This document shows, one piece after another, positions 1 through 64,000 of a stretch of DNA of 64,000 bases; position 1 is the stretch's first letter; each line of letters begins with the position of its first letter. This stretch comes from Polyangium mundeleinium. GTDB taxonomy: Bacteria; Myxococcota_A; Polyangia; Polyangiales; Polyangiaceae. Position numbers and translations under genes: made by a program. The notes under the pieces were generated by a model. That model was not told the DNA's origin, did not search any database, and worked only from the letters and a program-made list of their open reading frames with translations. Location: assembly GCF_028369105.1 (NCBI RefSeq), contig NZ_JAQNDO010000001.1:4618501-4682500 (forward strand), read 5' to 3'.

Positions 1-275
1 GCTATGACGAATCGTTCCGGCAGGCGTCGCCGGGCATCTTGCTCCTCCGCGAGAGCCTGCGCCGCGCGGCGACGGAAAATCTTTCGACGTACGAATTTCT
101 CGGCGGCGTCGCGCCGTGGATCAAGCCCTGGACGAGCGAGGAGCGCGCCACGGTTTCGCTCAGCGCGTATCCGATGAGCCTCGCGAGCGCGTCCGCGCTC
201 TCGCGCCAGGCGGTCGCGCGCATGCTCCGGACATTGAGGAGGCAATGGCAATGGCTGACACGATCCGAGGTCTGA
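1..275 (+). CDS. 3' end of a BcsL/CelD-like GNAT acyltransferase (partial)
   Basis: Only about the last 90 codons are in the window. Reading is in frame from base 3 and stops at TGA 273-275. The peptide carries SPGILLLRES, then TYEFLGG and WIKPWTSEER. That order fits the C-terminal half of the acetyl-CoA-dependent acyltransferase fold of the CelD/BcsL (Acetyltransf_6) type, where an SPG-L helix precedes a FLGG strand and a K..W segment. Known members are linked to polysaccharide or other N-acylations; the substrate cannot be read here. The last ~35 residues are basic and not typical of the domain. The stop lies beyond the start codon of the next gene (ATG 251), so the two are probably co-translated. 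Family fairly sure, function unknown. Confidence 0.7.
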   Translation, partial: YDESFRQASPGILLLRESLRRAATENLSTYEFLGGVAPWIKPWTSEERATVSLSAYPMSLASASALSRQAVARMLRTLRRQWQWLTRSEV

Positions 276-1150
276 AGCAGGCCGCGCTCGCGGCGTGGGA
301 GCCGATCGCGCGGCGCGCCGGGCGGTCGTACATCGCGGGGCCGCGGATCACGGACGCCCTCTCGTTGAGCCGCGGGTTCTGGGACGCGGGCATGGGCGTC
401 GTCGTTTGTTTCTGGAACGCGGAGAAGACGTCCCCGCGGATCGTGGCGAACCGCTCGCTCGCCACGCTGGAGGCATTCGCGGAGGCGGACGGAGACCATT
501 ACCTCGCGATCAAGGCCCCGGCGCTCGGGTTCTCGCGGGATCTCGTCGGGGAGATCGTGGCGCGCGCGGCGCTCTCGTCCGCGCGGGTGCATTTCGACGC
601 GCAGCGGCCGGAGGCCGTCGAGAAGACGCGGGCGCTCGCGGAGAGCGTCATGGGCGGGGGGACGCCCATCGGATTCACCTTGCCCGGGCGATTCGCGCGG
701 AGCGTGCGGGACGCGGCGTGGGCGGCGCGGCGGAACGTGCCTGTGCGCGTCGTGAAGGGGCAGGTGGCGGATCCGGCGGCGCCCGATCTCGATCCGCGGG
801 CGGGCTTTCTTTCCGTGATCGACGCGCTCGCGGGCAAGGCGCGGCACGTGGGGGTGGCCTCGCACGACGCGCCGCTCGTGCGCAAGGCGCTCCAGCGGCT
901 CGTCGCGAACGGGACGCCGTGTGAGCTCGAATTGCTCCTCGGATGGCCGTTCGGGCCGGTCTTGCGGGAGGCGCGCACGTTCGGCGTCCCGGTGCGCGTG
1001 TACGTGCCGTTCGGCGAGGCCCGCGTGCCGTACCATTTCACGGAGGCGCGGCAGAATCCGCGTATCTTCGCCTGGCTCGCCCGGGACCTCTGGCGCGCTT
1101 CGCCTGCGCCGCGGGCGAAGGGGTCGGGGTGGACTAGCGCCCCTGCTTGA
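251..1150 (+). CDS. Proline dehydrogenase-like FAD protein
   Basis: A 299-residue protein resembling the beta/alpha-barrel of monofunctional proline dehydrogenase, which oxidises proline to pyrroline-5-carboxylate using FAD. Visible family landmarks in order: YLAIKAPALG (early barrel strand), HVGVASHDAPL (the ATHN-like strand), CELELLLG (the E-x-Q-x-L-x-G strand, here with L for Q) and RVYVPFGE (the R-x-Y-x-P-x-G strand near the end). The start at 251 is chosen because GAGGAGG at 236-242 sits 8 bases before it; ATG 245 in the same frame is too close. It overlaps the upstream acyltransferase gene by 25 bp, suggesting an operon. No P5C dehydrogenase is adjacent. The changed Q and the odd partner leave open a different substrate. 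It overlaps the convergent SDR gene by 17 bp. Confidence 0.72.
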   Translation: MADTIRGLKQAALAAWEPIARRAGRSYIAGPRITDALSLSRGFWDAGMGVVVCFWNAEKTSPRIVANRSLATLEAFAEADGDHYLAIKAPALGFSRDLVGEIVARAALSSARVHFDAQRPEAVEKTRALAESVMGGGTPIGFTLPGRFARSVRDAAWAARRNVPVRVVKGQVADPAAPDLDPRAGFLSVIDALAGKARHVGVASHDAPLVRKALQRLVANGTPCELELLLGWPFGPVLREARTFGVPVRVYVPFGEARVPYHFTEARQNPRIFAWLARDLWRASPAPRAKGSGWTSAPA

Positions 1151-1946
1151 TTCGTTCCTGCGCTTCGCGGCCTTTTTTCGTGAGGATCGGTTCGAGCCAG
1201 CGCGAAGCGGCCGGCGCCGTGTTCGCCGCGCGCGCCATCATCCCGCGGCCGAGCGGCAAGGTGATTTCGAGCGGGCGCTTCGGTAAGACCTCGGTGAGGA
1301 GCGCGCGCTCGACGTCCTCGACGGTGAGCGCACGCGGGCCGGAGAAGGTCATCGCGGCTTCCTCGTGGTCGACCTGCAAATCGAGCATGGGCGTCTGCAC
1401 GGCGTCGGGCATGACGAGCGTCACGGCGATGTCGTGGCGGACGAGCTCCATCGCGGCGGCCAGCGTGAATCCGCGCACGGCGAATTTCGACGCGGCGTAG
1501 AGCGAGAGCCCCGGCACGGGCGCGAGCGACGCGAGCGAGCCGATGTTCACGATGTGCCCGCCGCGTCCCCGCGCAATCATCCGCACCGCGGCCGCGCGCG
1601 TGCCGAGCACCGTGCCTTTTACGTTGACGTCGAGGTGGAAATCGACGTCCGCGGGCCCGAGATCCGGGACCCAGCCGGGCTTCAGCACGCCCGCGATGTT
1701 CATCACGACGTCGAGCCCGCCGCCCTCCCGCTCGGCGAGATCGAGCGCCGCTTCCCAGTCCGCAGCCTCGCGCACGTCGAGCCGGACGAGACGCACGTTC
1801 GTCCCCCACGCGCCTTCCGCGGCGCGTTTCTCCAGGGCGGCGAGGTCCACGTCGGTCGCAACGACGGTGTCACCGCGGCGCGCAAAGACCCCCGTCATGT
1901 GCGCGCCGATCCCACTCGCAGAGCCAGTCAAAACCAGGACGGTCAT
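1134..1946 (-). CDS. SDR-family oxidoreductase
   Basis: A classical short-chain dehydrogenase/reductase of 270 residues, the usual length. The nucleotide-binding motif TGSASGIG is at residues 7-14, an acidic residue after the second strand (ATDVDL) suggests NAD(H) preference, and NIAG, the serine of NIGSLAS and the YAASK catalytic pair follow. Substrate cannot be predicted. Two ATG codons compete (1952 and 1946). The AAGGAG on the coding strand ends one base before the first and 7 bases before the second, so 1946 is the better start. The next gene upstream on the same strand is the metallo-beta-lactamase-fold gene about 125 bp away, so joint transcription is possible. Confidence 0.85.
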   Translation of the reverse strand: MTVLVLTGSASGIGAHMTGVFARRGDTVVATDVDLAALEKRAAEGAWGTNVRLVRLDVREAADWEAALDLAEREGGGLDVVMNIAGVLKPGWVPDLGPADVDFHLDVNVKGTVLGTRAAAVRMIARGRGGHIVNIGSLASLAPVPGLSLYAASKFAVRGFTLAAAMELVRHDIAVTLVMPDAVQTPMLDLQVDHEEAAMTFSGPRALTVEDVERALLTEVLPKRPLEITLPLGRGMMARAANTAPAASRWLEPILTKKGREAQERIKQGR

Positions 1947-2071
1947 CGTCATTCTCCTTGTCCCGAGGGGGACGCCTCGCGTCCCCCTCTCGCCCGGGCA
2001 AATCCCGGTCGATTCACCCCCCGAGGCGAGCTCGCTTCGCGATCTCGCAGAGCGCCGAACGGGTCGGCGCT

Positions 2072-3238
2072 CTAGACCAGGACGGCCGCATCGGCGGCGC
2101 GGGTTCGGGGTTCGTCGCGGAGCGGCCGCGCGGGTTTGCCCAGCGTGAGATCTCCGAACGAGAATGTCGGCGTGACGCCGGGGAACAGGGCGTAGGCGCT
2201 GAGCTCCGAAGAGCTGACCATGCCCGGAAAATCCGGGTTTTGCTGGGACGGCCCGGCGACCTCTTTTTCCTGCACCATCGAGATGTACTGGTCGAGCCCA
2301 CGTTCGAGCGTGTTGCCATTGAGGATGACCTCCATCCCGGTGTCCTCGGCATACCGGCGGAGCCCCGGGATCCGCGAGGCGCGCGGGGCATACGCATCGG
2401 GGCCGACGCCGTTCTCGCTCGTCACGAAGATCCCCTCGGACGTACGCACGACGATCGAATGGTTCCCCTCGGTATGGCCGGGCGTCGCCATGAGCACGAC
2501 GCTCTCGCCGAGCTTCGTGTCGCCGTCGAGCAGGACGATCCGTGAAGGATCGACGCCGTCGATCCCGCCCGGACAATACCAGTCGCGTTGCGGCGGCAGG
2601 AGCCCGAGCGTGCTCTCCCATTCCTTTCGCATGACCAGCAGCTTTGCGCGCGAAAAATAGCCGGGACGCCCGTGCGCGCCGAGCCAGCGGCGCACGTCCT
2701 GCGTGTGCATGTGATCGTAGGTGATGTAATCGATATCCTCCGGGAGAAGCCCCGCCTCGGCGAGGCAAGACTCCACCGTGCCGAGCTCGGGCGCGATGAT
2801 GCGCTGGCCGAGATCCTTGAAGGGGCCGAACATGCCGCTGAGGCGCTTGAAGAACGGCGTCTCGGCATTGGCGCGGACGTCGGAGGGCGAGGCGAGCAGG
2901 GTGCGGAGGCGACCTGGGGGTTTGGGGGCGCAGCCCGGCTCGCCGGGCGTAGCCCCCATCGTCGGAACCTCGAATTGCACGAGGAAGACGCGGTTCAGGA
3001 TGTGCACGAACGGCGTCGGGCCGCGGAAGGCGTCGCGCAGGGCATACCGCGTCGGATAAGGGACACGCACGAGCGAGCGGGAACGATAACAGGGCACCGG
3101 CGGCGCCGAGAGCAGCTCCTCGCGGAGCCTTGCGGCGCGTTTTCGCACCTCGCGCAGGCGATCCTCGGGGCGTGACGCGTCACGGGCGCCCGCAAAAACG
3201 TCGATCGGTCGGAGCACGGGATCCAAAGGTTCGCGCAT
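2072..3238 (-). CDS. Metallo-beta-lactamase-fold hydrolase
   Basis: A 388-residue protein with the MBL-fold metal site: HMHTQD (H-x-H-x-x-D) after the strand YITYD, a second His in ATPGHTEGNHS, and a SENGVGPDAY segment where the bridging Asp/Glu would lie. This fits a mononuclear or dinuclear Zn hydrolase (lactonase/glyoxalase-like); the substrate is unknown. Start 3238 is preceded by GAGGAG about 11 bases upstream. The N-terminal ~130 residues before the metal motif are longer than in a minimal MBL domain. Residues ~93-108 are encoded by a copy of the palindromic repeat described separately. The gene diverges from the DUF2330 gene at 3433. Confidence 0.78.
   Translation of the reverse strand: MREPLDPVLRPIDVFAGARDASRPEDRLREVRKRAARLREELLSAPPVPCYRSRSLVRVPYPTRYALRDAFRGPTPFVHILNRVFLVQFEVPTMGATPGEPGCAPKPPGRLRTLLASPSDVRANAETPFFKRLSGMFGPFKDLGQRIIAPELGTVESCLAEAGLLPEDIDYITYDHMHTQDVRRWLGAHGRPGYFSRAKLLVMRKEWESTLGLLPPQRDWYCPGGIDGVDPSRIVLLDGDTKLGESVVLMATPGHTEGNHSIVVRTSEGIFVTSENGVGPDAYAPRASRIPGLRRYAEDTGMEVILNGNTLERGLDQYISMVQEKEVAGPSQQNPDFPGMVSSSELSAYALFPGVTPTFSFGDLTLGKPARPLRDEPRTRAADAAVLV
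2916..2961. repeat. Palindromic element copy A, inside a coding sequence
   Basis: An imperfect palindrome with arms around GGGGGCGCAGCCCGGC and GCCGGGCGTAGCCCCC. It shares its layout (GTTTGGGGGCG, central CGGCTYGCCG, GTAGCCCCC) with copies at 22440, 34152 and 54307. It is in frame within the MBL-fold gene and encodes a Gly/Pro-rich stretch (MGATPGEPGCAPKPPG), which looks like a tolerated loop insertion. Confidence 0.75.
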
Positions 3239-3432
3239 GACAATCTCGCTCCTCGTTCGGGCCCTGACTACCACGAAGGCGCGTCGCCGAGAACCTCCAC
3301 GCAATCGTGTCAACGTGTGCCCGGATGTGCCCGAGAGGGCCGCGGGTCGGATGCCGGGATCATGCAAAACGCCGAAGGATCGGAGGGGCACGGCGCGTGC
3401 TTTCCAGCGATGGCTGCCCGGAGGTCCCACGC

Positions 3433-4806
3433 ATGAAGCTCTTGCACGCCCTCTTTCTTTCGCTCCCCCTCGTCACCGCCGTCGTGACCAACACCCACGA
3501 CGCCGCCGCTTGCGGCGGCTGCTTCCCGCCGCAGGACGAGTCGACGCAAGTCACCGGCCACCGGATGATCTTTTCGGTCTCGCAGACGTCGACCACCCTG
3601 TGGGATCAGATCGAATACTCGGGTGATCCCACCTCGTTCGCCTGGATCCTGCCCATCAAGGGGCAGGTCGAGGTCGGTTTGTCCTCGGACGCGGTCTTTG
3701 CGGTCCTCAGCGAGCGCACGGCGACGTCGGTCGCGGCGCCTCCCCTCAACTGTCCACCGCCGCCCTCCTGCTGGGGCTGGGGGAACGGCTCCGTCGGCGC
3801 GGGCGGCGGGGGCGGCGCGGGCGGCGATGCGGCCGGCGGCGGCGTCGACATCATCACGCAGGAGGTCGTCGGGCCTTACGAGACCGTGCAGCTCTCCTCG
3901 TCGGATCCCAGCGCGCTCAAGACCTGGCTCACCACGAACGGCTACAACATCGACGCCGACATCGCGCCCATCATCGACGCCTACGTGGGCGAGGGTTTTG
4001 ATTTCCTCGCGCTGAAGCTCGTTCCCGGCCAGGGCGTGAGTTCGATGCGCCCCGTCCGCATCACCGCGCTCGGCGCGAGCAACACACTGCCGCTGCGCAT
4101 GGTCGGCGCGGGCACGGGCGCCTTTGCCCCGATGACGTTGTGGGTCTTCGCCGAGGGCCGTTACGAGACGAAGAACTTTGCGTCGTTCGACATCAAGCCG
4201 GCCGACATCGTGTGGAACTGGGACCTCGGCACTTCGAACTACACGACGCTGAAGGACGACGCGTTCAAGGCCGCGAACAACGCGAACTGGCTGAACCAGT
4301 ACGCGCAGCCCTCGTCGCCGTGGGAGATCCGCGGCCGGCTCGAGCAGCTCGTGAACTTCCTGCCGGACCAGAGCGGGTACGGCGATCCGAAGGACGGCTA
4401 CGTGACCGCGATGGACGAGCTCCAGGCCGACCTCGAGAAGATGTTCGGCGGCATCAACGACAGCGAGCTTTGGCTGACGCGCCTCAACACGGAGCTCGCG
4501 CGGGCGTCGCTCAACAAGGATCTCGCGCTCGGCGCGGCGACGGCGCAGGACCCGATCTCGAACTTCTTCCAGGCCACGAAGGCGATCGGCACGCCGCCCA
4601 CGTGCCCGGAGTACCCGCCCTGCGAGCCAGGCTCGGAGATCCCCGGCGAGAACGGCGGCTCCTGGTGGGGCAACCTCGGCGACGGCAAGGGCAACGGGAG
4701 CTCGAGCGCGAGCTGCGCCGTGTCGAGCGGCAGCGAAGCGACGGCCGTGCTCGGCCTGCTCGGCGTCGCGCTCGGTTTGTCCGTGGCGCGCCGCCGCCGC
4801 AAGTAA
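3433..4806 (+). CDS. DUF2330 protein with MYXO-CTERM anchor
   Basis: A 457-residue exported protein. Residues 1-26 form a signal peptide (MKLLHALFLSLPLVTAVV...). The mature part opens with ACGGCFPP, then HRMIFS and the WDQIEYSGDP..FAWILP block typical of DUF2330, a family of unknown role common in myxobacteria. A Gly-rich tract (GAGGGGGAGGDAAGGG) separates two halves. The C-terminus has a Cys (SASCAVSSG), a hydrophobic helix (ATAVLGLLGVALGLSV) and ARRRRK, which is the MYXO-CTERM sorting signal, so the protein is probably processed and shown at the cell surface. The start is set by GGAGG at 3419-3423, 9 bases upstream, and by the signal peptide. It converges on the oxygenase gene, with an 11 bp gap and no obvious terminator. 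Confidence 0.85.
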   Translation: MKLLHALFLSLPLVTAVVTNTHDAAACGGCFPPQDESTQVTGHRMIFSVSQTSTTLWDQIEYSGDPTSFAWILPIKGQVEVGLSSDAVFAVLSERTATSVAAPPLNCPPPPSCWGWGNGSVGAGGGGGAGGDAAGGGVDIITQEVVGPYETVQLSSSDPSALKTWLTTNGYNIDADIAPIIDAYVGEGFDFLALKLVPGQGVSSMRPVRITALGASNTLPLRMVGAGTGAFAPMTLWVFAEGRYETKNFASFDIKPADIVWNWDLGTSNYTTLKDDAFKAANNANWLNQYAQPSSPWEIRGRLEQLVNFLPDQSGYGDPKDGYVTAMDELQADLEKMFGGINDSELWLTRLNTELARASLNKDLALGAATAQDPISNFFQATKAIGTPPTCPEYPPCEPGSEIPGENGGSWWGNLGDGKGNGSSSASCAVSSGSEATAVLGLLGVALGLSVARRRRK

Positions 4807-4817
4807 TTCGGTTTGTC

Positions 4818-6089
4818 TCAGGCCGCGCGCGAGAGGCGCTCCGGCGGCGTGAAATGCGCCGGGGCGCCCCCGAGCCCCTCCTTGACGACCATCTCCCAGT
4901 ATCGCGCGCCCGAGCCGATGGCCTTTTGATGCGCCGCCGGCGAGCGCTTGCGCGCCTGCTCGGCCACCCGCGTGACCGCGCGGAGCGCGTGGAATGCCGC
5001 GACGAACGGCGTGCGGTCGATCCCAAGCTCGTCGGCGAGCTCGTCCCCCAGGAGCCCCCGCGAAAAACCCATCCCGACGTTCCGCCGGAGCGCGCCGAGC
5101 CGCCGCTCCTCCGAGGTCTTCGCCTGCCGGAGCGGGGATTCGAAGAGGGCGTGCGTGAGCGCGCGCGAGTCGTCGTCGGGCCGGCCCTCCGTCGCCCGGA
5201 TGAGGTGCGCGAGGTTCCATGCGTCGAATTCGCTCGACGGCAAGAGCTCGGGATCCACGCCGATGAGGTGCCCCGAATAACGCCAGAGGTGCATGAAGCA
5301 TTCGGACTCGTCGCGATCGATGTCGAGCCCGAACGCGCGGATCCCTTCGAGAAACACGAGCGAGAAGAGGAGCGACGTGCCGGCCATGTCGTGCTGGTTC
5401 ACGGGCAGGCCCCACGTCGCCGTGTCCCATTTCGGCGATCGGGAGAGCATCTGCCGCACCTTCGCGTGCATGAGGCGAACCTTCAGGGTGATCGCGAATC
5501 CCTCGCCCGTGCGAAACAGCCCGCCCGGCTGCGCGGTCGCCTGCACGAAGCGCGAGGTCTCGCCGAGGCGGCGCGGCGCGCGCTCGACGAGCTGGCCCGA
5601 GAAGACGAGGGGCTTGTTGCCCCCGGGCGAGGCATACCCGAGCACGAGCGAATAGGTGCCGAGCACCGCGCCGCCGAGGGCCCCCGAGCGCAGGAGCAGC
5701 TCGCCGCCGCGGCGAACGGCGTCCCAGTCGACCCACGCGGGCACGTAGGACGCCCATTCGAGGTAGGCGCGCATGGCCGGTGGCAGGTCGAGGCCACGCG
5801 CGTCGGGGGCGCGGAGGGCCTTGTCCAGGAGGGAAAAACCTCGCCCGGCCGGGGCGCCTTCCATCTCCTCGATGACGGCGTCGGCCAGCGGATCGCCGCG
5901 GAGCAGGAAGGGCGCAAGACGGTCCACGCGGTCACCGAAACGCGCGCGGGCTTCCTCGAGGTTCTGGTATCGCGTCGGGATCATCGGGCCCGGAGACCAT
6001 AGGGTCCGCCGCGCCCCCTGGCGAGCGGGCTGTGGAGGTTCGTCCAGATTCTCCTCCGCCTCCCCGTGCCTCGGGGTCTTCCCGGACAT
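4818..6089 (-). CDS. MpaB/Lcp-like (DUF2236) oxygenase-family protein
   Basis: A 423-residue protein of the DUF2236 family, which includes MpaB-type oxygenases and the latex-clearing protein Lcp. Visible features: FLLRGDPLADAVIEEM near the N-terminus, RLMHAKVRQML with the candidate heme-ligand region, WGLPVNQHDMAGTSLLFS, and CFMHLWRYSGHLIGV, in the order seen in Lcp-like members. No export signal is evident, unlike secreted Lcp, so a cytosolic enzyme is likelier; the substrate is unknown. The start is uncertain: ATG 6089 gives a polar 35-residue lead, ATG 5984 gives a protein beginning at MIPTRYQN, and neither has a strong ribosome-binding site. The 6089 start lies only 60 bp from the divergent OPT transporter start. 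Confidence 0.75.
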   Translation of the reverse strand: MSGKTPRHGEAEENLDEPPQPARQGARRTLWSPGPMIPTRYQNLEEARARFGDRVDRLAPFLLRGDPLADAVIEEMEGAPAGRGFSLLDKALRAPDARGLDLPPAMRAYLEWASYVPAWVDWDAVRRGGELLLRSGALGGAVLGTYSLVLGYASPGGNKPLVFSGQLVERAPRRLGETSRFVQATAQPGGLFRTGEGFAITLKVRLMHAKVRQMLSRSPKWDTATWGLPVNQHDMAGTSLLFSLVFLEGIRAFGLDIDRDESECFMHLWRYSGHLIGVDPELLPSSEFDAWNLAHLIRATEGRPDDDSRALTHALFESPLRQAKTSEERRLGALRRNVGMGFSRGLLGDELADELGIDRTPFVAAFHALRAVTRVAEQARKRSPAAHQKAIGSGARYWEMVVKEGLGGAPAHFTPPERLSRAA

Positions 6090-6148
6090 ACACGGGCCGC
6101 GATCCAGCGCTAGGCGCGCCCGTCCGTGCTGCTAGCATCCCGTTCCCG

Positions 6149-8047
6149 ATGACAACCCCGACGTCCGCCGCCGCCGAGGAGGCGTCGCGCCCCAAGTTCG
6201 CTTTCCTCCCGAAGATCGACACGCCGGCCTACCACGCGCTCCTCTCGGCCGTGGCGATCTTGATCCTCGGCCCGCTCGGCGGCATCGCCGCCGCGTACAT
6301 GAACTTCAGCCTCGGGTTCTTCGTCGGCGGGCAGGTGCTCGCGGGGATCCTCGGCAGCGCGGTCACGTACGGCTACGGGCCCGAGGGCAAACACGGCGCG
6401 AACTACATGCAGACGATGGCCGCGAGCGTCGCGGGCATGGCCGGCATGGGCGTGCTCATCCAGGCGATGACGTGGCTCGGGATCCCGATGCCGCCGTGGC
6501 ACCACCTGGCGCTCTTCTTCATGTGCATCGGCATGTTCGGCGTGGGCCTCGGCATGGTGTACACGCCGATCCTCGTCGACCGACTGAAGCTCGATTTCCC
6601 GAGCGGCTACGCGGTCGCGAACATCCTCCGCGCGCTCACGGACAAACGCCTGCTCAAGCGCTCGATCGGGCAGCTCGGCGGCGGCACGGGCGCGGGCGTG
6701 GTGTTCGCGGCGCTCGCGGAGAAGCTGCCGGCGAGCGCGTGGGTGATGGCGAAGGTCCCGTGGCTCGCGTCGATCTCGGCGTCGACGATCGGCGCGGGCA
6801 TGGTCGTCGGCGCGCGCATCACGATCCCCGCGCTCCTGATGGGGCTCATCGGCCACGCGATCACGCCGTACCTCGTCTCGATCGGCTGGCTCAAGGAGGG
6901 CGAGAGCTTCCGCAAGATCGGCTTCCTGATCGGGCTCGCGATGATCCTCGGCGCGGCGCTCGTCGACATGGCGCTGCTCGCGGTGGAGGCGGTTCGGCGC
7001 GTGCGCGCGCAGGCGGGCAAGCCTGCGGAGGCCGACGCGAAGGACGCGTGGAAGCAGGTGAACCCGAAGCGGCTCGTCGCGTGGATCGTGTTCTGGGCGA
7101 CGGCGCTCGTGGCCGTGGCGACGCTCGTGATGGGGCAGCCGCTCGGCTTCACGATCTTCGCCATCCTGCTGACGAGCGTGTTCGTGTTGATCAACGGCAT
7201 CTCGCTCGGCATCAGCGATTCGAACCCGATCTCGAGCGCGTTCGTGATCGCGGTGCTGCTCATGAGCGGCCTCGGCTTGAAGGATCCGCGCGTCGGGCTC
7301 ATGAGCGCGAGCATCCTGCTCGTCGCGTGCTCGGTCGGCGGCGACATGCAGCAGGATCGCTCGACGGGCTATCGCCTCGGCACGAACCGCACGGTGCAGT
7401 TCCGCTACCAGAGCATCGGCATCCTGATGGGCTCGGTGCTCTGCGTCGTGCTCGCGCAGACGTTCATGAAGGCCTACCCGGTGCTGACGATCAACTCGTT
7501 CGCGAACCCGAAGGCCGACGTCGGGCAGTGGCAGAGCGCGATGACGTTCAAGTTCGTCGGCGCGCTGCAGGACATCGGCTACCTGCCGGACTACAAGGTG
7601 AAGGCGCTCGCGATCGGACTCGCGATCGGCATCGGCACCGAGGTTCTCCGCAAGGTCCTCCACGCGAGCGAGCGCTACAAGAACTTCGTGAAGGGCTCGA
7701 AGGAAGGGTTTGCCGCGGGCTTCGTGATGGATGCGGTCGTCTTGCCGAGCCCGTACGCCTCGTCGTTCGGCGGCTTCGTCGAGCTCCTGGTCTGCGTCTG
7801 GTTCGCGGTCGGCGGCGTGGGTTCGTCCGCGTACAACACCTGGCAGAAGAGCGTGGCCGCGAAGCAAACGAAGGGCGACGAGCTGCCCGAGGACATGAGC
7901 ACGACGTCGCTCGTCGGCGGCGGCCTCATCGCGGGCGAGGCGCTCTACGCGCTCGCCGTGGGCCTGCACGGCCTCTTCTCGAACGTCCTGCTCAAGCCCG
8001 CCGCCGCGCCCCCGCCGCCCGCCGCCCCTCCGTCGCCGCCCGCCTGA
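6149..8047 (+). CDS. OPT-family oligopeptide/metal-chelate transporter
   Basis: A 632-residue polytopic inner-membrane protein with about 14-16 hydrophobic segments, matching OPT-family secondary transporters, which import peptides or metal-siderophore complexes with protons. Family-like stretches include NFSLGFFVGGQ, DFPSGYAVANILRAL, VGARITIPALLMG, GISDSNPISS and the VGGDMQQDRSTGYRLGTNR segment; the SNPISS/GGDMQQD pair is characteristic of the prokaryotic branch. The C-terminus ends in a Pro/Ala tail (PPPPAAPPSPPA). Start 6149 is chosen because the region upstream is low-complexity and overlaps the divergent gene; an earlier in-frame ATG at 6032 is less likely. It is apparently monocistronic. 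Confidence 0.88.
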   Translation: MTTPTSAAAEEASRPKFAFLPKIDTPAYHALLSAVAILILGPLGGIAAAYMNFSLGFFVGGQVLAGILGSAVTYGYGPEGKHGANYMQTMAASVAGMAGMGVLIQAMTWLGIPMPPWHHLALFFMCIGMFGVGLGMVYTPILVDRLKLDFPSGYAVANILRALTDKRLLKRSIGQLGGGTGAGVVFAALAEKLPASAWVMAKVPWLASISASTIGAGMVVGARITIPALLMGLIGHAITPYLVSIGWLKEGESFRKIGFLIGLAMILGAALVDMALLAVEAVRRVRAQAGKPAEADAKDAWKQVNPKRLVAWIVFWATALVAVATLVMGQPLGFTIFAILLTSVFVLINGISLGISDSNPISSAFVIAVLLMSGLGLKDPRVGLMSASILLVACSVGGDMQQDRSTGYRLGTNRTVQFRYQSIGILMGSVLCVVLAQTFMKAYPVLTINSFANPKADVGQWQSAMTFKFVGALQDIGYLPDYKVKALAIGLAIGIGTEVLRKVLHASERYKNFVKGSKEGFAAGFVMDAVVLPSPYASSFGGFVELLVCVWFAVGGVGSSAYNTWQKSVAAKQTKGDELPEDMSTTSLVGGGLIAGEALYALAVGLHGLFSNVLLKPAAAPPPPAAPPSPPA

Positions 8048-8175
8048 CGACGCTGCGCGTCAAACGCGTGTGACCGGGATCGCGGAAGGGTTCGTCATGG
8101 CCCCTTCCGCGTTCACGGAAAGAAAAATCGCGACGTCTTGAAATAACGGCCCCCCGTCGCTCGATAAGGGGAGCC

Positions 8176-8892
8176 ATGAAGACGCAACACATCTCCGCTC
8201 TGGTTCTCACGGCGCTCGTGGCTTCGCTTTCGGCGGGCTGCGGGAACGCCGCCTCCTCGCGTGAGGCGTGCGTGGAGGCGCCCGGCCTGGCAGGAGACCA
8301 CGTCTACGTGTTCTCCGCGGGCTCGGTGCCTCACGCACGTGTCGAGCGCACGGTACGCAGCGATGGCTCGGAGACGCTCTCGGGCGTCTCGCAGGTCGCT
8401 GCAATGAAGGTGATGGAATACGCCGAGCTCGGCCCGGATGGCCGCCTCGTCTATGCCGACGTGACCGCGACGGGCGCGAATGGCGCGACGCGACGGCTCA
8501 TCGCGGACGCGGCGCACGGCGCGTTTTACGTGCAAGACGAGCACGGCGCTGGCTGGAAGCGAATGGCCAAGGACTCCCCCTGGGTGTACGCGGGCCTTGC
8601 AGGGGACACGTCCTTCGCGCTTCTGCCGACGCCCGTGAGCGCGTGGGTCACGTTGCGCGCGACCAACGCTTCGCCCGACGTGCGTGTCCTCGACGCGGCG
8701 TTGCGCGAGGGCCGGATCGTGCCGCAGGACCAGCTCGTCGTGGAAGGCGAGGGCGACGAGCGCTTCGTGATCGCGGGTGAAACCGTGCTCACGGCGAACG
8801 ACGACTTCGTCACGGCCCTCGGCGAGAGCACGCTCGAGCCGCTCCGCATCGCGGCGGCCACGCTCCGCCCGCGTCGCGTCGCGCAGCGGTAA
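8176..8892 (+). CDS. Hypothetical lipoprotein
   Basis: A 238-residue protein beginning MKTQHISALVLTALVASLSAGCGN. The lipobox LSAGC puts the lipidated Cys at residue 22 and predicts an envelope lipoprotein. The mature part (VYVFSAGSVPHARVERTVRSD, MKVMEYAELGPDGRLVYADV, AAHGAFYVQDEHGAGW) looks like a beta-rich domain and resembles no family I can name. The start has an AAGGGGA-type ribosome-binding site 6 bases upstream. It is a single gene followed by a good intrinsic terminator at 8920. Confidence 0.72.
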   Translation: MKTQHISALVLTALVASLSAGCGNAASSREACVEAPGLAGDHVYVFSAGSVPHARVERTVRSDGSETLSGVSQVAAMKVMEYAELGPDGRLVYADVTATGANGATRRLIADAAHGAFYVQDEHGAGWKRMAKDSPWVYAGLAGDTSFALLPTPVSAWVTLRATNASPDVRVLDAALREGRIVPQDQLVVEGEGDERFVIAGETVLTANDDFVTALGESTLEPLRIAAATLRPRRVAQR

Positions 8893-8919
8893 TCCCAGCC
8901 GCCACGACAAATACCTTGC

Positions 8920-8959
8920 AACGAGGGGCCGGGCCTCCAACCGGTCCCTCGTTCTTTTT
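8920..8959 (+). terminator. Rho-independent terminator of the lipoprotein gene
   Basis: AACGAGGG at 8920-8927 pairs with CCCTCGTT at 8946-8953, extended by a GC-rich inner stem (GGCC/GGTC region), and is followed by CTTTTT. It lies 28 bp after the stop codon. It is the clearest intrinsic terminator I saw in the window. Confidence 0.85.
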
Positions 8960-9540
8960 ATGGCCCCGAGGATCTCCATCGGCACATGGTCGTCGCGCAG
9001 CTTGCTCCGACGGCGGATGGGGTCGGACGTGAGGTCGACGCGCGTGAGGTCCGAGAGGTCGAAGACCTGGCCGTTCGGCTTGGGATGCTTGGAATCGGAC
9101 AGGGGAAGACGCCTCCTCGCATGCGGGGGGCCTCGGGCCGTCCTGTCGCACGGCGTGATGGCTGCGCGCGTGTGGAAGGAGGTCGTGTCTTCAAGCTTCG
9201 AGGCCGAGCAAGAAGGCGACGGGGACGTGTGCTTGGGGGGGAGGGGGCGAAGGGGGGACGAGGCGGGGCCGAGTCTCCGGACACACGAGGGCGTGGCGTG
9301 GGAGAGGAGGCGGTGTGGCCGGCGGGAGGCGGGGGCGAGGGGGAGAGGAGACGACCCCGTTGGGTCGACGGACGCGCGAATTGGGCGAGGGTGACGAGGG
9401 CGTGCCCGACGACCTACGGCCCCGTCGCTGCGTGGGATGGAGGCGTCGTGCTTCGACGGTGAGGACGTCGCATCAGGACACGACGTCACGAGGGCAGAGA
9501 CGAGGCCCAAACCGTCGCCGCTCATCTGGGAAGCGCCGTG
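8960..9540. other. Intergenic region with G-rich tract and a coding-like stretch
   Basis: I see no confident gene here. On the minus strand from 9102 to about 8960 the frame has very high GC at third positions and a natural-looking sequence (CTG at 9102, then SDSKHPKPNGQVFDLSDL, TRVDLTSDPIRRRSKLRDD). CTG is the only candidate start, 9 bases after GAGGAGG, and the frame runs on through the terminator, so this may be a decayed gene end. At 9235-9262 there are four runs of four or more G, a possible G-quadruplex on the plus strand. The 9300-9530 stretch shows nothing recognisable. Confidence 0.4.
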
Positions 9541-9846
9541 CCGGGGCTCTGCCCCGGTCCCCGCGGGGGGCTGTCCGCCCCCTCGACCCCGGACCAGGCA
9601 CAGCCTGGACCGAGGGTTGAAAAACTGCGCTCCGCGCAGTTTTTCAAACGGGCCGACGAAGGACCCAGGTTGCCAGCCGAAGCCACAGCGCGGCTGTCTT
9701 GGCGGGCAACGTCGTTGGTGGTCTTGACCCGGGCCTGTTCGATGAACTGCGCATCGCGCAGTTCATCGACCTTGGGTCCAGCCCCTGGCTGGTCCGGGGT
9801 GCAGGGGGCGGATAGCCCCCTGCTGGGGCCTGGGGCAAAGCCCCAG
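9541..9846. repeat. Inverted pair of ~100 bp hairpin-rich repeats
   Basis: The left arm (about 9541-9638) and the right arm (about 9739-9846) are inverted copies of one element, roughly 80 % alike by eye. Each contains, from the outer edge inward, a GGGGCTYTGCCCC hairpin, a GGGGGCTRTCCGCCCCC palindrome, ACCCCGGACCAG, a CTGGACC block, and an inner hairpin around ACTGCGC..GCGCAGT. About 100 bp of non-repeated sequence lies between. The outer edge of the right arm ends 2 bp before the stop of the hydrolase gene (9848), so it may serve as that gene's terminator. No transposase is present; a REP-doublet- or MITE-like element is the closest description. Confidence 0.75.
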
Positions 9847-9847
9847 C

Positions 9848-12826
9848 TCAATTCCAGTCGATGCCGAAGAAGCCGCCGTCGAGCGCGACGCGCCGGTCGA
9901 GCACGTGGCCCCCCCGCTGCACCGTGATGCGTCCGTCATAGACGACGAAATCGGGGGCGAAGCGCGGGAGGTGGCGGCTCGCGAGCGTGCCCGCGGAGCC
10001 CACGCCCGCGTGCACGACGACGTATTCGTCCGGGTTTCGCGGGTGCGGATGAATGAAGGAGACGCCGACGTCCTCGCCCTCGTGCCGTTTGCCGCGGAAC
10101 GTGAGCGCGGAAGGTTCGAAGCGCACGGGGAGCGCGCTTTCGAGCAGCGCGGTGACGCGGTTCGAGCGGGTGTTTCCGATGAGGACGAGGCTGCGTGTAT
10201 CGATCTCGGCGTCGGTGATCTCGACGTCGGATTTCACCGGGAAGCGGGCCGCAAAGGTGTCGAAGGAGGCGAAATGCTCCGCGACGAGGCGGTTCGTCTC
10301 GATCTGCGCGGGATCCTGGGTGCCGTAGACGACGAGGCGGCCGTGGCGATCGATGTCGTCGAGCGGGCCCGAGACGCCGGCGCGCTTGCGCCCTTTGCGT
10401 GAAGGCTCCTCGGGCACGCGGACGAACGCGCCGTCCTTCTTGACGAGCCAGAGCATCCCGGCCGCGAAAGGCCCCTCGATGGCCGCGCCGTCCACGGCCA
10501 CACCCGCCCCTTCGCGCAGCGCGAGCTGGGACAGGTCCAGGGCAAACGACTCCACGTTGCGGGTCTTCACCGTGACGCCGTCCGCCTTCGAATGGCGCGC
10601 GTCGATCTCGGCGAATTTGTCCTCGGCCTCCATGCCGAGCAAGCGCACCCAATGCGCCCGATCGTACCGCCACTCGCCCGTGACGAACCGGACGCGCTCG
10701 GGCGCCTTCGGCCGTCGATGCGATTTGAGCCATCCGATCATGTCGCCATCCTCGTAGCCGTAATCCCATACGTTGTGGTCGAGGTCCTCCTGGACGTCGA
10801 ATTTGTAGGGATAGCCGAGGGAGCGATACCGATCGGCGACGAGCTGGGAGCGCGTGGGATCGTCCTTTCCGCCGTGGACGATGAAGAGCGGCACATGCTG
10901 GCCATTCTCGGCCCAGTTTACGATGTACCGTTTGGCGAGGAGGACGTTTTCCCAGGGCGTGTGCGGGGCTTTTCGGATGCTCTCCCAGCCGAGCAGGTTC
11001 GGGTAGCCGCAGAGCGGGGCCGCGGCGGAGAAGAGGTCCGGGTAGTGGAAGGGAAGGTAAAACGCGACCGTGCCGCCGAGGGAGTAGCCGGTGATGGAGA
11101 TGCGGCGCTCGTCGATGGGGAAATGGGCGCGGACCTCGGCGACGGCCCGGAGGACGTCGTCTTCGCCGAGGTGACGCTGCCCCGCATTGCCGAATTGCCA
11201 GGGCGCGACGAGGAAGGCGCCGAAATCAGGCAGGCCCGAGAAATGGCGAGCTTCGAGCAAGCCATTGAAGCCTGCCTCGGGCGCCTCGCCGACGACGACC
11301 CGCAGCGCGATCTCGGGGCGATTGCCGAGCCCATGGGAAGCGACGACGAGCGGGAGCGGTTTTCCCCCAGGGCGATAGGCCCGCGGGACGAAAAGGACGT
11401 ACGGCTGGAGGCGGCCGTCGAGCGGGCTGCGATAGGCGCGGCGCTGAATGCCGAACCGGCCGGCATACGGGCTCTCGCCTTTTTCGAGCGAGGCGAGGAG
11501 GGACTCGGCTTCCTCGGTCTGGCGCTTGATCCAGGAGATGTCGGGATCGTTTTGCGCGAGGTTGTCGACGAGGCCGTCGATGTGGGCGATCAAGCTGTCT
11601 TTTTCGCCGCGCGTGGCCGAGGAGCTCTCGATGGTCTCGCGTTTGTCCGTGAGCGCGAGGACGCGTTTTTGGAGAGAGCCGCGGTATACGAGCGGGATCT
11701 TCTGCTCGGTCCCGGGCGTCGCGCCGAGGCGGAGCCGGAGTTCATTTGCCCCGGTTTTTTCGAAGGGAATCGAGAGGGAAATCGCCCCCTCGGGGGTGCC
11801 GAGCGAGGCGGCAGGCAAGGAGCCCTCGGCCAGCGGGCGGCCCGGGCCTTTTTCGGGCGCGAGCTCGGCGCGGTAGGGGAGATCCAGGGGTTTGCGCGGG
11901 CCGAGGCCGAGCCACGCCGGCCGCACGGAGACGTCGAATCCCGTGGCCGTGGGCTTTTTCTGGATCTCGGCGCGCAGAAGCTCGGCCGGCGTGCACGTGG
12001 CCTCGGGGGGCGTGGCGAAGAGCAGATCCGGAGCAGGGCCGCCGGAAGGGGAGCGGGCGCGGAGCCAGAAGCCCGTGGGCGCGGAGGTCGGCTGCTCGAC
12101 CTCGACGAGGATTCGATGGACGCCGCGATCGAGGTCGAGCGGGACACGCGTCTCGTCGCGGAAGGGCGCGGGATCGGCCTCGCGCGTGGCGTCGAAGACA
12201 CGTTTGCCGGCCACGGAGATCCGTACGCGGCCGGAGACGCCCGCGGCGAGGAGGATGCGCTGCGCGCGGCCGGAGACGAGGTGGCCCGAAAGGACGAAAT
12301 GGGTGGGCGGCTTCGGGCCTTTTTTCGAATCGGCCTTCTCGTGGACCTCGACGTAGCCGTCCTTCGCGCAGAGCGGGCGGGGCGCGGGCGGGGCGCCGGC
12401 GTCGGGGGGCGTCGTCGCTTCGGCCTCGGGCAAGGGGCCCGGGAGCGGACCCACGGCGCTCCACGCGTCGAGCCAGCCTTCCCCCTGGGGCGCGAGGAGC
12501 GCCTCCCGCGCAAGCCCGACCGGCGGATTCTCCTGGGCGCGGAGCGAGACGCAGCCGGCGCCGAGGCAGGTCGACCCCTCGCCGCAGCGCTCCTCGACCC
12601 AGCGTTCGCCGCCCTGGCAAACGAGCGCGACCTCCTCAGAGGTGCACCGACCCTCGCCGGGCGTGCAGACGGCGCCCGGCGCGGCGTCGGGGACCGCGGG
12701 GGACTGCGCGGAGGGCTCGGCGCGCGGAGGCGGGCGCTGCTCGACGCCATGTTCGGCCGGCGGGCGGCAAGCCGAGGGCCCGGCGAGGGCGGCGAGCACG
12801 AGCGGGAGGAGGAGCCGAGGGCGCAT
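9848..12826 (-). CDS. Large exported alpha/beta hydrolase (PHB-depolymerase/prolyl-oligopeptidase-like)
   Basis: A 992-residue protein. Residues 1-20 (MRPRLLLPLVLAALAGPSAC) are a signal peptide with an imperfect lipobox (PSAC). A Cys-rich segment follows at ~50-95 (CTPGEGRC, CQGGERW, CGEGSTCLGAGC), then beta-rich regions. The hydrolase lies near the middle: LPLVVASHGLGN (oxyanion strand), ISITGYSLGGTVAF with the nucleophile Ser of GYSLGG, PLFIVHGGKDDPT with the acid, and DLDHNVWD with the probable His. This order fits secreted esterases/depolymerases. The C-terminal ~300 residues have a second domain (FVTGEWRYDRAHWVRL ... SLVLIGNTRSNRVTALL) also found beside such hydrolases. Substrate unknown; a polymer is plausible from export and size. 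It is transcribed divergently from 13083. Confidence 0.75.
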   Translation of the reverse strand: MRPRLLLPLVLAALAGPSACRPPAEHGVEQRPPPRAEPSAQSPAVPDAAPGAVCTPGEGRCTSEEVALVCQGGERWVEERCGEGSTCLGAGCVSLRAQENPPVGLAREALLAPQGEGWLDAWSAVGPLPGPLPEAEATTPPDAGAPPAPRPLCAKDGYVEVHEKADSKKGPKPPTHFVLSGHLVSGRAQRILLAAGVSGRVRISVAGKRVFDATREADPAPFRDETRVPLDLDRGVHRILVEVEQPTSAPTGFWLRARSPSGGPAPDLLFATPPEATCTPAELLRAEIQKKPTATGFDVSVRPAWLGLGPRKPLDLPYRAELAPEKGPGRPLAEGSLPAASLGTPEGAISLSIPFEKTGANELRLRLGATPGTEQKIPLVYRGSLQKRVLALTDKRETIESSSATRGEKDSLIAHIDGLVDNLAQNDPDISWIKRQTEEAESLLASLEKGESPYAGRFGIQRRAYRSPLDGRLQPYVLFVPRAYRPGGKPLPLVVASHGLGNRPEIALRVVVGEAPEAGFNGLLEARHFSGLPDFGAFLVAPWQFGNAGQRHLGEDDVLRAVAEVRAHFPIDERRISITGYSLGGTVAFYLPFHYPDLFSAAAPLCGYPNLLGWESIRKAPHTPWENVLLAKRYIVNWAENGQHVPLFIVHGGKDDPTRSQLVADRYRSLGYPYKFDVQEDLDHNVWDYGYEDGDMIGWLKSHRRPKAPERVRFVTGEWRYDRAHWVRLLGMEAEDKFAEIDARHSKADGVTVKTRNVESFALDLSQLALREGAGVAVDGAAIEGPFAAGMLWLVKKDGAFVRVPEEPSRKGRKRAGVSGPLDDIDRHGRLVVYGTQDPAQIETNRLVAEHFASFDTFAARFPVKSDVEITDAEIDTRSLVLIGNTRSNRVTALLESALPVRFEPSALTFRGKRHEGEDVGVSFIHPHPRNPDEYVVVHAGVGSAGTLASRHLPRFAPDFVVYDGRITVQRGGHVLDRRVALDGGFFGIDWN

Positions 12827-13082
12827 CGAAGGCGAAACTTGCCGCGTCCGCCCGGGAACGCCGGCCGTCCACGCGAGCCGGCACAGCTACCACGAGCCCC
12901 GCCCCGGACCAAGCCGGGCGCTCGGCCCCCGTCCCCCACGGAGCGATTTCAGCCTTCGTTCACTTTTGCCTGGTCCCCAAAACTTCCATCGCGGCCGTGC
13001 GTCGAATGCAGTGACCGTCGCCCTTCGGGCCGGGGGCTACACCGCCGGACCCGTGAACGTGGAGAAAGCGAGAAAACGAGCC

Positions 13083-13772
13083 ATGAAGAGCATTCCTCGA
13101 TCCAATGCAACGATGTCCTCGAGGGGAGCCCCGGGAACGCGTGAGGACGGCTCGGTGATGTTTTCGCTGAGCTCCCTCGTGGCCCAGGCCTCGAACGACG
13201 CACCCACGACGAAGGAGCCGAGCGCACGCGGAGACGACTCCGGACTCATCGATCTGAAGGCCCTTGCGGCCGAGGCGCAGAAGCCGGCCGAGCCCGTGCT
13301 CCCGCACGCGCCGATCTTCCCCTTCGGCGCGCCGGAGCCGGCGCCGCTCCCGGCCCCCGAGCCGAGCGCCGAGGTGGTCGCGACGCAGGCCCGCCGAGGG
13401 CCGTGGCTGGTCGCCGCCGTGGGCGCCATCCTGGTCTCGGCCATGGCGATCGGCGCCGCGAGCGCGCGCCCCAAGGCCGAGCCGATGACGCTGGGCGGTC
13501 GCGTCTCGCCCCATTTCGAGGTGGCCCTGAAGCGCGCCGCGACGCCGCCGGCGCCGCCCGCCGAGGTGAAGACGACGACGCCGCCCGCGAAGGAGGCGAC
13601 CGCGCCCGAGAAGACGAAGCCTTCGCAGCGGACGAGCGGGAACACGAACGTGAAATCGACCGATCCCAAGAAGACGGATCCGGTCGTCAAGGATCCGCCG
13701 CCGAAGCGCGAGACCTTGCCGCTCGAGGTCTGCGATCTCATGTGCCAGATGCGGAAGGCGACGCAGAAATGA
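13083..13772 (+). CDS. Hypothetical single-pass membrane protein
   Basis: A 229-residue protein of unknown function. A polar N-terminal segment holds EDGSVMFSLSSLVAQA and DDSGLIDLKALAAEA, short motifs of a kind that recur in myxobacterial proteins of this shape. A Pro-rich stretch is followed by one transmembrane helix at ~101-122 (GPWLVAAVGAILVSAMAIGAAS). The periplasmic part is Lys/Thr/Pro-rich (KTTTPPAKEATAPEKTKPS) and ends LEVCDLMCQMRKATQK with two Cys. Orientation is probably N-in. The start is uncertain: no strong ribosome-binding site precedes ATG 13083, and ATG 13113 or an upstream GTG could serve. The low-complexity tail suggests a spacer across the periplasm. Confidence 0.6.
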   Translation: MKSIPRSNATMSSRGAPGTREDGSVMFSLSSLVAQASNDAPTTKEPSARGDDSGLIDLKALAAEAQKPAEPVLPHAPIFPFGAPEPAPLPAPEPSAEVVATQARRGPWLVAAVGAILVSAMAIGAASARPKAEPMTLGGRVSPHFEVALKRAATPPAPPAEVKTTTPPAKEATAPEKTKPSQRTSGNTNVKSTDPKKTDPVVKDPPPKRETLPLEVCDLMCQMRKATQK

Positions 13773-13899
13773 CCGAGCGCCCGAGAGGGCATTGCGGCGG
13801 GAATGGGGCAGCTCGTTCCCGCCGCGCGTCGTTTCGAGCCGCAGGCCGCGAGCGCCGCTGACGCTTTACGATCGCGGCCCGCCTCCCCACCCTTCACGC

Positions 13900-14283
13900 A
13901 TGAACATTCCTCGCAGGTGGCAGCGCCGCGTCCGGGGAGCCTGGCGCGGCATCCAGCGCGCAGCCGGGCTCCTCTCGGCCGTGGCCGCAGCGGTGTGGCT
14001 CGTTCAAAAGGGGCGCCTCGGCGCCTCCGGCAGGCGCGTGGTCCGCACGAGGCCGAAGCAAGCCGACGAGCGCACGATACGGCGCATTGCCGAGGCGCAA
14101 GCAGGCGGCATCAGCAGCCAGGAGAGCGACGCCCGCTACGAGAGCGGCGAGCATCCGGGCGGCCTGCACGGCAAGGCCGTTCGCCCGCCGCCGGACGCCG
14201 AGATCTATGAGATCGACGAGCCGACCGACCGCACGCAGGCCCACCGCGGTTCGCGCCGGACGATGGCGTCGATGCGACGCTGA
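13900..14283 (+). CDS. Small hypothetical protein
   Basis: A 127-residue basic protein of unknown function. It starts MNIPRRWQRRVRGAWRGIQ, has one weak hydrophobic segment (AAGLLSAVAAAVWLVQKG) and a polar C-terminal half (SQESDARYESGEHPGG, DAEIYEIDEPTDR). Third codon positions are strongly GC-rich along the frame, which supports coding. No strong ribosome-binding site precedes ATG 13900. The reading frame on the opposite strand of the same stretch looks less natural, so I keep the plus-strand call with modest confidence. Downstream lies the membrane protein gene at 14343. Confidence 0.5.
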   Translation: MNIPRRWQRRVRGAWRGIQRAAGLLSAVAAAVWLVQKGRLGASGRRVVRTRPKQADERTIRRIAEAQAGGISSQESDARYESGEHPGGLHGKAVRPPPDAEIYEIDEPTDRTQAHRGSRRTMASMRR

Positions 14284-14342
14284 CGCAATTTCGAGGCGGG
14301 AGGGGGAGCGCGGGCAGGTACCATGCAGGCGGAGGTCCTGCC

Positions 14343-16091
14343 TTGCCCGATCCCGCGCCCCCCGCTGAATTGCCGGTGTCGCCGCCGACCCTGCGGCACG
14401 CGCCCGGCAAGAGCGCCGAGACGGCCCGACCCGCCGCTGCGCCGCCGACCCGCATCCTCGAGGTGTCGCCCACCGCCCGCCCGGCCGAGGCCCGCTCGGC
14501 GGTCCGCGGCGCGCTCCTCGTCGCGGTCCTCGTGATCGTGGCCTACGCCGGCGCGGTGTTGTTCTTCCGGTATGTCGCGCCGAACCGCCCGCAGTACGTG
14601 GCGGAGATCGGATCCGGGCTCGCGATCGGGATCGTGGTGTTTTTCCTGCACACGCTCATCGGCGGATCCGTCACGGAGTCGATGATGGTGGGCGAGGAGC
14701 GCTTCCGCGCGCTGCTCGGGTTCCTCGCGCTCATCGCGCCGTCGTTCGTGCGGTGGATCCTCTTCGCCTGCCTCGGCGGGATGCTCGTCGTCGCCTACCA
14801 GGATCTCGGGGAGTGGAGCTCGTCGTCGATCGCGCGGCTGCGGGTGCTCGGCGCGTGCGCGATGCCGGCGATCCTCGCGGTGTGCTCGGCGATGCTGGTC
14901 GAGCGGCGCTTCGCGCGCGGCGATTTCCGGCTGAAGGTGGGGTACGGAGCGGGCACGGCCATGCGGGATCGGATCGAGCTCCGCGAGAAGGTCGAGCGCA
15001 TGTGGGCCTACGAGAACGAGCTCATGCGCGAGTCGGTGCAACGCATGGCGCGGCACGCGACGATTTTCGGGTTCATCGCGTCGGCGATCCTCATTGCTTG
15101 CGGCGTGATCCTGCTCCGATACGCGCGGACCGAGAACGAGCTCCGGCACCTCGTCGCGCTCTCCGTGGGCTCGGCGTGCACCGTGTCGTTCACCCTGAAC
15201 CTCGGGCAAATCCTGTTTCGTTCGGCCAGCAACGATTCGACCGCGCGCATGATGGCGTTTGCGGCGCGTACATTGCTCATCGTGAGCGTGGCAACGGTGT
15301 TCCTCGGCGTGGCGCTGCTCTCCGGCCCGGGGGAGGCGAGCAGCACGGACAAGGGTTACCTGTTCCAGGGCTACAAGGGCGCGCTGATCGTGGGCGTGGC
15401 CGTCGCGCTGCTCGGCGAGCGCGTGCTGCGCGCCGTGACGGATCGGGCCGCGACGATCCTCGGCGTGGGGAACACGGCGCCGATCCGGGGCAGCGATCTC
15501 GGCATCATCGACGGGCTGAACGACGAGGACGTGGCGCGCCTGGCCGAGGAGCGGATCGATTCGGCGCACGCGCTCGCGTTCATGCCGACGCCGCGGATCT
15601 TCTTCAACACGACCTACAGCCTGCAGCGGATCTGCGACTGGCAGGATCAAGCGTTGCTCATCGCGCGGGTCGGCCGGACGAACGCGCAGCTCCTGCGCGA
15701 GCAGTACCTCGTGCGGGGCGCGATCGCGGCGCGGCAGCTCGCGCGCGAGATCGTAGGCCCGTCGCGGAGCGCGAGCTCGGCGTTGCGAGGGCCCACAGAG
15801 TCGTGGTCGGGCGAGCCGATCTCGGTCCCCTCGGAGCCGCAGGAGGACGAGCGGGACAGGCTCCGGGCGCTGGCGAAGGCGCTCGGCTTCACGGGGATCA
15901 ACCAGGCCGTGCTCGGTTTGCGGTGCCTCGTCGACGACGAGGAGATCGAGCGGCTCGAGGTGTTCAGCCGCTCGGTGCCGGTGTGGAAAGATGCGGGGAC
16001 CGAACACGTGCGCGACGAGGCGCCACGCGTCGAGCTCCCGGTGAACGAGGGCCGCCCCCCGGCGGGGCGGCCGCCGCACCGGGGGGAGTGA
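14343..16091 (+). CDS. Polytopic membrane protein of unknown function
   Basis: A 582-residue protein. After ~55 polar Pro/Ala-rich residues come about eight hydrophobic segments (LLVAVLVIVAYAGAVLFF, GLAIGIVVFFLHTLIGG, LGFLALIAPSFVRWILFA, ATIFGFIASAILIACGVILL, TLLIVSVATVFLGVALL and others) with a central helical linker (REKVERMWAYENELMRES). The C-terminal ~200 residues are soluble: DGLNDEDVARLAEERIDSAH, IFFNTTYSLQRICDWQDQA and GRTNAQLLREQYLVRG. I do not recognise the family. The start is TTG 14343, supported by GGAGG at 14331-14335 with a 7-base spacer; no ATG is better placed. It converges on der with a 6 bp gap. Confidence 0.7.
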   Translation: MPDPAPPAELPVSPPTLRHAPGKSAETARPAAAPPTRILEVSPTARPAEARSAVRGALLVAVLVIVAYAGAVLFFRYVAPNRPQYVAEIGSGLAIGIVVFFLHTLIGGSVTESMMVGEERFRALLGFLALIAPSFVRWILFACLGGMLVVAYQDLGEWSSSSIARLRVLGACAMPAILAVCSAMLVERRFARGDFRLKVGYGAGTAMRDRIELREKVERMWAYENELMRESVQRMARHATIFGFIASAILIACGVILLRYARTENELRHLVALSVGSACTVSFTLNLGQILFRSASNDSTARMMAFAARTLLIVSVATVFLGVALLSGPGEASSTDKGYLFQGYKGALIVGVAVALLGERVLRAVTDRAATILGVGNTAPIRGSDLGIIDGLNDEDVARLAEERIDSAHALAFMPTPRIFFNTTYSLQRICDWQDQALLIARVGRTNAQLLREQYLVRGAIAARQLAREIVGPSRSASSALRGPTESWSGEPISVPSEPQEDERDRLRALAKALGFTGINQAVLGLRCLVDDEEIERLEVFSRSVPVWKDAGTEHVRDEAPRVELPVNEGRPPAGRPPHRGE

Positions 16092-16097
16092 GCCGCG

Positions 16098-17504
16098 TCA
16101 ATCGCCGCGGCGGCGTCTCGGCTTGTACTTCACGCGGACCGGCACGCCCTCGAAGCCGAAGTTCTTGCGGAGCTGGTTCTGGACGTAGCGCTGGTAGCTG
16201 AAGTGGATCTGCTCGGGGGCGCTCGCCATGACCACGAAGAGCGGCGGTGAGGTCTCGGCCTGCGTGATGTAGTAGAGCCGCGGCGCGCGGCCGCCGGAGG
16301 TGGGCGGCGGGCGATGCTCGAGGACCTGCTCGAAGAAGCGGTTGAGCTCGCCGGTGGGCACGCGCGTGCGGAACGCCTGGGCGATGCGTGTGATCGTGGA
16401 GAGCAGGTTGCCCACGCCGCGGCCCGTCTTCGCGCTCATGGGCACGATGGGCGCCCACGGCACGAACGAGAGCTTGTCCCGCGCGTTCTCCTCGGCCTTC
16501 CCGAAGGCCTTCTTGTCGAGCAGGTCGGCCTTGTTGAGGCCGATGACGACGGCGCGGGCGCGATCGACGGCGAGGCCCAGGATCTTCGCGTCCTGCTCGG
16601 CCACGCCTTCGAACGCGTCGCTCAAGAGGACCACGACCTCGGCGCGCTCCATCGCGCGGATCGCGTGGAGCACGCTCACCGCCTCGACGACGCTGTCCTC
16701 CTTCGTGACCTTCGCCTTGCGCCGGATGCCGGCCGTGTCGATGAACAGGAACGAGTGCTTTCCCTTGGTGATGCGCGTGTCGATGGCGTCACGCGTGGTG
16801 CCGGGACGCGCGTCGACGAGGAGGCGCTCCTCGCCGAGCAGGCGGTTGATGAGCGAGGACTTGCCCGCGTTCGGGCGGCCCACGATCGCGACGCGGATGG
16901 CCTCGTCCGGCGCCGCGCCTTCCTCCGGCTCGGGCGGAGGAGGCGGCAGCGCGGCCGTGATCGCCGCCTCGAGCTCGTCGATGCGACGGCCGTGGAGGGC
17001 GGAGAAGGGGATGAGGTCACGCGCGCCGAGGCGGTAGAGATCGGAGAGCTCGAGCTCGGCGCGCTGGGAGTCGGCCTTGTTCGCGCAGTAGATGACGGGT
17101 TTGCCCGCGCGGCGGAGCAGATCGAGCTCGGCGTGGTCGGCCGGCGTCGGCGGCTGGCTCGCGTCGAGCACGCACACGATGACGTCGGCCTCGGTGATCG
17201 CGACGTCGATCTGGCGCTTGATCCCTTGCCGCATGGGATCGTCGCTCTCCGGATCGAAGCCGCCCGTGTCGACGAGCGTGTACCTACGTCCGCGGGACGT
17301 GACGTCGCTGTAGTGACGGTCGCGCGTGACGCCGGGCTCGTCGTGCACGATCGCGGTCTTCTTGCCGACGAGGCGGTTGAACAGGGTGCTCTTGCCGACG
17401 TTGGGGCGGCCGACGATCGCGACGATCGGCAGCGGAGCGCTCATCACCCGCGCGGGCGTCACGCCCCCGTCCGGCTGCTCGACTTGGTCTTCTTGCATCG
17501 TCAT
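16098..17504 (-). CDS. der: Ribosome assembly GTPase Der (EngA)
   Basis: A 468-residue double GTPase needed for 50S ribosomal subunit assembly. Both G domains are intact. The first has GRPNVGKS, DEPGVTRDR, DTGG and NKAD (residues ~32-160); the second has GRPNAGKSS, ARPGTTRD, DTAGIRRK and NKADLL (~205-345). The KH-like C-terminal domain follows (RLYYITQAETSPPLFVVM, then IHFSYQRYVQNQLR) and a basic tail KYKPRRRRGD. The length is close to the usual ~440-490. The start ATG 17502-17504 overlaps the era stop by 4 bp (ATGA), so der is translationally coupled to era. The first ~20 residues are polar and could be trimmed to a later Met. Confidence 0.95.
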   Translation of the reverse strand: MTMQEDQVEQPDGGVTPARVMSAPLPIVAIVGRPNVGKSTLFNRLVGKKTAIVHDEPGVTRDRHYSDVTSRGRRYTLVDTGGFDPESDDPMRQGIKRQIDVAITEADVIVCVLDASQPPTPADHAELDLLRRAGKPVIYCANKADSQRAELELSDLYRLGARDLIPFSALHGRRIDELEAAITAALPPPPPEPEEGAAPDEAIRVAIVGRPNAGKSSLINRLLGEERLLVDARPGTTRDAIDTRITKGKHSFLFIDTAGIRRKAKVTKEDSVVEAVSVLHAIRAMERAEVVVLLSDAFEGVAEQDAKILGLAVDRARAVVIGLNKADLLDKKAFGKAEENARDKLSFVPWAPIVPMSAKTGRGVGNLLSTITRIAQAFRTRVPTGELNRFFEQVLEHRPPPTSGGRAPRLYYITQAETSPPLFVVMASAPEQIHFSYQRYVQNQLRKNFGFEGVPVRVKYKPRRRRGD

Positions 17505-19156
17505 TTCTCCTCGTCCTCGTCGAGCTTGCCCTCGTCGTCGTCGTCGAGGTCCTCCTCGTCCAGGTCTTCGTCCTCTTCGCCCTCGGCGTCGAGGTCTTCG
17601 TCGCCTTCGTCGTCGGCCTCGCCGTCGGCCTCGTCCGCTTCGGCGTCGCGCTCGGCGACGATCATGTACTCGGCCGCGTCCGTCGCGCCGCCGCGCGCCC
17701 TGCCGTAGCCGAGCTCCTCCAGGCGCGGCAGCGACTCGCGCCAGTCCGGCGTCACGGCCACCCAGAGGCGCAAGACCACCTTGCCGCCGACGAGCTCCTC
17801 GATGCGCTCGCGCGCGGCGATGCCGATGCGCTTCATCATGGCCCCGGCCGTGCCGATCAAGATCCGCTTCTGGCCCTGCCGCTCGACGTGGATCGTGGCG
17901 TCGATCTGGACCGCCTGCCCCGGCGCCCGTGGCTCGGTGTACCGGTCGATGCTGACGGCCGCGGCATGCGGCACCTCGTCCTGCGTGGCGCGGAGGATCT
18001 GCTCGCGCACGTACTCCGCCGCGAAGTAACGCGCGGGTTTGTCGGTCACGTCATCGACGCCGTACCGGAACGGGCCCTCGGGCAAGAAGCGCGCGATCTC
18101 GTCGAGCACGAGTGTGATGCCGTCCTCGCGTTGCGCCGACACGGGCACGACCGCGTCGAAGTTCCGCACCTTCCCGTACGCTTCGAGCAGCGGCAACAGG
18201 TGCCGCTTGTCCCGGAGCACATCGACCTTGTTCACGACGAGCAGCACGGGCCGATCCGGCGCGAGATCCGAGAGCAGGACGAGATCCCCGGGGTGGGGCA
18301 GGAGCGAGCGTGGCTCGATGGGCGTCCCGTCTTCCTTGCGCTTCACGGGGCGCGGCGAGACGTCCGTCACGAAGACGACGACGTCGGCGCGGCGTGCTGC
18401 ATCCCGCGCCGCCTCGTTCATCACGCGGCCGAGCTGCGTGCGTGGCCTGTGCAGGCCCGGCGTGTCGAGCAGCGCGAGCTCCGCGGAGCCGTGGTGCACC
18501 ACGCCGAGGAGGGCGTCGCGCGTGGTCTGCGGTGTCTTCGAGACGATGGAGAGCGGCTGCTGGAGCGCCGCGTTGAGCAGCGTGGATTTGCCGACGTTCG
18601 GCCTGCCGATGAGCGCGACCGTGCCGCTCCGCGAGGGCCCGCTGGCCTCCGGCGCGGGGCGCGGCACGGGCCTCGGGCGTGGAGCATCTGTGCGGCGCCC
18701 GGCGCCCGTTCCACCGCGCGGGCCGCGCGTGAGATCGTCCGTCGTCGCGGGCCTTCCGCCACGCGCGGGGGATCCCGGTCGCGGCGCCGCGCCGCGCGTG
18801 TCCGGTCGTGCGCCCTTCTCGCCGCGCGTGTCCGGTCGTGCGCCCCTCTCGCCGCGCGTGTCCGGTCGTGCGCCCTTCTCGCCGCGAGCGGGAGGCGCTC
18901 CCTTCGACGCAGGTCCCTTCCCGCGCGGGCCGGGCCCTTGCCCTCGCCGTTGCCCTTGCTCCGCGCGCGGTTTTCCCTTCGCGCCGCCGCGCGTATCCTC
19001 GCCCGGCCGACCGCCGCGACCCCGCTCGGGCCTCGGCCCGCGCGTCTCCCGGCGCGGGGACGCGCCGGCTCGTTCGTCATCGGACGGTCGCTCACGCGCA
19101 ACGTCGGGCTTCCGGCCAGGTCGCTCGGCGCGGGGTTCGGCTCTACGGCTCTTCAC
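17501..19156 (-). CDS. era: GTPase Era with long disordered tails
   Basis: A 551-residue Era, about 250 residues longer than usual; Era binds 16S rRNA in 30S maturation. The core runs from ~180 to ~490: GRPNVGKSTLL (G1), SKTPQTTRD (G2), DTPGLHRPR (G3), NKVDVL (G4), then the KH domain with VERQGQKRILIG and MMKRIGIAARERIEEL. The N-terminal ~175 residues are Arg/Gly/Pro-rich with three tandem 10-residue repeats (GEKGARPDTR type). The last ~45 residues are almost all Asp/Glu (DEDLDAEGEEDEDLDEEDLD). Opposite charges at the two ends could pair with each other or with RNA and basic proteins; that is inference. It overlaps der by 4 bp. The true start may lie downstream, but the basic region is GC3-rich and in frame. 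Confidence 0.93.
   Translation of the reverse strand: MKSRRAEPRAERPGRKPDVARERPSDDERAGASPRRETRGPRPERGRGGRPGEDTRGGAKGKPRAEQGQRRGQGPGPRGKGPASKGAPPARGEKGARPDTRGERGARPDTRGEKGARPDTRGAAPRPGSPARGGRPATTDDLTRGPRGGTGAGRRTDAPRPRPVPRPAPEASGPSRSGTVALIGRPNVGKSTLLNAALQQPLSIVSKTPQTTRDALLGVVHHGSAELALLDTPGLHRPRTQLGRVMNEAARDAARRADVVVFVTDVSPRPVKRKEDGTPIEPRSLLPHPGDLVLLSDLAPDRPVLLVVNKVDVLRDKRHLLPLLEAYGKVRNFDAVVPVSAQREDGITLVLDEIARFLPEGPFRYGVDDVTDKPARYFAAEYVREQILRATQDEVPHAAAVSIDRYTEPRAPGQAVQIDATIHVERQGQKRILIGTAGAMMKRIGIAARERIEELVGGKVVLRLWVAVTPDWRESLPRLEELGYGRARGGATDAAEYMIVAERDAEADEADGEADDEGDEDLDAEGEEDEDLDEEDLDDDDEGKLDEDEEK
18791..18880 (-). repeat. Three tandem 30 bp repeats in era
   Basis: Three consecutive 30 bp units at 18791-18820, 18821-18850 and 18851-18880, identical except for one base. 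They encode a 10-residue RGEKGARPDT-type unit in the N-terminal extension of Era. The period is a multiple of three, so copy-number change would keep the frame. Confidence 0.9.
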
Positions 19157-19273
19157 AGCGCGGCGCGATAGCAGACAGAGGGGGAGGCCTCAAACGGCTT
19201 CTCAACGTTCTCCAAGCTGACCGCCTCTCCAAACGCCTTTGGCTACCGGCCCGAGCAGCGGTAGAAGCCCCCC

Positions 19274-21865
19274 ATGGAAGCCGTCCCCGAGAGCGCCCAA
19301 AGCGGTACGACCCGTGAGGATGCGCCGACCCCAGCGAGCGCCCGCGCCCCTTCCTTCGCCGCGTGGTCCCGTCCGTTCGCGCTCGCGGTCGCTGCCCTCG
19401 TGCTGTTCTCGACCCTCGGCACGAGCGGGATCTGGGATCCGTACGAGCTCGACACGGCCGATCTCTCGCGCCGCATCGCGATCCACGTCTTCCACGCGGA
19501 CAAGCTCGCGCTCCCCGACGCCATCAACCAGATGCCCACGCTGAGCGATCTGCGCATGGGCGAGCTGCCGTTCACCTCGATGGCGCTCGGCTTCCGGCTC
19601 TTCGGGCTCGCGGACTGGACGGGACGCCTGCCGCTCGCGATCTGGGCGTTCGTCGGGGTCGTCGCGCTGCACGAGATCCTCGCGCGCCTCTCGGGAAAAC
19701 GAGCCGCGCTTTACGGCGCCGTCGCGCTCGCCACGACGCCGCTCTACTTCATGCAGGCGCGGACGATGCTCGGTGACATCGTCACGATGTCCTCGCTCTC
19801 GCTCGCGTTCGCGGGCCTCGTGGGCGCGCTTTTCGATCGCGCGCGCGGCACGAAGGAGGGCGCCGAGGTCGAGGTCCCGGGCGCGCGCACGTGGCTCGTG
19901 AAGGGCGTCTGGCTCGTCGTCGGGGCCCTCGGCCTCGTGGCCGGATACATGTCGCGCGGGCTCCTGATCGGCGTCGCAGTGCCGGCGCTCGCCGCGGGGC
20001 TCGCCTGGCTCGTCCTCGAGCTCGGAGGGTTTTCCGCGGGGCGATCCCTCGCCGAGCACGCGATCGGCGCGCTCTCGCTCCTCTTCGGGCTCGTGGCCTT
20101 GGGCGTCGGGATCTCGCTCCTGCTCCGCACCTCGCCCGACACAGCGCTGCCGCGCGCGCTCGGTGTCGCGCTCACCAAGAAGGCGAGCGTGGATGCGACG
20201 TTCGATCGGACGATCCGGCACCTCGGCCACGCTCTCTTCCCGTGGAGCGCGTTCCTGCCGTTCGCGATCGGAAGGTTGTTCCGCGCGCCCGTGGAGCTCG
20301 ACGTGCCTGCCCGCAGGCGCGAGGTGGGCCTGCGTGTCGCGCTGCTCGTCGGCGCGGCCGTCGCGTACGCCGTGTACGCCGCGCTCACGCCGCACGTCAC
20401 GTTTCTCCCGTGGAGCGGCGTCGCGCTGCTCGCGGGTGTCGCGGGGCTCGCGGTCGCCGACTTCGATCGCGGCGCGCCTCCGTCGCGGGCCCTCGCGCTC
20501 GGCGTCGCGCTGCTCGCGTTCGTGCTCTACCGCGACATGGTGCTCGAGCCGGGGCGCATGTTCAGCGTGTTCGAGGTGGACAAACCCTCGTTCCCGAAGA
20601 GCTTCGAGCAGGACGCGGCGACGCTGATGCGCCTCTCCGCCGCGGCGTTCGCGGCGCTCGTGGCGATCGCGTGGTTCGAGGGGCGCGCGGACAAACCCGG
20701 CTCGATCTCCACGTGGGCCGACGGCCTCGTCGAGGACTACCGCAACGTGGGCCGCGAGCTCGCCACGGTCTGGAACGGCAACCTCTTCTTCGCTGCGGTC
20801 GTCGTCGAGGCCGCGCTCGTCGGCCTCGGCGCGATGCTCTTCCTCGGCACGCGGCTCGGCTGGGCGTCCGTGCTGAGGCTGCCGCGCAACTTCATCGACG
20901 CCGGCTTGAACCTCTGGTGGGCGCTGCCGCTCGTCCTCGCGTCCCTGCCGATCTCGTTCGCCGCCGTGCGCGACGGCTTCCGCGCGGCGCTCGGCCTCGC
21001 GCGCCTGCCGCGCGGCGCCGGCGTGCTCCTCGCTGCGCTCGCGGCCGGCGCGGTGCTCTCGTTCGGCTACTACCCGGCGCTCGCCGCGCAGCTCTCGCCG
21101 AAGGAGGTCTTCGACGCGTACGCGCGGCTCCAGAAGCCCGGCGAGCCGCTCGGCCTGCTCGGCGTGCGCGCCCGCTCGATCGCCTACTACCACCACGGCG
21201 GCGAGGTCGCGCAGTTCAACGATCCCGCCGAGGCGTTCAAGTGGCTCACCGAGGGCACGGATCGCCGCTGGCTCATCGTCCGCGCCGAAGAGCTCCCGCG
21301 CCTCAACTCGCTCCACCGCAAGCACAAGGGCTCGAACCTGCCCGTGCTCGACGCGCGCTCGAGCCAGATCCTGCTCGTGTCGAGTGATCTCGGGGGCCAG
21401 CCCAATGAAAATCCCCTCGGCGCGCTGGTGCTCGATGCGCCGCTGCCCGAGCTCCGCGGGGTCGACGCCGCGTTCGAGGATCAGCTCGACGTGCTCGGCT
21501 GGGAGGTCCGCGACGGCACCGGTCAGGTCGTGGACAGCGTGGTCCCGCAGCGCAAGTACCACATGCGCTTCTACTACCGGGTCGTGAATCCCATCACCGG
21601 CTCCTGGAAGGCGTTCCTGCACATCGACGGCTACCAGCGCCGATACAACGGCGATCACAGCGTCCTTGATGGCAAATATGCGATGAACCTGTGGCAGCCG
21701 AACGACATCGTGGTGGACGATTACGTGTTCGAGCTCGAGCCGAACTTCACGCCGGGTGATTACACCGTCTATTTCGGCTTCTTCTCCGGAGACACGCGTT
21801 TCCGGGTGACGCGTGGCCCGAACCACGAGAACCGCGTCATCGGCGGAGCGCTCCACGTGCGTTGA
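19274..21865 (+). CDS. GT39/ArnT-like membrane glycosyltransferase
   Basis: An 863-residue integral membrane protein of the GT-C fold (ArnT/PMT/GT39-like), which transfers a sugar from a polyprenyl-phosphate donor on the periplasmic side. The first large loop carries GIWDPYELDTADLSRR, where the catalytic acidic residue of the fold is expected, followed by LPFTSMALGFRLFGLADWTGRLP, typical of the family. Around 12-14 membrane segments follow. The last ~150 residues form a periplasmic domain ending in beta strands (PGDYTVYFGFFSGDTRFRV). The acceptor is unknown; lipid, protein or polymer are all possible. ATG 19274 has no strong ribosome-binding site. The PilZ gene starts 3 bp after its stop, so they form a unit. 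Confidence 0.82.
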   Translation: MEAVPESAQSGTTREDAPTPASARAPSFAAWSRPFALAVAALVLFSTLGTSGIWDPYELDTADLSRRIAIHVFHADKLALPDAINQMPTLSDLRMGELPFTSMALGFRLFGLADWTGRLPLAIWAFVGVVALHEILARLSGKRAALYGAVALATTPLYFMQARTMLGDIVTMSSLSLAFAGLVGALFDRARGTKEGAEVEVPGARTWLVKGVWLVVGALGLVAGYMSRGLLIGVAVPALAAGLAWLVLELGGFSAGRSLAEHAIGALSLLFGLVALGVGISLLLRTSPDTALPRALGVALTKKASVDATFDRTIRHLGHALFPWSAFLPFAIGRLFRAPVELDVPARRREVGLRVALLVGAAVAYAVYAALTPHVTFLPWSGVALLAGVAGLAVADFDRGAPPSRALALGVALLAFVLYRDMVLEPGRMFSVFEVDKPSFPKSFEQDAATLMRLSAAAFAALVAIAWFEGRADKPGSISTWADGLVEDYRNVGRELATVWNGNLFFAAVVVEAALVGLGAMLFLGTRLGWASVLRLPRNFIDAGLNLWWALPLVLASLPISFAAVRDGFRAALGLARLPRGAGVLLAALAAGAVLSFGYYPALAAQLSPKEVFDAYARLQKPGEPLGLLGVRARSIAYYHHGGEVAQFNDPAEAFKWLTEGTDRRWLIVRAEELPRLNSLHRKHKGSNLPVLDARSSQILLVSSDLGGQPNENPLGALVLDAPLPELRGVDAAFEDQLDVLGWEVRDGTGQVVDSVVPQRKYHMRFYYRVVNPITGSWKAFLHIDGYQRRYNGDHSVLDGKYAMNLWQPNDIVVDDYVFELEPNFTPGDYTVYFGFFSGDTRFRVTRGPNHENRVIGGALHVR

Positions 21866-21868
21866 TCG

Positions 21869-22408
21869 ATGCGCACCGTCGGATCCCTTGGCGCCCGTGT
21901 GGAAAGCGGCTACGCGGAAGGTTCGATGGGTGAGCGTCGCGGGAGCGATCCGGAGCGCGGAGCGGACGATGAGGCCGCGACGGCGGACAAACCTCCGTCG
22001 TCGACGCGCGTGAACGAGGCGGCGCCTGCGAGCCGCCCAAGCTGGCTTGAACGCCGTTCCTCGGAGCGATACGACGTGACCTGGTCGGTGGATTGCGAGA
22101 CGGAGGAGACGTTCCTCTACGCCGCGATCACGAACATCTCGGAGCTCGGCATCTTCGTTCGGACGACGAACCCGTTGCCCATCGGCACGAACCTCACGCT
22201 CCGGTTTGCCCCGCCGAACAGCGACGATTCGTTCGTGCTCGAAGGAACGGTGCAGTGGGTCAACGTGGTCCGCCCGCTCCACGACAACCCGAACCCCGGT
22301 ATGGGCGTGCGTTTCGTGCGGATCACGGCCGCCGAGCGCGAGCGGCTCGTCGATACGATCCGCACGATCGCGTACCTGCGCGAGAACGCGGGACCCGCGT
22401 CCAACTGA
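21869..22408 (+). CDS. PilZ-domain protein
   Basis: A 179-residue protein with a polar N-terminal ~55 residues and a C-terminal PilZ domain, the c-di-GMP receptor fold. The domain shows ERRSSERYDVTW (arginine-rich switch), TNISELGIFVRT (the N/D-x-S-x-x-G motif) and a strand block ending PGMGVRFVRI. The double-Arg region is ERRSSER rather than a clean RxxxR, so ligand binding is likely but not certain. Two starts are possible: ATG 21869, 3 bp after the glycosyltransferase stop, or ATG 21926 (MGERRGSD), which has GGAAGG nearby. The pairing suggests c-di-GMP control of envelope glycosylation, which is inference. Confidence 0.85.
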   Translation: MRTVGSLGARVESGYAEGSMGERRGSDPERGADDEAATADKPPSSTRVNEAAPASRPSWLERRSSERYDVTWSVDCETEETFLYAAITNISELGIFVRTTNPLPIGTNLTLRFAPPNSDDSFVLEGTVQWVNVVRPLHDNPNPGMGVRFVRITAAERERLVDTIRTIAYLRENAGPASN

Positions 22409-22439
22409 AGCGCCGCGCCTAGGCTGCCCTCTCCCGCGC

Positions 22440-22487
22440 GGGGCTTGGGGGCGTAACTCGGCTTGTCCGAGCGTAGCCCCCAAGCGG
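22440..22487. repeat. Palindromic element copy B, intergenic
   Basis: GGGGCTTGGGGGCGTAACTC and its inverted partner GAGCGTAGCCCCCAAGCG flank a short centre. It lies between the convergent PilZ and lipoprotein genes and may act as a bidirectional terminator stem, though no T-run follows. It has the same layout as the copies at 2916, 34152 and 54307. Confidence 0.8.
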
Positions 22488-22514
22488 TGAAAGAGGGGAT
22501 GGGGTGAAGGGTTC

Positions 22515-24287
22515 CTACAGCCCGATCGGCAACGGGAAGCGGCGCACGTAGACGCCGAAGTGGCTCGTGCTGTCGTCTTGCCAGCCGATGGCGACGAAGC
22601 CTGCGCCGCCGATCGCCACGGCGGGCCCGCTGCGGGAGCCGTTCGTGCCCTCGGGATCGGGGATGTTCGCGAGGAACGCGTCGTTCTGGCCGGTGACGCT
22701 GTTGTAGCCGAAGCCCGACGTGCCCCCGATGAACCGCGCGCCGATCGTGCCGCGCTCGTCCCCCCAGACGACCGTGAAGAAGCCGAGCCCCGCGGCCACC
22801 TTGGGCTTCTGCTGCAAGCCGGCGGTCTGCGTGTTCACCGTCTTCTGGTCCTCGGTGCCGGGGACACGCGCGAAGTCCTTGTCGTAGCGCTGGAAGAAGA
22901 TGTCGCCGTTCGCGTGCCACACGACGATGTAGCGACCGTCGGGGAGCATCGCGACGTCGGGCTCGTCCTGCAGGCCCGTCGTCGCGTCGTTCACGAGCTT
23001 GGGCGTGCCGACCTCGCCGTTCGGCTTGACCGTCACCATGACGATTCCATCGCCGTCGCCGTCGCCAGCGCCTTGGTAGACGACCACCCAGCCATCCTTG
23101 TTGCCCGCGACGCGCGGCGCCGAGCCGTTCGTGGCGATCGGGATCTCGCCCATCGCCGGCTCGAGATCCCCCGTCTTCCTCCAGATGCGACCGAAGACAC
23201 CGGTGCCGCGGTTCCACACGACGAGCGCGGCGTCTTCGGGCCCGCCCGCGACGTCGGGCCGGATCTGCGCGTCGCCGACCTGCGTGCTGACCTTGAGCGG
23301 CGGCACGTCCGCGCAGCCCCACTGGTTCTGAGCGTTCAGGTAGATGTGGTAGTTGTTCGTCGCCTCCTGATCACTCGCGTAGACGATCGCGACGTGGTTC
23401 AGGCCGACGGGCGCGAGCGATGGATCACGCTGCACGAGCGCGGGGCCCGACGCGGGCAGCGTGGTGCAGCGCGCGGGGAGCTGGATCTGCTGCGAGAGCG
23501 GGTACGGCTTCTCGATCGGGTAGAGATCCGCGCCGAGAAAGCGCATCAGAATGTCGCCCCCGCCACCGCCCGTGGTGCTCGTGTACGCGGTGCGCAGCGC
23601 GTTTTTCGTCGCGTCGATGCCCGGGCAGAACTCCAGCGCGAGGTGCGTCTTCGTGCCCGGACCGTCGTTGTCGAGCGCCGGGGGCACGTTGTTCTTCACG
23701 GAGAGCAGGATCTCCTGCGCGGTGCAGTCGCACCGACAAACCGCGTCCGGCGCAATGCCGCCGCACGTCTCGGCGGGGCTCCCGTCGCACGCGAGTGCCG
23801 CATTGGGGCCGAGGTCGCACTGCTCGCCGGTGCCGACCGCGCCGTCGTTGCAGCACGCGGGCGGCGTGTACCGCTGCACCTTGATCGTCACCTCGAGCGG
23901 GTCCTGATCGACCTTCTCCACGGCGCAACCCTCGGCGAGGACGCCCGCGCCGCCCTCGGCCATGACCGCGAAGATCTTCTCGGCGCCGTCCCGATCGAGC
24001 TCGATGTCCTTGCACCAGGTGACGCCCTCGCCGCAGCCGTCCTTGTGCAGATCGAAGGTCTGCACGGCGTCGCCCGTCGGGGCGTTCTCGACGCGGCCTG
24101 TCGCGGGCGTGCAGGTCGCCTTGCCCTTGTCGAAGACGCGCAGCGTGACGCGTGTCGCCGTGTCGAGCAGCCCGAGGGGCGCCTGCATGACGAGGCCCAC
24201 GTTGATGGGCGCCTCGGCGCAAGCGCCTACGGCGATGGCCACGGGCAGGGCAGGGACGAGGCCCAAGAAAAGGCGTGATCGGCGCAT
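22515..24287 (-). CDS. Large hypothetical lipoprotein
   Basis: A 590-residue protein starting MRRSRLFLGLVPALPVAIAVGACAE; the lipobox VGAC makes Cys23 the lipidation site. The N-terminal mature part has a beta domain (RVTLRVFDKGKATC). Residues ~145-195 are Cys-rich with PPACCNDGAVGTGEQCDLG and CGGIAPDAVCRCDC, as in myxobacterial surface proteins with DUF4215-like cysteine repeats. The C-terminal ~350 residues contain repeated beta-propeller-like blades (DVAGGPEDAALVVWNRG, RVAGNKDGWVVVYQGAG, DVAMLPDGRYIVVWHANG, KVAAGLGFFTVVWGDE, AVAIGGAGFVAIGWQDD), at least five copies of a G-x-VVxW unit. A surface-exposed binding protein is likely; the ligand is unknown. It has its own leader region next to the convergent PilZ gene. 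Confidence 0.75.
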   Translation of the reverse strand: MRRSRLFLGLVPALPVAIAVGACAEAPINVGLVMQAPLGLLDTATRVTLRVFDKGKATCTPATGRVENAPTGDAVQTFDLHKDGCGEGVTWCKDIELDRDGAEKIFAVMAEGGAGVLAEGCAVEKVDQDPLEVTIKVQRYTPPACCNDGAVGTGEQCDLGPNAALACDGSPAETCGGIAPDAVCRCDCTAQEILLSVKNNVPPALDNDGPGTKTHLALEFCPGIDATKNALRTAYTSTTGGGGGDILMRFLGADLYPIEKPYPLSQQIQLPARCTTLPASGPALVQRDPSLAPVGLNHVAIVYASDQEATNNYHIYLNAQNQWGCADVPPLKVSTQVGDAQIRPDVAGGPEDAALVVWNRGTGVFGRIWRKTGDLEPAMGEIPIATNGSAPRVAGNKDGWVVVYQGAGDGDGDGIVMVTVKPNGEVGTPKLVNDATTGLQDEPDVAMLPDGRYIVVWHANGDIFFQRYDKDFARVPGTEDQKTVNTQTAGLQQKPKVAAGLGFFTVVWGDERGTIGARFIGGTSGFGYNSVTGQNDAFLANIPDPEGTNGSRSGPAVAIGGAGFVAIGWQDDSTSHFGVYVRRFPLPIGL

Positions 24288-24339
24288 ACGCCGAGTCTAG
24301 CGGGTCGCGGCCCGGTTTCGCAGGCCGTTGATGGGCCCG

Positions 24340-25407
24340 TCAGTACGCGGCGTTGGCGGGGGCGGGGGGCTCTGCCGCGCGCTTCGGCGCGGCGTTCACG
24401 TTCCGGCCCGACCCACCCCCCGGCGCGGCCTTCGCCCTTTGCGCTTCTTCCTCCACCGTCGGCGCCGCGGGGGCGGGCTTGCTCGCGGGCTTGCCTGCGG
24501 CTGCGACCGTCGACGTCGCGGCCGGAGGCGGCGCCGGAGACGGCATCGCGGCGCGGTTGGCCACGAGGCCACCGCCTGCGTTGTTCGTCTGGTTGGCCGC
24601 TTCGCTCTCCTGCAGCGCTTCCTCGGCGCGCGCTTTGTACCCGTCGCTCTGCTTGAGCGCGGAGTAGAGCTCCCGCGCGCGATCCGTGTTGCCGAGGCTC
24701 CGCTGGCACTGCGCCGCTTCCCACATCGCGTCGGCGGCTTGCGGCGTGCCCGGGTGACGCGCGCCGACGTCGTCGTACAGACGGAGCGCTGCGTCGCAGC
24801 CCGAGCCGTCGCGCGTGGCGCGCGCCTCGGCGAGCGCCTTTGCTGCGCCGTCCGTATCCTTCGCCGCGGCCTTGTCCGTCGCGTCGTCCTTGCTCTTCTT
24901 CGCACCCTCCGCGACCTCGGCGGCGGCTGCAGGCATGGGCGCTGCCGCGATCGGCGGGGGAGGGGCTTGCGCGGCGGCCTGCAGATCCCCCTCGTCTGGC
25001 GCGGGCACGCCGCGCTCGGTCACGCGTACTGGCGTGATCCCGACCGTGCCGGGTTTGGCGCGGAGCAAGAGCAGACTCGACCCGATCACCAGGAAAAACA
25101 GCGCGGCCATCGCGAGCTGCGGCCGCATCGCGTGGCTGCCGGCCCAGGCCAGGGCGCGCAGCGCCTTGCGATGCCAGGGCGTCGTGCGTTGCGCGTCGGT
25201 CACGGCGGCGAGGATGCGATCTTCGAGGCCGGGGCTCGGCTCTTCGAGCGGCAGCATCGCGACCTCACGCGTCGCGCGGAGCCCGTTCCAGGCCTCGCCG
25301 CAGCGCGCGCAGGATTCCACGTGTCGGCGGAGCGCCGCGTACGTGAGCTCGTCGAGCTCCTCGTACAGCGCGTCCATCACGACCTGGTCGAACTTCTGGC
25401 AATCCAT
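24340..25407 (-). CDS. Anti-sigma factor with zinc finger and TPR-like tail
   Basis: A 355-residue transmembrane anti-sigma factor. The N-terminal zinc-binding anti-sigma (ZAS) motif is H29-x3-C33-x2-C36 (HVESCARC), with MDCQKF before it. A single transmembrane helix at ~97-117 (AMAALFFLVIGSSLLLL) places the rest in the periplasm. There a TPR-like segment (CDAALRLYDDVGARHPGTPQ, MWEAAQCQRSLGNTDRAREL) is followed by a Pro/Ala-rich end. The gene starts 18 bp after the ECF sigma gene, the standard pair order. The periplasmic TPR-like part is unusually long for a ZAS protein and could sense assembly of an envelope complex; that is inference from its position beside the TPR cluster. Confidence 0.88.
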   Translation of the reverse strand: MDCQKFDQVVMDALYEELDELTYAALRRHVESCARCGEAWNGLRATREVAMLPLEEPSPGLEDRILAAVTDAQRTTPWHRKALRALAWAGSHAMRPQLAMAALFFLVIGSSLLLLRAKPGTVGITPVRVTERGVPAPDEGDLQAAAQAPPPPIAAAPMPAAAAEVAEGAKKSKDDATDKAAAKDTDGAAKALAEARATRDGSGCDAALRLYDDVGARHPGTPQAADAMWEAAQCQRSLGNTDRARELYSALKQSDGYKARAEEALQESEAANQTNNAGGGLVANRAAMPSPAPPPAATSTVAAAGKPASKPAPAAPTVEEEAQRAKAAPGGGSGRNVNAAPKRAAEPPAPANAAY

Positions 25408-25425
25408 GCAGCACCTTGCCCGGCG

Positions 25426-26052
25426 TTATCGCAGGGCTCGAGCGTAGTCCTCGTACTCGGCGAGCGCTTCCTGCAAGCGCTCGAGGGCGTAACGCATCCT
25501 GCTCTTGACGGTATTTTCCGGTACCCCGGTGATCTCGGCGATGTCCTTGAACGGCACGTTGCCGATCTCCCGCAGGAGAAAGACCTCGCGTTGTTCTGCG
25601 GGCAGCCGCTCGACGGCGTGGGTGATCCGATGTCCGAGCTCGGCGCCGATCGCGACCCGCTCGACCGAAGCCGTGGGGTGCGCGTCGGCCGTGCGCTCGG
25701 CGAGCGTCGGTCCCTCCTCGCCGCTGCTCGTGCTCGTGGCCTGATCCAGTGACGGATGCCGCCGGAGCGCGGCTTTCCGCAGGTGGTCGATGCACACGTT
25801 CCGGGCGATGGCGTAGGCCCACGTGGAGAAGCGGGCCTCGTGCTTGAAGTCGGCCGCGTTCTGCACGATTTTGACGAACACGTCCTGCACGAGATCCTCG
25901 GCGATTTGAGGCGCGCGGACCTGGCGAAGGATGAAGTTGTAGACGTTCGTCTTGTGCCTGCGGACGAGACCGGCGAACGCCGCTCGGTCACCACCCTGGA
26001 ACCGCATCATCAGGACCTCGTCGGTCACCTCCTCGCGAGAGATGCTCGCCAT
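25426..26052 (-). CDS. ECF RNA polymerase sigma factor
   Basis: A 208-residue group 4 sigma-70 factor of RpoE type. Region 2: DRAAFAGLVRRHKTNVYNFI, AEDLVQDVFVKI and FSTWAYAIARNVCIDHLRK. A Ser/Thr-rich linker (ATSTSSGEEGPT) leads to region 4: LPAEQREVFLLREIGNVPF, DIAEITGVPENTVKSRM. Start 26052 is strongly supported by GAGGAGGTGA just upstream. The anti-sigma gene follows at 18 bp. It diverges from the envelope cluster beginning at 26431, so the shared intergenic region may carry its own target promoter. Confidence 0.93.
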   Translation of the reverse strand: MASISREEVTDEVLMMRFQGGDRAAFAGLVRRHKTNVYNFILRQVRAPQIAEDLVQDVFVKIVQNAADFKHEARFSTWAYAIARNVCIDHLRKAALRRHPSLDQATSTSSGEEGPTLAERTADAHPTASVERVAIGAELGHRITHAVERLPAEQREVFLLREIGNVPFKDIAEITGVPENTVKSRMRYALERLQEALAEYEDYARALR

Positions 26053-26430
26053 CGTCACCTCCTCGTTCCCTGCGCGTCCGCGGGTGCGGAGGCGGGCAAA
26101 AGGGGGCCGTGGCGACCACTGAACCGGTCCATGGGACGCGCGACGGGGCCCGAAGTTCTGATCGGAAGGGGTCGTCGCTGCACGACGCCACCTTACCGGA
26201 TCGGGACACGGGCGGAGCCGCGAAGTTTGGGTGGCGAGGGCGCTCGGAAAGACCTCGCGCCGGGGCGGACACGAAGCGCCAGCAAATTCACGGCACGTCA
26301 CGTTCCCGTGTCGCCCGGGGTCCTCGGTTGCATCGGCGCGCTCCCGGACCGTACACTTGGCGAAGGCCGGCAAGCATGGCCGGGCGACAGCGCGTCCTCC
26401 TGCCTTCCTTCGACGATGGGGTTGGTCTTC
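26053..26430. promoter_or_regulatory. Divergent intergenic region, ECF sigma gene / envelope cluster
   Basis: A 378 bp region without a gene. Directly upstream of the sigma gene is GAGGAGGTGA on the minus strand. On that strand a GAACTT followed after ~15 bases by GTC resembles an ECF -35/-10 pair, which would fit autoregulation, but this is weak and unproven. I found no clear sigma-70 promoter for the plus-strand cluster and no terminator. Confidence 0.35.
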
Positions 26431-27333
26431 ATGCGATTGCTCCCGAAGACGCTCGCCGTGACCTTCGCGGCAACCTGGCTGACCGTGGCGCCGGCGTTTG
26501 CCCAGGCCCCCACGGCGCCTCCGCCGGCGCCCGGCCCCGGCTTGCTTCAGGCCGTTCCGCCCGGCCAAACCCCGCCCGCCGCGCCGACGCAGCCCGGCAT
26601 GCAGCCGCCCACGACGCAGCCCGGCATGCAGCCGCAGCCGATGCAACCCGGCATGCAGCCGCAACCGCCGACGCAGCCCGGCATGCAGCCCGCGCCTCCC
26701 ACGGGCATGCCCGGCGCGCAGCCCGCCCCCGGAGCGCAACCTGCGGCGCCGCCCGGCATGGACGGACAGACGTACGCCGTGCACCTGCGTGACCTCGAGC
26801 AGCGCATCGACGAGCTGAAAGAGCAGATCCGTCGCAGCCACACGCGGCTCTCGCTGCTCAGCAACACGATCCTGTCGAGCGGCGGCGCCGGCTCCCGCGC
26901 GAACCTCAAGTACACGAACGAGCTCTCGGGCGCCTTCAAGATCACGCGCCTGCTCGTCGTCCTCGACGGCGCCGTCCAGTACAACAAGACCGATCAGACG
27001 GGCGCGATCGCCGAGGCCGGCGAGATCCCGATCTTCAACGGCTCGATCCCGCCCGGCGATCACACCGTGCAGGTCCTCGTGAACCTGCAGGGCAACGGCT
27101 ACGGCGTCTTCTCGTACATGCGCGGCTATCGGCTCGAAGTCCGCTCGAACCACTCGTTCACCGCGCTCGAAGGCAAGACGATGACGCTGCAGATCGTCTC
27201 GTTCGAGAAGGGCGGCGTGACCACGCCGATCGAAGAGCGCCCCGCGGTGCGCTTCGTCGAGAAGGTCACGCAAGGGCTCGCGGATCCGAACGCCCCTGCG
27301 GGCGCGCCGGCGCCGCAGGGCGTCGCCAAGTGA
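26431..27333 (+). CDS. Exported Pro/Gln-rich coiled-coil protein
   Basis: A 300-residue exported protein of unknown function, first gene of the envelope cluster. The signal peptide MRLLPKTLAVTFAATWLTVAPAFAQA is followed by ~80 residues of Pro/Gln/Met-rich sequence with repeated TQPGMQP units. A short coiled coil comes next (HLRDLEQRIDELKEQIRRSH), then a compact domain (ITRLLVVLDGAVQYNK, IPPGDHTVQVLVNLQGNGYG, RLEVRSNHSFTALEGKTMTL) that looks like a beta-sandwich of the PEGA-like kind. In-frame ATG 26416 would add five residues. The TPR gene follows 22 bp after the stop. Its place suggests a periplasmic part of the trans-envelope assembly. Confidence 0.72.
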   Translation: MRLLPKTLAVTFAATWLTVAPAFAQAPTAPPPAPGPGLLQAVPPGQTPPAAPTQPGMQPPTTQPGMQPQPMQPGMQPQPPTQPGMQPAPPTGMPGAQPAPGAQPAAPPGMDGQTYAVHLRDLEQRIDELKEQIRRSHTRLSLLSNTILSSGGAGSRANLKYTNELSGAFKITRLLVVLDGAVQYNKTDQTGAIAEAGEIPIFNGSIPPGDHTVQVLVNLQGNGYGVFSYMRGYRLEVRSNHSFTALEGKTMTLQIVSFEKGGVTTPIEERPAVRFVEKVTQGLADPNAPAGAPAPQGVAK

Positions 27334-27355
27334 GCGATCTCCCGAAGGAACACGC

Positions 27356-29764
27356 ATGAAGAGCACACGCGGTTCCCGCACGCGGAAGGCGCTCCTCGCG
27401 GGCCTCCTCGCGGCCTGCGCCACGCTCGTGCCGAGCTTCGCGCACGCGATTGACGCCGAGCAGGCGATCACCACCGCCACGCAGCAGATCACGATCGCCG
27501 GGAACGGCCTGCGCGCGATCGAGGACGCGATCCAGAAGTCGAAGGGCCGCGAGCGCACGCCGGCGCAGCGCATCGCCGACGCCGTGCTCCTCGTGGGATC
27601 GAGGGACTGGGATCGCGCGGCGACGCTGCTGAACGAGATCATCGAGAAATACCCCGATCACCCGACCGCGTACCCCGACGCGCTTTCGCTCCTCGGCGAG
27701 ACGTACTTCCAGTCTCGGCAGTATCTCTCGGCGCGGCGCGTCTACTTCAAGATCACCGAGCGCGTGCAAGAGCCGCGCTTCTTGACCTACCAGGGCAAGG
27801 CGCTCGAGCGGCTCGTCGACATCGCGCTGCGGACGAAGGACTACCGGCACCTCGACGACGTCTTCGCCGCGATGAACCGCCTCCCGCCCGCGGCCGTGAC
27901 GAGCGGAATTTCGTATGCACGCGGCAAAGGCCTCGTCGTGAAGAAGGACTGGGCGGGCGCGAAGGCGGCGCTCGCGTCGGTCGATCTGAAGAGCGAGTAC
28001 GCGCATCAAGCCGGCTACCTGCTCGGTGTCGTGGCCGTGAAGGAGGCGACGCCGCCGCCGGTTCCGCTCGCCGAGGGCGAGGTGCCGCCGCGCGCGCCGC
28101 GGAGCCGCTACGTCGCGGCGATCGATCAATTCCGCAAGGTCACGCAGCTCGCTCCCGACTCGAAGGATCACGAGCGGGTGATCGACATGGCGTGGCTCGC
28201 GATCGGGCGACTCTTCTACGAGTCGGATCAGTGGGCGCAGGCCGTGGATGCGTACAACCACATCGACCGATCGTCACCGGAGTTCGGGACGATGCTCTAC
28301 GAGCTCGGCTGGGTGTACGTCCGGCTCGGCGACGTCGAACGCGCGCAACGGGCCCTCGAGGTCCTCTCCGTTGCCGACCCGAATAGCCAGAACATCGCGG
28401 ACGGCTCGTTGCTTCGCGCGGACCTCATGCTTCGCGCGGGCCAGTTCGAAAAGTCGCTCAAGGTCTACGAGGGCGTCCGCGCGAACTACGATCCGATGCG
28501 CGCGCGTGTCGACGCGTTCCTCGGCGCGACCAGCGATCCAGCCGTCTACTACGACAAGCTGAGCCAGGAGCAGCTCGACGTCCTCGACTCGAGCTCCGGC
28601 CTGCCCACGCTGGCGATCCAGTGGGCGCGCGACGCGGAGGACGGCCCTGCCGCGTTCGCCGTGATCGAGGGCATCGCGCAGTGCCGCGAGCTCATCCAGC
28701 AATCGAACGATCTCATCGAGAAGCTGAACGCGGTCGTGGCCTCGACGAACCGCGTCCGCGCGTTCCCCGAGCTCAAGGCGGGCGAGGAGAAGGCGCTCGG
28801 ACTCATCAACCGCGTGGGCATCGCGCGGCTCTCGATCGGGCAGGGGATGGACGAGGTCGAGTCCTCGTCGCTCTCCGGCGAGATCGGGCAGGTACGCGCG
28901 CGCCGCCGCTCGCTGGAGAAGCGGCTCGGGATGATCCCCGTCAACGACGGGGACTTCCAAGAGCGCGAGGGGCAGGCGCTCAAGCAGTGGAACGGCGCAT
29001 CGCAGTCGGTGCAGCGCATGACGCTGGAAGTGGACTCGCTCCAGGCGCAGGTGAACGGCCTGCGGCGCATGTTGCGCGAGGCGCCGCAGGCGGGCGTCGT
29101 GCGCGATCCGGCGGCGGTCGCGCGGTTCGAGCAGGAGCTCGCCGCGCACGAGCGTGATCTCGTGGCCTACCGCAAGCACATCACGGATCTGCGCAAGCTC
29201 GTGGGCGCCGGCAAGATGCAGGTCGGCTTTGGCGATCAGCGCTTCATCGAGGACGCGCAGGTGCGGCAGGCGTACCGCGAGGCGATCGTGCGGGAGGTCC
29301 AGCTCGCGATGGCGGGGCAGGGGGGCGCGTCGCTCGCCGCTTACGCGAAGCGTGTCGCGCCGCTCCTGCAAAAGGGCGACGAGACGGACGCGAAGGTCTT
29401 CGCCGCGCTCTCCGAGCTCGAGCGTGAGGTCGCGCGGAGGACGACGGACGTGCGGGCGATCCTGGCGCGCGAGACGGCCGCGGTGGTGGGGTACGAGGTG
29501 GAGCTCGAGCGGCTCGACAAGGAGGCGCGCGGCGTCGTGGGCGAGGTGGCCATGCGGAACTTCGGCCTCGTGCGCGACCGGCTGCGGAGCATCGTCCTGC
29601 GCGCGGACGTGGGCATCACCGAGGAGGCGTGGGAGGTGCGCGAGGAGCAGATGACCCGCGTGCGCAGCCTGCGCGTCGAGCGAGCGCGCGAGGAGAAGCT
29701 CTTGCGGGAGGAGCTCGATGAGGTCCTCGACGACAGCGCCGCGCCCGGGACGGAGGGCAAATGA
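27356..29764 (+). CDS. Periplasmic TPR protein
   Basis: An 802-residue protein with signal peptide MKSTRGSRTRKALLAGLLAACATLVPSFAHA. The N-terminal ~450 residues are TPR-like helical repeats, for example RDWDRAATLLNEIIEKYPDH, DALSLLGETYFQSRQYLSAR and MLYELGWVYVRLGDVERAQR. The C-terminal ~350 residues are long helices likely to form coiled coils (RRRSLEKRLGMIP, VDSLQAQVNGLRRML, ELEREVARRTTDVRAIL, REEQMTRVRSLRVERAREEK). It is probably a scaffold in the periplasm. It overlaps the next TPR gene by 4 bp (ATGA), indicating coupled translation. I cannot assign a one-to-one Myxococcus homologue. Confidence 0.8.
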   Translation: MKSTRGSRTRKALLAGLLAACATLVPSFAHAIDAEQAITTATQQITIAGNGLRAIEDAIQKSKGRERTPAQRIADAVLLVGSRDWDRAATLLNEIIEKYPDHPTAYPDALSLLGETYFQSRQYLSARRVYFKITERVQEPRFLTYQGKALERLVDIALRTKDYRHLDDVFAAMNRLPPAAVTSGISYARGKGLVVKKDWAGAKAALASVDLKSEYAHQAGYLLGVVAVKEATPPPVPLAEGEVPPRAPRSRYVAAIDQFRKVTQLAPDSKDHERVIDMAWLAIGRLFYESDQWAQAVDAYNHIDRSSPEFGTMLYELGWVYVRLGDVERAQRALEVLSVADPNSQNIADGSLLRADLMLRAGQFEKSLKVYEGVRANYDPMRARVDAFLGATSDPAVYYDKLSQEQLDVLDSSSGLPTLAIQWARDAEDGPAAFAVIEGIAQCRELIQQSNDLIEKLNAVVASTNRVRAFPELKAGEEKALGLINRVGIARLSIGQGMDEVESSSLSGEIGQVRARRRSLEKRLGMIPVNDGDFQEREGQALKQWNGASQSVQRMTLEVDSLQAQVNGLRRMLREAPQAGVVRDPAAVARFEQELAAHERDLVAYRKHITDLRKLVGAGKMQVGFGDQRFIEDAQVRQAYREAIVREVQLAMAGQGGASLAAYAKRVAPLLQKGDETDAKVFAALSELEREVARRTTDVRAILARETAAVVGYEVELERLDKEARGVVGEVAMRNFGLVRDRLRSIVLRADVGITEEAWEVREEQMTRVRSLRVERAREEKLLREELDEVLDDSAAPGTEGK

Positions 29765-32700
29765 GCGTGCTTCGTCGTTCCTCGTCGCGGTCGGGACGCG
29801 GCGCGTCGTCGATCCTCGCGCTCCTCGTCGCGACGTGCGTCGCGGGCAGCGCTGCGTCGCAGCCGCAGCCCTTTCCGCCGACAGCAGCGCCCACGGCGCC
29901 GACGACCGCACCACCGACGGCAGCGCCCACGGTACTGCCGGGCGCGATGCCCACGGCGCCTCCGGGCGCGATCCCAACGGCGCCCCCGGGCGCAGCACCT
30001 CCGACCGCAGCTCCGACGGCGTCCGCGAGCGCGCCGCCCATCCCGCCGCCCACGCCCGCGTTCAAGCCGCGCGTGCAGGCGCCTCCGCCGCCGCCTCCCA
30101 CGCCCGAGCAGGTCGCGGTGCTCGCGGAGCTCGAGAAAGAGGCCGTAGCGTACGAGCAGGCCGCGCGCGATTACCGCTCGTCGATCACGCGGATCATCCA
30201 GCAGCACTACGAAGAGCGCAGGCGTCGTGTCATCGCCGCCCTCGATCGCGAGATCGACGTCGAGCAGAAGGACCTGAAGTCGGCGCGCGAGGAGGCGATC
30301 CGCCGCCTCGAAAAGTTCGTCGAGACGTACAGCGGCAGGAACGCGCACCCCGAGAGCACGCCCACGGCGATGTTCCGCCTCGCGGCGCTCTACGAGGAGC
30401 GCGCCCGCGAGGACACCGATCTCTCCGACGATCTCGCGATCGGCCTCCGGCCCGCGATCGCCCTCTACAAGCGCATCATCCGCGAGTTCCCGCAGTACAA
30501 GGAGCTCGCCGGCGTCTACTACTACCTCGGCCACGCGCTGAACGATTCGGCGCGGATCTTCGAGGCGCAGCAGGTCTTCCGATCGTTCGTCTGCCACGAC
30601 CGCTACCCGTACCCCGTTCCTACGGATCCGAAGGATCCGACGCGGGACACGGTCGGCAAGCTCCCGCAGGATCACGATCGCGACTACTGGCTCGGCTGGG
30701 AGTCACGGCACCCGATCCCCATCGGCGAGGCCGCGAAACGCAAGGCCGCGCAGCCGCCGCCCAAGAAGACGAACGCCAAGGGCAAGGGGAAGGGGAAGGA
30801 GCCGGAGCCCGAGCCGGAAGCGCCGGCGATCGAGGACGAGCTCGTCTTCGTCAACCCGTACCCCGATGGCTGCAAGCCGATCCCGCAGAAAGTCGCGGAG
30901 GGCGCGGAGCCGCGGTACCTCGCCGAGGTCTGGTGGCTCATCGGCGACTACCACTTCAACGAGATCGATCCGGGCGGCGGGCCCTTCAGCCTGAACCGCG
31001 CCGAGGTCGCATACACGCGATCACTCCAGTACAAGAAGCCGCCCGTCTACGGCGTCGCGATGTACAAGCTCGCGTGGACGTACTTCAAGCAGCTCCGCTA
31101 CGAGACGAGCGTCCGGCAGTTCGTCGAGCTGCTCAAGTACACCGACGAACAGGAAAAACTCACGGGTGATCCGGGCACGGATTTCCGCGGCGAGTCGTAC
31201 ACGTACATCGCCGGCGCGCTCACGTTCCTCGACTTCACGGGGCCCGCCGCGGATGAGCCCTTCGTCCCGCGCAGCGACATCCTCGACCTCGAGCAGGATC
31301 CGCGGATCCGTGAGCAGAAGATGCGGATCGCGATCGACCGCGTGCAGAACGCGGCGCTCATCCCGCAGGATCGCAAGTGGACCGTGGAGATCTACAAAGC
31401 GCTCGCGGCCGAGTTCAAGGAGCTGAACCAGTATCGGAACACGATCGAGGTCTCGGAGCTCATCCTCAAGAAGTGGCCCACGCACCGCGACGCGCCGGTC
31501 ATGCAGGCGCAGATCGCGGACATCTACGACACGCTCACCGGGCAGTCGCGCGAGGGGACGGCCGAGCGCGCGGAGAACGCGGCGAAGGCCCTCGACGCGC
31601 GCACGAAGCTCGCGAACTACGTCGGCAAGACGCCGTGGGTCGAGGCGAACAAGGACGATCCGGAGGCCATTCAGACCGCCGAGCGCCTCGTGCGTGGCGG
31701 CCTGCGTCGCGCCGCGGCTGATCACACGAACGCGGGCAGCGCGCTCGTGAACGCGGCGATCCAGAGCGGCGAGCAGGAGACGCGCACCAAGCTCTTCGAA
31801 CGCGCGCTCTCCGAGTACCGCATGGCCGCGCTCGGCTGGCAGGGCGTCCTGCAGGAAGACGAGAACGCGCCCGACGCCTACGACAGCCGCTACTGGCTCG
31901 CCGACGCGAACCACATGGTCCTCGTGATCCAGGTGGCGATGGATCGCTCGCCGACAGTCGACGAGATCGAGACCGCGCGGCGCACCGCCATCGACGTCCG
32001 CGACTCGAACGAGGACGACAAGCACCTGCAGCCCGCCGCGTTCATGGTCGTCGACACCGCGTACCAAGCGCTGCTCGACCAGTACAAGCTCTACAAGCGC
32101 ACGGGCGGGCAAGAGGGGATCGAGCAGCGGACGGGGCTCAAGATCGTCACGGAGAACGACAAGCAGAAGGTCGCCGTCGAGGAGCTGCCGAAGGTCATCA
32201 AGGACGCAGTCGCGGCGCGCGACGAGTACATCCAGCGCGTGCCTCCGGCGAGTGATCTCTCGACGCGGGATCCGCAGACGAACCAGGACCAGAAGAACAG
32301 CGATCTCTACGCCTACCAGTCCGCGGAGTTCTTCTTCCTGTACGGCAACTTCGCCGAGGCGCGACGCAGGCTCGAGCCGATCTACGCCGAGCAGTGCAGC
32401 AAGACGCCGTTCGGTTACCTCGCGTGGGAAAAACTCACGACGATGGCGAACCTCGAGAACGACGTGCCGCGCTCGCGCGCGCTCGCCGAGGCCGCGATGA
32501 CGAAGAGCTGCGCCATCAGCGAGGAGCAGAAGCTCAAGGAGACAGGCATCGCCCAGCCCACGATCTCGCGCGGCTACTACGTCGACGCCGCGGCGAAGTT
32601 CGAGAAGGCCGAGAAGATGCCCGACGGGCCGGAGCGCGTGCAGGCGTGGCGCGAGGCGGCGGCGCTTTACCGCGTGGCGCTCGAAAAGGCCCCGGCGCGG

Positions 32701-34140
32701 GACGAGGCGCCGGAGGCCGCGATGAACGGCGCGTACTGCTACAAGCAGGTCGGCGACTACGACCAGGCCATCGAGATGTATGCGCTCTTCATCAAGGAGT
32801 ACGGGAGCGATGCAAACCTCTCGAAGCTGGAGAAGGGCGACGATGCCAGCAAGCCCCCGAAGCCCGCGGATCCGAAGCGCTACGCCGAGCGCGTGAAGTA
32901 CCTGAAGCAGGCCTACGACGCGCTCAGCGCGGCATACGTGCTCTTCTTCAACTACCGCGCCGCGGCCGAGACGTACGACACGATCTCGCGCAACGGCCGC
33001 TTCGAGAAACCCGCCCGGCGCGAGGCGGCCCGGGGCGCGGTCCTCCTTTACGCAAACGTGGGCGAGCGCGACCGCATGATCGCCTCACGCAACGCGTTCC
33101 TGAACCTCGATGCCCCGGTCGAGCAGAAGGCCGAGATCGACTACATCGTCGCGTCCGCCGACCTCAAGGCGTGGGACGAGAAGGGCCTCGACGAAGGCGC
33201 GAACAAGGCCGCGCGCGTCAAGGCCATGGACGCGATGGAGAACTACTACGAGATGAACCGCCTCACGCCGGCGGCCACGCCGTTCCTCGTCCAGGCGGCC
33301 TTCCACGCGGCGAAGATGCGCAAGGCGGCCGGGGATCCAAAGGCGTTCGAGTGGTGCCGCAACACCATCGGCGCCTTCGACAAGTTCAAGGCGTTCGCCG
33401 CGATGGACAACAAGAAGGCGCTCGGCACGATGCAGGCCGACATGGCCGCCGAGTGCGCGTACGGCGTGATCAACGACAAGCTCCGGCAGTCCTGGGACTA
33501 CGACGCCGGCCACCATCGCTACGCAGGCGTCATCGACAAGGTCATCAAGACGTACTCCGACGACCTCAAGAAGGCGGGCGACACGCACTTCAACGACCTG
33601 CAGTCCGTGATCAAGACGTACGAGTCGCGCGCCCTGTCCGTCGCGGCGTTCGCGCGGCAAGGCTCGCTCTACGACTCGTGCCGCACGGGCCTCTACAACA
33701 CGCGCCCGCCGGGCCTGAAGCTCTACACCGATCGCGAGGAGAAGCTCCTGAAGCTCGCCGAGACGAGCGATCGCGAGGACTTGCAGGAGACCGCGGACGC
33801 CATCCGCCAGAAGCGTCGCGAGCAGTGGCGCGAGGCGCGCGAGCGGCTCCTCAACGATGCCGACCGCGCCATGATCAAGTTCTACGTGCAGGCCGTGGTC
33901 TACGCGCGCGCGTGGAACGTGCGAAACCCCGAGGTCGACCACGCGATTCAAAGGCTCGCGTTCTTCACCGACATCCTTGGCGACGCGAAGATCCGCGACA
34001 TGAGCCAGGGGATCATCGATCCCGAGACGGGACAGCCGTTCCAGTACCAGGACGGCATGTTCCTGCGCACGCGGCCCGGCATGGCGCCCGCGCTGCAGCC
34101 CGACGGCCTGCCCGCGCCGCTCCCGGTGACGCTGCCATGA
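29761..34140 (+). CDS. Very large TPR protein, GltD/AgmU-like by position
   Basis: A 1459-residue exported protein. After a signal-peptide-like N-terminus (SSILALLVATCVAGSAASQ) lies a ~90-residue Pro/Thr/Ala tract (PTAPPGAIPTAPPGAAPPTA). The rest is long arrays of TPR-like helices, e.g. YKRIIREFPQYKELAGVYYY, GVAMYKLAWTYFKQLRYETS and AAMNGAYCYKQVGDYDQAIE. In Myxococcus xanthus the gliding gene gltD (agmU) encodes a long TPR protein followed by the TPR lipoprotein gene gltE (aglT); the same order and overlap occur here, so a GltD-like role is a reasonable inference. It is coupled to both neighbours by ATGA overlaps. A Lys-rich insert (KKTNAKGKGKGKEPEPEPE) at ~340 is unusual. Confidence 0.8.
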   Translation: MSVLRRSSSRSGRGASSILALLVATCVAGSAASQPQPFPPTAAPTAPTTAPPTAAPTVLPGAMPTAPPGAIPTAPPGAAPPTAAPTASASAPPIPPPTPAFKPRVQAPPPPPPTPEQVAVLAELEKEAVAYEQAARDYRSSITRIIQQHYEERRRRVIAALDREIDVEQKDLKSAREEAIRRLEKFVETYSGRNAHPESTPTAMFRLAALYEERAREDTDLSDDLAIGLRPAIALYKRIIREFPQYKELAGVYYYLGHALNDSARIFEAQQVFRSFVCHDRYPYPVPTDPKDPTRDTVGKLPQDHDRDYWLGWESRHPIPIGEAAKRKAAQPPPKKTNAKGKGKGKEPEPEPEAPAIEDELVFVNPYPDGCKPIPQKVAEGAEPRYLAEVWWLIGDYHFNEIDPGGGPFSLNRAEVAYTRSLQYKKPPVYGVAMYKLAWTYFKQLRYETSVRQFVELLKYTDEQEKLTGDPGTDFRGESYTYIAGALTFLDFTGPAADEPFVPRSDILDLEQDPRIREQKMRIAIDRVQNAALIPQDRKWTVEIYKALAAEFKELNQYRNTIEVSELILKKWPTHRDAPVMQAQIADIYDTLTGQSREGTAERAENAAKALDARTKLANYVGKTPWVEANKDDPEAIQTAERLVRGGLRRAAADHTNAGSALVNAAIQSGEQETRTKLFERALSEYRMAALGWQGVLQEDENAPDAYDSRYWLADANHMVLVIQVAMDRSPTVDEIETARRTAIDVRDSNEDDKHLQPAAFMVVDTAYQALLDQYKLYKRTGGQEGIEQRTGLKIVTENDKQKVAVEELPKVIKDAVAARDEYIQRVPPASDLSTRDPQTNQDQKNSDLYAYQSAEFFFLYGNFAEARRRLEPIYAEQCSKTPFGYLAWEKLTTMANLENDVPRSRALAEAAMTKSCAISEEQKLKETGIAQPTISRGYYVDAAAKFEKAEKMPDGPERVQAWREAAALYRVALEKAPARDEAPEAAMNGAYCYKQVGDYDQAIEMYALFIKEYGSDANLSKLEKGDDASKPPKPADPKRYAERVKYLKQAYDALSAAYVLFFNYRAAAETYDTISRNGRFEKPARREAARGAVLLYANVGERDRMIASRNAFLNLDAPVEQKAEIDYIVASADLKAWDEKGLDEGANKAARVKAMDAMENYYEMNRLTPAATPFLVQAAFHAAKMRKAAGDPKAFEWCRNTIGAFDKFKAFAAMDNKKALGTMQADMAAECAYGVINDKLRQSWDYDAGHHRYAGVIDKVIKTYSDDLKKAGDTHFNDLQSVIKTYESRALSVAAFARQGSLYDSCRTGLYNTRPPGLKLYTDREEKLLKLAETSDREDLQETADAIRQKRREQWREARERLLNDADRAMIKFYVQAVVYARAWNVRNPEVDHAIQRLAFFTDILGDAKIRDMSQGIIDPETGQPFQYQDGMFLRTRPGMAPALQPDGLPAPLPVTLP

Positions 34141-35768
34141 AACTCTTCCTACGCTTGGGGGCTACACTCCGACGAGCGGAGCTACGCCCCCAAACCCCCG
34201 CGATCCCCCCGGCCCTCGTCGTGCTCGCGTGCGCGTTCGTGCCGCTCCTCGCGGCCTCCTGCGAGGAGACGACCTCGCAGAAGCCGCAGACGCCGCCGCA
34301 ACCTTCAGCCGCGTACCCGAATGGCCCGAACGGGATGAACCCGTGGGGGCAGCCCGCGCCGATCGTGGGCATGAGCCCCACGCCGAGCCTCACGCCGAGC
34401 GCGCCGCCGACGCTCACGACCCCGCCGCCGACGCCCCCGCCCGCGCCGCTCCCGCCCGCCGCGTCCGGGCCTTACCAGCAAGGCATGGCCGCGTTTGCCG
34501 CGGGGGATCTCACGGCGGCGAAGGGCCTCTTCCAGCAGGTCATCCAGGCCGACGCGCGCGCCCCCCACGCGCACTACTCGCTCGGCGCCGTGCAGGAGCG
34601 CCTGCGCGAGCCCGACGCTGCGGCGAGCTACCAGAAGGCGCTCTCCATCACGCCCGACTACGAGCCCGCGATCATCGCCTACGCGATGCTGCTCGCGCGG
34701 AAGGGCAACCTCGGCGAGGCCGAACGTCTGCTCACGGAAAAGCGCGCCATCATGCCGCGATCGGCGGCCGTCACGGCCACGCTCGCCGAGGTAAAGAGCC
34801 TGCAGAAGGACACCGGATCGGCGCAACGCCTCGCCCAGGAGGCGCTCAAGATCAACCCGGATTACCGGCCCGCGATGGTCGTGATCGCCCGCGATCATTA
34901 CCGCAACCGCAGGCTCGATCTCGCGCTCTACGCGCTGCAGGCGATCCTCGACGGGTTCGGCGCGGACAACCCTCCGCGCGACAAGGAGAACCCCGAGGCG
35001 CTGCTCTTGCGGGGCCTCATCCTGCGCGAGCAATCCCAGCGCGCGGGCGCCATGGACAACTTCCGCCGCGCCGTGCAACGCAGGCCTGATCTCGTCGAGG
35101 CGCGTGTGCAGCTTGCCTCGATGCTGCTCGAAGCCGGCAACGGTCAGGAGGCGCTCCCGCTCCTCGAAGGCGCGGTCCGCTACGACGGCGACAACCTCCC
35201 CGCGCACCTCGCGCTCGGCGACACGTACCGCTTGCTCGGCCGGTACGGCGACGCGAAGCGCGAGTTCGAGTGGGTGCTCGCGCGAGACGCATCGATGCCG
35301 CAGGTCCACTACGACCTCGGCCTCTTGTACCTCTTCGCGCCGAGCGTCCCCGGCATGTCGGCCAAGCAGCAGGTCGCCGAGGCGATCGTCGAGCTGAAGA
35401 AGTACCAGGAGCTCCGGCGCAAAGGAGAGCGCGACGACTCCGAGGAGCTCCTGCAGCGCGCGAAGCTCAAGGAAGGCGAGCTCGCCGCCGCGGCCGCTGC
35501 CGAGGCGCCCGCGCCCGTCGCACCCCTCCCGAGCACGCCGAGCACCGAGGATGCCGGCGCCCCGGACGCCGCTGCGCCCCCGCCGAGCCCGCCGCCCGCG
35601 AGCTCCGCGGCCCCGCCGCCTGCGCCTTCGGACAGCTCCGCCGCGCCTGCGCCGCCGCCCGCCGCGCCTGCGCCCCCGCCCGAGCCGCCGCCCGCCGCGC
35701 CTGCGCCTGCGCCCACGCCGACCAGCACCATCGTCGCGCCGTTCTCCACACCACCCCCGGGCATCTAG
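34137..35768 (+). CDS. TPR lipoprotein, GltE/AglT-like
   Basis: A 543-residue lipoprotein with TPR repeats. The mature N-terminus is predicted after LLAAS at the Cys of SCEETTSQ (residue 42), late for a lipoprotein because residues ~6-21 come from an inserted palindrome. TPR units run from ~115 to ~410, e.g. YQQGMAAFAAGDLTAAKGLF, PHAHYSLGAVQERLREPDAA and DNLPAHLALGDTYRLLGRYG. The last ~80 residues are Ala/Pro/Ser-rich. Its position after the large TPR gene and before the AgmX/PglI-tail protein matches gltE (aglT) of the Myxococcus gliding cluster, so a periplasmic or outer-membrane role is likely. ATG 34137 overlaps the upstream stop by 4 bp. Confidence 0.82.
   Translation: MKLFLRLGATLRRAELRPQTPAIPPALVVLACAFVPLLAASCEETTSQKPQTPPQPSAAYPNGPNGMNPWGQPAPIVGMSPTPSLTPSAPPTLTTPPPTPPPAPLPPAASGPYQQGMAAFAAGDLTAAKGLFQQVIQADARAPHAHYSLGAVQERLREPDAAASYQKALSITPDYEPAIIAYAMLLARKGNLGEAERLLTEKRAIMPRSAAVTATLAEVKSLQKDTGSAQRLAQEALKINPDYRPAMVVIARDHYRNRRLDLALYALQAILDGFGADNPPRDKENPEALLLRGLILREQSQRAGAMDNFRRAVQRRPDLVEARVQLASMLLEAGNGQEALPLLEGAVRYDGDNLPAHLALGDTYRLLGRYGDAKREFEWVLARDASMPQVHYDLGLLYLFAPSVPGMSAKQQVAEAIVELKKYQELRRKGERDDSEELLQRAKLKEGELAAAAAAEAPAPVAPLPSTPSTEDAGAPDAAAPPPSPPPASSAAPPPAPSDSSAAPAPPPAAPAPPPEPPPAAPAPAPTPTSTIVAPFSTPPPGI
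34152..34200. repeat. Palindromic element copy C, inside the signal peptide of the TPR lipoprotein
   Basis: CGCTTGGGGGCTACACTC and its partner GAGCTACGCCCCCAAAC flank a short centre, matching the reverse complement of the family pattern. It lies at codons 6-21 of the TPR lipoprotein and adds LRLGATLRRAELRPQTP to the signal peptide's N-region without breaking the frame. Confidence 0.85.
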
Positions 35769-35820
35769 GCACATGGACGGCGCGCTTCAGACGAGGCATC
35801 TTGTGGAACGGAGGTCGCGC

Positions 35821-36072
35821 ATGCGGAGAGCGATGCTGATCCTCGCCGGGCTCGTGGTCCTCGGTTCGTCGGTACGAACCGCCGAGGCGCAAGAAAAAGA
35901 CAAAAAACCTCGCGGCGCGATCACGCTGTCGGAGGTCACGATCACCGGCCGCATCGAGAAGCCGATCGCCGCCGTCGACGTGAGCCGCATCCAGCCCAAG
36001 CTCACGCTCGCCGAGCTCCGGCAGCCTTTCCTCGATCGCATCGAGGAGGCCATCTTCAAGGATCCTTTCTGA
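35821..36072 (+). CDS. Small periplasmic protein of the envelope cluster
   Basis: An 83-residue exported protein. Start 35821 is backed by GGAGG with a 6-base spacer and gives the signal peptide MRRAMLILAGLVVLGSSV..AEA; an earlier in-frame ATG at 35773 lacks a ribosome-binding site. The mature part (GAITLSEVTITGRIEKPIAA, VDVSRIQPKLTLAELRQPF, LDRIEEAIFKDPF) is short, with a helix at the end. I do not recognise a named family. It sits between the GltE-like and GltG-like genes, where Myxococcus has gltF, but I cannot support that name from sequence. It is 52 bp downstream of the TPR lipoprotein, in the same run. Confidence 0.7.
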   Translation: MRRAMLILAGLVVLGSSVRTAEAQEKDKKPRGAITLSEVTITGRIEKPIAAVDVSRIQPKLTLAELRQPFLDRIEEAIFKDPF

Positions 36073-36094
36073 TCCAACGATCTCGCCTCGACGC

Positions 36095-36676
36095 TTGATT
36101 CTCGCGCTCGGCGTCCTCATCTCCTTCGCCTCCGTGCTCCTCGCGTGGGCGCACCTCGCGCGCGTCCGGCGCGCGACTTCCGGCAAGACCGCCGAGCTCC
36201 TCGTCGCGCTGAAGCGCGTTCCTGTGAACGAGCGCGCTGCGGCCCTCGCCGTGCGTGCGCCGGAGGGCAGCGCCGAGCGCCGCCTCGCCGCGTTGATCGA
36301 GGCCTCCGAAGACACCTCCGACGACGCCCGCGGCGCTGCCGTCGACGAGCTCCTCGCCGAGATCGAGCTCGCGCTCGACGCGACCGCATCCTGGCCCGGC
36401 GCCGCCACGCGCATCGCGGCCTACGGAGGCCTCTTCCTCACGGTGATCACCGTCCTCCTCCGACCCAGCTCGATCTCGTTCACCGCGCCCGCGCTCCTCG
36501 TCCTCGGGCTCGGCGCCGCGGCCACCTGCGCCGCCCTCGGTCGCCGCGCCCGCGAGCTCGCGGACGACCAGCGCAAGGCCGTCGACGCCCTCGTCGACAC
36601 CCTCGGTCTCCGCGACCGGCTCGCTCCGGGCGCCCCTCCGCGAGCGCCCCGTCCGGGCCGAAGACGCGGCGCGTGA
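36095..36676 (+). CDS. Small polytopic membrane protein
   Basis: A 193-residue membrane protein beginning at TTG 36095 (MILALGVLISFASVLLAWAH); no better start is visible and no strong ribosome-binding site precedes it. Hydrophobic segments lie at ~1-20, ~107-121 (IAAYGGLFLTVITVLL) and ~128-147 (FTAPALLVLGLGAAATCAAL), with a helical cytoplasmic or periplasmic loop between (KTAELLVALKRVPVNERAAA, DELLAEIELALD). The layout of one helix, a loop and a helical pair recalls small ExbB/TolQ-like or accessory proteins, but I see no diagnostic motif. It is 22 bp after the small periplasmic gene and just before the AgmX/PglI-tail gene, so it is probably a membrane part of the same assembly. Confidence 0.62.
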   Translation: MILALGVLISFASVLLAWAHLARVRRATSGKTAELLVALKRVPVNERAAALAVRAPEGSAERRLAALIEASEDTSDDARGAAVDELLAEIELALDATASWPGAATRIAAYGGLFLTVITVLLRPSSISFTAPALLVLGLGAAATCAALGRRARELADDQRKAVDALVDTLGLRDRLAPGAPPRAPRPGRRRGA

Positions 36677-36773
36677 GCCGCGCGCTTTACCGATCTCCCG
36701 CCGTTGTGTACCCTTCCGATGAAACTTCCGTGTCGGCTGGGCGTCTTCATCGCCCCAGGCGGAGGCCCTTTTC

Positions 36774-38201
36774 ATGACGCAGACGACGACGCAGACGGGG
36801 TCCGGGACGAAGCCCGGTCAGATGACCGCAGTCATGCGGGCCATGAACCAGGCGACGGGCCCGAAGGTCCTGCGCGTCGGGGTCGTCCAGGGCGGCAAGG
36901 TGATCGAGGAGCGCATCATCAAGCAGCGCACCCACGTCACCATCGGCCCCAGCGAAAAGAGCATGTTCGTCACGCCGACCAAGAACGTGCCGCCGAGCTT
37001 CCGGCTGTTCGAGTTGGTCGGCAGCGAATACGCGCTGAACTTCCTCGAAGGCATGTCCGGTCGCATCGCGCTGAAGACCGGCGTGAGTGACCTCGCCTCG
37101 CTGAAATCCCAGGCCAAGAAGGTCAGCATCGGCCAGGTGCAGGCCTTCCAGGTGCCGCTCAGCGACGACGCCCGCGGCAAGATCGTCGTCGGCGACACGA
37201 CCTTCCTCTTCCAGTTCGTCGCCGCGCCGCCGCCTCAGCCGAAGCCGCAGCTCCCCGCGTCGGTGCGCGGCGGCTTCGTCCAGTCGATCGACTGGACCAC
37301 CACGATCATCGCGGCGTTCTCGTTTCTCCTGCACTTCGGCGCGGTCGGCACCATCTACTCGGACTGGATGGATCCGCTCGTCAACGACGAGGTCGACGTC
37401 GCGCAGATCCTCGAGACCGTGCGGAGCTTGCCCCCGCCGCCGCCGGTCGAGCAGCCGAAGGAGACGAACGATCAGCCGACGCAGGCCTCGACTGCGGCGG
37501 CCGAGGCGCCCAAGCCCTCGGCGGGCGCGTCCGCGGCGAAGGGCGCGGGCGGCAAGATCAGCGACACGCGCGCCTCGGCGATCGCCAACGAGCTGAACCA
37601 GCTCGACATGCAGATGCTCGGCGCCCTGAACGCCGCGGGCAACGCGACGGCCGGTGTCCTCGATCGTGGCGACGTCCCGCTCGGCCTGCTCGACAACGCG
37701 GCGGCCTCGGGCGCGGGCGCGGGCCTCGGCGGCATCGCGGGCTTGAACCTCGGCGCGGCCGGCGGCGGCACCGTGCGCCCCGGCGCGGCCGGCGGCGGCG
37801 GACTCGCGAACATCGGCGACACGCAGGCGGCGGCCGCGGCGAGCGCGCAAGGCGCGGCGAAGACGGTCAAGGGGCCGACGGGCAGCGCGAACGTCGGCGG
37901 TGCAGCGGTCTCCGGCGGCAACGTCGCGAACGCTTCCTCCGTCGTGGCCGGCATGGCCGCGGGCTTCCGGCGTTGTTACAACCGCGGCCTGCAGACCGAC
38001 CCGACGATGAAGGGCTCGGTGCGCATCACCGCGAAGATCGGCCCGAACGGCGAGGTCCTCTCCGCGTCGCCCTCGGGCGGCGGTGGCCTCTCGGGCGAGG
38101 TGGTCTCGTGCGTCGTCGCACGCGTACAGAGCGCGCAGTTCTCGCCCCCCGAGGGCGGCGGCGCGACGGTCGTCATCCCCGTCTCCTTCGTCAGCCAGTG
38201 A
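36774..38201 (+). CDS. GltG/PglI-like trans-envelope protein with AgmX/PglI C-terminal domain
   Basis: A 475-residue protein. The N-terminal ~150 residues look like an FHA-related beta domain (VGVVQGGKVIEERIIKQRTH, THVTIGPSEKSMFVTP, ALNFLEGMSGRIAL, KIVVGDTTFLFQFV). A transmembrane helix at ~176-198 (WTTTIIAAFSFLLHFGAVG) is followed by a long Ala/Gly linker and the C-terminal AgmX/PglI domain: VVAGMAAGFRRCYNRGL, GSVRITAKIGPNGEVLSAS, GEVVSCVVARVQSAQFSPP, with its paired Cys. This is the architecture of GltG (PglI), an inner-membrane gliding protein with a periplasmic TonB-like tail. Start 36774 has GGAGG 8 bases upstream. Neighbours and order support a gltD-E-F-G type cluster. Confidence 0.85.
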   Translation: MTQTTTQTGSGTKPGQMTAVMRAMNQATGPKVLRVGVVQGGKVIEERIIKQRTHVTIGPSEKSMFVTPTKNVPPSFRLFELVGSEYALNFLEGMSGRIALKTGVSDLASLKSQAKKVSIGQVQAFQVPLSDDARGKIVVGDTTFLFQFVAAPPPQPKPQLPASVRGGFVQSIDWTTTIIAAFSFLLHFGAVGTIYSDWMDPLVNDEVDVAQILETVRSLPPPPPVEQPKETNDQPTQASTAAAEAPKPSAGASAAKGAGGKISDTRASAIANELNQLDMQMLGALNAAGNATAGVLDRGDVPLGLLDNAAASGAGAGLGGIAGLNLGAAGGGTVRPGAAGGGGLANIGDTQAAAAASAQGAAKTVKGPTGSANVGGAAVSGGNVANASSVVAGMAAGFRRCYNRGLQTDPTMKGSVRITAKIGPNGEVLSASPSGGGGLSGEVVSCVVARVQSAQFSPPEGGGATVVIPVSFVSQ

Positions 38202-38338
38202 CGTCCGCGTTTTGATCCTGCTCGCGTCCGGGGCGCGTGAATGTTCCTCCCGCGCGCTGCAACAGAACCCCCCGAGAGACCGTCCCGCCCTGGCCGCGCA
38301 AACGGCTGGATTTCCCGGGGTTTCTTCACCTGCCCGCG

Positions 38339-38368
38339 TTGACAGGTGCGCTCGGCCGCTTCTATAGT
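38339..38368 (+). promoter_or_regulatory. Sigma-70-like promoter
   Basis: TTGACA at 38339-38344 and TATAGT at 38363-38368 with an 18-base spacer, about 30 bases before ATG 38399. It is the best sigma-70-type promoter in the window. It suggests the exporter set starting at 38399 is transcribed separately from the gliding-like genes upstream. Confidence 0.7.
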
Positions 38369-38398
38369 GACCCCGTCTGGCCCCCTTGGAGGACTTCG

Positions 38399-38977
38399 AT
38401 GCAGCGAGAACGGATGCTCGGCTTCGGCGCGCTTTGCGCGCTTTCGCTGCTCGTCGGGGCTGGCATCGCGTCTGCGCAGGCGCAAGGCGCGCCGCCTGCG
38501 CCGCCTGACACGAACGCGGGCCTTCAGCGTCAGGTCACGCTGACGCCTGCGCAGCAGCTCCAGGAGACGGATACGTACATCGGGCGCATGGAAAGCGCGC
38601 GCAGCGTCGTGCGGCGCCTGCTCGAAGAAGCGCGGGCGCAGCGCGACGTCGTGAAGACGCTCTGCCTGAACGACAAACTCAACCAGATCGACGTGACGTT
38701 GCGTAGCGCGCGTGAGCGCAGGCAAGCGCTCGATCTCGCGGTGAAGCGCGACGACGCGGATCTCTCTTCCCACGAGTTCACGATCCTCGGCGTCCTCCGG
38801 CAGCGCGTCGAGCAGCTCACGGCCGAGGCGAACCAGTGCATCGGGAAAGACGCCGACATCCTCGGCGAGACGTCGACGGTCACGCAGATCGATCCCGGCA
38901 TCCCCGACGATCCGGCCTTTTACCCGCCTGTCGTCGTCATCGTGGAGCCGCCGCCCTCTGCGAGCGTGATCAAGTGA
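38399..38977 (+). CDS. Periplasmic coiled-coil protein of the export set
   Basis: A 192-residue exported protein with signal peptide MQRERMLGFGALCALSLLVGAGIASAQA. The mature part is mostly helical (TLTPAQQLQETDTYIGRMES, RSVVRRLLEEARAQRDVVKT, LNQIDVTLRSARERRQALDL, FTILGVLRQRVEQLTAEANQ) with two Cys (KTLCLND, NQCIGKD) that could form a disulfide. The end is Pro-rich. GGAGG lies 6 bases before ATG 38399. It is the first gene after the promoter at 38339 and is followed 37 bp later by the outer-membrane barrel gene, so it is probably a periplasmic partner of that pore. No family name assigned. Confidence 0.72.
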   Translation: MQRERMLGFGALCALSLLVGAGIASAQAQGAPPAPPDTNAGLQRQVTLTPAQQLQETDTYIGRMESARSVVRRLLEEARAQRDVVKTLCLNDKLNQIDVTLRSARERRQALDLAVKRDDADLSSHEFTILGVLRQRVEQLTAEANQCIGKDADILGETSTVTQIDPGIPDDPAFYPPVVVIVEPPPSASVIK

Positions 38978-39014
38978 TGCGTTGGTCCGGACCGTCGGAG
39001 CTTCACCTGATCCC

Positions 39015-40400
39015 ATGAACCACCGTGGCCTCCTGATCGCGGCCCTCTCCTTCGCGACCCTCGCGCCTGCCACGGCGTTCGGTCAGGACCAACCCTGGCT
39101 CGCCGATCGCCGCTTCACCGTGGGCCCGGGCTACCGCGTCGGCGACTACGAGCTGCACCCGGGCGTCGCGCTCGAGTTCGGCTACGACTCGAACTTCTTC
39201 CTGCGCGCGAGCGAGGGCGACGCGGCGGGCGAGCCCGTGGGCGCGATGCGCCTGCGCGTGACGCCGTCGTTCTCGTTTTCGACCCTCGGACCGCAACGCA
39301 AAGGCGGCGCCGCCACGCAGGCCCCGCCCACCGCCGAGTTCTCCGGCGGCCTCTCGGTGACCTACAACGAGTTTTTCCCGGTCTCCGGCCCCACCGAGGG
39401 CAAGGAGCGCATGTGGCAACAGCGCAACTTCAGCGGCTTGTTCGACATGCGCCTCAACATCCTGCCCACGCGCCCCTGGTCGGGCTCGCTCTACGCGAGC
39501 GTCGGACGCCTCATCCAGCCCACGCAGGAAGGCGTGATCCGCGAGGACTTTTCCGAGAGCTACAACCGCTTCACGCCGACCGCGGGGGCCGAGCTCGTCT
39601 GGAACCCGGGCAGCGGTCTGCTCGACTGGCGCCTCGGCTACAACTTCGCCGGCACGGTGTTCGAATCGAACCGTTTCTCCGGCCTGACGAACATCCACCA
39701 CACCTTCCAGACGCGAGGCCGCTGGCGCTTCTTGCCGCGCTCCGCGCTCCTCTACGACGCCCGCATCGGCATCGTTCAGTACCTCGATGCAGGCGAGAAA
39801 ACGGGCTCGACGCCGCTTCGCGTGCAGCTCGGCTACAACGGCCTCATCACGAAAAACTTCGGCGCGCTGATCATGGCCGGCTGGGGCGCGAGCTTCTACG
39901 ACCCGAGCTCCACCGAGACGGCCGAGACCGTGCAGGACTTCGACAGCCTCATCGGTCAGGCCGAGCTCCGTTATTTCCTCACGCCGAACCCGAGCGTCGA
40001 TCCGCAGGCCGCGAGCACGACGCTCTCGTCCGTCTCGCTCGGCTTCACGCGTGACTTCTACGACTCGTACATCGGCTCGTACTTCGAGCGCGATCGCGGC
40101 TACCTGAAGCTCACGTATTTCTTCGGCGGTCGTTTCGTCGTGATCGTCGACGTCGGCGTGGGCGCGCTCGTCAACCCGACGATCAACACGCCGAGCATCC
40201 AGGAGAACCCCTGGACCGACATCCGCGTCGACGCCTCGGGCTTCGCCGAGTATCGCTTCAAGGACGCGTTCGGCATCAACACGACGCTGCGCTACAACTC
40301 GCGCATCAGCGACAACTCTCTCACCATCCCCGGCATCGGCGAGGACAAGCTCCAGTGGCAGCAGTTCGAGGCCTACCTGGGCGCCCGCTGGCTCATGTGA
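39015..40400 (+). CDS. Outer-membrane beta-barrel protein, Wzp-like by context
   Basis: A 461-residue exported protein with signal peptide MNHRGLLIAALSFATLAPATAFGQ. The mature sequence is a long run of amphipathic beta strands with aromatic girdles (YELHPGVALEFGYDSNFFLR, RLRVTPSFSFSTLG, DWRLGYNFAGTVFES, GRWRFLPRSALLYDARIG, YFFGGRFVVIVDVGVGAL, FGINTTLRYNSRISD), as expected for an outer-membrane barrel of about 16-18 strands. It overlaps the Wza-like gene by one base (TGATG). In Myxococcus, separate barrels called Wzp work with short Wza proteins lacking their own outer-membrane helix; the same arrangement is seen here. Start 39015 follows from the signal peptide. An alternative is a barrel of a GltA/GltB kind. 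Confidence 0.78.
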   Translation: MNHRGLLIAALSFATLAPATAFGQDQPWLADRRFTVGPGYRVGDYELHPGVALEFGYDSNFFLRASEGDAAGEPVGAMRLRVTPSFSFSTLGPQRKGGAATQAPPTAEFSGGLSVTYNEFFPVSGPTEGKERMWQQRNFSGLFDMRLNILPTRPWSGSLYASVGRLIQPTQEGVIREDFSESYNRFTPTAGAELVWNPGSGLLDWRLGYNFAGTVFESNRFSGLTNIHHTFQTRGRWRFLPRSALLYDARIGIVQYLDAGEKTGSTPLRVQLGYNGLITKNFGALIMAGWGASFYDPSSTETAETVQDFDSLIGQAELRYFLTPNPSVDPQAASTTLSSVSLGFTRDFYDSYIGSYFERDRGYLKLTYFFGGRFVVIVDVGVGALVNPTINTPSIQENPWTDIRVDASGFAEYRFKDAFGINTTLRYNSRISDNSLTIPGIGEDKLQWQQFEAYLGARWLM

Positions 40401-40990
40401 TGCGGAGGCGCGACCTCCTCGCGACGCTCGCGCTCGGCGCTGTGCTCGTCGCCTGCGGCGGGCGTCCGCGCCCCGCGGATCTGCCCGCCCCCGTGAGCAA
40501 CGAGACCGTGGGCGCGGGCGACGTGTTCGAGATGCGCATCGTGCGCGAGGACAACCTGCCCACGGCGTTCACCGTCGCGCCCGACGGCACCGTCGATCTG
40601 CCCTACATCAAGCGCCTCAAGGTCGCGGGGCTCGAGCCGCAGCAGATCGCCGAGGCCGTGCGCACGCGGCTCATCGCGGACGAGATCCTGACCGACCCGA
40701 TCGTGAGCGTGAGCGTGAAGGAGTACAACTCCAAGCGCGTCGAGGTGCTCGGCGAGGTGCAGCGCGCGGGCTCGCTCCGCTTCGAGCCCGGCATGACGCT
40801 GCTCCGCGCGATCTCGCTCGCAGGCGGCTTCAACCAGATGGCCGCCCGCGACAGGGTCACGATCCGCCGTCAAGTCGGCGACAAGACCCGCGTCGTTACC
40901 GTGAGCGTCGAGGACATCATCGACAACACGATCCCCAACGTCCCGCTCCAGGCGGGCGACTCGATCAACATTCCACAGCGCGTGTGGTGA
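40400..40990 (+). CDS. Short Wza-like polysaccharide export lipoprotein
   Basis: A 196-residue lipoprotein: MRRRDLLATLALGAVLVACGG gives the lipobox LVAC at Cys19. It contains the PES domain of polysaccharide export proteins (VGAGDVFEMRIVREDNLP, FTVAPDGTVDLPYIKRL, DEILTDPIVSVSVKEYNSK) and one SLBB repeat (VEVLGEVQRAGSLRFEPGM, LLRAISLAGGFNQMAA, LQAGDSINIPQRVW). It ends there, without the further SLBB repeats and the amphipathic helix that forms the outer-membrane channel in full Wza (~380 residues). It must therefore rely on another outer-membrane pore; the barrel gene overlapping its start is the obvious candidate. No Wzc, Wzx or Wzy gene lies in the window. Confidence 0.88.
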   Translation: MRRRDLLATLALGAVLVACGGRPRPADLPAPVSNETVGAGDVFEMRIVREDNLPTAFTVAPDGTVDLPYIKRLKVAGLEPQQIAEAVRTRLIADEILTDPIVSVSVKEYNSKRVEVLGEVQRAGSLRFEPGMTLLRAISLAGGFNQMAARDRVTIRRQVGDKTRVVTVSVEDIIDNTIPNVPLQAGDSINIPQRVW

Positions 40991-40999
40991 TTTTTAAGG

Positions 41000-41027
41000 A
41001 GGGTGCGCCCTCGATGGGGCGCACCCT
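41000..41027. terminator. Hairpin between convergent genes
   Basis: A perfect 10-11 bp stem, AGGGTGCGCC at 41000-41009 with GGCGCACCCT at 41018-41027, and a short loop. It lies 10 bp after the Wza-like stop and before the convergent PPC-domain gene. No T-run follows on either strand, so it is a probable rather than certain terminator. Confidence 0.6.
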
Positions 41028-41095
41028 ACGGCCTGAACGACGCGAAGCGGAGTGAAGGCCTACCCGGCGTTGGGCCTGCTGTTTTTCTTGGCGGG

Positions 41096-41992
41096 TCAGT
41101 GCTTGCGGGACAGGCGGAAGTGGCGCTTGCCCGTGGCGGGATCGGTCGTCGGCGCCTCGATCTTGAGCATGCCGAGCGCGACCTCGCGCACGCGACTGTC
41201 CTTCTCCTGCCGCAGCCGGATGCGCTCGCCGTCGGAGCTGATGATCTCGCACTCGCCGAAGTGGAAGTGGTTCACGAGGTCCCCCGTGTCCGGGTAGATC
41301 TCGACGTCATCGCGGTGCTGCGTCGGCCGCGTGAGCGGCGTCGGCGCCGTCGGGAGATCGGTCGGCGCGGCCGGCGCGGTCGCAGGGAACGGGGAGGGCG
41401 CGCGCGGCGACTCCGGGTGCGTGATGCGCGGGGCGGGCGCCGCGGTGCGCGCAGGAACAGGGGCAGGGGAAGTCGCCTGCGGTTGCGGTTGCGGTTGCGG
41501 TTGCGGTTGCGCCTGCGGTTGCGCCTGCGGTTGCGCCTGCGGTTGCGGTTGCGCCTGCGGTTGCGCCGAGGCGGCCGCGGTGAAGGAGCGATCGTCGCCC
41601 TGCCGCACGAGCGCGACGTCGTCGAGCGCGGTCGCGAAGATCTCGAGCGAGAGCGCGCGCGCCGAGACGATCTCACCGGCGACCGTCTGGAGGCCGAACG
41701 GGCTCTCCTGCACGAGCGTGGCATAGAGCCGCACGCTCACGGCCGCGCCCTCCTGCGCGATGTTGCCCGTGATCGAGACAGCCATCACCGGCGCTTCGAT
41801 CCGCCGCGTCACGCGCGCGCCTTCCGCGTCGACGCTCGCGAGCTCGACGCTGTCGAGCACGCCCGTTCCCGATAGTCGGCCAGCCCTGGCAGACGCCTCT
41901 TCGAGCGCGCGGGCCAGCCCGCGCGGTACTTCCTCGCCATTCTCGGCCCTGATGACCAGATGGCGAATCCCCCTCGATTCGACGACGTTCAT
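41096..41992 (-). CDS. PPC/DUF296-domain protein with repeat linker and C-terminal beta domain
   Basis: A 298-residue protein. Residues ~1-130 match the PPC (DUF296) fold: RHLVIRAENGEEVPRGLARA, GVLDSVELASVDAEGA, PVMAVSITGNIAQEGAAVS and AGEIVSARALSLEIF. In bacteria this fold is a small trimeric domain of unclear role; in plants it joins an AT-hook DNA-binding segment. A ~90-residue linker follows, starting with a perfect Gln/Pro/Ala repeat (QPQAQPQ units) encoded by a hexanucleotide array. The C-terminal ~55 residues (GDLVNHFHFGECEIISSDGE, RIRLRQEKDSRVREVALGM) form another small domain, also found alone in myxobacteria. It overlaps the OmpA gene by 3 bp and follows it. Confidence 0.78.
   Translation of the reverse strand: MNVVESRGIRHLVIRAENGEEVPRGLARALEEASARAGRLSGTGVLDSVELASVDAEGARVTRRIEAPVMAVSITGNIAQEGAAVSVRLYATLVQESPFGLQTVAGEIVSARALSLEIFATALDDVALVRQGDDRSFTAAASAQPQAQPQPQAQPQAQPQAQPQPQPQPQPQATSPAPVPARTAAPAPRITHPESPRAPSPFPATAPAAPTDLPTAPTPLTRPTQHRDDVEIYPDTGDLVNHFHFGECEIISSDGERIRLRQEKDSRVREVALGMLKIEAPTTDPATGKRHFRLSRKH
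41475..41567 (-). repeat. Hexanucleotide repeat array in the PPC-domain gene
   Basis: Repeated GCGGTT and GCGCCT hexamers (reading GCCTGCGGTTGCG...) about 90 bp long, encoding Gln-Pro/Gln-Ala pairs. Length change by slippage would keep the frame and only alter linker length. Confidence 0.85.
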
Positions 41993-43983
41993 CTACGCTT
42001 TCCTCGTTTGTCCCGCTGCACCGTGATCTCGAACTGCGGCACGTTTGCAGCGCGCTTTTCCCCCGGATCCCCCGTCGCCGCCGTGATGCGATCCGCCGGC
42101 AGACCGGCGGCCACGAGCGCGTCCTTCACCGCGATCGCGCGCTTCTCGGCGAGCCCGAGGGCCTTCGGCGACTCGTCGCCGGTGCGGTCGGCATACCCCT
42201 CGATGACGATCGTGGCGATCGGAGCGCGGCCCGCGGCGAGCTGCGCCATCTGCCGCAGCATCTCCTCCATCGGCTTGGCCACGTCTGCCTTGCCCGGGGT
42301 GAACCGCGCCGGCGTCTCCGCGACGATGCGATCGCCCGACCAGCGCACGAGCGACTTCGCGCCCGCCTCGGGGCAGCCGTCTGCGTCGTCCTTGCCGTCG
42401 ATCGTCTCGGCCTGGAGCGGGCACTTGTCCGCCTTGTCGGCGATGCCGTCCTCGTCGTTGTCGATCTCGGGGCAACCGTCGTCGTCCTGGAAGCCGTCGA
42501 GATCCTCGCGCGCGTCGGGGCACTGATCGGCCGCGTCGAGGACCTGATCGAGATCGTTGTCGGGATCGGGGCAGCCGTCGTCGTCCTTGAAGCCGTCCTT
42601 GTCCTCGGCGCCGTTCGGGCAACGATCGACCTTGTCGAGCAGCCCGTCTCCGTCGTTGTCGGGATCGGGGCAGCCGTCGTCGTCCTCGAAGCCGTCCTTG
42701 TCCTCGGCCTCGTTGCGGCACGCGTCGACCTCGTCGAGCACGCCGTCCTCGTCGTCGTCGGGATCGGGGCAGCCGTCGTCGTCCTTGAAGCCGTCGACGG
42801 TCTCGGCCGCGTCGCGGCACCGGTCCTGCGTGTCGGGGATGCGATCGTTGTCGTTGTCGGGATCGGGGCAGCCGTCGCCGTCCTGGAAGCCGTCACGATC
42901 CTCGGCGACCTTCACGCACTTGTCGTCGCGGTCGAGCACGCCGTCGCCGTCGACGTCGCGGCCCGTGGGCGCGTAGCGCGCGGCGAGGCCGAAGCGGAAG
43001 CGCGGCGTCGTCACCGCGGCCTCGGACGAGAAGGGGATCGGGCCGCCGCCGGAGATCGTGAAGGACATGTCGCCGCCGAGGATCGGCGCCGTCGTCGCCG
43101 AGAGGATCCACTCCGCGGGCACGAACGCGGGGCTCACGGGCTCTTCGACCGTGCGCGCGGGCGGGTTCTGCGCGGCGAAGTTGTACAAGACGAACGCCTC
43201 GCCGGCCGCGGTGAGCCAGCCGTCTTGCAGGATGTCGAACGACGCGCCGAGCGAGCCGCCGAGCTGCGAGCCGATGCGCGCGTTCGCCAGGCGCGCCTCG
43301 CCGCGGACGCGCGCGCTCGCCTCGACGCCGGCCTCGAAGCGGCCGCGGCGGTAGGACGCGACGATCGAAGGGAACCACGTGATCGTCCGGCCGCTCGCGA
43401 ACGCCTGGGCGTCGCCCGCGGGCACGGCGAGCTCGAAGCGACCGACGACGCTCGCGCCGTCGGCGCTGCCTGCGCGAGGCCGAGGCAGGATCGAGGCGGC
43501 GAAGCCGAAGCGCACATCGCGCATCGAGCTCCGCGGCAGCTCCTCGTCGCTCGCCGTCGCCACGCCGAGGCCGGTGCCGTCTTGGTAGAACGTGATCGGC
43601 AATGCGGCCGTGATCTCGAGCCGATCGTGCACGCCGAGCGACCACAGGAAGGTCGCGTTCACGGCGTTGTCGATGACGGGGACGATGGTCCCATCGGGAT
43701 CCGCCGACGCGACGCGCAGCCCGATCGGCCGCGACAGGTAGCTCAGCGCGAGCCCGAACGAGGCCTTGCCGGAGGGCGCGAGGAGGGGCGCGCCGAGCGA
43801 GAGGAACGGCCCTGCGCCGGCGTGCACCCAGAGGTTGTCGGCGTTGATGCAGCCGCTCCGCTCGGCCTTCGGATCACACTGCGCGTGGGCTTCCTCGGGC
43901 ACGAGCAAAAGCGTGGAGGCGGCCGCGAGCAGCGAGCCGAACAAGCGAAGGCGGTGGGGCTTCTGGGCAGGAAGGAATGTCAT
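41989..43983 (-). CDS. OmpA-family protein with thrombospondin type 3 repeats
   Basis: A 664-residue outer-membrane protein. Signal peptide MTFLPAQKPHRLRL...EEAHA is followed by an N-terminal barrel of ~290 residues (FGLALSYLSRPIGLRVAS, RLEITAALPITFYQDG, VVGRFELAVPAGDAQAF). Six calcium-binding thrombospondin type 3 repeats of 33 residues come next (DGFKDDDGCPDPDNDxD pattern). The OmpA C-terminal peptidoglycan-binding domain closes it (ARFTPGKADVAKPMEEML, VIEGYADRTGDESPKALGL, EKRAIAVKDALVAAGLPADR, FEITVQRDKRG), with the D and R that contact meso-diaminopimelate. It anchors the outer membrane to the cell wall. Its start faces the maf gene. Confidence 0.92.
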   Translation of the reverse strand: MTFLPAQKPHRLRLFGSLLAAASTLLLVPEEAHAQCDPKAERSGCINADNLWVHAGAGPFLSLGAPLLAPSGKASFGLALSYLSRPIGLRVASADPDGTIVPVIDNAVNATFLWSLGVHDRLEITAALPITFYQDGTGLGVATASDEELPRSSMRDVRFGFAASILPRPRAGSADGASVVGRFELAVPAGDAQAFASGRTITWFPSIVASYRRGRFEAGVEASARVRGEARLANARIGSQLGGSLGASFDILQDGWLTAAGEAFVLYNFAAQNPPARTVEEPVSPAFVPAEWILSATTAPILGGDMSFTISGGGPIPFSSEAAVTTPRFRFGLAARYAPTGRDVDGDGVLDRDDKCVKVAEDRDGFQDGDGCPDPDNDNDRIPDTQDRCRDAAETVDGFKDDDGCPDPDDDEDGVLDEVDACRNEAEDKDGFEDDDGCPDPDNDGDGLLDKVDRCPNGAEDKDGFKDDDGCPDPDNDLDQVLDAADQCPDAREDLDGFQDDDGCPEIDNDEDGIADKADKCPLQAETIDGKDDADGCPEAGAKSLVRWSGDRIVAETPARFTPGKADVAKPMEEMLRQMAQLAAGRAPIATIVIEGYADRTGDESPKALGLAEKRAIAVKDALVAAGLPADRITAATGDPGEKRAANVPQFEITVQRDKRGKRR
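42367..42957 (-). repeat. Six 99 bp TSP3 repeats
   Basis: Six tandem units of 99 bp encode the 33-residue Asp-rich calcium-binding repeats of the OmpA protein. The units share GATCCGGGCAGCCGTCGTCG-type segments. They are coding repeats, not a CRISPR array. Confidence 0.88.
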
Positions 43984-44151
43984 GGCAAGTCGAATCCGGG
44001 CCCGGTCCCAGCGCCTACCGTGCCCGCAAGAGCGGACGCGTCCGGCGTACGGCGCGCGCAGCACGTCTACTCCTTTCCCGTCCGGAGTCAAAACGGCAAA
44101 CGCGGCGAGCCTGCCACGGCGAGGAAGCCGTGGTAGGACACGCGCCCCGCG

Positions 44152-44787
44152 ATGGCCCCGAACCTCGCCATGATCGACGAAACGCACCCCTTGCTGCTGG
44201 GCTCGGCGTCGCCGCGGCGCCGCGAGATCCTGGCGACGCTCGGCCTGCCCTTGCGGGTCGTCTCCCTCGACGTCGACGAGCGCCTGCGGCCGGGGGAGGG
44301 GCCGCGGCCTTACCTCGAGCGGATCGTGGCGGACAAGCTCGCCGCCGCGACGCCACACGCCGTGGCCGTCGGCGCGGTGCTCGTGGCCGACACGTCGGTG
44401 ATCCTCGGCGAGACCGCGCTCGGCAAGCCCGCGGACGATGCGGAAGCGCGGGCCATGCTCACGGCCCTCGCGGGGCGCGAGCATGAGGTCTGGACCCGCT
44501 TCGCCATCGCCTCCGGCGCGGATCCCATGCGGGCTGTCCACGCGGAGACCGTGCGCACGCGTGTCTTCTTCCGCGCGCTCGACGCGGACGAGATCAAGGC
44601 CTACGCCGCGACCGGCGAGGGCCTCGACAAGGCGGGCGCGTACGCGATCCAGGGCATCGGGAGTTTTGCCGTGGAGCGCATCGAAGGTTCGTACTCCAAC
44701 GTCGTGGGACTGCCTGCGTGCGAGGTGATCGTCGCCTTGCGCGGCGCGGGCCTGCTCGGGCGTTTCCCGCGCCCCCCGATCGCGTGA
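44152..44787 (+). CDS. maf: Maf-like nucleotide pyrophosphatase
   Basis: A 211-residue house-cleaning nucleotide pyrophosphatase of the Maf family, which hydrolyses non-canonical or modified NTPs. The signature SASPRRREIL (residues ~18-27), ADKLAAA, VLVADTSVIL (catalytic Asp), GKPADDAEARAMLTALAGRE and the C-terminal YAIQGIGSFAVERIEGSYSN with VVGLP are all present. The alternative start ATG 44170 (MIDETHP) is closer to the family length of ~195. The downstream glycosyltransferase gene begins at GTG 44784, overlapping the stop by 4 bp (GTGA), so the two are coupled, an unusual partner pair. Confidence 0.93.
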   Translation: MAPNLAMIDETHPLLLGSASPRRREILATLGLPLRVVSLDVDERLRPGEGPRPYLERIVADKLAAATPHAVAVGAVLVADTSVILGETALGKPADDAEARAMLTALAGREHEVWTRFAIASGADPMRAVHAETVRTRVFFRALDADEIKAYAATGEGLDKAGAYAIQGIGSFAVERIEGSYSNVVGLPACEVIVALRGAGLLGRFPRPPIA

Positions 44788-46184
44788 CGCCCGAGCGCGC
44801 CTCGCCCCGCCGCCGGGACACCTGGATCGTGCTCGCGGCCGCGCTGCTCGCGCGCCTCGCCGTCGTCGTATGGGCCGCGTCGCGCTTCCCGCCCACCGCG
44901 GACGGCACCTTCTATCATCGCATCGCCGAGCGTGTCGCCGCGGGCCTCGGCTACACGTGGCTCTGGCCCGACGGCGTCGTCACGTACGCCGCGCATTACC
45001 CCGTGGGATACCCCGCGCTCCTCGGCGGGGCGTATGCGCTCTTCGGCGCGCATCCGGGCGTCGCCATGACGCTCAACGCCTTGCTCGGCGCGCTCGCGGC
45101 CGTCGCCGTCCATCGCCTCGCGGCGCGCGCGGCTCCCCCCGGCGCGGCGCTCGCTGCGGGCCTGCTCGCCGCGCTGCATCCTGGCCTCGTCGCGTACACG
45201 CCCGCGCTCATGAGCGAAGGCGTCACGGCCTCGCTCGTCGCGTGCGCCGCGTGGGCGGCCGCGTGGGTGCGCGACGCCGTGCCGCTCGGCGGGCGACGTA
45301 CGATCGCGGCGCGCACGGCCCTCCTCGGCCTCGTCGTGGGCCTCGCCACGCTCGTCCGCCCGCAGAGCCTCGTCTTCGCGCCGCTCTTTGCGCTCCTCGC
45401 GGTCGCGCCCCTCGCGGGACCTCGCGCGCGTCGGGCCACGCTTGGCTTCGCCGCGCTCGCGACCGCCTTCGCCCTCGCCGTGTGCGCGCCGTGGACGATC
45501 CGCAACTGCGAGCGCATGAACCGCTGCGCGCTCGTCAGCGTCAACGGCGGCTGGAACCTGCTCATCGGCGCCGATCCCGCATCCACCGGCGCGTGGTCGC
45601 CGATCAAGGTCCCGGACGCGTGCCGCGAGGTCTGGGACGAGGCCGGCAAGGACGCCTGCTTCGGCCGCGCCGCCACGCTCTACATCGCCGAGCACCCGGG
45701 CGCGTGGCTCTCGCTCGTCCCTCGAAAACTCGCCGCGACCTTCGACTACTGCGGCGCCGCCGGCTGGTACCTGCACGAATCGAACGGCGCGGCTTGCGGC
45801 GACCGCTGCAAGCTCGGCCTCGGCGTGGCCGAGACCCTCTACGAGCGCGGCGTCCTTGGCCTCTCGCTCCTCGGCCTCGCGTTCGCGGCGACGGAGAGCC
45901 GCGCCCGCCGCTTCGCCACCCGCGCCGTCGTCGGCCTCGGGCTCGTCTTCCTGTTCCAGGTGCACGCGTGGGTCGCGTACGTCGCCCTCGTCGTGGCGGC
46001 GCTCTTGGGTGGCCGCTCCTTGCTCCGGGGCCCCGTCCTGCCTGCGGCCGCGGTGACCGTCCTCGGCGCGACGCTCTTGACCCACGCCGTCTTCTTCGGC
46101 GCAGGTCGTTATGGGCTCGTGACGTTTCCGCTGATTGCGGGGATGGCGGGGATGGTGTTTGCGGGGCTCAGAACGCGTACCTGA
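44784..46184 (+). CDS. GT39-type membrane glycosyltransferase
   Basis: A 466-residue integral membrane protein of the ArnT/PMT-like GT-C fold with ~10 transmembrane segments. The first loop has RFPPTADGTFYHRIAERV, where the catalytic acid would lie, then AHYPVGYPALLGGAYALFG, typical of the clan. Later VSVNGGWNLLIGADPASTG and a Cys-rich loop (CREVWDEAGKDACFG, CGDRCKLGLG) lie on the periplasmic side; the Cys could form disulfides. The start is GTG 44784, overlapping maf by 4 bp. Donor is probably a polyprenyl-phosphate sugar; acceptor unknown. Its end overlaps the convergent toxin gene by 17 bp. Confidence 0.8.
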   Translation: MTPERASPRRRDTWIVLAAALLARLAVVVWAASRFPPTADGTFYHRIAERVAAGLGYTWLWPDGVVTYAAHYPVGYPALLGGAYALFGAHPGVAMTLNALLGALAAVAVHRLAARAAPPGAALAAGLLAALHPGLVAYTPALMSEGVTASLVACAAWAAAWVRDAVPLGGRRTIAARTALLGLVVGLATLVRPQSLVFAPLFALLAVAPLAGPRARRATLGFAALATAFALAVCAPWTIRNCERMNRCALVSVNGGWNLLIGADPASTGAWSPIKVPDACREVWDEAGKDACFGRAATLYIAEHPGAWLSLVPRKLAATFDYCGAAGWYLHESNGAACGDRCKLGLGVAETLYERGVLGLSLLGLAFAATESRARRFATRAVVGLGLVFLFQVHAWVAYVALVVAALLGGRSLLRGPVLPAAAVTVLGATLLTHAVFFGAGRYGLVTFPLIAGMAGMVFAGLRTRT

Positions 46185-46479
46185 GCCACTCCAGGGGGCG
46201 TCGCCGTGTGTGGGGGATGGCGAGGACGAGCACGTGCTCGGGGTGAACCTCGAACCCGACCGCGTAAGGAAAGCGATCGACGAGGGCTCTGCGAATGATC
46301 GAGGGACCGCCTTCCGTGCCGGGCCAGATCGGAAAGGACGCGGGGGCGGCTCCGATTCGTTCGATCACCCGCGCGACGGCGCCGACGAATTCGTCGCCGA
46401 GCCCCGGGTGCTGCTCGTCGTACCAGAGCGCCGCTGCGCGTAGATCGTTCCGTGCTTCAGAATGCAGCTCGACGCGCAC
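46168..46479 (-). CDS. RelE/ParE-family toxin
   Basis: A 103-residue member of the RelE/ParE toxin superfamily. It has the N-terminal helix pair RVELHSEARNDLRAAALWYD and GLGDEFVGAVARVIERIG, then RRALVDRFPYAVGFEVHPEH and the strand VLVLAIPHTRRRPLEWLRYAF, which is the ParE-type C-terminus with basic residues. The start is GTG 46477-46479 inside the antitoxin gene, a 23 bp overlap, so translation is coupled. Whether it acts on ribosome-bound mRNA (RelE) or gyrase (ParE) cannot be decided; the ALWYDEQ segment suits the ParE side. Confidence 0.85.
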   Translation of the reverse strand: MRVELHSEARNDLRAAALWYDEQHPGLGDEFVGAVARVIERIGAAPASFPIWPGTEGGPSIIRRALVDRFPYAVGFEVHPEHVLVLAIPHTRRRPLEWLRYAF

Positions 46480-46708
46480 GGCGCTCCGCGAGCTCGTTCA
46501 GAATTTCCGTCTGCGCGCCGCCCCATTCGATCGTCTGGGCCTTTCCCTCGGCGATCTCGCGCGACCGACGCTCCAGCTCGGGTGCCCACGTCGCGGCGAT
46601 TTCCTCTTCGTCGAGGATTTCCAAGCTGAGGAGAAGCGCCTCTGTGACCTGCACCCGTTCTTCGCGAGGGAGCTTCAGCATGTAGGCGAGCATCTCTTGC
46701 GTGGACAT
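46457..46708 (-). CDS. Addiction-module antitoxin (Unstab_antitox type)
   Basis: An 83-residue antitoxin-like protein starting MSTQEMLAYMLKLPREERVQ. The pattern of an N-terminal helix, LxLPxEER, then LLLSLE and a later WxxELERRxxEIxEGKAQTIEW segment matches the addiction module family TIGR02574/Unstab_antitox, which usually precedes a ParE/RelE toxin. Start 46708 is chosen over the longer in-frame ATG 46831, whose lead is not natural and which would overlap the neighbour. It overlaps the toxin start by 23 bp; the antitoxin comes first, the normal order. Confidence 0.85.
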   Translation of the reverse strand: MSTQEMLAYMLKLPREERVQVTEALLLSLEILDEEEIAATWAPELERRSREIAEGKAQTIEWGGAQTEILNELAERRARRAAF

Positions 46709-46827
46709 GCGGAAAACGTAGCACGGCGCAGGCCTGTCGCCGTCATCCTCGTGCGTGCTCCCCTGGAGCCGAGGCCGTCCACCGTCCTCATCGCCCCGCT
46801 GGGCCTCTTTGTGCGCGAGAACGTGAC

Positions 46828-47541
46828 TCATGGCGCTTGTTCCTCCTCCGCGTTTCCTTTGCCGCCATTCCCTCCGCGCGCCTTCCCCTCCTGCACCGTC
46901 AGATCCTTGAAATACAGCTTGTACTCCTCCTCCCGGCCGAGCTCATGCAGGACCCCGCGCACGATCGGCTTCGCCACGTGGTTGTACACCTTCAGAAAGT
47001 GCGCCCGCGCCGCGCCGAGCCCTGCCGTCGCCGTCATCGACCGATTCGCCGCGCCGCTCTTGCCCGACAGCGCCCCGTCGAGCGCCGCGCGTGCTCCGGC
47101 GATCTCCTGCTTCCACGGCGCGAACGCATCGAGCCCCGCGTTCCGCGCGACATCGAACCCGCGCATCACGTCCGCCGCCTTGGCCCCGAGATCCGCCGGC
47201 TTCAGCGCCGCGACCTCGCCCAGTTTCTTTCCCGGGAAAAATGCCTCGAAATCGAAGCTCGTCCCCTTCGGGAGCGACCGCAGATACGCGTGGAACCGCG
47301 TGACCACCTCGCGCACCACCTCCTCCGCCTCGCCCGTCCCTCCGCGCTCCGTGCGTACCTCGCTCCGCTGGCTCCTCGCCTTCGCGAGCTCGATCTCCAC
47401 CCCCTCCACCGCGCCGAGCACCCGCGTGATCACCTTCTCGACGTCCACGAGATCCGAAGCCCCCACGAGCTTCTTCGCCTCCGTCACGAAGTGCCTGCCG
47501 TATTCGCTGACCTCACCATCGTCGATGTGTCGATCCGCCAT
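46828..47541 (-). CDS. Hypothetical cytosolic helical protein
   Basis: A 237-residue protein of unknown function with no signal peptide or membrane segment. It is mainly helical: SEYGRHFVTEAKKLVGASDL, VEKVITRVLGAVEGVEIELA, EAEEVVREVVTRFHAYLRSL, AAKAADVMRGFDVARNAGLD and ARAHFLKVYNHVAKPIVRG. The C-terminus is low-complexity (KARGGNGGKGNAEEEQAP). Start 47541 has GGAGG with good spacing. It lies upstream of the antitoxin gene on the same strand with a 119 bp gap, so it could share transcription, but it is not a known part of such modules. A paralogue search would be the best next step. Confidence 0.68.
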   Translation of the reverse strand: MADRHIDDGEVSEYGRHFVTEAKKLVGASDLVDVEKVITRVLGAVEGVEIELAKARSQRSEVRTERGGTGEAEEVVREVVTRFHAYLRSLPKGTSFDFEAFFPGKKLGEVAALKPADLGAKAADVMRGFDVARNAGLDAFAPWKQEIAGARAALDGALSGKSGAANRSMTATAGLGAARAHFLKVYNHVAKPIVRGVLHELGREEEYKLYFKDLTVQEGKARGGNGGKGNAEEEQAP

Positions 47542-48048
47542 GCGCGCCTCCAAGGACAGAAGGGCTAACCATGAGGGTTCTGTCTGACAAGGTGCCCACA
47601 CCATCCCCGCGCACGCAGAGGACGACCCCCGCGCGATCGGAAGCACCTCGGACCCGATCAGACGCGTGAGCAATCACACGCGAAAGCACCTCCGCACGCC
47701 GCAGCCCTCCGCGCCGCCGCGCCGGGATCCCCTTCTGCACCGCGCAGACACCTTCCCAGGCGTGCGCGGAAGGCCCTGCGCGGCGCGCGGACGCAGGCCC
47801 CGTCCCGATCGGCGTGACCTCTGCACCTCGCCGAGGTGCCCGCCGTCAACCCTCGATGCACCTCTGCATCGCCCTAACGCCGATCCCCGTGGGATCCCCT
47901 ACGCTTCCGCGCTGCACCGTGGCCTCTTCGCGTTCGCCCCCGGCGGCCGGATCACCGCGACTTTGACACGCTCGGCAAACCCGAGCATTCTTGCGCCCGT
48001 GGGCTCTACCGAGACGCCCCCAGTTCGAGGTTCTGAGGAGACGACCCG
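47542..48048. other. 507 bp intergenic region
   Basis: No gene is supported. It holds several short GCACCT-containing segments (near 47666, 47693, 47822-47842 and 47862) and a TTGACA at 47963-47968. Immediately downstream of that -35-like box is an inverted repeat, GCTCGG at 47970-47975 and CCGAGC at 47981-47986, with no good -10 behind it. It could be an operator for the gene at 48049 but the support is weak. A ribosome-binding site (GAGGAG) lies just before 48049. Confidence 0.35.
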
Positions 48049-48312
48049 ATGCCGCTGATCGAGACCGAGGAGGCCGCCCGCCGTTTGGCGCGCGCCATCG
48101 CGAGCGACCTCTCGCTCTACAACGAAGAGAAGATCGTCCAAGGGATCCAGAACGACGATCTCTTCACGGTCCTCGCCGAGGAGATCGAGGAGGGGCGCGC
48201 CCTCTACAAAAGCCGCGTCTCCCCCGAGCTCTACGCCAAGAACTTCTACGACCGCGCCATCGTCGACATCCTCGTGAAGTCGAAGGGGCACGTGAAGTCG
48301 AAGATCTGGTAG
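48049..48312 (+). CDS. Small hypothetical protein
   Basis: An 87-residue protein of unknown function, preceded by GAGGAG with an 8-base spacer. It is helical and amphipathic: ETEEAARRLARAIASDLSLY, EEKIVQGIQNDDLFTVLAEE, FYDRAIVDILVKSKGHVKSK. The mix of acidic and basic helices and the regular spacing recall small regulatory or ribosome-associated proteins, and the sequence looks conserved-type rather than random. It is the only gene between two blocks and converges on rluD with a 1 bp gap. I would not assign a function. Confidence 0.7.
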   Translation: MPLIETEEAARRLARAIASDLSLYNEEKIVQGIQNDDLFTVLAEEIEEGRALYKSRVSPELYAKNFYDRAIVDILVKSKGHVKSKIW

Positions 48313-48313
48313 C

Positions 48314-49303
48314 TCAGGCGCGGAGACGTAGCGCCTCGATCACGCGGGCCATGTCCGCGGGGATCGGGCTTTCGAAGTGCAGACGGCTGCCCGTCGCCGG
48401 GTGCTCGAAACCGAGCACCCGCGCATGCAGCGCCTGACGCCCGAGCGACTCCGCGAGCGTCCGCAGCTCCGGATCCCGGGGCGTCTTCCCGTACAAAGCA
48501 TCGCCGAGGATCGGCGTCTTCCCACGCTCCGCGAGGTGCACGCGGATCTGGTGCGTGCGCCCTGTCTCCAGGTGGCACGCGACGAGCGTCGAAAGCCCAA
48601 GACGTTCGAGCACGTGCACGCGCGTCACCGCGCGCTTGCCCTCCTGCACGTGCGTCGTGAACCGCAGCCGATCCGTCGGGTGACGGCCGTGGAGCGTCTC
48701 GAACGTCGCCTCCTTCGCCTCACCCACGACGACGGCCACGTACTCGCGTTCGATGTCGTGCTTCGCGAAGCGCGCCTTCAGCGCCTCGCGTGTCTCCGCG
48801 TCCTTCGCCACGACGAGCAGCCCGCTCGTGTCCTTGTCGAGGCGATGCACGATCCCGGGCCGCAAGTGCCCCTCGGGATCGAGCGGATCGGCGCCCGCGC
48901 GTTCGAAGCCGCCGCGGCCGAGCAGCGCGTTGACCAGTGTCCCGCTCGCGTGCCCTTTCGCCGGATGCACCACGAGGCCCGCGGGCTTGTCGATCACGAC
49001 GAGGTGCGCGTCCTCGTACACCACGGCGAGCGGGATCGACGCATCCGGCTCCGCGCGTGTCGGCTCCGGCGGCTCCGGCGTCACGTCGATCCGCGCGCCC
49101 GCGGCGACGGCCATCGACGCGCGGCCGGGTTTTCCGTCGACGAGCACACGCCCGTGTTCGATCCAGCGCTGCACCGCGGCACGGGACGCGGCTGTGCCTG
49201 ATTTTTCCAGCAGGCGTACGACGAGCTTGTCGAGCCGGTCGCGCGGATCGGTCGCGCTCGCTTCGAACGACGAGGTGACGAGGGGATCGGGCGCGCGTCG
49301 CAT
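48314..49303 (-). CDS. rluD: 23S rRNA pseudouridine synthase RluD-type
   Basis: A ~329-residue pseudouridine synthase of the RluA/RluD family, which isomerises uridines in 23S rRNA. An N-terminal S4 RNA-binding domain (DRLDKLVVRLL, RAAVQRWIEHGRVLVDGKP) precedes the catalytic domain with YEDAHLVVIDKPAGLVVHP, the HRLDKDTSGLLVVAK motif holding the catalytic Asp, and GRTHQIRVHLAERGKTPILG. Which uridines are targeted cannot be told; RluD is the nearest of the family by the S4 domain. ATG 49303 is preferred over GTG 49306 directly before it. Confidence 0.9.
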   Translation of the reverse strand: MRRAPDPLVTSSFEASATDPRDRLDKLVVRLLEKSGTAASRAAVQRWIEHGRVLVDGKPGRASMAVAAGARIDVTPEPPEPTRAEPDASIPLAVVYEDAHLVVIDKPAGLVVHPAKGHASGTLVNALLGRGGFERAGADPLDPEGHLRPGIVHRLDKDTSGLLVVAKDAETREALKARFAKHDIEREYVAVVVGEAKEATFETLHGRHPTDRLRFTTHVQEGKRAVTRVHVLERLGLSTLVACHLETGRTHQIRVHLAERGKTPILGDALYGKTPRDPELRTLAESLGRQALHARVLGFEHPATGSRLHFESPIPADMARVIEALRLRA

Positions 49304-49315
49304 CACGAGAGCGAA

Positions 49316-49915
49316 TCAGTAGTCCGTGCTCTCGTCCTCGTCCTCATCACGCGAAAGAAGCTCCGGGTTGTGCGCCAGGTGCGACTCGAGATCGTCGAGC
49401 ATCATGCTCTGGCGGAGCTTGAGCATGCCGAGCTGGTGCGCGAGGTAGAGGTCGAAGGCCGTGTACCGCGGGAAGACGCGCACGTTCGTCTCGTCGTGAT
49501 CCAGGCCCAGGATGACGAGCTCGCCGTCGCGCCGCGCCTCGCCGAGGTAGAGCGCGTTCCAGGGCTGGCCCGGCTTGTTCGGCAGGCGCACGACCTTGCC
49601 GCGGACGCGCGAGTCGGTCCATCCGAGCTCGACCATCGACTCCGCGAGCTTGCGGACCGAGGTGATCTTCGGCTGCGGCGCGCGCGCATCCTCGCCGAAG
49701 CGGTGCCGGCCTTTGAAGCGCTTGCCGAAGCTCGCGAAGGTGAAGTCGTAGGCGAGGAACGTCCGGAGCGAGGGCGGCAGCTCCACCATCAGCTTGGATT
49801 CGAGCGCGTCGAGCGCGGCCGCGCTTGCGCCGACCATGCCCGCTCCCTCCGGGCGCTTTGAAAGCTCCGCGATGACGCGCTGGACAAGCCCGATGCCTCG
49901 TTCGATGGTCGCCAT
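49316..49915 (-). CDS. Hypothetical protein, SMI1/KNR4-like
   Basis: A 199-residue protein. The pattern AALDALESKLMVELPPSLRT, FLAYDFTFASFGKRFKG and later NALYLGEARRDGELVILGLD, VFPRYTAFDLYLAHQLGML recalls the SMI1/KNR4 (SUKH) fold, a family often found as immunity proteins or in stand-alone roles. The match is moderate and I see no diagnostic residues. It ends in an acidic tail (SRDEDEDESTDY). It lies 12 bp upstream of rluD on the same strand, so it may share transcription. It is not next to a toxin or secretion gene, so an immunity function is unsupported here. Confidence 0.62.
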   Translation of the reverse strand: MATIERGIGLVQRVIAELSKRPEGAGMVGASAAALDALESKLMVELPPSLRTFLAYDFTFASFGKRFKGRHRFGEDARAPQPKITSVRKLAESMVELGWTDSRVRGKVVRLPNKPGQPWNALYLGEARRDGELVILGLDHDETNVRVFPRYTAFDLYLAHQLGMLKLRQSMMLDDLESHLAHNPELLSRDEDEDESTDY

Positions 49916-49934
49916 GTCTCCGCGTAGCCGATCG

Positions 49935-50960
49935 TCAAGGCGTGCGTTCTGTCAAGAGATTCCGTTGCGCTTCCGGGTCCTGAGGCACGGGTTCGCCGCC
50001 GAGCACGGCCGCGCCGTGTTTGGCCCGGAGCAGCCCGAGCGCCGCGAAACCGACCGCGACGGCAAACCACAAGGTGGCAAAGCGCACGAGGATCATGGCC
50101 GCCGTCGAGGTCGCCGCCTCCACGCCGCCGAGCCGCGCCATCTGCTCTTCGAGCAGCTTTTCCGTCACGCCGAGCCCGCCCGGGACCGGCACGAGCGCGC
50201 CCGCGAGCGTCGCCGTCGAGTAGAAGAACATCGAGAGCGACATCGACGCCTGCTCGCCGAAGCCGCGCAGGATCACCCAAAGCGCCACGCCTTCGAGCGA
50301 CCACGCGACGATCGAGAGGAGCGTCGGCCACACGAGCTGCGCGGGCGAGACGATCGTGCGCAGCCCGCCGAGCGCCTCTTCGATCTTCGGCGCGACCTTG
50401 CCGCCCACGCGCCCGAGCGGCCCGGGGAGCTTGGGCAGGATCCGCACGACGGCGCCGTTCACGGCGGGGACCGAGACGAAGACGAGCAGCACGACCACGG
50501 TCGCCGCGCCGAGGCCGGCCCAGAGCGCGCCGCCGGGGAAGCTCGCGCTGCCGACCGCGATGATGGCGATCACGCCGATGAGATCGGTCACGCGCTCGGC
50601 GATGACGATGGGCGCGGTGCGCTCGATCGGCACCTTGCGGAGCTGGAACAGGATGAGCGACTTGAAGACCTCGCCGACCTTGCCCGGCGTGACCGTCAGG
50701 ACGAAGCCCGACAGGTAGACGAGCAAGCTCTCGAACTTGGGCACGCCGCGGATGTCGAGCCGCGCGAGGTAGTACTCCCACTTGAGGTAGCGCAGGAGGT
50801 AGTTGCCGAAGGCGAGCGCGCAGGCGATGGCGAACGTGGACCAGGCGTAGGTCGCGAGGCGCGCGGCGATGAGGTTCGCGTCGCGGTAGAGGACGAGGCC
50901 GCCGTAGAGGACGACGCCGAGCAGCATCACCCACACGACGCGGCGGACCAGCTTGTTCAA
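49935..50960 (-). CDS. Flippase-like integral membrane protein (LPG synthase TM/UPF0104)
   Basis: A 341-residue inner-membrane protein with eight or so transmembrane helices, matching the LPG_synthase_TM (UPF0104/YbhN) family. Family-like stretches: LRYLKWEYYLARLDI, GFVLTVTPGKVGEVFKS, ERTAPIVIAERVTDLIG and LAGALVPVPGGLGVTEKLL. Members include the flippase half of MprF and stand-alone proteins linked to lipid or cell-wall transport; no lysyltransferase domain is fused here. The start is TTG 50960, with GGAG about 7 bases upstream. A tiny gene ends 13 bp before it on the same strand. Confidence 0.85.
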   Translation of the reverse strand: MNKLVRRVVWVMLLGVVLYGGLVLYRDANLIAARLATYAWSTFAIACALAFGNYLLRYLKWEYYLARLDIRGVPKFESLLVYLSGFVLTVTPGKVGEVFKSLILFQLRKVPIERTAPIVIAERVTDLIGVIAIIAVGSASFPGGALWAGLGAATVVVLLVFVSVPAVNGAVVRILPKLPGPLGRVGGKVAPKIEEALGGLRTIVSPAQLVWPTLLSIVAWSLEGVALWVILRGFGEQASMSLSMFFYSTATLAGALVPVPGGLGVTEKLLEEQMARLGGVEAATSTAAMILVRFATLWFAVAVGFAALGLLRAKHGAAVLGGEPVPQDPEAQRNLLTERTP

Positions 50961-50973
50961 GAGTCCGCTCCGA

Positions 50974-51144
50974 TCAAGGCGATCTCAGGCTTTTCCGCGC
51001 GCGGCGGACGCGCACGACGAGGTAGATGATCGTGCCGAGCACGACGGCGGCGCCGAGCGCGGCGACGGCCCACTTGGGCGCCACCACGACTCCACGGGCG
51101 AGGCCCTCGGGGGGGCGCTCGGTTCTCGTCTGCAGCGAGCTCAC
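50974..51144 (-). CDS. 56-residue single-pass membrane protein
   Basis: A short gene starting at GTG 51144 and ending at TGA 50974-50976. It encodes a 56-residue protein: a Pro/Arg-rich N-terminus (MSSLQTRTERPPEGLARG), one transmembrane helix (WAVAALGAAVVLGTIIYLVV) and a basic tail (RVRRARKSLRSP). The codons are GC-rich at the third position throughout, which supports coding. It lies directly upstream of the flippase-like gene, 13 bp apart, so it is a plausible small subunit or leader partner. The start lacks a strong ribosome-binding site. No family recognised. Confidence 0.68.
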   Translation of the reverse strand: MSSLQTRTERPPEGLARGVVVAPKWAVAALGAAVVLGTIIYLVVRVRRARKSLRSP

Positions 51145-51221
51145 GCGGGCTCGTCGTTACACGGGCCTAGGGGGAAGGGCAAGAAGCGGTATGGTTCGCG
51201 CGTCGATAAGGAGGAACGAGG

Positions 51222-52067
51222 ATGGGTCTGCTCGACGGCAAGGTGGCAATCATCACGGGCGCAGGCGGCGGGATCGGCCGCGCGGAGGCGCTTCTCTTCG
51301 CTCGGGAGGGAGCGAAGGTGGTCGTCAATGACGTCGGCGGCGCGCGCGACGGAAGCGGCGGAAGTGACGCCATGGCGCGCAAGGTCGTGGAGGAGATCAC
51401 GGCCGCGGGCGGCGTCGCGGTCGCGAACTTCGACACGGTGGCGACGGCCGCGGGCGCGGCGGGCATCGTGAAGAGCGCGCTCGACGCGTTCGGCCGCATC
51501 GACGTCCTGGTCAACAACGCAGGCATCCTGCGGGACAAGACGCTGCTCAAGCTCGACGAGGAGCAGTGGGACAGCGTCATCGCCGTGCACCTCAGGGGCA
51601 CGTTCCTCGTCACGCAGGCTGTCGTGAAGCAGATGATCGCGCAGGGCGGCGGCGGGCGCATCGTCAACACGACGAGCGTCTCGGGCATGGTCGGCAACTT
51701 CGGGCAATCGAACTACGCGGCCGCGAAGGCCGGCATTTACGGCTTCACGCGGACCGCGGCGATCGAGCTGCAGAAGCACCGCATCACGGTGAACGCGCTC
51801 GCGCCGGTGGCGAAGACGCGCATGACCGAGGATCTCCCGATGTTCCAGGCCGGCATGGAGTCGCTCACGCCAGAGCACATCGCGCCCGCGGCGCTCTTCT
51901 TGGGCTCCGACCTTTGTGCGGATCGGACGGGGCACGTCCTCGCCGTGACGGGCTCGCAGGTCTTCGCCTACAAGGTCGTGCAAAGCGCGGGAAAGTTCAA
52001 AGACGAGGGCGCAGCGTGGACGGCCCAGGAGATCGCCGATCACTGGGAGGCGATCACCAAGGTCTGA
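51222..52067 (+). CDS. SDR-family oxidoreductase, 3-hydroxyacyl-CoA dehydrogenase-like
   Basis: A 281-residue short-chain dehydrogenase. It has TGAGGGIGRAEALLFAREGA (residues ~12-31), VVVNDVGGARDGSG, LVNNAGILRDKTLLKL, the catalytic Ser in NTTSVSGM and YAAAK (Tyr/Lys). The insertion GGARDGSGGSDAMARKVVEE after the second strand is typical of the MFE-2 type (peroxisomal-multifunctional-like (3R)-hydroxyacyl-CoA dehydrogenase). A beta-oxidation role is likely but unproven. AAGGAGG precedes the start at 51222 with about 8 bases. It diverges from the small membrane protein gene. Confidence 0.88.
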   Translation: MGLLDGKVAIITGAGGGIGRAEALLFAREGAKVVVNDVGGARDGSGGSDAMARKVVEEITAAGGVAVANFDTVATAAGAAGIVKSALDAFGRIDVLVNNAGILRDKTLLKLDEEQWDSVIAVHLRGTFLVTQAVVKQMIAQGGGGRIVNTTSVSGMVGNFGQSNYAAAKAGIYGFTRTAAIELQKHRITVNALAPVAKTRMTEDLPMFQAGMESLTPEHIAPAALFLGSDLCADRTGHVLAVTGSQVFAYKVVQSAGKFKDEGAAWTAQEIADHWEAITKV

Positions 52068-52191
52068 AGACGGGCGGGCGGCCGACGTTCTTCGCTGGTT
52101 TCCGCCCGTGCTCTGCGCCGAGGCTCACGATCGCCGCCCGTTCTCCGCCCGAAATCCCGCCCGGAACGGGCCGTTTCGACCATTCCGGTCG

Positions 52192-52220
52192 TTGCTGGGC
52201 TCGGACACGAATGCTAGTTT
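52192..52220 (+). promoter_or_regulatory. Possible sigma-70-like promoter
   Basis: TTGCTG at 52192-52197 and TAGTTT at 52215-52220 with a 17-base spacer, upstream of the TonB-like gene. The -10 is only a partial match. If used, it gives a leader of roughly 150 bases to ATG 52380. Confidence 0.4.
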
Positions 52221-52379
52221 CGATGTTCGGCGGTGGTCGTCGTGGGCTCTCGCTCAGGACTTCGTCGCTGGGTAACTCGTCGTTTTGCCGGGGGAAGTTT
52301 CCCGGCCACGTCGAATGGGTGGGTGCTGGGTTCGTCCCCACGATCTGCCCCTTCCGCCCCGGGAGCCTCACGAACCGGC

Positions 52380-54170
52380 ATGTCGCGCGAAGCCCACATC
52401 CCCCTGCTGCTCTGGATCTCTGCGGCCATCGTCGTCCACTGGGCAGGCGGCAATGGCGCGGTGGAGGTCGCACAGGTCGTCGAGGATCGCGCGCAGATCC
52501 GTTCCCTCGTCGATGCGGTCCGTGAGGGACTTCGTCCCCAGGACACGCAGTTCGAGATCCTCGTGGATTCGCCCGCGACGCCCTCGCCGCAGGAAGCGGA
52601 GGCGCCCGAGGACAAGGCCGACGACACCAAGGACGAAGAGAAGCCGGATCCGGACGCCGTGCCGGAGCCGCCGAAGCCGCCCAAGATCAAGCCGCCTCCG
52701 CCGGAGAAGAAGGTCGAGCCGCCCAAGGTCGAGCCGCCCAAGGTCGAGCCTCCGAAGGAGGAGCCGAAGGTGGTCCCGCCGCCGCCTCCGCTCGTGGCGC
52801 CGCCGCCGCCGCCTCCGCCGCCGCCGCCTCCACCTCCTTCGGAGGAGGTCGCGAAGCAGGAGCCGCCGAAGCCGATCGAGCCGGATCGCCGCATCGCCGT
52901 GCGCCAGCACGTCGAGCCGAACCAGAAGGACAACCCCGACGCGAGTCGCATCGCGGATCAGGCGAACACCGTGAAGGAGGAGACGGTCGCGCGTCTCCGG
53001 TCGCATGATCAGGATCATGCGAATCCAAACGCGGGCGCGATGAAGAAGCCCGCGACCTCCGGCGAGGGGAACGACGACCACGAGAAGGTCGCCGACAGCG
53101 AGGAGAAGGCCGGCTCGAACAAGGCGCCGGGCGAGTCGAAGGATCACAGCGAGAGCGCCGAGCATCACCACACGGCGAGGCCGGCGCCGCCCGCAGCGAT
53201 CGCGCGGACGTCGCCGCCGCCCATGGCACCCGGCGGAACGACCGGCGGTGGAGGCGCGAACACGCCGAAGGCGCCCGCAGGTCCGCCCCCGAGCCCCGGC
53301 GGTGCGGGCCCCGCGTCACCCGAGGTCGTCGCAGGCGCCGGCCCAGGCGGGTTCACGATGGATCCGGCGAACCCGGGCGGCGACGGCAAGAGCCGAAGGG
53401 CCGGAAAGAAGCGGCAACCGGCGCCTTACCAGGCCCCGGTGAAGGTCGGCTCCGTGGGCCTCGGCGCGCCCGGGATCGCGGGCGGGCCGAACCTGAACCT
53501 CTCGCACGCGGGTTTCGAGGCCTCGGTCGGTCGGGAAAAACTCGAGGCCGAGCGCGCGGCGGACGGTGCGGCGCGACGCAGCGCGCACCGCGGCAAGTGG
53601 GAGAAGAACAACTTCGGCAAGTACAAGGCGGCGATCGAGAACTACGAGCCGACGGTGAAGGTCGGCAACCAGACGGCGCTGAACGCCGCGCAGTCCGCGT
53701 TCGCGACGTACCTGAACACGATCCACAACCGCCTGCACCCGATCTTCGCCGAGGAGTTCCTCGCGTCGCTCGACAACCTCCCGCAGGAGCACGGGCTGAA
53801 CAAGAACCTCGTCACGCACCTCGAGATCGTGCTGAGCAAGGACGAGGGGAAGATCGTGAAGATGGGCGTGACGAAGGCGAGCGGGATGACGGCCTTCGAC
53901 ATCGTCGCGCTGAACTCGATGAACCGTTCGTCGCCGTTCGGGAAGGCGCCCGAGGCGATCGTCTCGCACGACGGCAGGGTCTATCTGCACTGGGAGTTCC
54001 ACCGCGATCCGGTGGACGCGTGCAGCACGCGCAATGCGTTCCCGTACATCCTGCCCGACCCGAAGGGCGGCGGCAGCGTCTCCCCGGTCGGTCCGCCGCG
54101 CGCGCCGACGCTGACGCCCTCCGATGAGCGACGCGGCCCACCGCCGCTCCTTCCTGTCCCGACTCGCTGA
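52380..54170 (+). CDS. TonB-like proline-rich energy-transducer protein
   Basis: A 596-residue protein with a short N-terminus, one transmembrane helix (IPLLLWISAAIVVHWAGG, residues ~6-23) and a very long Pro-rich periplasmic stretch (PPKVEPPKVEPP, a run of PPPPPP), then Ala/Gly/Pro linkers. The C-terminal ~220 residues hold a compact domain (KWEKNNFGKYKAAIENYEPT, FATYLNTIHNRLHPIFAEEF, HLEIVLSKDEGKIVKMGVTK, VYLHWEFHRDPVDACS), a TonB-like fold by order and strand pattern. The architecture fits a TonB family transducer, but no ExbB/ExbD gene lies near. An upstream in-frame GTG (52233) would add ~49 residues; ATG 52380 places the helix at the very start, as in TonB. Confidence 0.72.
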   Translation: MSREAHIPLLLWISAAIVVHWAGGNGAVEVAQVVEDRAQIRSLVDAVREGLRPQDTQFEILVDSPATPSPQEAEAPEDKADDTKDEEKPDPDAVPEPPKPPKIKPPPPEKKVEPPKVEPPKVEPPKEEPKVVPPPPPLVAPPPPPPPPPPPPPSEEVAKQEPPKPIEPDRRIAVRQHVEPNQKDNPDASRIADQANTVKEETVARLRSHDQDHANPNAGAMKKPATSGEGNDDHEKVADSEEKAGSNKAPGESKDHSESAEHHHTARPAPPAAIARTSPPPMAPGGTTGGGGANTPKAPAGPPPSPGGAGPASPEVVAGAGPGGFTMDPANPGGDGKSRRAGKKRQPAPYQAPVKVGSVGLGAPGIAGGPNLNLSHAGFEASVGREKLEAERAADGAARRSAHRGKWEKNNFGKYKAAIENYEPTVKVGNQTALNAAQSAFATYLNTIHNRLHPIFAEEFLASLDNLPQEHGLNKNLVTHLEIVLSKDEGKIVKMGVTKASGMTAFDIVALNSMNRSSPFGKAPEAIVSHDGRVYLHWEFHRDPVDACSTRNAFPYILPDPKGGGSVSPVGPPRAPTLTPSDERRGPPPLLPVPTR

Positions 54171-54294
54171 GAGGGTGTTCCCCAGGCTGCTGCGCGGCTC
54201 GATGCGTCGGTCGGCCTCGCTCGACGTACAGAGTACGCCTCGCTCGGCCTCCCTAGCCTCGAGCCGCTCGCGACGCCTGTGGAACACCCTCTGA
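54169..54294. repeat. 126 bp inverted-repeat element after the TonB-like gene
   Basis: GAGAGGGTGTTCC at the left end (from the stop codon onward) is the inverse of GGAACACCCTC at 54281-54291. Inside are GGCTCGA and TCGAGCC in inverted order and two copies of a CCTCGCTCG segment. It has no reading frame of note. It may act as a terminator or as a small non-autonomous element. Confidence 0.7.
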
Positions 54295-54306
54295 GGGGGC
54301 TTCCCG

Positions 54307-54430
54307 GGCGCAGCCCCAAGCGTAGATGGGGTTTGGGGCGTAGCTCGGCTTGCCGAGCGTAGCCCCAAGCGTAGATGGGGTTTGGGGCGTAGCTCGGCTT
54401 GCCGAGCGTAGCCCCAAGCGTAGACAGGTT
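54307..54430. repeat. Palindromic element copies D, 49 bp tandem
   Basis: Two full copies of a 49 bp unit (54321-54369 and 54370-54418), identical over nearly their length, preceded by a partial one and followed by a diverged start (TAGACAGG). Each unit carries GTTTGGGGCGTAGCTCGG and its inverted partner CCGAGCGTAGCCCCAAG, as in the copies at 2916, 22440 and 34152. Confidence 0.88.
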
Positions 54431-54482
54431 TGTCTAGGACAACGCGAGACGGGCCGCCTCGAAGCTGGTAGCATCGCCTCCG

Positions 54483-54986
54483 ATGTCCAAGGACGCTGCA
54501 TCCGCCGCTCGCGTGAGCATCGCGCGGATAGAGCAAACGCTCGCGGACTCGCCGGCTTTCGTCCGTGTCGAGCCGCGGTTTTACGTGGTCCGGCAGGGGA
54601 CGGCGTACATCTACATCCAGATCCTCCCGTGGGAGCCGGACCGCGCCGTCGTGCGGTTCGTGGCGCAGCTCGTCCGCGGGGTCGAGATGACGCCCGACCT
54701 CGCGATGAAGCTCCTGCGCATGAACGCGCGCCTCCGGTTCGGGGCCTTCGGCTACGTCGCGCAGGACGCGTGCGTGGTCCTCGTGCACACGCTGCTCGGC
54801 GGCGAGACGCTCGATCCGGACGAAATCCTCGCCGCGCTGCGGGACATGTCCGTCATCGCCGACGAGTACGACGACCGGATCTTCGAGGAGTTCGGCGGAC
54901 ACCGCATGCAGGACTTGATCGACGCGTCCGCGGCCTCGGCGTTCTTCGACGACACGGTCCACCCACGCGACTGGAGCGACGCGTGA
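54483..54986 (+). CDS. YbjN-domain protein
   Basis: A 167-residue protein with the YbjN/CesT-like chaperone fold: ARIEQTLADSPAFVRVEPRF, YIYIQILPWEPDRAVVRFVA, TPDLAMKLLRMNARLRFGAF, CVVLVHTLLGGETLDPDEIL and an acidic C-terminus. Such proteins share the type III secretion chaperone fold and are often stress-linked regulators; function here is not known. The gene follows the palindrome cluster at 54307 by ~50 bp, with no obvious promoter. It is 43 bp upstream of the membrane protein gene at 55030, with which it may be co-transcribed. Confidence 0.8.
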   Translation: MSKDAASAARVSIARIEQTLADSPAFVRVEPRFYVVRQGTAYIYIQILPWEPDRAVVRFVAQLVRGVEMTPDLAMKLLRMNARLRFGAFGYVAQDACVVLVHTLLGGETLDPDEILAALRDMSVIADEYDDRIFEEFGGHRMQDLIDASAASAFFDDTVHPRDWSDA

Positions 54987-55029
54987 GCCTGCGTCTTGCA
55001 GGGGGTCGCTCGCGGCGAGCCCGACCTCG

Positions 55030-56136
55030 ATGAGCACGGAAGGCGAAAGCACCGAAGCGCCCGAAGCACCCCGAGCCGCCCCGCCTGCGCGTCCCGAGCC
55101 AAAGGCGAGTTCGGGTGTGCTCGCGTTCGTGCGGCCGCTCGCAGCGTTCGGGGTGCTCGCGATGCTGCTCGGACGTGCGTTCGGTCCCTCGGTGCGAGGC
55201 TTGGTGGTCGGGCTCGGCAGGACGGGGGATCTCCTCGAGCTCGCGGGCGCGGCGATGTCGTACTTTTTCCTGATCCTTGCGATCGTCGGCGTCCTCTCGC
55301 TCGGGCTCTCCGCGCTTCAGGCGCGTCTGCCGGCGGTCGTTCGTTTTGGTGCCGTCTTCGCGAGCGGGCTCGTCGTGCTCGTGGCGCTCCTCGGGGCGGT
55401 GTCACGTGTGCCAGACCCATCGCTCGTTCTCGTGGGGGGCGTCGCGTGCGCGCTCGCGCTCCTCGCGGCCTGGGACACGATGCGGACGCCGTTCGCGCGG
55501 GCGACGGCGGTGATGCTGGGGCTGCTCGGGCTCGGCGGGCTCGCGCGGGTCGCGTCGGTGCTGCTCGTGATGCGGGACGTGGCGGCGCCCGAGTCGCTCG
55601 CGCGGATCGCGCGCGGCGTCTCGACGGTGGGGCTTTTGCTCGACGGCGCGGCGATGGCGGTGGCCGTGGGGTTCGTCGCGTCGCGCGGGAAGAAGCTCAC
55701 GAGCCCGGCCACGCTCGCGGCGCTCGCGGTCGCGCTCTTCGCCACGCGGCAAGCGCTCGCGGGCACGTCCGACGAGGCGGCCGCGGTGAGCGTGCTGCTC
55801 GCGCGTGCCGCGAAAAACCTGGTCTTGAGGCCCGAGCCTTTCGCTTCGCCCGCGATCGCGACGTTCGTCGCCTTCGCGGCGCCTGCGGTCGCGGTCGCGG
55901 CGCTCGCGACGCGCACGCTCACGCCGGCGCTCTCGGGGGCGATCGCGCTCCTGCTCGTGGCGCGGGGTGCGCCGGACGTGCCGCTCTGCGCGCTCGCGCT
56001 CGTGCTCGCGTCGCTCGCGACGGTGCTCGCGTCGCGGGATCATCGGGGGCTTTGGGCCGCGATCACGCGCGCGGAGTCGACGCCGGAGGAAGGCCCCGGG
56101 GCGAGCGGGGACGCGAAGGGCGCGCGGCCGAGCTGA
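55030..56136 (+). CDS. Hypothetical polytopic membrane protein
   Basis: A 368-residue membrane protein with ~10 hydrophobic segments (LAAFGVLAMLLG, YFFLILAIVGVLSLGLSA, FGAVFASGLVVLVALLGAVS, VMLGLLGLGGLARVASVLLV and more) after ~30 Pro/Glu-rich residues. The composition is strongly Ala/Leu/Val and the helices are unremarkable. No signature of a known transporter family is seen. It lies 43 bp after the YbjN gene and 123 bp before the cupredoxin-like gene. Confidence 0.65.
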   Translation: MSTEGESTEAPEAPRAAPPARPEPKASSGVLAFVRPLAAFGVLAMLLGRAFGPSVRGLVVGLGRTGDLLELAGAAMSYFFLILAIVGVLSLGLSALQARLPAVVRFGAVFASGLVVLVALLGAVSRVPDPSLVLVGGVACALALLAAWDTMRTPFARATAVMLGLLGLGGLARVASVLLVMRDVAAPESLARIARGVSTVGLLLDGAAMAVAVGFVASRGKKLTSPATLAALAVALFATRQALAGTSDEAAAVSVLLARAAKNLVLRPEPFASPAIATFVAFAAPAVAVAALATRTLTPALSGAIALLLVARGAPDVPLCALALVLASLATVLASRDHRGLWAAITRAESTPEEGPGASGDAKGARPS

Positions 56137-56185
56137 GGTCTTCGCTTTTCTTGCGAAACCGGCGGGACGAACCCGCGCCCTGCCG

Positions 56186-56214
56186 TTGACGTGCCGCGAG
56201 GCGTTCACTAGGAC
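56186..56214 (+). promoter_or_regulatory. Sigma-70-like promoter
   Basis: TTGACG at 56186-56191 and TAGGAC at 56209-56214, 17-base spacer, about 45 bases before ATG 56260. It probably starts transcription of the cupredoxin-like gene and perhaps of the heme/copper genes after it. Confidence 0.55.
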
Positions 56215-56259
56215 GCGGGGAGCGCTCGCTCGGCCCCTCCTGCGGCGCACACGGCGAAC

Positions 56260-57075
56260 ATGACCACCCATCGAACAGCCTGGATCGTCCCTTCGGTCGT
56301 GGCTCTGCTCGCCTTCGCGGCGGGTTGTCAGAAGGAGACGGGGAGCTCGCCTTCGCCCGCGGCGTCCGCAGCGGCGAGCGCGGCCCCGGCGGGCAAGCTC
56401 GGCAGCGCGACGCTGCGCGGCGAAGTGCGCTTCACGGGCGCGCCGCCCGAGATGAAGGTGCCCGCGAAGCGCGCGCAGGCGACCGACGTCTGCAAGGACA
56501 AACAGCTCGTCCACGACGCCGTGATCGTCCAGGGGGGCAAGCTGAAGGACGTGCTCGTCCGCATCGCGCCGAAGAGTTTCGAGGGGCGCTACGAGGTGCC
56601 GCCGGCCGCGACCGTGGATCAGCAGGACTGCGTGTACGTGCCGCGGATCCAGGGCGTCCTCAGCGGGCAGGAGATCGTCGTGAAGAACAGCGACCGGACG
56701 CTGCACAACGTGCACACGTACCTCGGCGCGGAGACGGTCTTCAACGAGGCGACGGCGATGGGATCGCCGCCGATCGCGAAGCGCTTGCCGCCCTCCGGCA
56801 TCGTACGGTTTGGATGCGACATCCACCCGTGGATGCGGAGCTTCGTCGTGGTCACCGATCATCCGTTCTTCGCGGTGAGCGGCGCGGATGGAGCGTTTCG
56901 CATCGATCGCGTGCCGGCCGGCAAGGTTCGGCTGGAGGCGTTTCACGCCCGGTACGGCCTGAAGACGCAGGAGGTGACGGTGACCGACGGGCAGACGCTC
57001 GAGGTCGTCTTCTCGTTCGACGGCACCGAGCCGGAGCCCCCCGAGAACCAGGGCGAGCTCCAGGGACTTTGGTAG
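56260..57075 (+). CDS. Cupredoxin-like lipoprotein
   Basis: A 271-residue lipoprotein: MTTHRTAWIVPSVVALLAFAAGCQ places the lipidated Cys in AAGC. The middle has a cupredoxin-type blue-copper site: the His of TLHNVHTYLG and C-x2-H-x2-M in GCDIHPWMRS. The C-terminal part is a carboxypeptidase-regulatory-like beta domain (FFAVSGADGAFRIDRVPAGK, VRLEAFHARYGLKTQEVTV). Similar proteins accompany methylamine or cytochrome oxidase genes. The following genes (CtaB, DUF420, SCO) suggest a role in copper handling or electron transfer for the terminal oxidase, acting in the periplasm. ctaB starts ~190 bp later. Confidence 0.82.
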   Translation: MTTHRTAWIVPSVVALLAFAAGCQKETGSSPSPAASAAASAAPAGKLGSATLRGEVRFTGAPPEMKVPAKRAQATDVCKDKQLVHDAVIVQGGKLKDVLVRIAPKSFEGRYEVPPAATVDQQDCVYVPRIQGVLSGQEIVVKNSDRTLHNVHTYLGAETVFNEATAMGSPPIAKRLPPSGIVRFGCDIHPWMRSFVVVTDHPFFAVSGADGAFRIDRVPAGKVRLEAFHARYGLKTQEVTVTDGQTLEVVFSFDGTEPEPPENQGELQGLW

Positions 57076-57265
57076 GCCTGACCCCGTTGTCTCGAACCTG
57101 GGTTGACCCCACGATCGCGCTGGGCTTTCCTCCCGCGCGCCGCGCCACCGAGCTAGGCTCCCCCCGCTTCATGACGTTGTCCTGTATGGTCGTTGTTTCT
57201 CCCGCCGTGTTTCCTGGCCCCACGCGCGTGCCCCCGTGTGCTGCCTCTGCTATCGAGGTGCGCGC

Positions 57266-58222
57266 ATGACGATCCCCGCGGAGCCGCTCGGCGACGTGCA
57301 CATGAACCGCCGTGATTCGGGCTACGAGCAGCGCGGGCCTTCGTTCGGGGCCGTCGCGCGAGATCTCGTCGCGCTGACGAAGCCTCGCGTCACGGTCATC
57401 GTGGTCGCGACGATGCTCGGCGGGGCGTGGGTCGCGAACCGTTTCGCGCACGAGCAAGGACTGCCCGGGGTGTCTCCGGGGGTCGTCATGCTCTCGCTCC
57501 TCGCGACGGTGCTCGTCGTCGGCGGCGCGAACGCGCTGAACATGTACCTGGAGCGCGACACGGACGGGTTCATGGCCCGGACGAAGAACCGGCCGCTGCC
57601 CGCGGGCCGGATCTCGCCGAAGCTCGCGCTCTGGTTCGGCCTCGCGATCTCCGCGCTCTCGCTCGGCTTGTTCGGGCTCGCGGTGAACATGACGACGACG
57701 CTGCTCGCGGCGTTCGCCTTGTTCTCGTACGTGCTCATCTACACGCCGCTGAAGCGAAAGACGACGCTGGCGCTGCTCATCGGATCGGTGCCCGGGGCGA
57801 TCCCGCCGCTGCTCGGCTGGACGACGGTGACCGATCGCGTCGACGGCCCCGGCGCGGCGCTCTTCGGCATCCTGTTCCTGTGGCAGGTGCCGCATTTCCT
57901 GGCGATCTCCATGTTCCGCAGCCGTGACTACCAGCGCGCGGGCCTCAAGGTGCTCCCGATCGAGCGCGGGGATCGCCACACGCGGCACCAGATCGTCGGT
58001 TATCTGGTCCTGCTCGTGCTGGTCTCGCTCCTGCTCGTCCCGCTCGGCGTCGCCGGTCCCGTGTATCTCGCCTCGGCCGCGCTGCTCGGCCTCGGCTTCC
58101 TCGGCTTCGGCGCGTGGGGGCTCCGCCCGACGGTGCTAGGGACACGATGGGCGCGCAGGCTCTTCGCGATCTCGATCGTGTACCTGATGCTGCTGCACGC
58201 CGCGCTGATCATCGGCGCCTGA
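57266..58222 (+). CDS. ctaB: Protoheme IX farnesyltransferase CtaB (heme O synthase)
   Basis: A 318-residue integral membrane prenyltransferase of the UbiA superfamily that converts heme B to heme O for cytochrome oxidase. Diagnostic stretches: LVALTKPRVTVIVVATMLGG, NALNMYLERDTDGFMARTKN with the N-x3-D-x3-D type motif, RPLPAGR, YTPLKRKTTLALLIGSVPGA and IPPLLGW; about eight transmembrane helices follow. ATG 57266 has GAGG close upstream; an earlier GTG at 57236 is less likely. DUF420 and SCO genes follow within 500 bp, so this is a cytochrome oxidase assembly unit; no oxidase subunit gene is in the window. Confidence 0.93.
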   Translation: MTIPAEPLGDVHMNRRDSGYEQRGPSFGAVARDLVALTKPRVTVIVVATMLGGAWVANRFAHEQGLPGVSPGVVMLSLLATVLVVGGANALNMYLERDTDGFMARTKNRPLPAGRISPKLALWFGLAISALSLGLFGLAVNMTTTLLAAFALFSYVLIYTPLKRKTTLALLIGSVPGAIPPLLGWTTVTDRVDGPGAALFGILFLWQVPHFLAISMFRSRDYQRAGLKVLPIERGDRHTRHQIVGYLVLLVLVSLLLVPLGVAGPVYLASAALLGLGFLGFGAWGLRPTVLGTRWARRLFAISIVYLMLLHAALIIGA

Positions 58223-58232
58223 GCACGAACCC

Positions 58233-58691
58233 ATGAGCGCCGAAAGCATCGGTCGTCTGCTCGCGCCGCTGAACGCGCTGCTCAACGCGACGAGCGCGAC
58301 GCTGCTCTTCGCCGGCTTCGTCGCCATCAAGCAGCGCAACATCGAGGCCCACCGGTGGCGGATGCAGGGCGCGTTCATCGCCTCGGGCGTCTTCCTCGTG
58401 AGCTACGTGGCGCGCTTCGCGCTCACGGGGACGCATCGGTTCCCCGACGTCGGGATCGTCCGGACGATCTACCTCGTGATCCTCTCGACCCACACGCTGC
58501 TCGCGATGGCGGCGCTGCCGCTCGTGATCGTGACGCTCCGGCTCGGTCGTCAGGGGCGCTTCGAGGCGCACCGCAAGCTCGCGAAGATCACGTTCCCGAT
58601 CTGGGCGTACGTCTCGGTGACGGGCATCGTCGTGTATCTCATGCTCTACCACCTCGCGCCGATGCTCGCGGGCGCGGCGCACGCGCCTTGA
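58233..58691 (+). CDS. DUF420 membrane protein
   Basis: A 152-residue protein with four hydrophobic helices matching DUF420 (often beside ctaB and SCO genes, cytochrome oxidase assembly-linked). It contains LNALLNATSATLLFAGFVAI, QRNIEAHRWRMQGAFIASG, THTLLAMAALPLVIVTLRLG and RFEAHRKLAKITFPIWAYVS. The paired EAHR/HRK His residues on the helix ends resemble metal- or heme-related positions. It starts 10 bp after the ctaB stop. Confidence 0.85.
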   Translation: MSAESIGRLLAPLNALLNATSATLLFAGFVAIKQRNIEAHRWRMQGAFIASGVFLVSYVARFALTGTHRFPDVGIVRTIYLVILSTHTLLAMAALPLVIVTLRLGRQGRFEAHRKLAKITFPIWAYVSVTGIVVYLMLYHLAPMLAGAAHAP

Positions 58692-58725
58692 CCCTGCGCG
58701 GAGCGACGCCTACACCACGCTCGTC

Positions 58726-59412
58726 GTGACATCGCGCGTGGAGACCCGAGACGAAGGCGGAACGGACGCGGGGGCCGCTCCCCCGCAAGAAGCTCGACCT
58801 GCGCCGCCCCCCGCGCGCGCGAAGCGGTTCCCGTGGCTCGTCTTCGGGATCGTGTTCGCGCTGGTGTTGGTCACGCGGATCGTGATCACGCCGCGGCCGT
58901 CGGCGCCGAAGCCGGTGCTGGAGCTGCCCGCGTACACGCTCACCGATCATCACGGAAAGCCGTTCGGCGCGGCTGATCTGCGCGGCAAGCCGTACATCGC
59001 GGACTTCGTGTTCACGAGCTGCCCGAGTGTCTGCCCGCGCCTCACGAAGCGGATGGTCGAGGTGCAGAAGCGCACGGCGGATCTCGGCGAGAAGCTTCAC
59101 CTCGTGACGTTCTCGGTCGATCCGGAGAACGACACGCCGGAGGTGCTGGCCGCGTACGGGCGCAAGTACGGCGCGGACGAGGCGCGCTGGACCTTCCTCA
59201 CGGGTCCGCTCGGCGAGGTGGAGACCGTGGTGCTGCGCGGCTTCAAGATCGCGATGGGCAAGAAGGAGACGCCCGAGGGCATCCTCGAGATCTTCCACGG
59301 CGAGCGTTTCGTGCTCGTCGACGGCGAGGGCAAGATCCGCGGCTTCTACGATGCGGATGACGCAGGGATCGAGGCGATCGTGCGAGACGCGCGGCTCGTC
59401 TTGGACCGCTGA
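58726..59412 (+). CDS. SCO1/SenC-family copper chaperone
   Basis: A 228-residue protein with an N-terminal membrane anchor (FPWLVFGIVFALVLVTRIVI) and a thioredoxin-fold domain. It carries the copper-binding motif CPSVCP (C-x3-C in FTSCPSVCPRL) and the distal His of EIFHGERFVLVD, the usual SCO ligand set. It supplies copper to cytochrome oxidase or acts as a thiol reductase. The start is GTG 58726, 34 bp after the DUF420 stop; a second in-frame GTG is at 58738. The stop is immediately next to the convergent stop of the kinase fusion gene. Confidence 0.92.
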   Translation: MTSRVETRDEGGTDAGAAPPQEARPAPPPARAKRFPWLVFGIVFALVLVTRIVITPRPSAPKPVLELPAYTLTDHHGKPFGAADLRGKPYIADFVFTSCPSVCPRLTKRMVEVQKRTADLGEKLHLVTFSVDPENDTPEVLAAYGRKYGADEARWTFLTGPLGEVETVVLRGFKIAMGKKETPEGILEIFHGERFVLVDGEGKIRGFYDADDAGIEAIVRDARLVLDR

Positions 59413-59413
59413 A

Positions 59414-62400
59414 TCAAGGCGAGACCGCGAGCCGCTTCATCATCTTCTGCAGGCCGAAGCGCGAGAGGCCGAGGAGCTTCGCGGCCTGGGTCTGGTTGCC
59501 CTTCGTGCGTTCGAGCGCCTCGCGCACGAGCTGCGCTTCGAGGGCGTCGACGCGCGGGCGCACACGCAAGCCGAGATCCGCAGGGACAGGCGGCGCGACG
59601 TTCGCGACGTCAGGGGAGAGGTGCTCGCGTTCGATGACGCCGTCGCAGAGCAGGAGCGCGCGGCGGACCTCGTTTTCGAGCTGGCGGATGTTGCCGGGCC
59701 AGGGGAACGCCATGAGCCGATCCATCGCCGCGCGCGTGACGCGCACCTCGGGACGGCTGTACTTGGCGAGCATGTGCTTCACGAGGAGGGGGACGTCACT
59801 CGCGCGTTCGCGGAGCGGCGGGATCCGGATCGTGATGATGTTGAGGCGGTAGTAGAGGTCCTCGCGGAAGGTGCGCGCACGGACCATGGCGTCGAGGTCG
59901 CGGTGGGTCGCGGCGACGATGCGCACGTCGACCTTGCGCGCGCGTTCGGTGCCGAGCGGTCGCACCATGCCGTCCTGGAGGACACGCAGGAGCTTGGCCT
60001 GCATGCCGAGGCTCATCTCGCCGATCTCGTCGAGGAACAACGTGCCACGATCGGCCGCTTCGAAGAGGCCGGAGCGCGGTCGATCGGCGCCCGTGAACGC
60101 GCCACGCACGTGGCCGAAGAGCGTCGATTCGAGCAGACCCTCCGGGATCGCGCCGCAGTTCTCGCCCACGAACGGGCGCCCCGCGCGGGGACCATTGTCG
60201 TGGATCGCGCGCGCGACGAGCTCCTTGCCGCTGCCCGACTCGCCGTGGACGAGGACGGGGACGTCGGCGATCGTGACGCGATCCACGATCCGCAACATCG
60301 CGCGGACGGGCTCGCTGTCGCCGACGATGGAGTCGTACTCGAAGCGGGTTTCGCGCGTGCCGCGGGTGCGGTTGAGCTCGCGCTCCGCCACGTCGAGCGC
60401 GGCCTCCCGCTTCGCGAGCGTCTCCTCGAGCGCCGCGCTCGCCCGTTTCGCCTTGCGCGCGGCGCGCCGGAGGAGCGTCTGATCCCGCGCGTCCGCGATC
60501 GCCAGCGCCGCGAGCGTCGCCACCGTGCGGGTCCACGCGAGCTCGCGCGGACCAAACGCTCCACGCCGCACGCGATCATCGAGGTAGACGACCCCGAGCG
60601 CCTCGCCGCGCGCGACGAGCGGCACGACGAGCACGCTTCGCAGCTTGAGCGCATGCACGCTGACGTGCACCGCGGGCATCTCGCCCGCTGCGTCCACGGC
60701 GACGACGGGCTCCAGCGCCGCGAGCGCGCGCCGCGCGAGCGTCTGCGAGAGCGAGAGCTGCTCGTCGCGGAGGTCGGCCCGCGCGAGGTTGCGCGCCGCG
60801 CGCGCCACGAGCCGTCCATCCGGCGCGCGCAGGAGGAGCAAGCCTCGCTCGACGCCCGTCCAGAGGACGAGCGCGTCGACCACGCGATCGAGCAGGGAGC
60901 GGAGGCGCTCGCGATCACTCAGCGAGACGATGAGCTGCTCGAGCTCCCGCGCCTGCTCCGCGCGCATGCCTTCCTGCGGCGCTGCGGCGGCCTGCGCGAC
61001 CCACGGGAGCGCGCGGATCGACGGCGCGAGCTCGGGGGAGGCGCGCGCGAGCAGATCACGCGCCGCGTCTCCGAGGGACGAGAGGAGCCGGACCGCGACG
61101 TCGCCCCGGCCGAGGCGCGCCGCGAGCGCATAGCCCGCCGCGATCGAAGGGCCTCGCGCCGAGACGGGCGCGCGTGCATCCGAGAGCGCCACGATCGCGT
61201 TGAGCACGTGCTCGGCGGTGCGCGTTTCGAGCTCGCCCGACGCCACGAGCAGCACCTCGGCGCGCGCGCGCCACCAGTCGAGCCGCGCGCCTGCGGTGAG
61301 GCTCGGCGTGTCTGCGAGCCGATCGAGTTCGAGACACGTCTCCAGATCGATCGCCCCTTCCGCGTGACGGAGCAGCCGCGCGGAGGCGCGTAGCTTGTCG
61401 TCCCCGCCCGCGTCCGCGAGCAGCGCTTGGGCTTGCTCAGCGGCGCGTCTCCCTTCAGCGGCGCCGCGCGGCGACACGTCCGCGATGGCCCATAACGCGT
61501 ACGCCTCCGCCCGCGTGTCACGACCTTCCCGTGCTCGTGCGATCGCTTCCCGTGCGACACGTTCTGCCTCGTGCGCCACGCCCGCCGTCGCATGTGCCGC
61601 CGCGCGCGCGAGGAGCGCGCGGGCCGCGAGCGCCGGCCTGCCGAGGTGCTCCCAGAGCAGCGCCGCACGCCGCGCCGTCGTGATCGCGCCGCCGAGATCG
61701 CCGAGATCCACCGCGGCTGCCGCTTCACCCGTCCGATAGGTCGCCTCCTCGACGACGGCCCCCGCCCGCGTCGCGTGCTCGACCGCCGCGGCGAACGCGC
61801 TCCGCGTGCGCGCCGGATCCCCCCCGTGTTCCACGTAGCCCCGGAGCGCAGCGATTCGCGCGTGCTCCTCGGCGCGACGTGCGATCGCTTCACCGCGCGT
61901 GATCGCGGCGAGCGCGCGCTCCGTGTCGCCTTTGGTCGCTGCGACGAGCGCCGCGACCTCGTACGCGGGCACGATCGTCGCGCCTTGCACGAGCGTGTCG
62001 GCCTCCTCGTAGCGCCGCTCGTCGAACGCGATCCGCGCCAGGATCGCGCGCGCTTTCCCGTCGGGATCCTCGTCGCGTCGATCCGCCTCCGCCGCGATCT
62101 CCCGCGCCGCGCCGAGCTCTCCTGCGCGCCGCAAAATCTCCGCCGCCAGCGCATCCGCCCCCTTCGCGCGGCGCTCCCTTGCGCGGAGCGCGAGGCTCCT
62201 CGCGCGGCCGAGCTCGCCTGACAGCCGCAGCGCATCCGCAGCTGCCACGAGCAGCGACGCGGGCGCGTTTTCCCCTCGCTCCACGCGCTCGATTGCCATC
62301 GGATCCGGCGGCACGGCGGCGATCGCGATCGACAGCCGCGCCACCTCTTCGATGTCGAACGGCGCCGACGTTGGACGCTCGGGCGTCGTCGCCGTGGGCG

Positions 62401-63625
62401 TTCGTCCGAGCGCGGCGCCCTCCACGTCCGCGAACGTCCATGCCGCGGGGGGCAGCTTCCGCGCGAGATCCACGAGCGCTGCGGCGATCGAAGCTTCTCC
62501 GATCTTTCCGAGCGGACCCGTCGGCCATGCCGCGGCCGGGCTCCCGACGAGCGACGTCATCCACCGCGCGATCCCCTCCGGGCCGAGCGGACCGATCTCG
62601 CCTGCGCCCGCGTTCGCTGCGGACGACGTCTCCTCGTCGACGAGCGATCGCGCGCGTCGCGCCCACGCCAGCGCGTCGCCGAGCCACGGTGCCGTCGCCG
62701 CGCCTGCCGAGGCGCGCGTCGCGAGCTCGTCGCGTCGCGCAGACAGATACGCCGCACGCACGCGCCGCGCGTCGCGTTCTCCACGCTCTTCCCGCTCGCG
62801 GCCCGATCCCGCATCCCGCGCGGCGAGCGCGGCCCGCGCCGTCTCGGCGACCCACGACGCAGGCGGACGCGCGCCCGGGCTCGGCGAGAGCAGCGCCGCG
62901 CAGAGCAGCGCGATCGGCTCGGGGAGACGCGCCGCCCGTGCGGCCTCGATCGGATGCTCGGCGGCTGCCACCGCGTCGTCTACGAGCTCCGCGAGCAGCG
63001 CGCCGAGCGCCACGAGATCCCGCGCGCGCGCGTCGCCCAGATCGGAATCCCCGCGCGCCAGATAACGCGGCGTTCCTCCTTCGATGCGCGCCGTGTACAC
63101 CGGGCACGCGAGCCCGAGATCGATCACGTGCGCGCGTCCGCCCCAGCCGAGCAGGACGTTCTCCGGCTTGATGTCGCCGTGCGCGAGCCCGACCTCGTGC
63201 AGATCCGAGAGCGCCTCCCCCGCGTCACGCGCGACGGCGAGCGCGAGCGTCGTTCGATCCACGCCTGCCTCGCGTGCCCGCTCCCGCAGCGTCGCGCCCT
63301 CGACCCAGCGCAGCGCCACGAACGCGAAGCGCTCGCCGTCTCCCTCGTCGTCCGCCTCGATCGCGCGTGCGATGTCGCCTTCCCGCACGAACCACCCGAC
63401 GTCGACGAGCTCGGGCAAACGTGGCGAGAGTGCGAAGATCGCGTGTCTCGCTTCCCGCGCGATCGCCTCCCGCGCCGCCGCGTCGCGCGCGACCTTCAGC
63501 GCCACGAGCGTCCCGTCGCGCCGCGCGCGCGCCCTCCACACCTCGCCTGCGCCGCCGCTTCCGGCCGGGGCGAGGAACTCGAAGCTTCGTTCCGTCAACT
63601 CCGATGACGATCCGTGCTCGTTCAT
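59414..63625 (-). CDS. Ser/Thr kinase - TPR - GAF - sigma-54 activator fusion
   Basis: A 1403-residue cytosolic regulator. Residues ~15-275: a Ser/Thr kinase domain with Gly-rich loop AGSGGAGEVW (~21-30), VALK (K44), HGDIKPEN (149-156, HGD rather than HRD), the Mg-binding D169 in IDLG and GTPRYLAR. Middle ~280-890: Ala/Arg-rich helices, TPR-like. Residues ~895-1045: a GAF-like sensor (GVERGLLLLRAPDGRLVARA, LKLRSVLVVPLVARGEALGV). Then a coiled coil and a complete sigma-54 AAA+ domain: GESGSGKE (Walker A, ~1128-1135), GAFTGA (~1175-1180, contact with sigma-54), FLDEIGE (Walker B) and an R-finger region. A Fis-type HTH (NQTQAAKLLGLSRFGLQKMM) ends it. It likely activates sigma-54 promoters under kinase and GAF control. 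Confidence 0.93.
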   Translation of the reverse strand: MNEHGSSSELTERSFEFLAPAGSGGAGEVWRARARRDGTLVALKVARDAAAREAIAREARHAIFALSPRLPELVDVGWFVREGDIARAIEADDEGDGERFAFVALRWVEGATLRERAREAGVDRTTLALAVARDAGEALSDLHEVGLAHGDIKPENVLLGWGGRAHVIDLGLACPVYTARIEGGTPRYLARGDSDLGDARARDLVALGALLAELVDDAVAAAEHPIEAARAARLPEPIALLCAALLSPSPGARPPASWVAETARAALAARDAGSGREREERGERDARRVRAAYLSARRDELATRASAGAATAPWLGDALAWARRARSLVDEETSSAANAGAGEIGPLGPEGIARWMTSLVGSPAAAWPTGPLGKIGEASIAAALVDLARKLPPAAWTFADVEGAALGRTPTATTPERPTSAPFDIEEVARLSIAIAAVPPDPMAIERVERGENAPASLLVAAADALRLSGELGRARSLALRARERRAKGADALAAEILRRAGELGAAREIAAEADRRDEDPDGKARAILARIAFDERRYEEADTLVQGATIVPAYEVAALVAATKGDTERALAAITRGEAIARRAEEHARIAALRGYVEHGGDPARTRSAFAAAVEHATRAGAVVEEATYRTGEAAAAVDLGDLGGAITTARRAALLWEHLGRPALAARALLARAAAHATAGVAHEAERVAREAIARAREGRDTRAEAYALWAIADVSPRGAAEGRRAAEQAQALLADAGGDDKLRASARLLRHAEGAIDLETCLELDRLADTPSLTAGARLDWWRARAEVLLVASGELETRTAEHVLNAIVALSDARAPVSARGPSIAAGYALAARLGRGDVAVRLLSSLGDAARDLLARASPELAPSIRALPWVAQAAAAPQEGMRAEQARELEQLIVSLSDRERLRSLLDRVVDALVLWTGVERGLLLLRAPDGRLVARAARNLARADLRDEQLSLSQTLARRALAALEPVVAVDAAGEMPAVHVSVHALKLRSVLVVPLVARGEALGVVYLDDRVRRGAFGPRELAWTRTVATLAALAIADARDQTLLRRAARKAKRASAALEETLAKREAALDVAERELNRTRGTRETRFEYDSIVGDSEPVRAMLRIVDRVTIADVPVLVHGESGSGKELVARAIHDNGPRAGRPFVGENCGAIPEGLLESTLFGHVRGAFTGADRPRSGLFEAADRGTLFLDEIGEMSLGMQAKLLRVLQDGMVRPLGTERARKVDVRIVAATHRDLDAMVRARTFREDLYYRLNIITIRIPPLRERASDVPLLVKHMLAKYSRPEVRVTRAAMDRLMAFPWPGNIRQLENEVRRALLLCDGVIEREHLSPDVANVAPPVPADLGLRVRPRVDALEAQLVREALERTKGNQTQAAKLLGLSRFGLQKMMKRLAVSP

Positions 63626-63736
63626 CGGAAATCGAGTCTTCGACCTCTGCCCTCGGGTGTCAACGTTGGTGGCACAGGCGCGTCTTCAAAGCGCCGCGGG
63701 GCAGGGGAGGGGAGGGCGGGGACCACGAACGGGAGC

Positions 63737-64000
63737 TCAGCTCCCCCCGCAATTCGGAGGGGCTGTCTCGATGTCGACGCCGTCGTAGCAGATGTCCTCG
63801 GGCCCCTTGCCGTACGCCTCCGCCACGAACGCCGCGAGCGACGCCTTGTCGAGGCACGTCGCCGTGTACGTCGCGCCCCACGCGGCCGCCGCGATCGGCG
63901 TGTCGAGATCCGCGTCGGGCGTGAGCACGAGCCGCGCCTTGGGCCCCGCGCCTGCCGACAGGCACAGCGGATCCGCCGCGGCCTCGTCGAACACCTCCTC
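63737..64000 (-). CDS. Hypothetical protein, C-terminal part (runs off the window)
   Basis: The last ~87 codons of a gene that continues past the right edge. Stop TGA at 63737-63739. The peptide includes PKARLVLTPDADLDTPIAAA, WGATYTATCLDKASLAAFVA and EAYGKGPEDICYDGVDIETA, ending PNCGGS. Cys residues are spaced to allow disulfides, which suits an exported protein, but the N-terminus is missing. The GTG at 63992-63994 follows GAG GAG without a spacer, so I read it as internal. No family recognised. Confidence 0.6.
   Translation of the reverse strand, partial: EEVFDEAAADPLCLSAGAGPKARLVLTPDADLDTPIAAAAWGATYTATCLDKASLAAFVAEAYGKGPEDICYDGVDIETAPPNCGGS

Follow-up and report, generated by a model that had tools for sequence, protein, structure and literature searches.

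An in-frame copy of a short palindromic repeat in the signal peptide of a Polyangium TPR lipoprotein, with further copies inside many other genes

In-frame palindromic insertions in genes are best known from Rickettsia, whose small, decaying intracellular genome could explain why they are tolerated. These Rickettsia elements (RPEs) are said to have been worked on by Ogata et al. in 2000 and 2002. RPEs are described as palindromic repeats of approximately 100 to 150 bp inserted in frame in Rickettsia genes (PMC10969869, PMC2229807, PMC3767692), and the RPE-bearing genes tabulated for R. japonica include those for a tRNA ribosyltransferase-isomerase (QueA) and for penicillin-binding protein 1C (PMC3767692, Table 1). 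RPE-4 and RPE-6 have been placed among the CGTC-REPs, a group described as being without a dedicated transposase, with a stem of 8 or 9 bp, A-T pairs at the first and second position and a loop of 4 to 5 nt (Di Nocera et al. 2013, PMC3733652). GTAG-REPs, according to the same account, carry an unpaired GTAG at one end, belong with a RAYT transposase (REPtrons) and include intragenic copies, and MITEs are given there as 70 to 300 bp long (PMC3733652); they have terminal inverted repeats and often a target duplication. Intragenic in-frame copies are also described for Correia/NEMIS, ERIC and YPAL elements, among them a YPAL copy in a predicted signal peptide (PMC2229807). Judged by titles and the beginnings of abstracts, none of the papers found by searching an open-licence collection describes such an element for Myxococcota, and the terms Sorangium, myxo and delta are absent from the main text of PMC3733652.

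The window analysed here (the whole stretch of 64,000 nt of Polyangium mundeleinium DNA) contains several copies of a short palindromic element (Table 1). One of these, copy C, is an in-frame insertion in the gene of a TPR lipoprotein and a member of a repeat family that recurs in many other genes. A covariance model of the family (R1) matches copy C on the minus strand with 73.9 bits, copy C itself being one of the 26 copies used to train the model. An ungapped weight matrix built from 21 copies, all outside the window, gives 71.2 bits for copy C and 60.6 bits for copy B, while copies A and D, which are one base shorter, stay below 12 bits with this ungapped matrix. Among 60 random Markov-1 windows of equal size none scored above 1.5 bits, which rules out a chance palindrome, and a known RNA family was ruled out by the absence of any Rfam match above the gathering score in the window. 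Within the window, copy C is an inverted match to positions 22440-22495 (84% over 56 nt) and 2916-2946 (87% over 31 nt).

Table 1. Features of the lipoprotein locus and further copies of the element in the 64,000-nt window
Feature	Position in window	Strand	Basis
Copy C, palindromic element	34150..34200	(-)	Covariance model R1 match and weight matrix
TPR lipoprotein gene, 543 aa	34137..35768	(+)	Pfam TPR families; orthologues in 5/5 other same-genus genomes
Insertion of 54 nt (18 codons) compared with empty relatives	34144..34197, approximate	(+)	Alignment with G001-G005
Codon of Cys42 (Cys24 in G001), taken as the lipobox cysteine	34260..34262	(+)	Sequence and alignment
Upstream gene, 1459 aa, stop overlaps lipoprotein start	29761..34140	(+)	Open reading frame
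Copy A, in frame inside a gene	2915..2964	(+)	48-nt gap there in G001, G002 and G005
Gene holding copy A	ORF 2075-3430	(-)	No Pfam match at 1e-8
Copy B, intergenic	22438..22488	(+)	G005 empty; G001, G002 and G004 with unrelated longer inserts
Array D, about three tandem units of about 49 nt	54296..54444	(+)	Non-coding context (coding score)

The lipoprotein ATG at 34137 overlaps the stop codon of the upstream gene (ATGA), for whose product no Pfam match was found at E values up to 0.001. Read in the opposite orientation, copy C forms residues L5-RLGATLRRAELRPQTP-A22 of the lipoprotein. The earlier note on this DNA had placed the element at codons 6 to 21 with the in-frame translation MKLFLRLGATLRRAELRPQTPAIPPALVVLACAFVPLLAASC; the R1 match bears out the location and the translation the reading, but the extent is larger, codons 5 to 22 (R1 match 34150-34200). 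Likewise, the n-region is not about 15 but 18 residues (54 nt) longer than in G001 to G004, with the ends of the insertion uncertain by several nucleotides because the flanking bases have diverged. All 18 codons stand ahead of the hydrophobic core, so that the signal peptide has 41 residues compared with 23 to 25 in same-genus relatives, and according to a simple hydropathy rule its n-region carries a charge of +4 compared with +2 to +3. The core and the cysteine are still present by the same rule and by alignment, as the note had stated for core and lipobox. Cys42 is taken to be the lipobox cysteine on the basis of the motif.

Orthologues of the lipoprotein gene were found in all five other same-genus genomes (G001 to G005), and none of them has the repeat at this site. 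All five start with the overlapping ATGA and encode a short signal, MKRSP.LVF.ALAC.LVPL.A..C in G001 to G004 and MTRVVRFHPALFALTCALVPLALAAC in G005. A scan of named genomes yielded 28 orthologue loci, in none of which a search with R1 found a copy. The N-terminus was read at 12 of these loci (four Polyangium, one Minicystis, five Sorangium including one MAG, one Byssovorax MAG and one delta-proteobacterial MAG), and each has the short signal and an ATGA start; the four Polyangium records probably duplicate the same-genus set, and eight loci lie outside the genus. At all five same-genus loci and at 11 of the 12 loci read, the ATGA shares bases with the stop codon of a long ORF upstream, the sole exception being the Minicystis locus (L241). 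The expectation in the earlier note that close relatives lack the insert and start with a shorter signal thus agrees with all N-termini read, and a long N-terminus shared with relatives was seen neither in the five same-genus genomes nor at the eight loci outside the genus. That the long N-terminus is ancestral and was later lost by the relatives is refuted on these data and has next to no probability left: the element is missing in the five same-genus genomes and in the eight orthologues outside the genus, and what has been added belongs to a repeat that is present at 92 other sites.

Many REPs at annotated N-termini elsewhere have been argued, in the account of PMC3733652, to be extragenic, with the true start located downstream. 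If this applied to copy C, the element would lie in a 5' leader and the protein would lack it. For the lipoprotein we consider this very unlikely. The only in-frame candidates for a later start are TTG at codon 7, which lies within the element, and GTG at codons 29 and 35. A start at either GTG would place no more than 13 residues ahead of the cysteine and provide no positively charged n-region, and the overlap of the ATGA with the upstream stop is shared by P. mundeleinium with the relatives listed above. In addition, a second lipoprotein-like gene of the same genome (L003:1434-1600; C1 about 563,900) has the same arrangement, with the element directly after the first codons and in frame. This gene reads MRHLTLGGSARASRATPPNPQHAARLGLISAALLAAC, and its counterparts in G001, G002 and G004, all of them empty, read MRL.SARLGLVSAALLVAAC. 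Judging by these two cases, which are too few for a statistic, lipoprotein signals seem to offer the element a permissive landing site in their n-region.

The bases adjoining copy C diverge from G001 more than the remaining gene does, and those right after it (CCGGCCCTC, 34190-34230) are nearer to G005 than to the otherwise closest G001. A small recombination event is possible because of this difference between the flanks and the gene; it would have carried in the element and the diverged neighbouring bases as a short tract from another lineage. The better fit of CCGGCCCTC to G005, in a gene that overall fits G001 best, is what such a tract would leave behind. However, no genome was seen with the element at this site, G005 itself is empty, and we regard an origin of this kind as quite improbable. 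As a separate difference, at 34270-34290, shortly past the lipobox, the five relatives each contain one more CAG (Gln) codon than the TPR gene of P. mundeleinium.

Very probably, copy C represents a single insertion of an approximately 51-nt Polyangium hairpin repeat, non-autonomous, probably selfish and of the REP/RPE kind. The insertion would have occurred just past the lipoprotein start after the lineage had split from that of the nearest sampled relative. It would be tolerated because it adds a whole number of codons, the strand that is read is free of stop codons, and the permissive n-region takes up the extra polar, positively charged residues; the extended signal peptide should still work.

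It is also conceivable that the element has been kept because it is useful, with the coding sequence or an RNA hairpin tuning expression or export of the lipoprotein; the earlier note had suggested that export or expression of the gene may be altered. Two lipoproteins, the copy C gene and L003, carry the element right after the start codon, and in the copy C gene an RNA hairpin is predicted to begin approximately 19 nt into the message (z-score -2.25). The predicted folding evidence for copy C is mixed: the first 70 coding nucleotides are predicted to be more stable than in the five relatives (-25.1 compared with -20.2 to -24.2 kcal/mol), but the initiation region from -30 to +20 is predicted to be less stable (-8.6 compared with -10.4 to -12.0 kcal/mol), and from -30 to +70 the predicted folding falls inside the range of the relatives. 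Moreover, the gene insertions of the family are scattered across unrelated genes. We consider a beneficial role unlikely and would rather read copy C as a nearly neutral passenger of the lipoprotein gene.

The alignment of 26 copies gives the consensus GGGGGTTTGGGGGCGTAGCTCGGCTCGTCCGAGCGTAGCCCCCAAGCGT, followed by a weak tail. An outer helix of 8 bp (TTGGGGGC/GCCCCCAA) encloses approximately 23 nt, which hold a second helix of 6 bp, and both-sided changes that keep the pairing occur at six of the 14 base pairs among these copies. Of 69 matches to the model, 47 have a length of exactly 51 nt (the 69 count a few places twice and comprise 62 distinct sequences). The ends of the element are GGGGGTTTGGGGGC and GCCCCCAAGCGT; at 72 single-copy sites the element is sharply bounded on the left and, on the right, tapers off across approximately 13 nt past AGCCCC, beyond which there is no clear base preference. 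Three copies (L009:1494-1543, L114:1481-1528, L107:1506-1558) match R1 on both strands, and the one at L009 is a nearly perfect palindrome.

In the soil bacterium Polyangium, all six genomes searched carry the element in large numbers; elsewhere among the genomes sampled it is rare. The genome of P. mundeleinium contains at least 104 copies at 93 sites (R1, E up to 1e-5). At E up to 0.001, the counts for G000 to G005, with 150 candidates scored per genome, are at least 123, 137, 106, 106, 125 and 54 copies, respectively. Apart from this genome, none of 37 genomes in a sample of the order carries the element according to R1. In a sample of the family, many copies were found in this genome and in G005; 37 of 39 genomes from other genera had none, and the remaining two had three and one weak matches, respectively, under stricter filters.

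With respect to mobility, no match to the Y1 transposase family (Y1_Tnp, PF01797) was obtained in the P. mundeleinium genome, G002 and G003, and there was one match each in G001 and G004 and two in G005, in a search that matched five of 14 known genomes used as a control. All six genomes carry many copies of the element regardless of the presence of PF01797, and a RAYT-driven REP was rejected because no Y1 transposase was found in the P. mundeleinium genome itself. Target-site duplication was rejected as well, since k-mers shared by both ends are at random level: a common 5-mer was present at 27 of 85 sites compared with 23.6 expected (sd 4.0), and 4-, 5-, 6- and 7-mers showed no excess over random pairing at these sites. 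A transposase or a single-strand (hairpin) process might move the element without leaving a detectable target duplication. At the end of one gene (L123:1500-1583), G001 has just GGGGCTTGGGGGC, which corresponds to the first bases of the element there and may be either a coincidental match at the target or what a deletion left behind.

At least 23 genes, including queA, rsmH and a prmA-like gene, have a copy of the element inside them or at their end; five of these (L287, L290, L291, L296, L311) are counted from the phase test described below alone, without relatives. The frame is kept in these genes, in line with the proposal of the earlier note that the element may enter a gene without breaking it. 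Among the first 58 sites, nine are open through the element and coding on both sides and 13 are coding on one side, as judged by a home-made score. Twelve genes were picked from the 58 sites by open frame and gene-like translation, and relatives were obtained by searching with the joined flanks followed by DNA alignment. Each of the 12 genes has an empty counterpart in one or more relatives, from which it differs by a multiple of three, locally 48 to 54 nt, with extra in-frame gaps in some of them (60 at L101 in G003). Several insertions are shared: that in queA with G001 and G002, those in L013, an EamA gene (L108), a GpsA-like gene (L030) and L101 with G001, and that in a DUF2062 gene (L001) with G002. 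Of the 18 gene insertions compared, 11 occur in the P. mundeleinium genome alone among the relatives examined, and movement of the element has therefore been recent.

QueA and RsmH with the insert exceed the curated NCBIfam cut-offs, QueA matches 1wdi, 1yy3 and 1vky in a PDB search, and the models for PBP1C, PrmA, YoaA/DinG and GpsA match with the insert, although below the NCBIfam cut-offs. Pfam matches above the cut-offs were obtained for DUF2062, DUF1385, EamA, PrmA, MraW (RsmH), protein kinases, Lhr winged-helix domains and a lyase; at 1e-8 there was no Pfam match for the copy A gene, L003, L123 and L287. The product of L013 matches DNA polymerase IV weakly, and ImuB-like is a name that we have assumed for it.

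In net length against empty relatives, 18 of 18 gene insertions (ten of 51 nt, six of 54 nt and two of 48 nt) are multiples of three compared with six of 11 intergenic ones (Fisher p=0.004), where the former proportion is biased upwards because 13 of the 18 (the 12 aligned genes and copy A) had been picked for an open frame, and the intergenic comparison is small. Besides these 13 the set includes copy C, L003, L015, L123 and L097, the last four of which likewise had an open frame in the initial 58-site scan. The intergenic lengths, measured against the first-listed empty relative, are 51, 48, 51, 51, 42 and 54 for the multiples of three and 49, 53, 53, 52 and 49 for the others. Measurement against a second relative gave 53 for L014, 35 to 38 for L009, and 53 for both L127 and L107; use of the second-listed relative would turn L014 and L009 into non-multiples of three and widen the contrast. 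The 11 intergenic filled/empty pairs come from 22 further sites picked by hand; of the others, four (L003, L015, L097, L123) proved to be within a gene or at a gene end, and seven are without a clean empty relative (L007, L017, L018, L102, L105, L122, L124).

A phase test that involves no selection for frame is less biased than the net lengths, although it uses a home-made coding score. At 17 of the 93 sites the sequence to either side of the element is coding and free of stops on one and the same strand, and at 12 of these 17 the flanks are in phase without a stop between them. In the other five, the stop of the upstream gene precedes the element (L026, L307, L011) or the element is at gene ends (L124 and L304, the latter out of phase). 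Five of 25 copies from the relatives pass the same filter, and all five are in phase; one of them (L079) has internal stops and is probably intergenic, one (L073) is the orthologue of L001, and by their sequence the remaining three genes look like those of a tRNA synthetase and two dehydrogenases. The length of the insertion is thus near 51 nt but variable, and the genes seen retain only insertions that keep the frame. The copies in genes would be what remains once frame-breaking insertions have been lost.

It could also be argued that the element is itself adapted to life inside genes, as it usually spans 17 codons, with all three frames of one strand open; we hold this to be possible but somewhat doubtful. 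On its reverse strand the consensus has no stop codon in any frame, and one of its forward frames is open; the reverse strand is read in 13 of the 18 genes. The five genes read in the forward direction (L030, L103, L104, L123, L097) use the two frames that a TAG closes in the consensus; in each of these genes the codon is CAG, AAG or GAG instead. Loss of the TAG was dropped as a sign of adaptation; it is weak evidence because these two frames are often open anyway (in 30 and 41 of the 69 copies) and because the gene copies had been called by their open frame.

At the intergenic site of copy B (22440 region), the inserts of G001, G002 and G004 contain another palindromic repeat, with GAACTGCGC...GCGCAGTTC and GGGGTCCGGGGCAG-type blocks; P. 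mundeleinium and G005 are without these GAACTGCGC/GGGGTCCGGGGCAG-type inserts. Tandem arrays with units of approximately 49 to 54 nt vary in copy number between species: array D has fewer units in G001 and none was seen in G002, G004 and G005, the array at L007 amounts to a single unit in P. mundeleinium and to four in G001, and that at L122 has two here, three in G001 and one each in G002 and G004. The window also contains, at 42368-42958 and 41462-41577, four 99-nt tandem repeats and an array of a 12-nt repeat, which lie outside the element family.

If the element were adapted to life inside genes, it would be a codon-sized, gene-compatible selfish cassette that is still spreading in a large free-living genome, and short peptides would continually be added to working enzymes and signal peptides. 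The carrier genes now code for fragments of what is probably a selfish repeat. Sites differ between sister species, and filled and empty alleles of the same conserved genes therefore exist, for example of queA and of GpsA-like, YoaA/DinG-like and DNA polymerase Y-like genes. These could serve as natural before/after pairs for the effect of a 17-residue selfish insert on an enzyme or a signal peptide, and Polyangium would be a system in which to seek the missing mobiliser of such repeats.

The element resembles known repeat families in different respects, and it is classed neither as an RPE nor as a RAYT-REP because it differs from them in length, loop, tag or host. Like the GTAG-REPs as described, it is a short high-copy hairpin with complementary changes in the stem and some intragenic copies; in contrast, its GTAG is found in the internal loop, on both sides, it has GGGGG at one end and a weak AAGCGT tail at the other, and its genome is without a match to PF01797. 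With MITEs it has in common that a non-autonomous repeat is able to fuse in frame with genes (PMC2229807, by its description), yet at approximately 51 nt it is shorter than the range given for MITEs, and target duplication was not detected at 85 sites (compare PMC3733652). With the CGTC-REPs, according to their published description, there are parallels: the 8-bp stem opens with two A-T pairs, some copies are intragenic, and a dedicated transposase is not known for either. However, the Polyangium loop of approximately 23 nt with its own 6-bp hairpin contrasts with 4 to 5 nt, and the tail is weakly conserved and does not clearly read CGTC (C 57%, G 61% and T 46%, then no clear base, with C at 19%, in one register from which copies deviate by one base). 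Compared with RPEs as described, the element is shorter (approximately 51 nt compared with 100 to 150 nt), its host is a free-living myxobacterium with a 13-Mb genome, and it has moved recently, with 11 of 18 gene insertions in one genome alone. As in Rickettsia, a palindromic repeat is found in frame within many unrelated conserved genes, all 18 gene insertions compared being multiples of three, and queA and a PBP1C-like gene, both named in the table for R. japonica (PMC3767692), are struck in Polyangium too. The element works in the manner of RPEs and intragenic REPs, and the same phenomenon is seen here in a free-living bacterium with a genome of 13 Mb.
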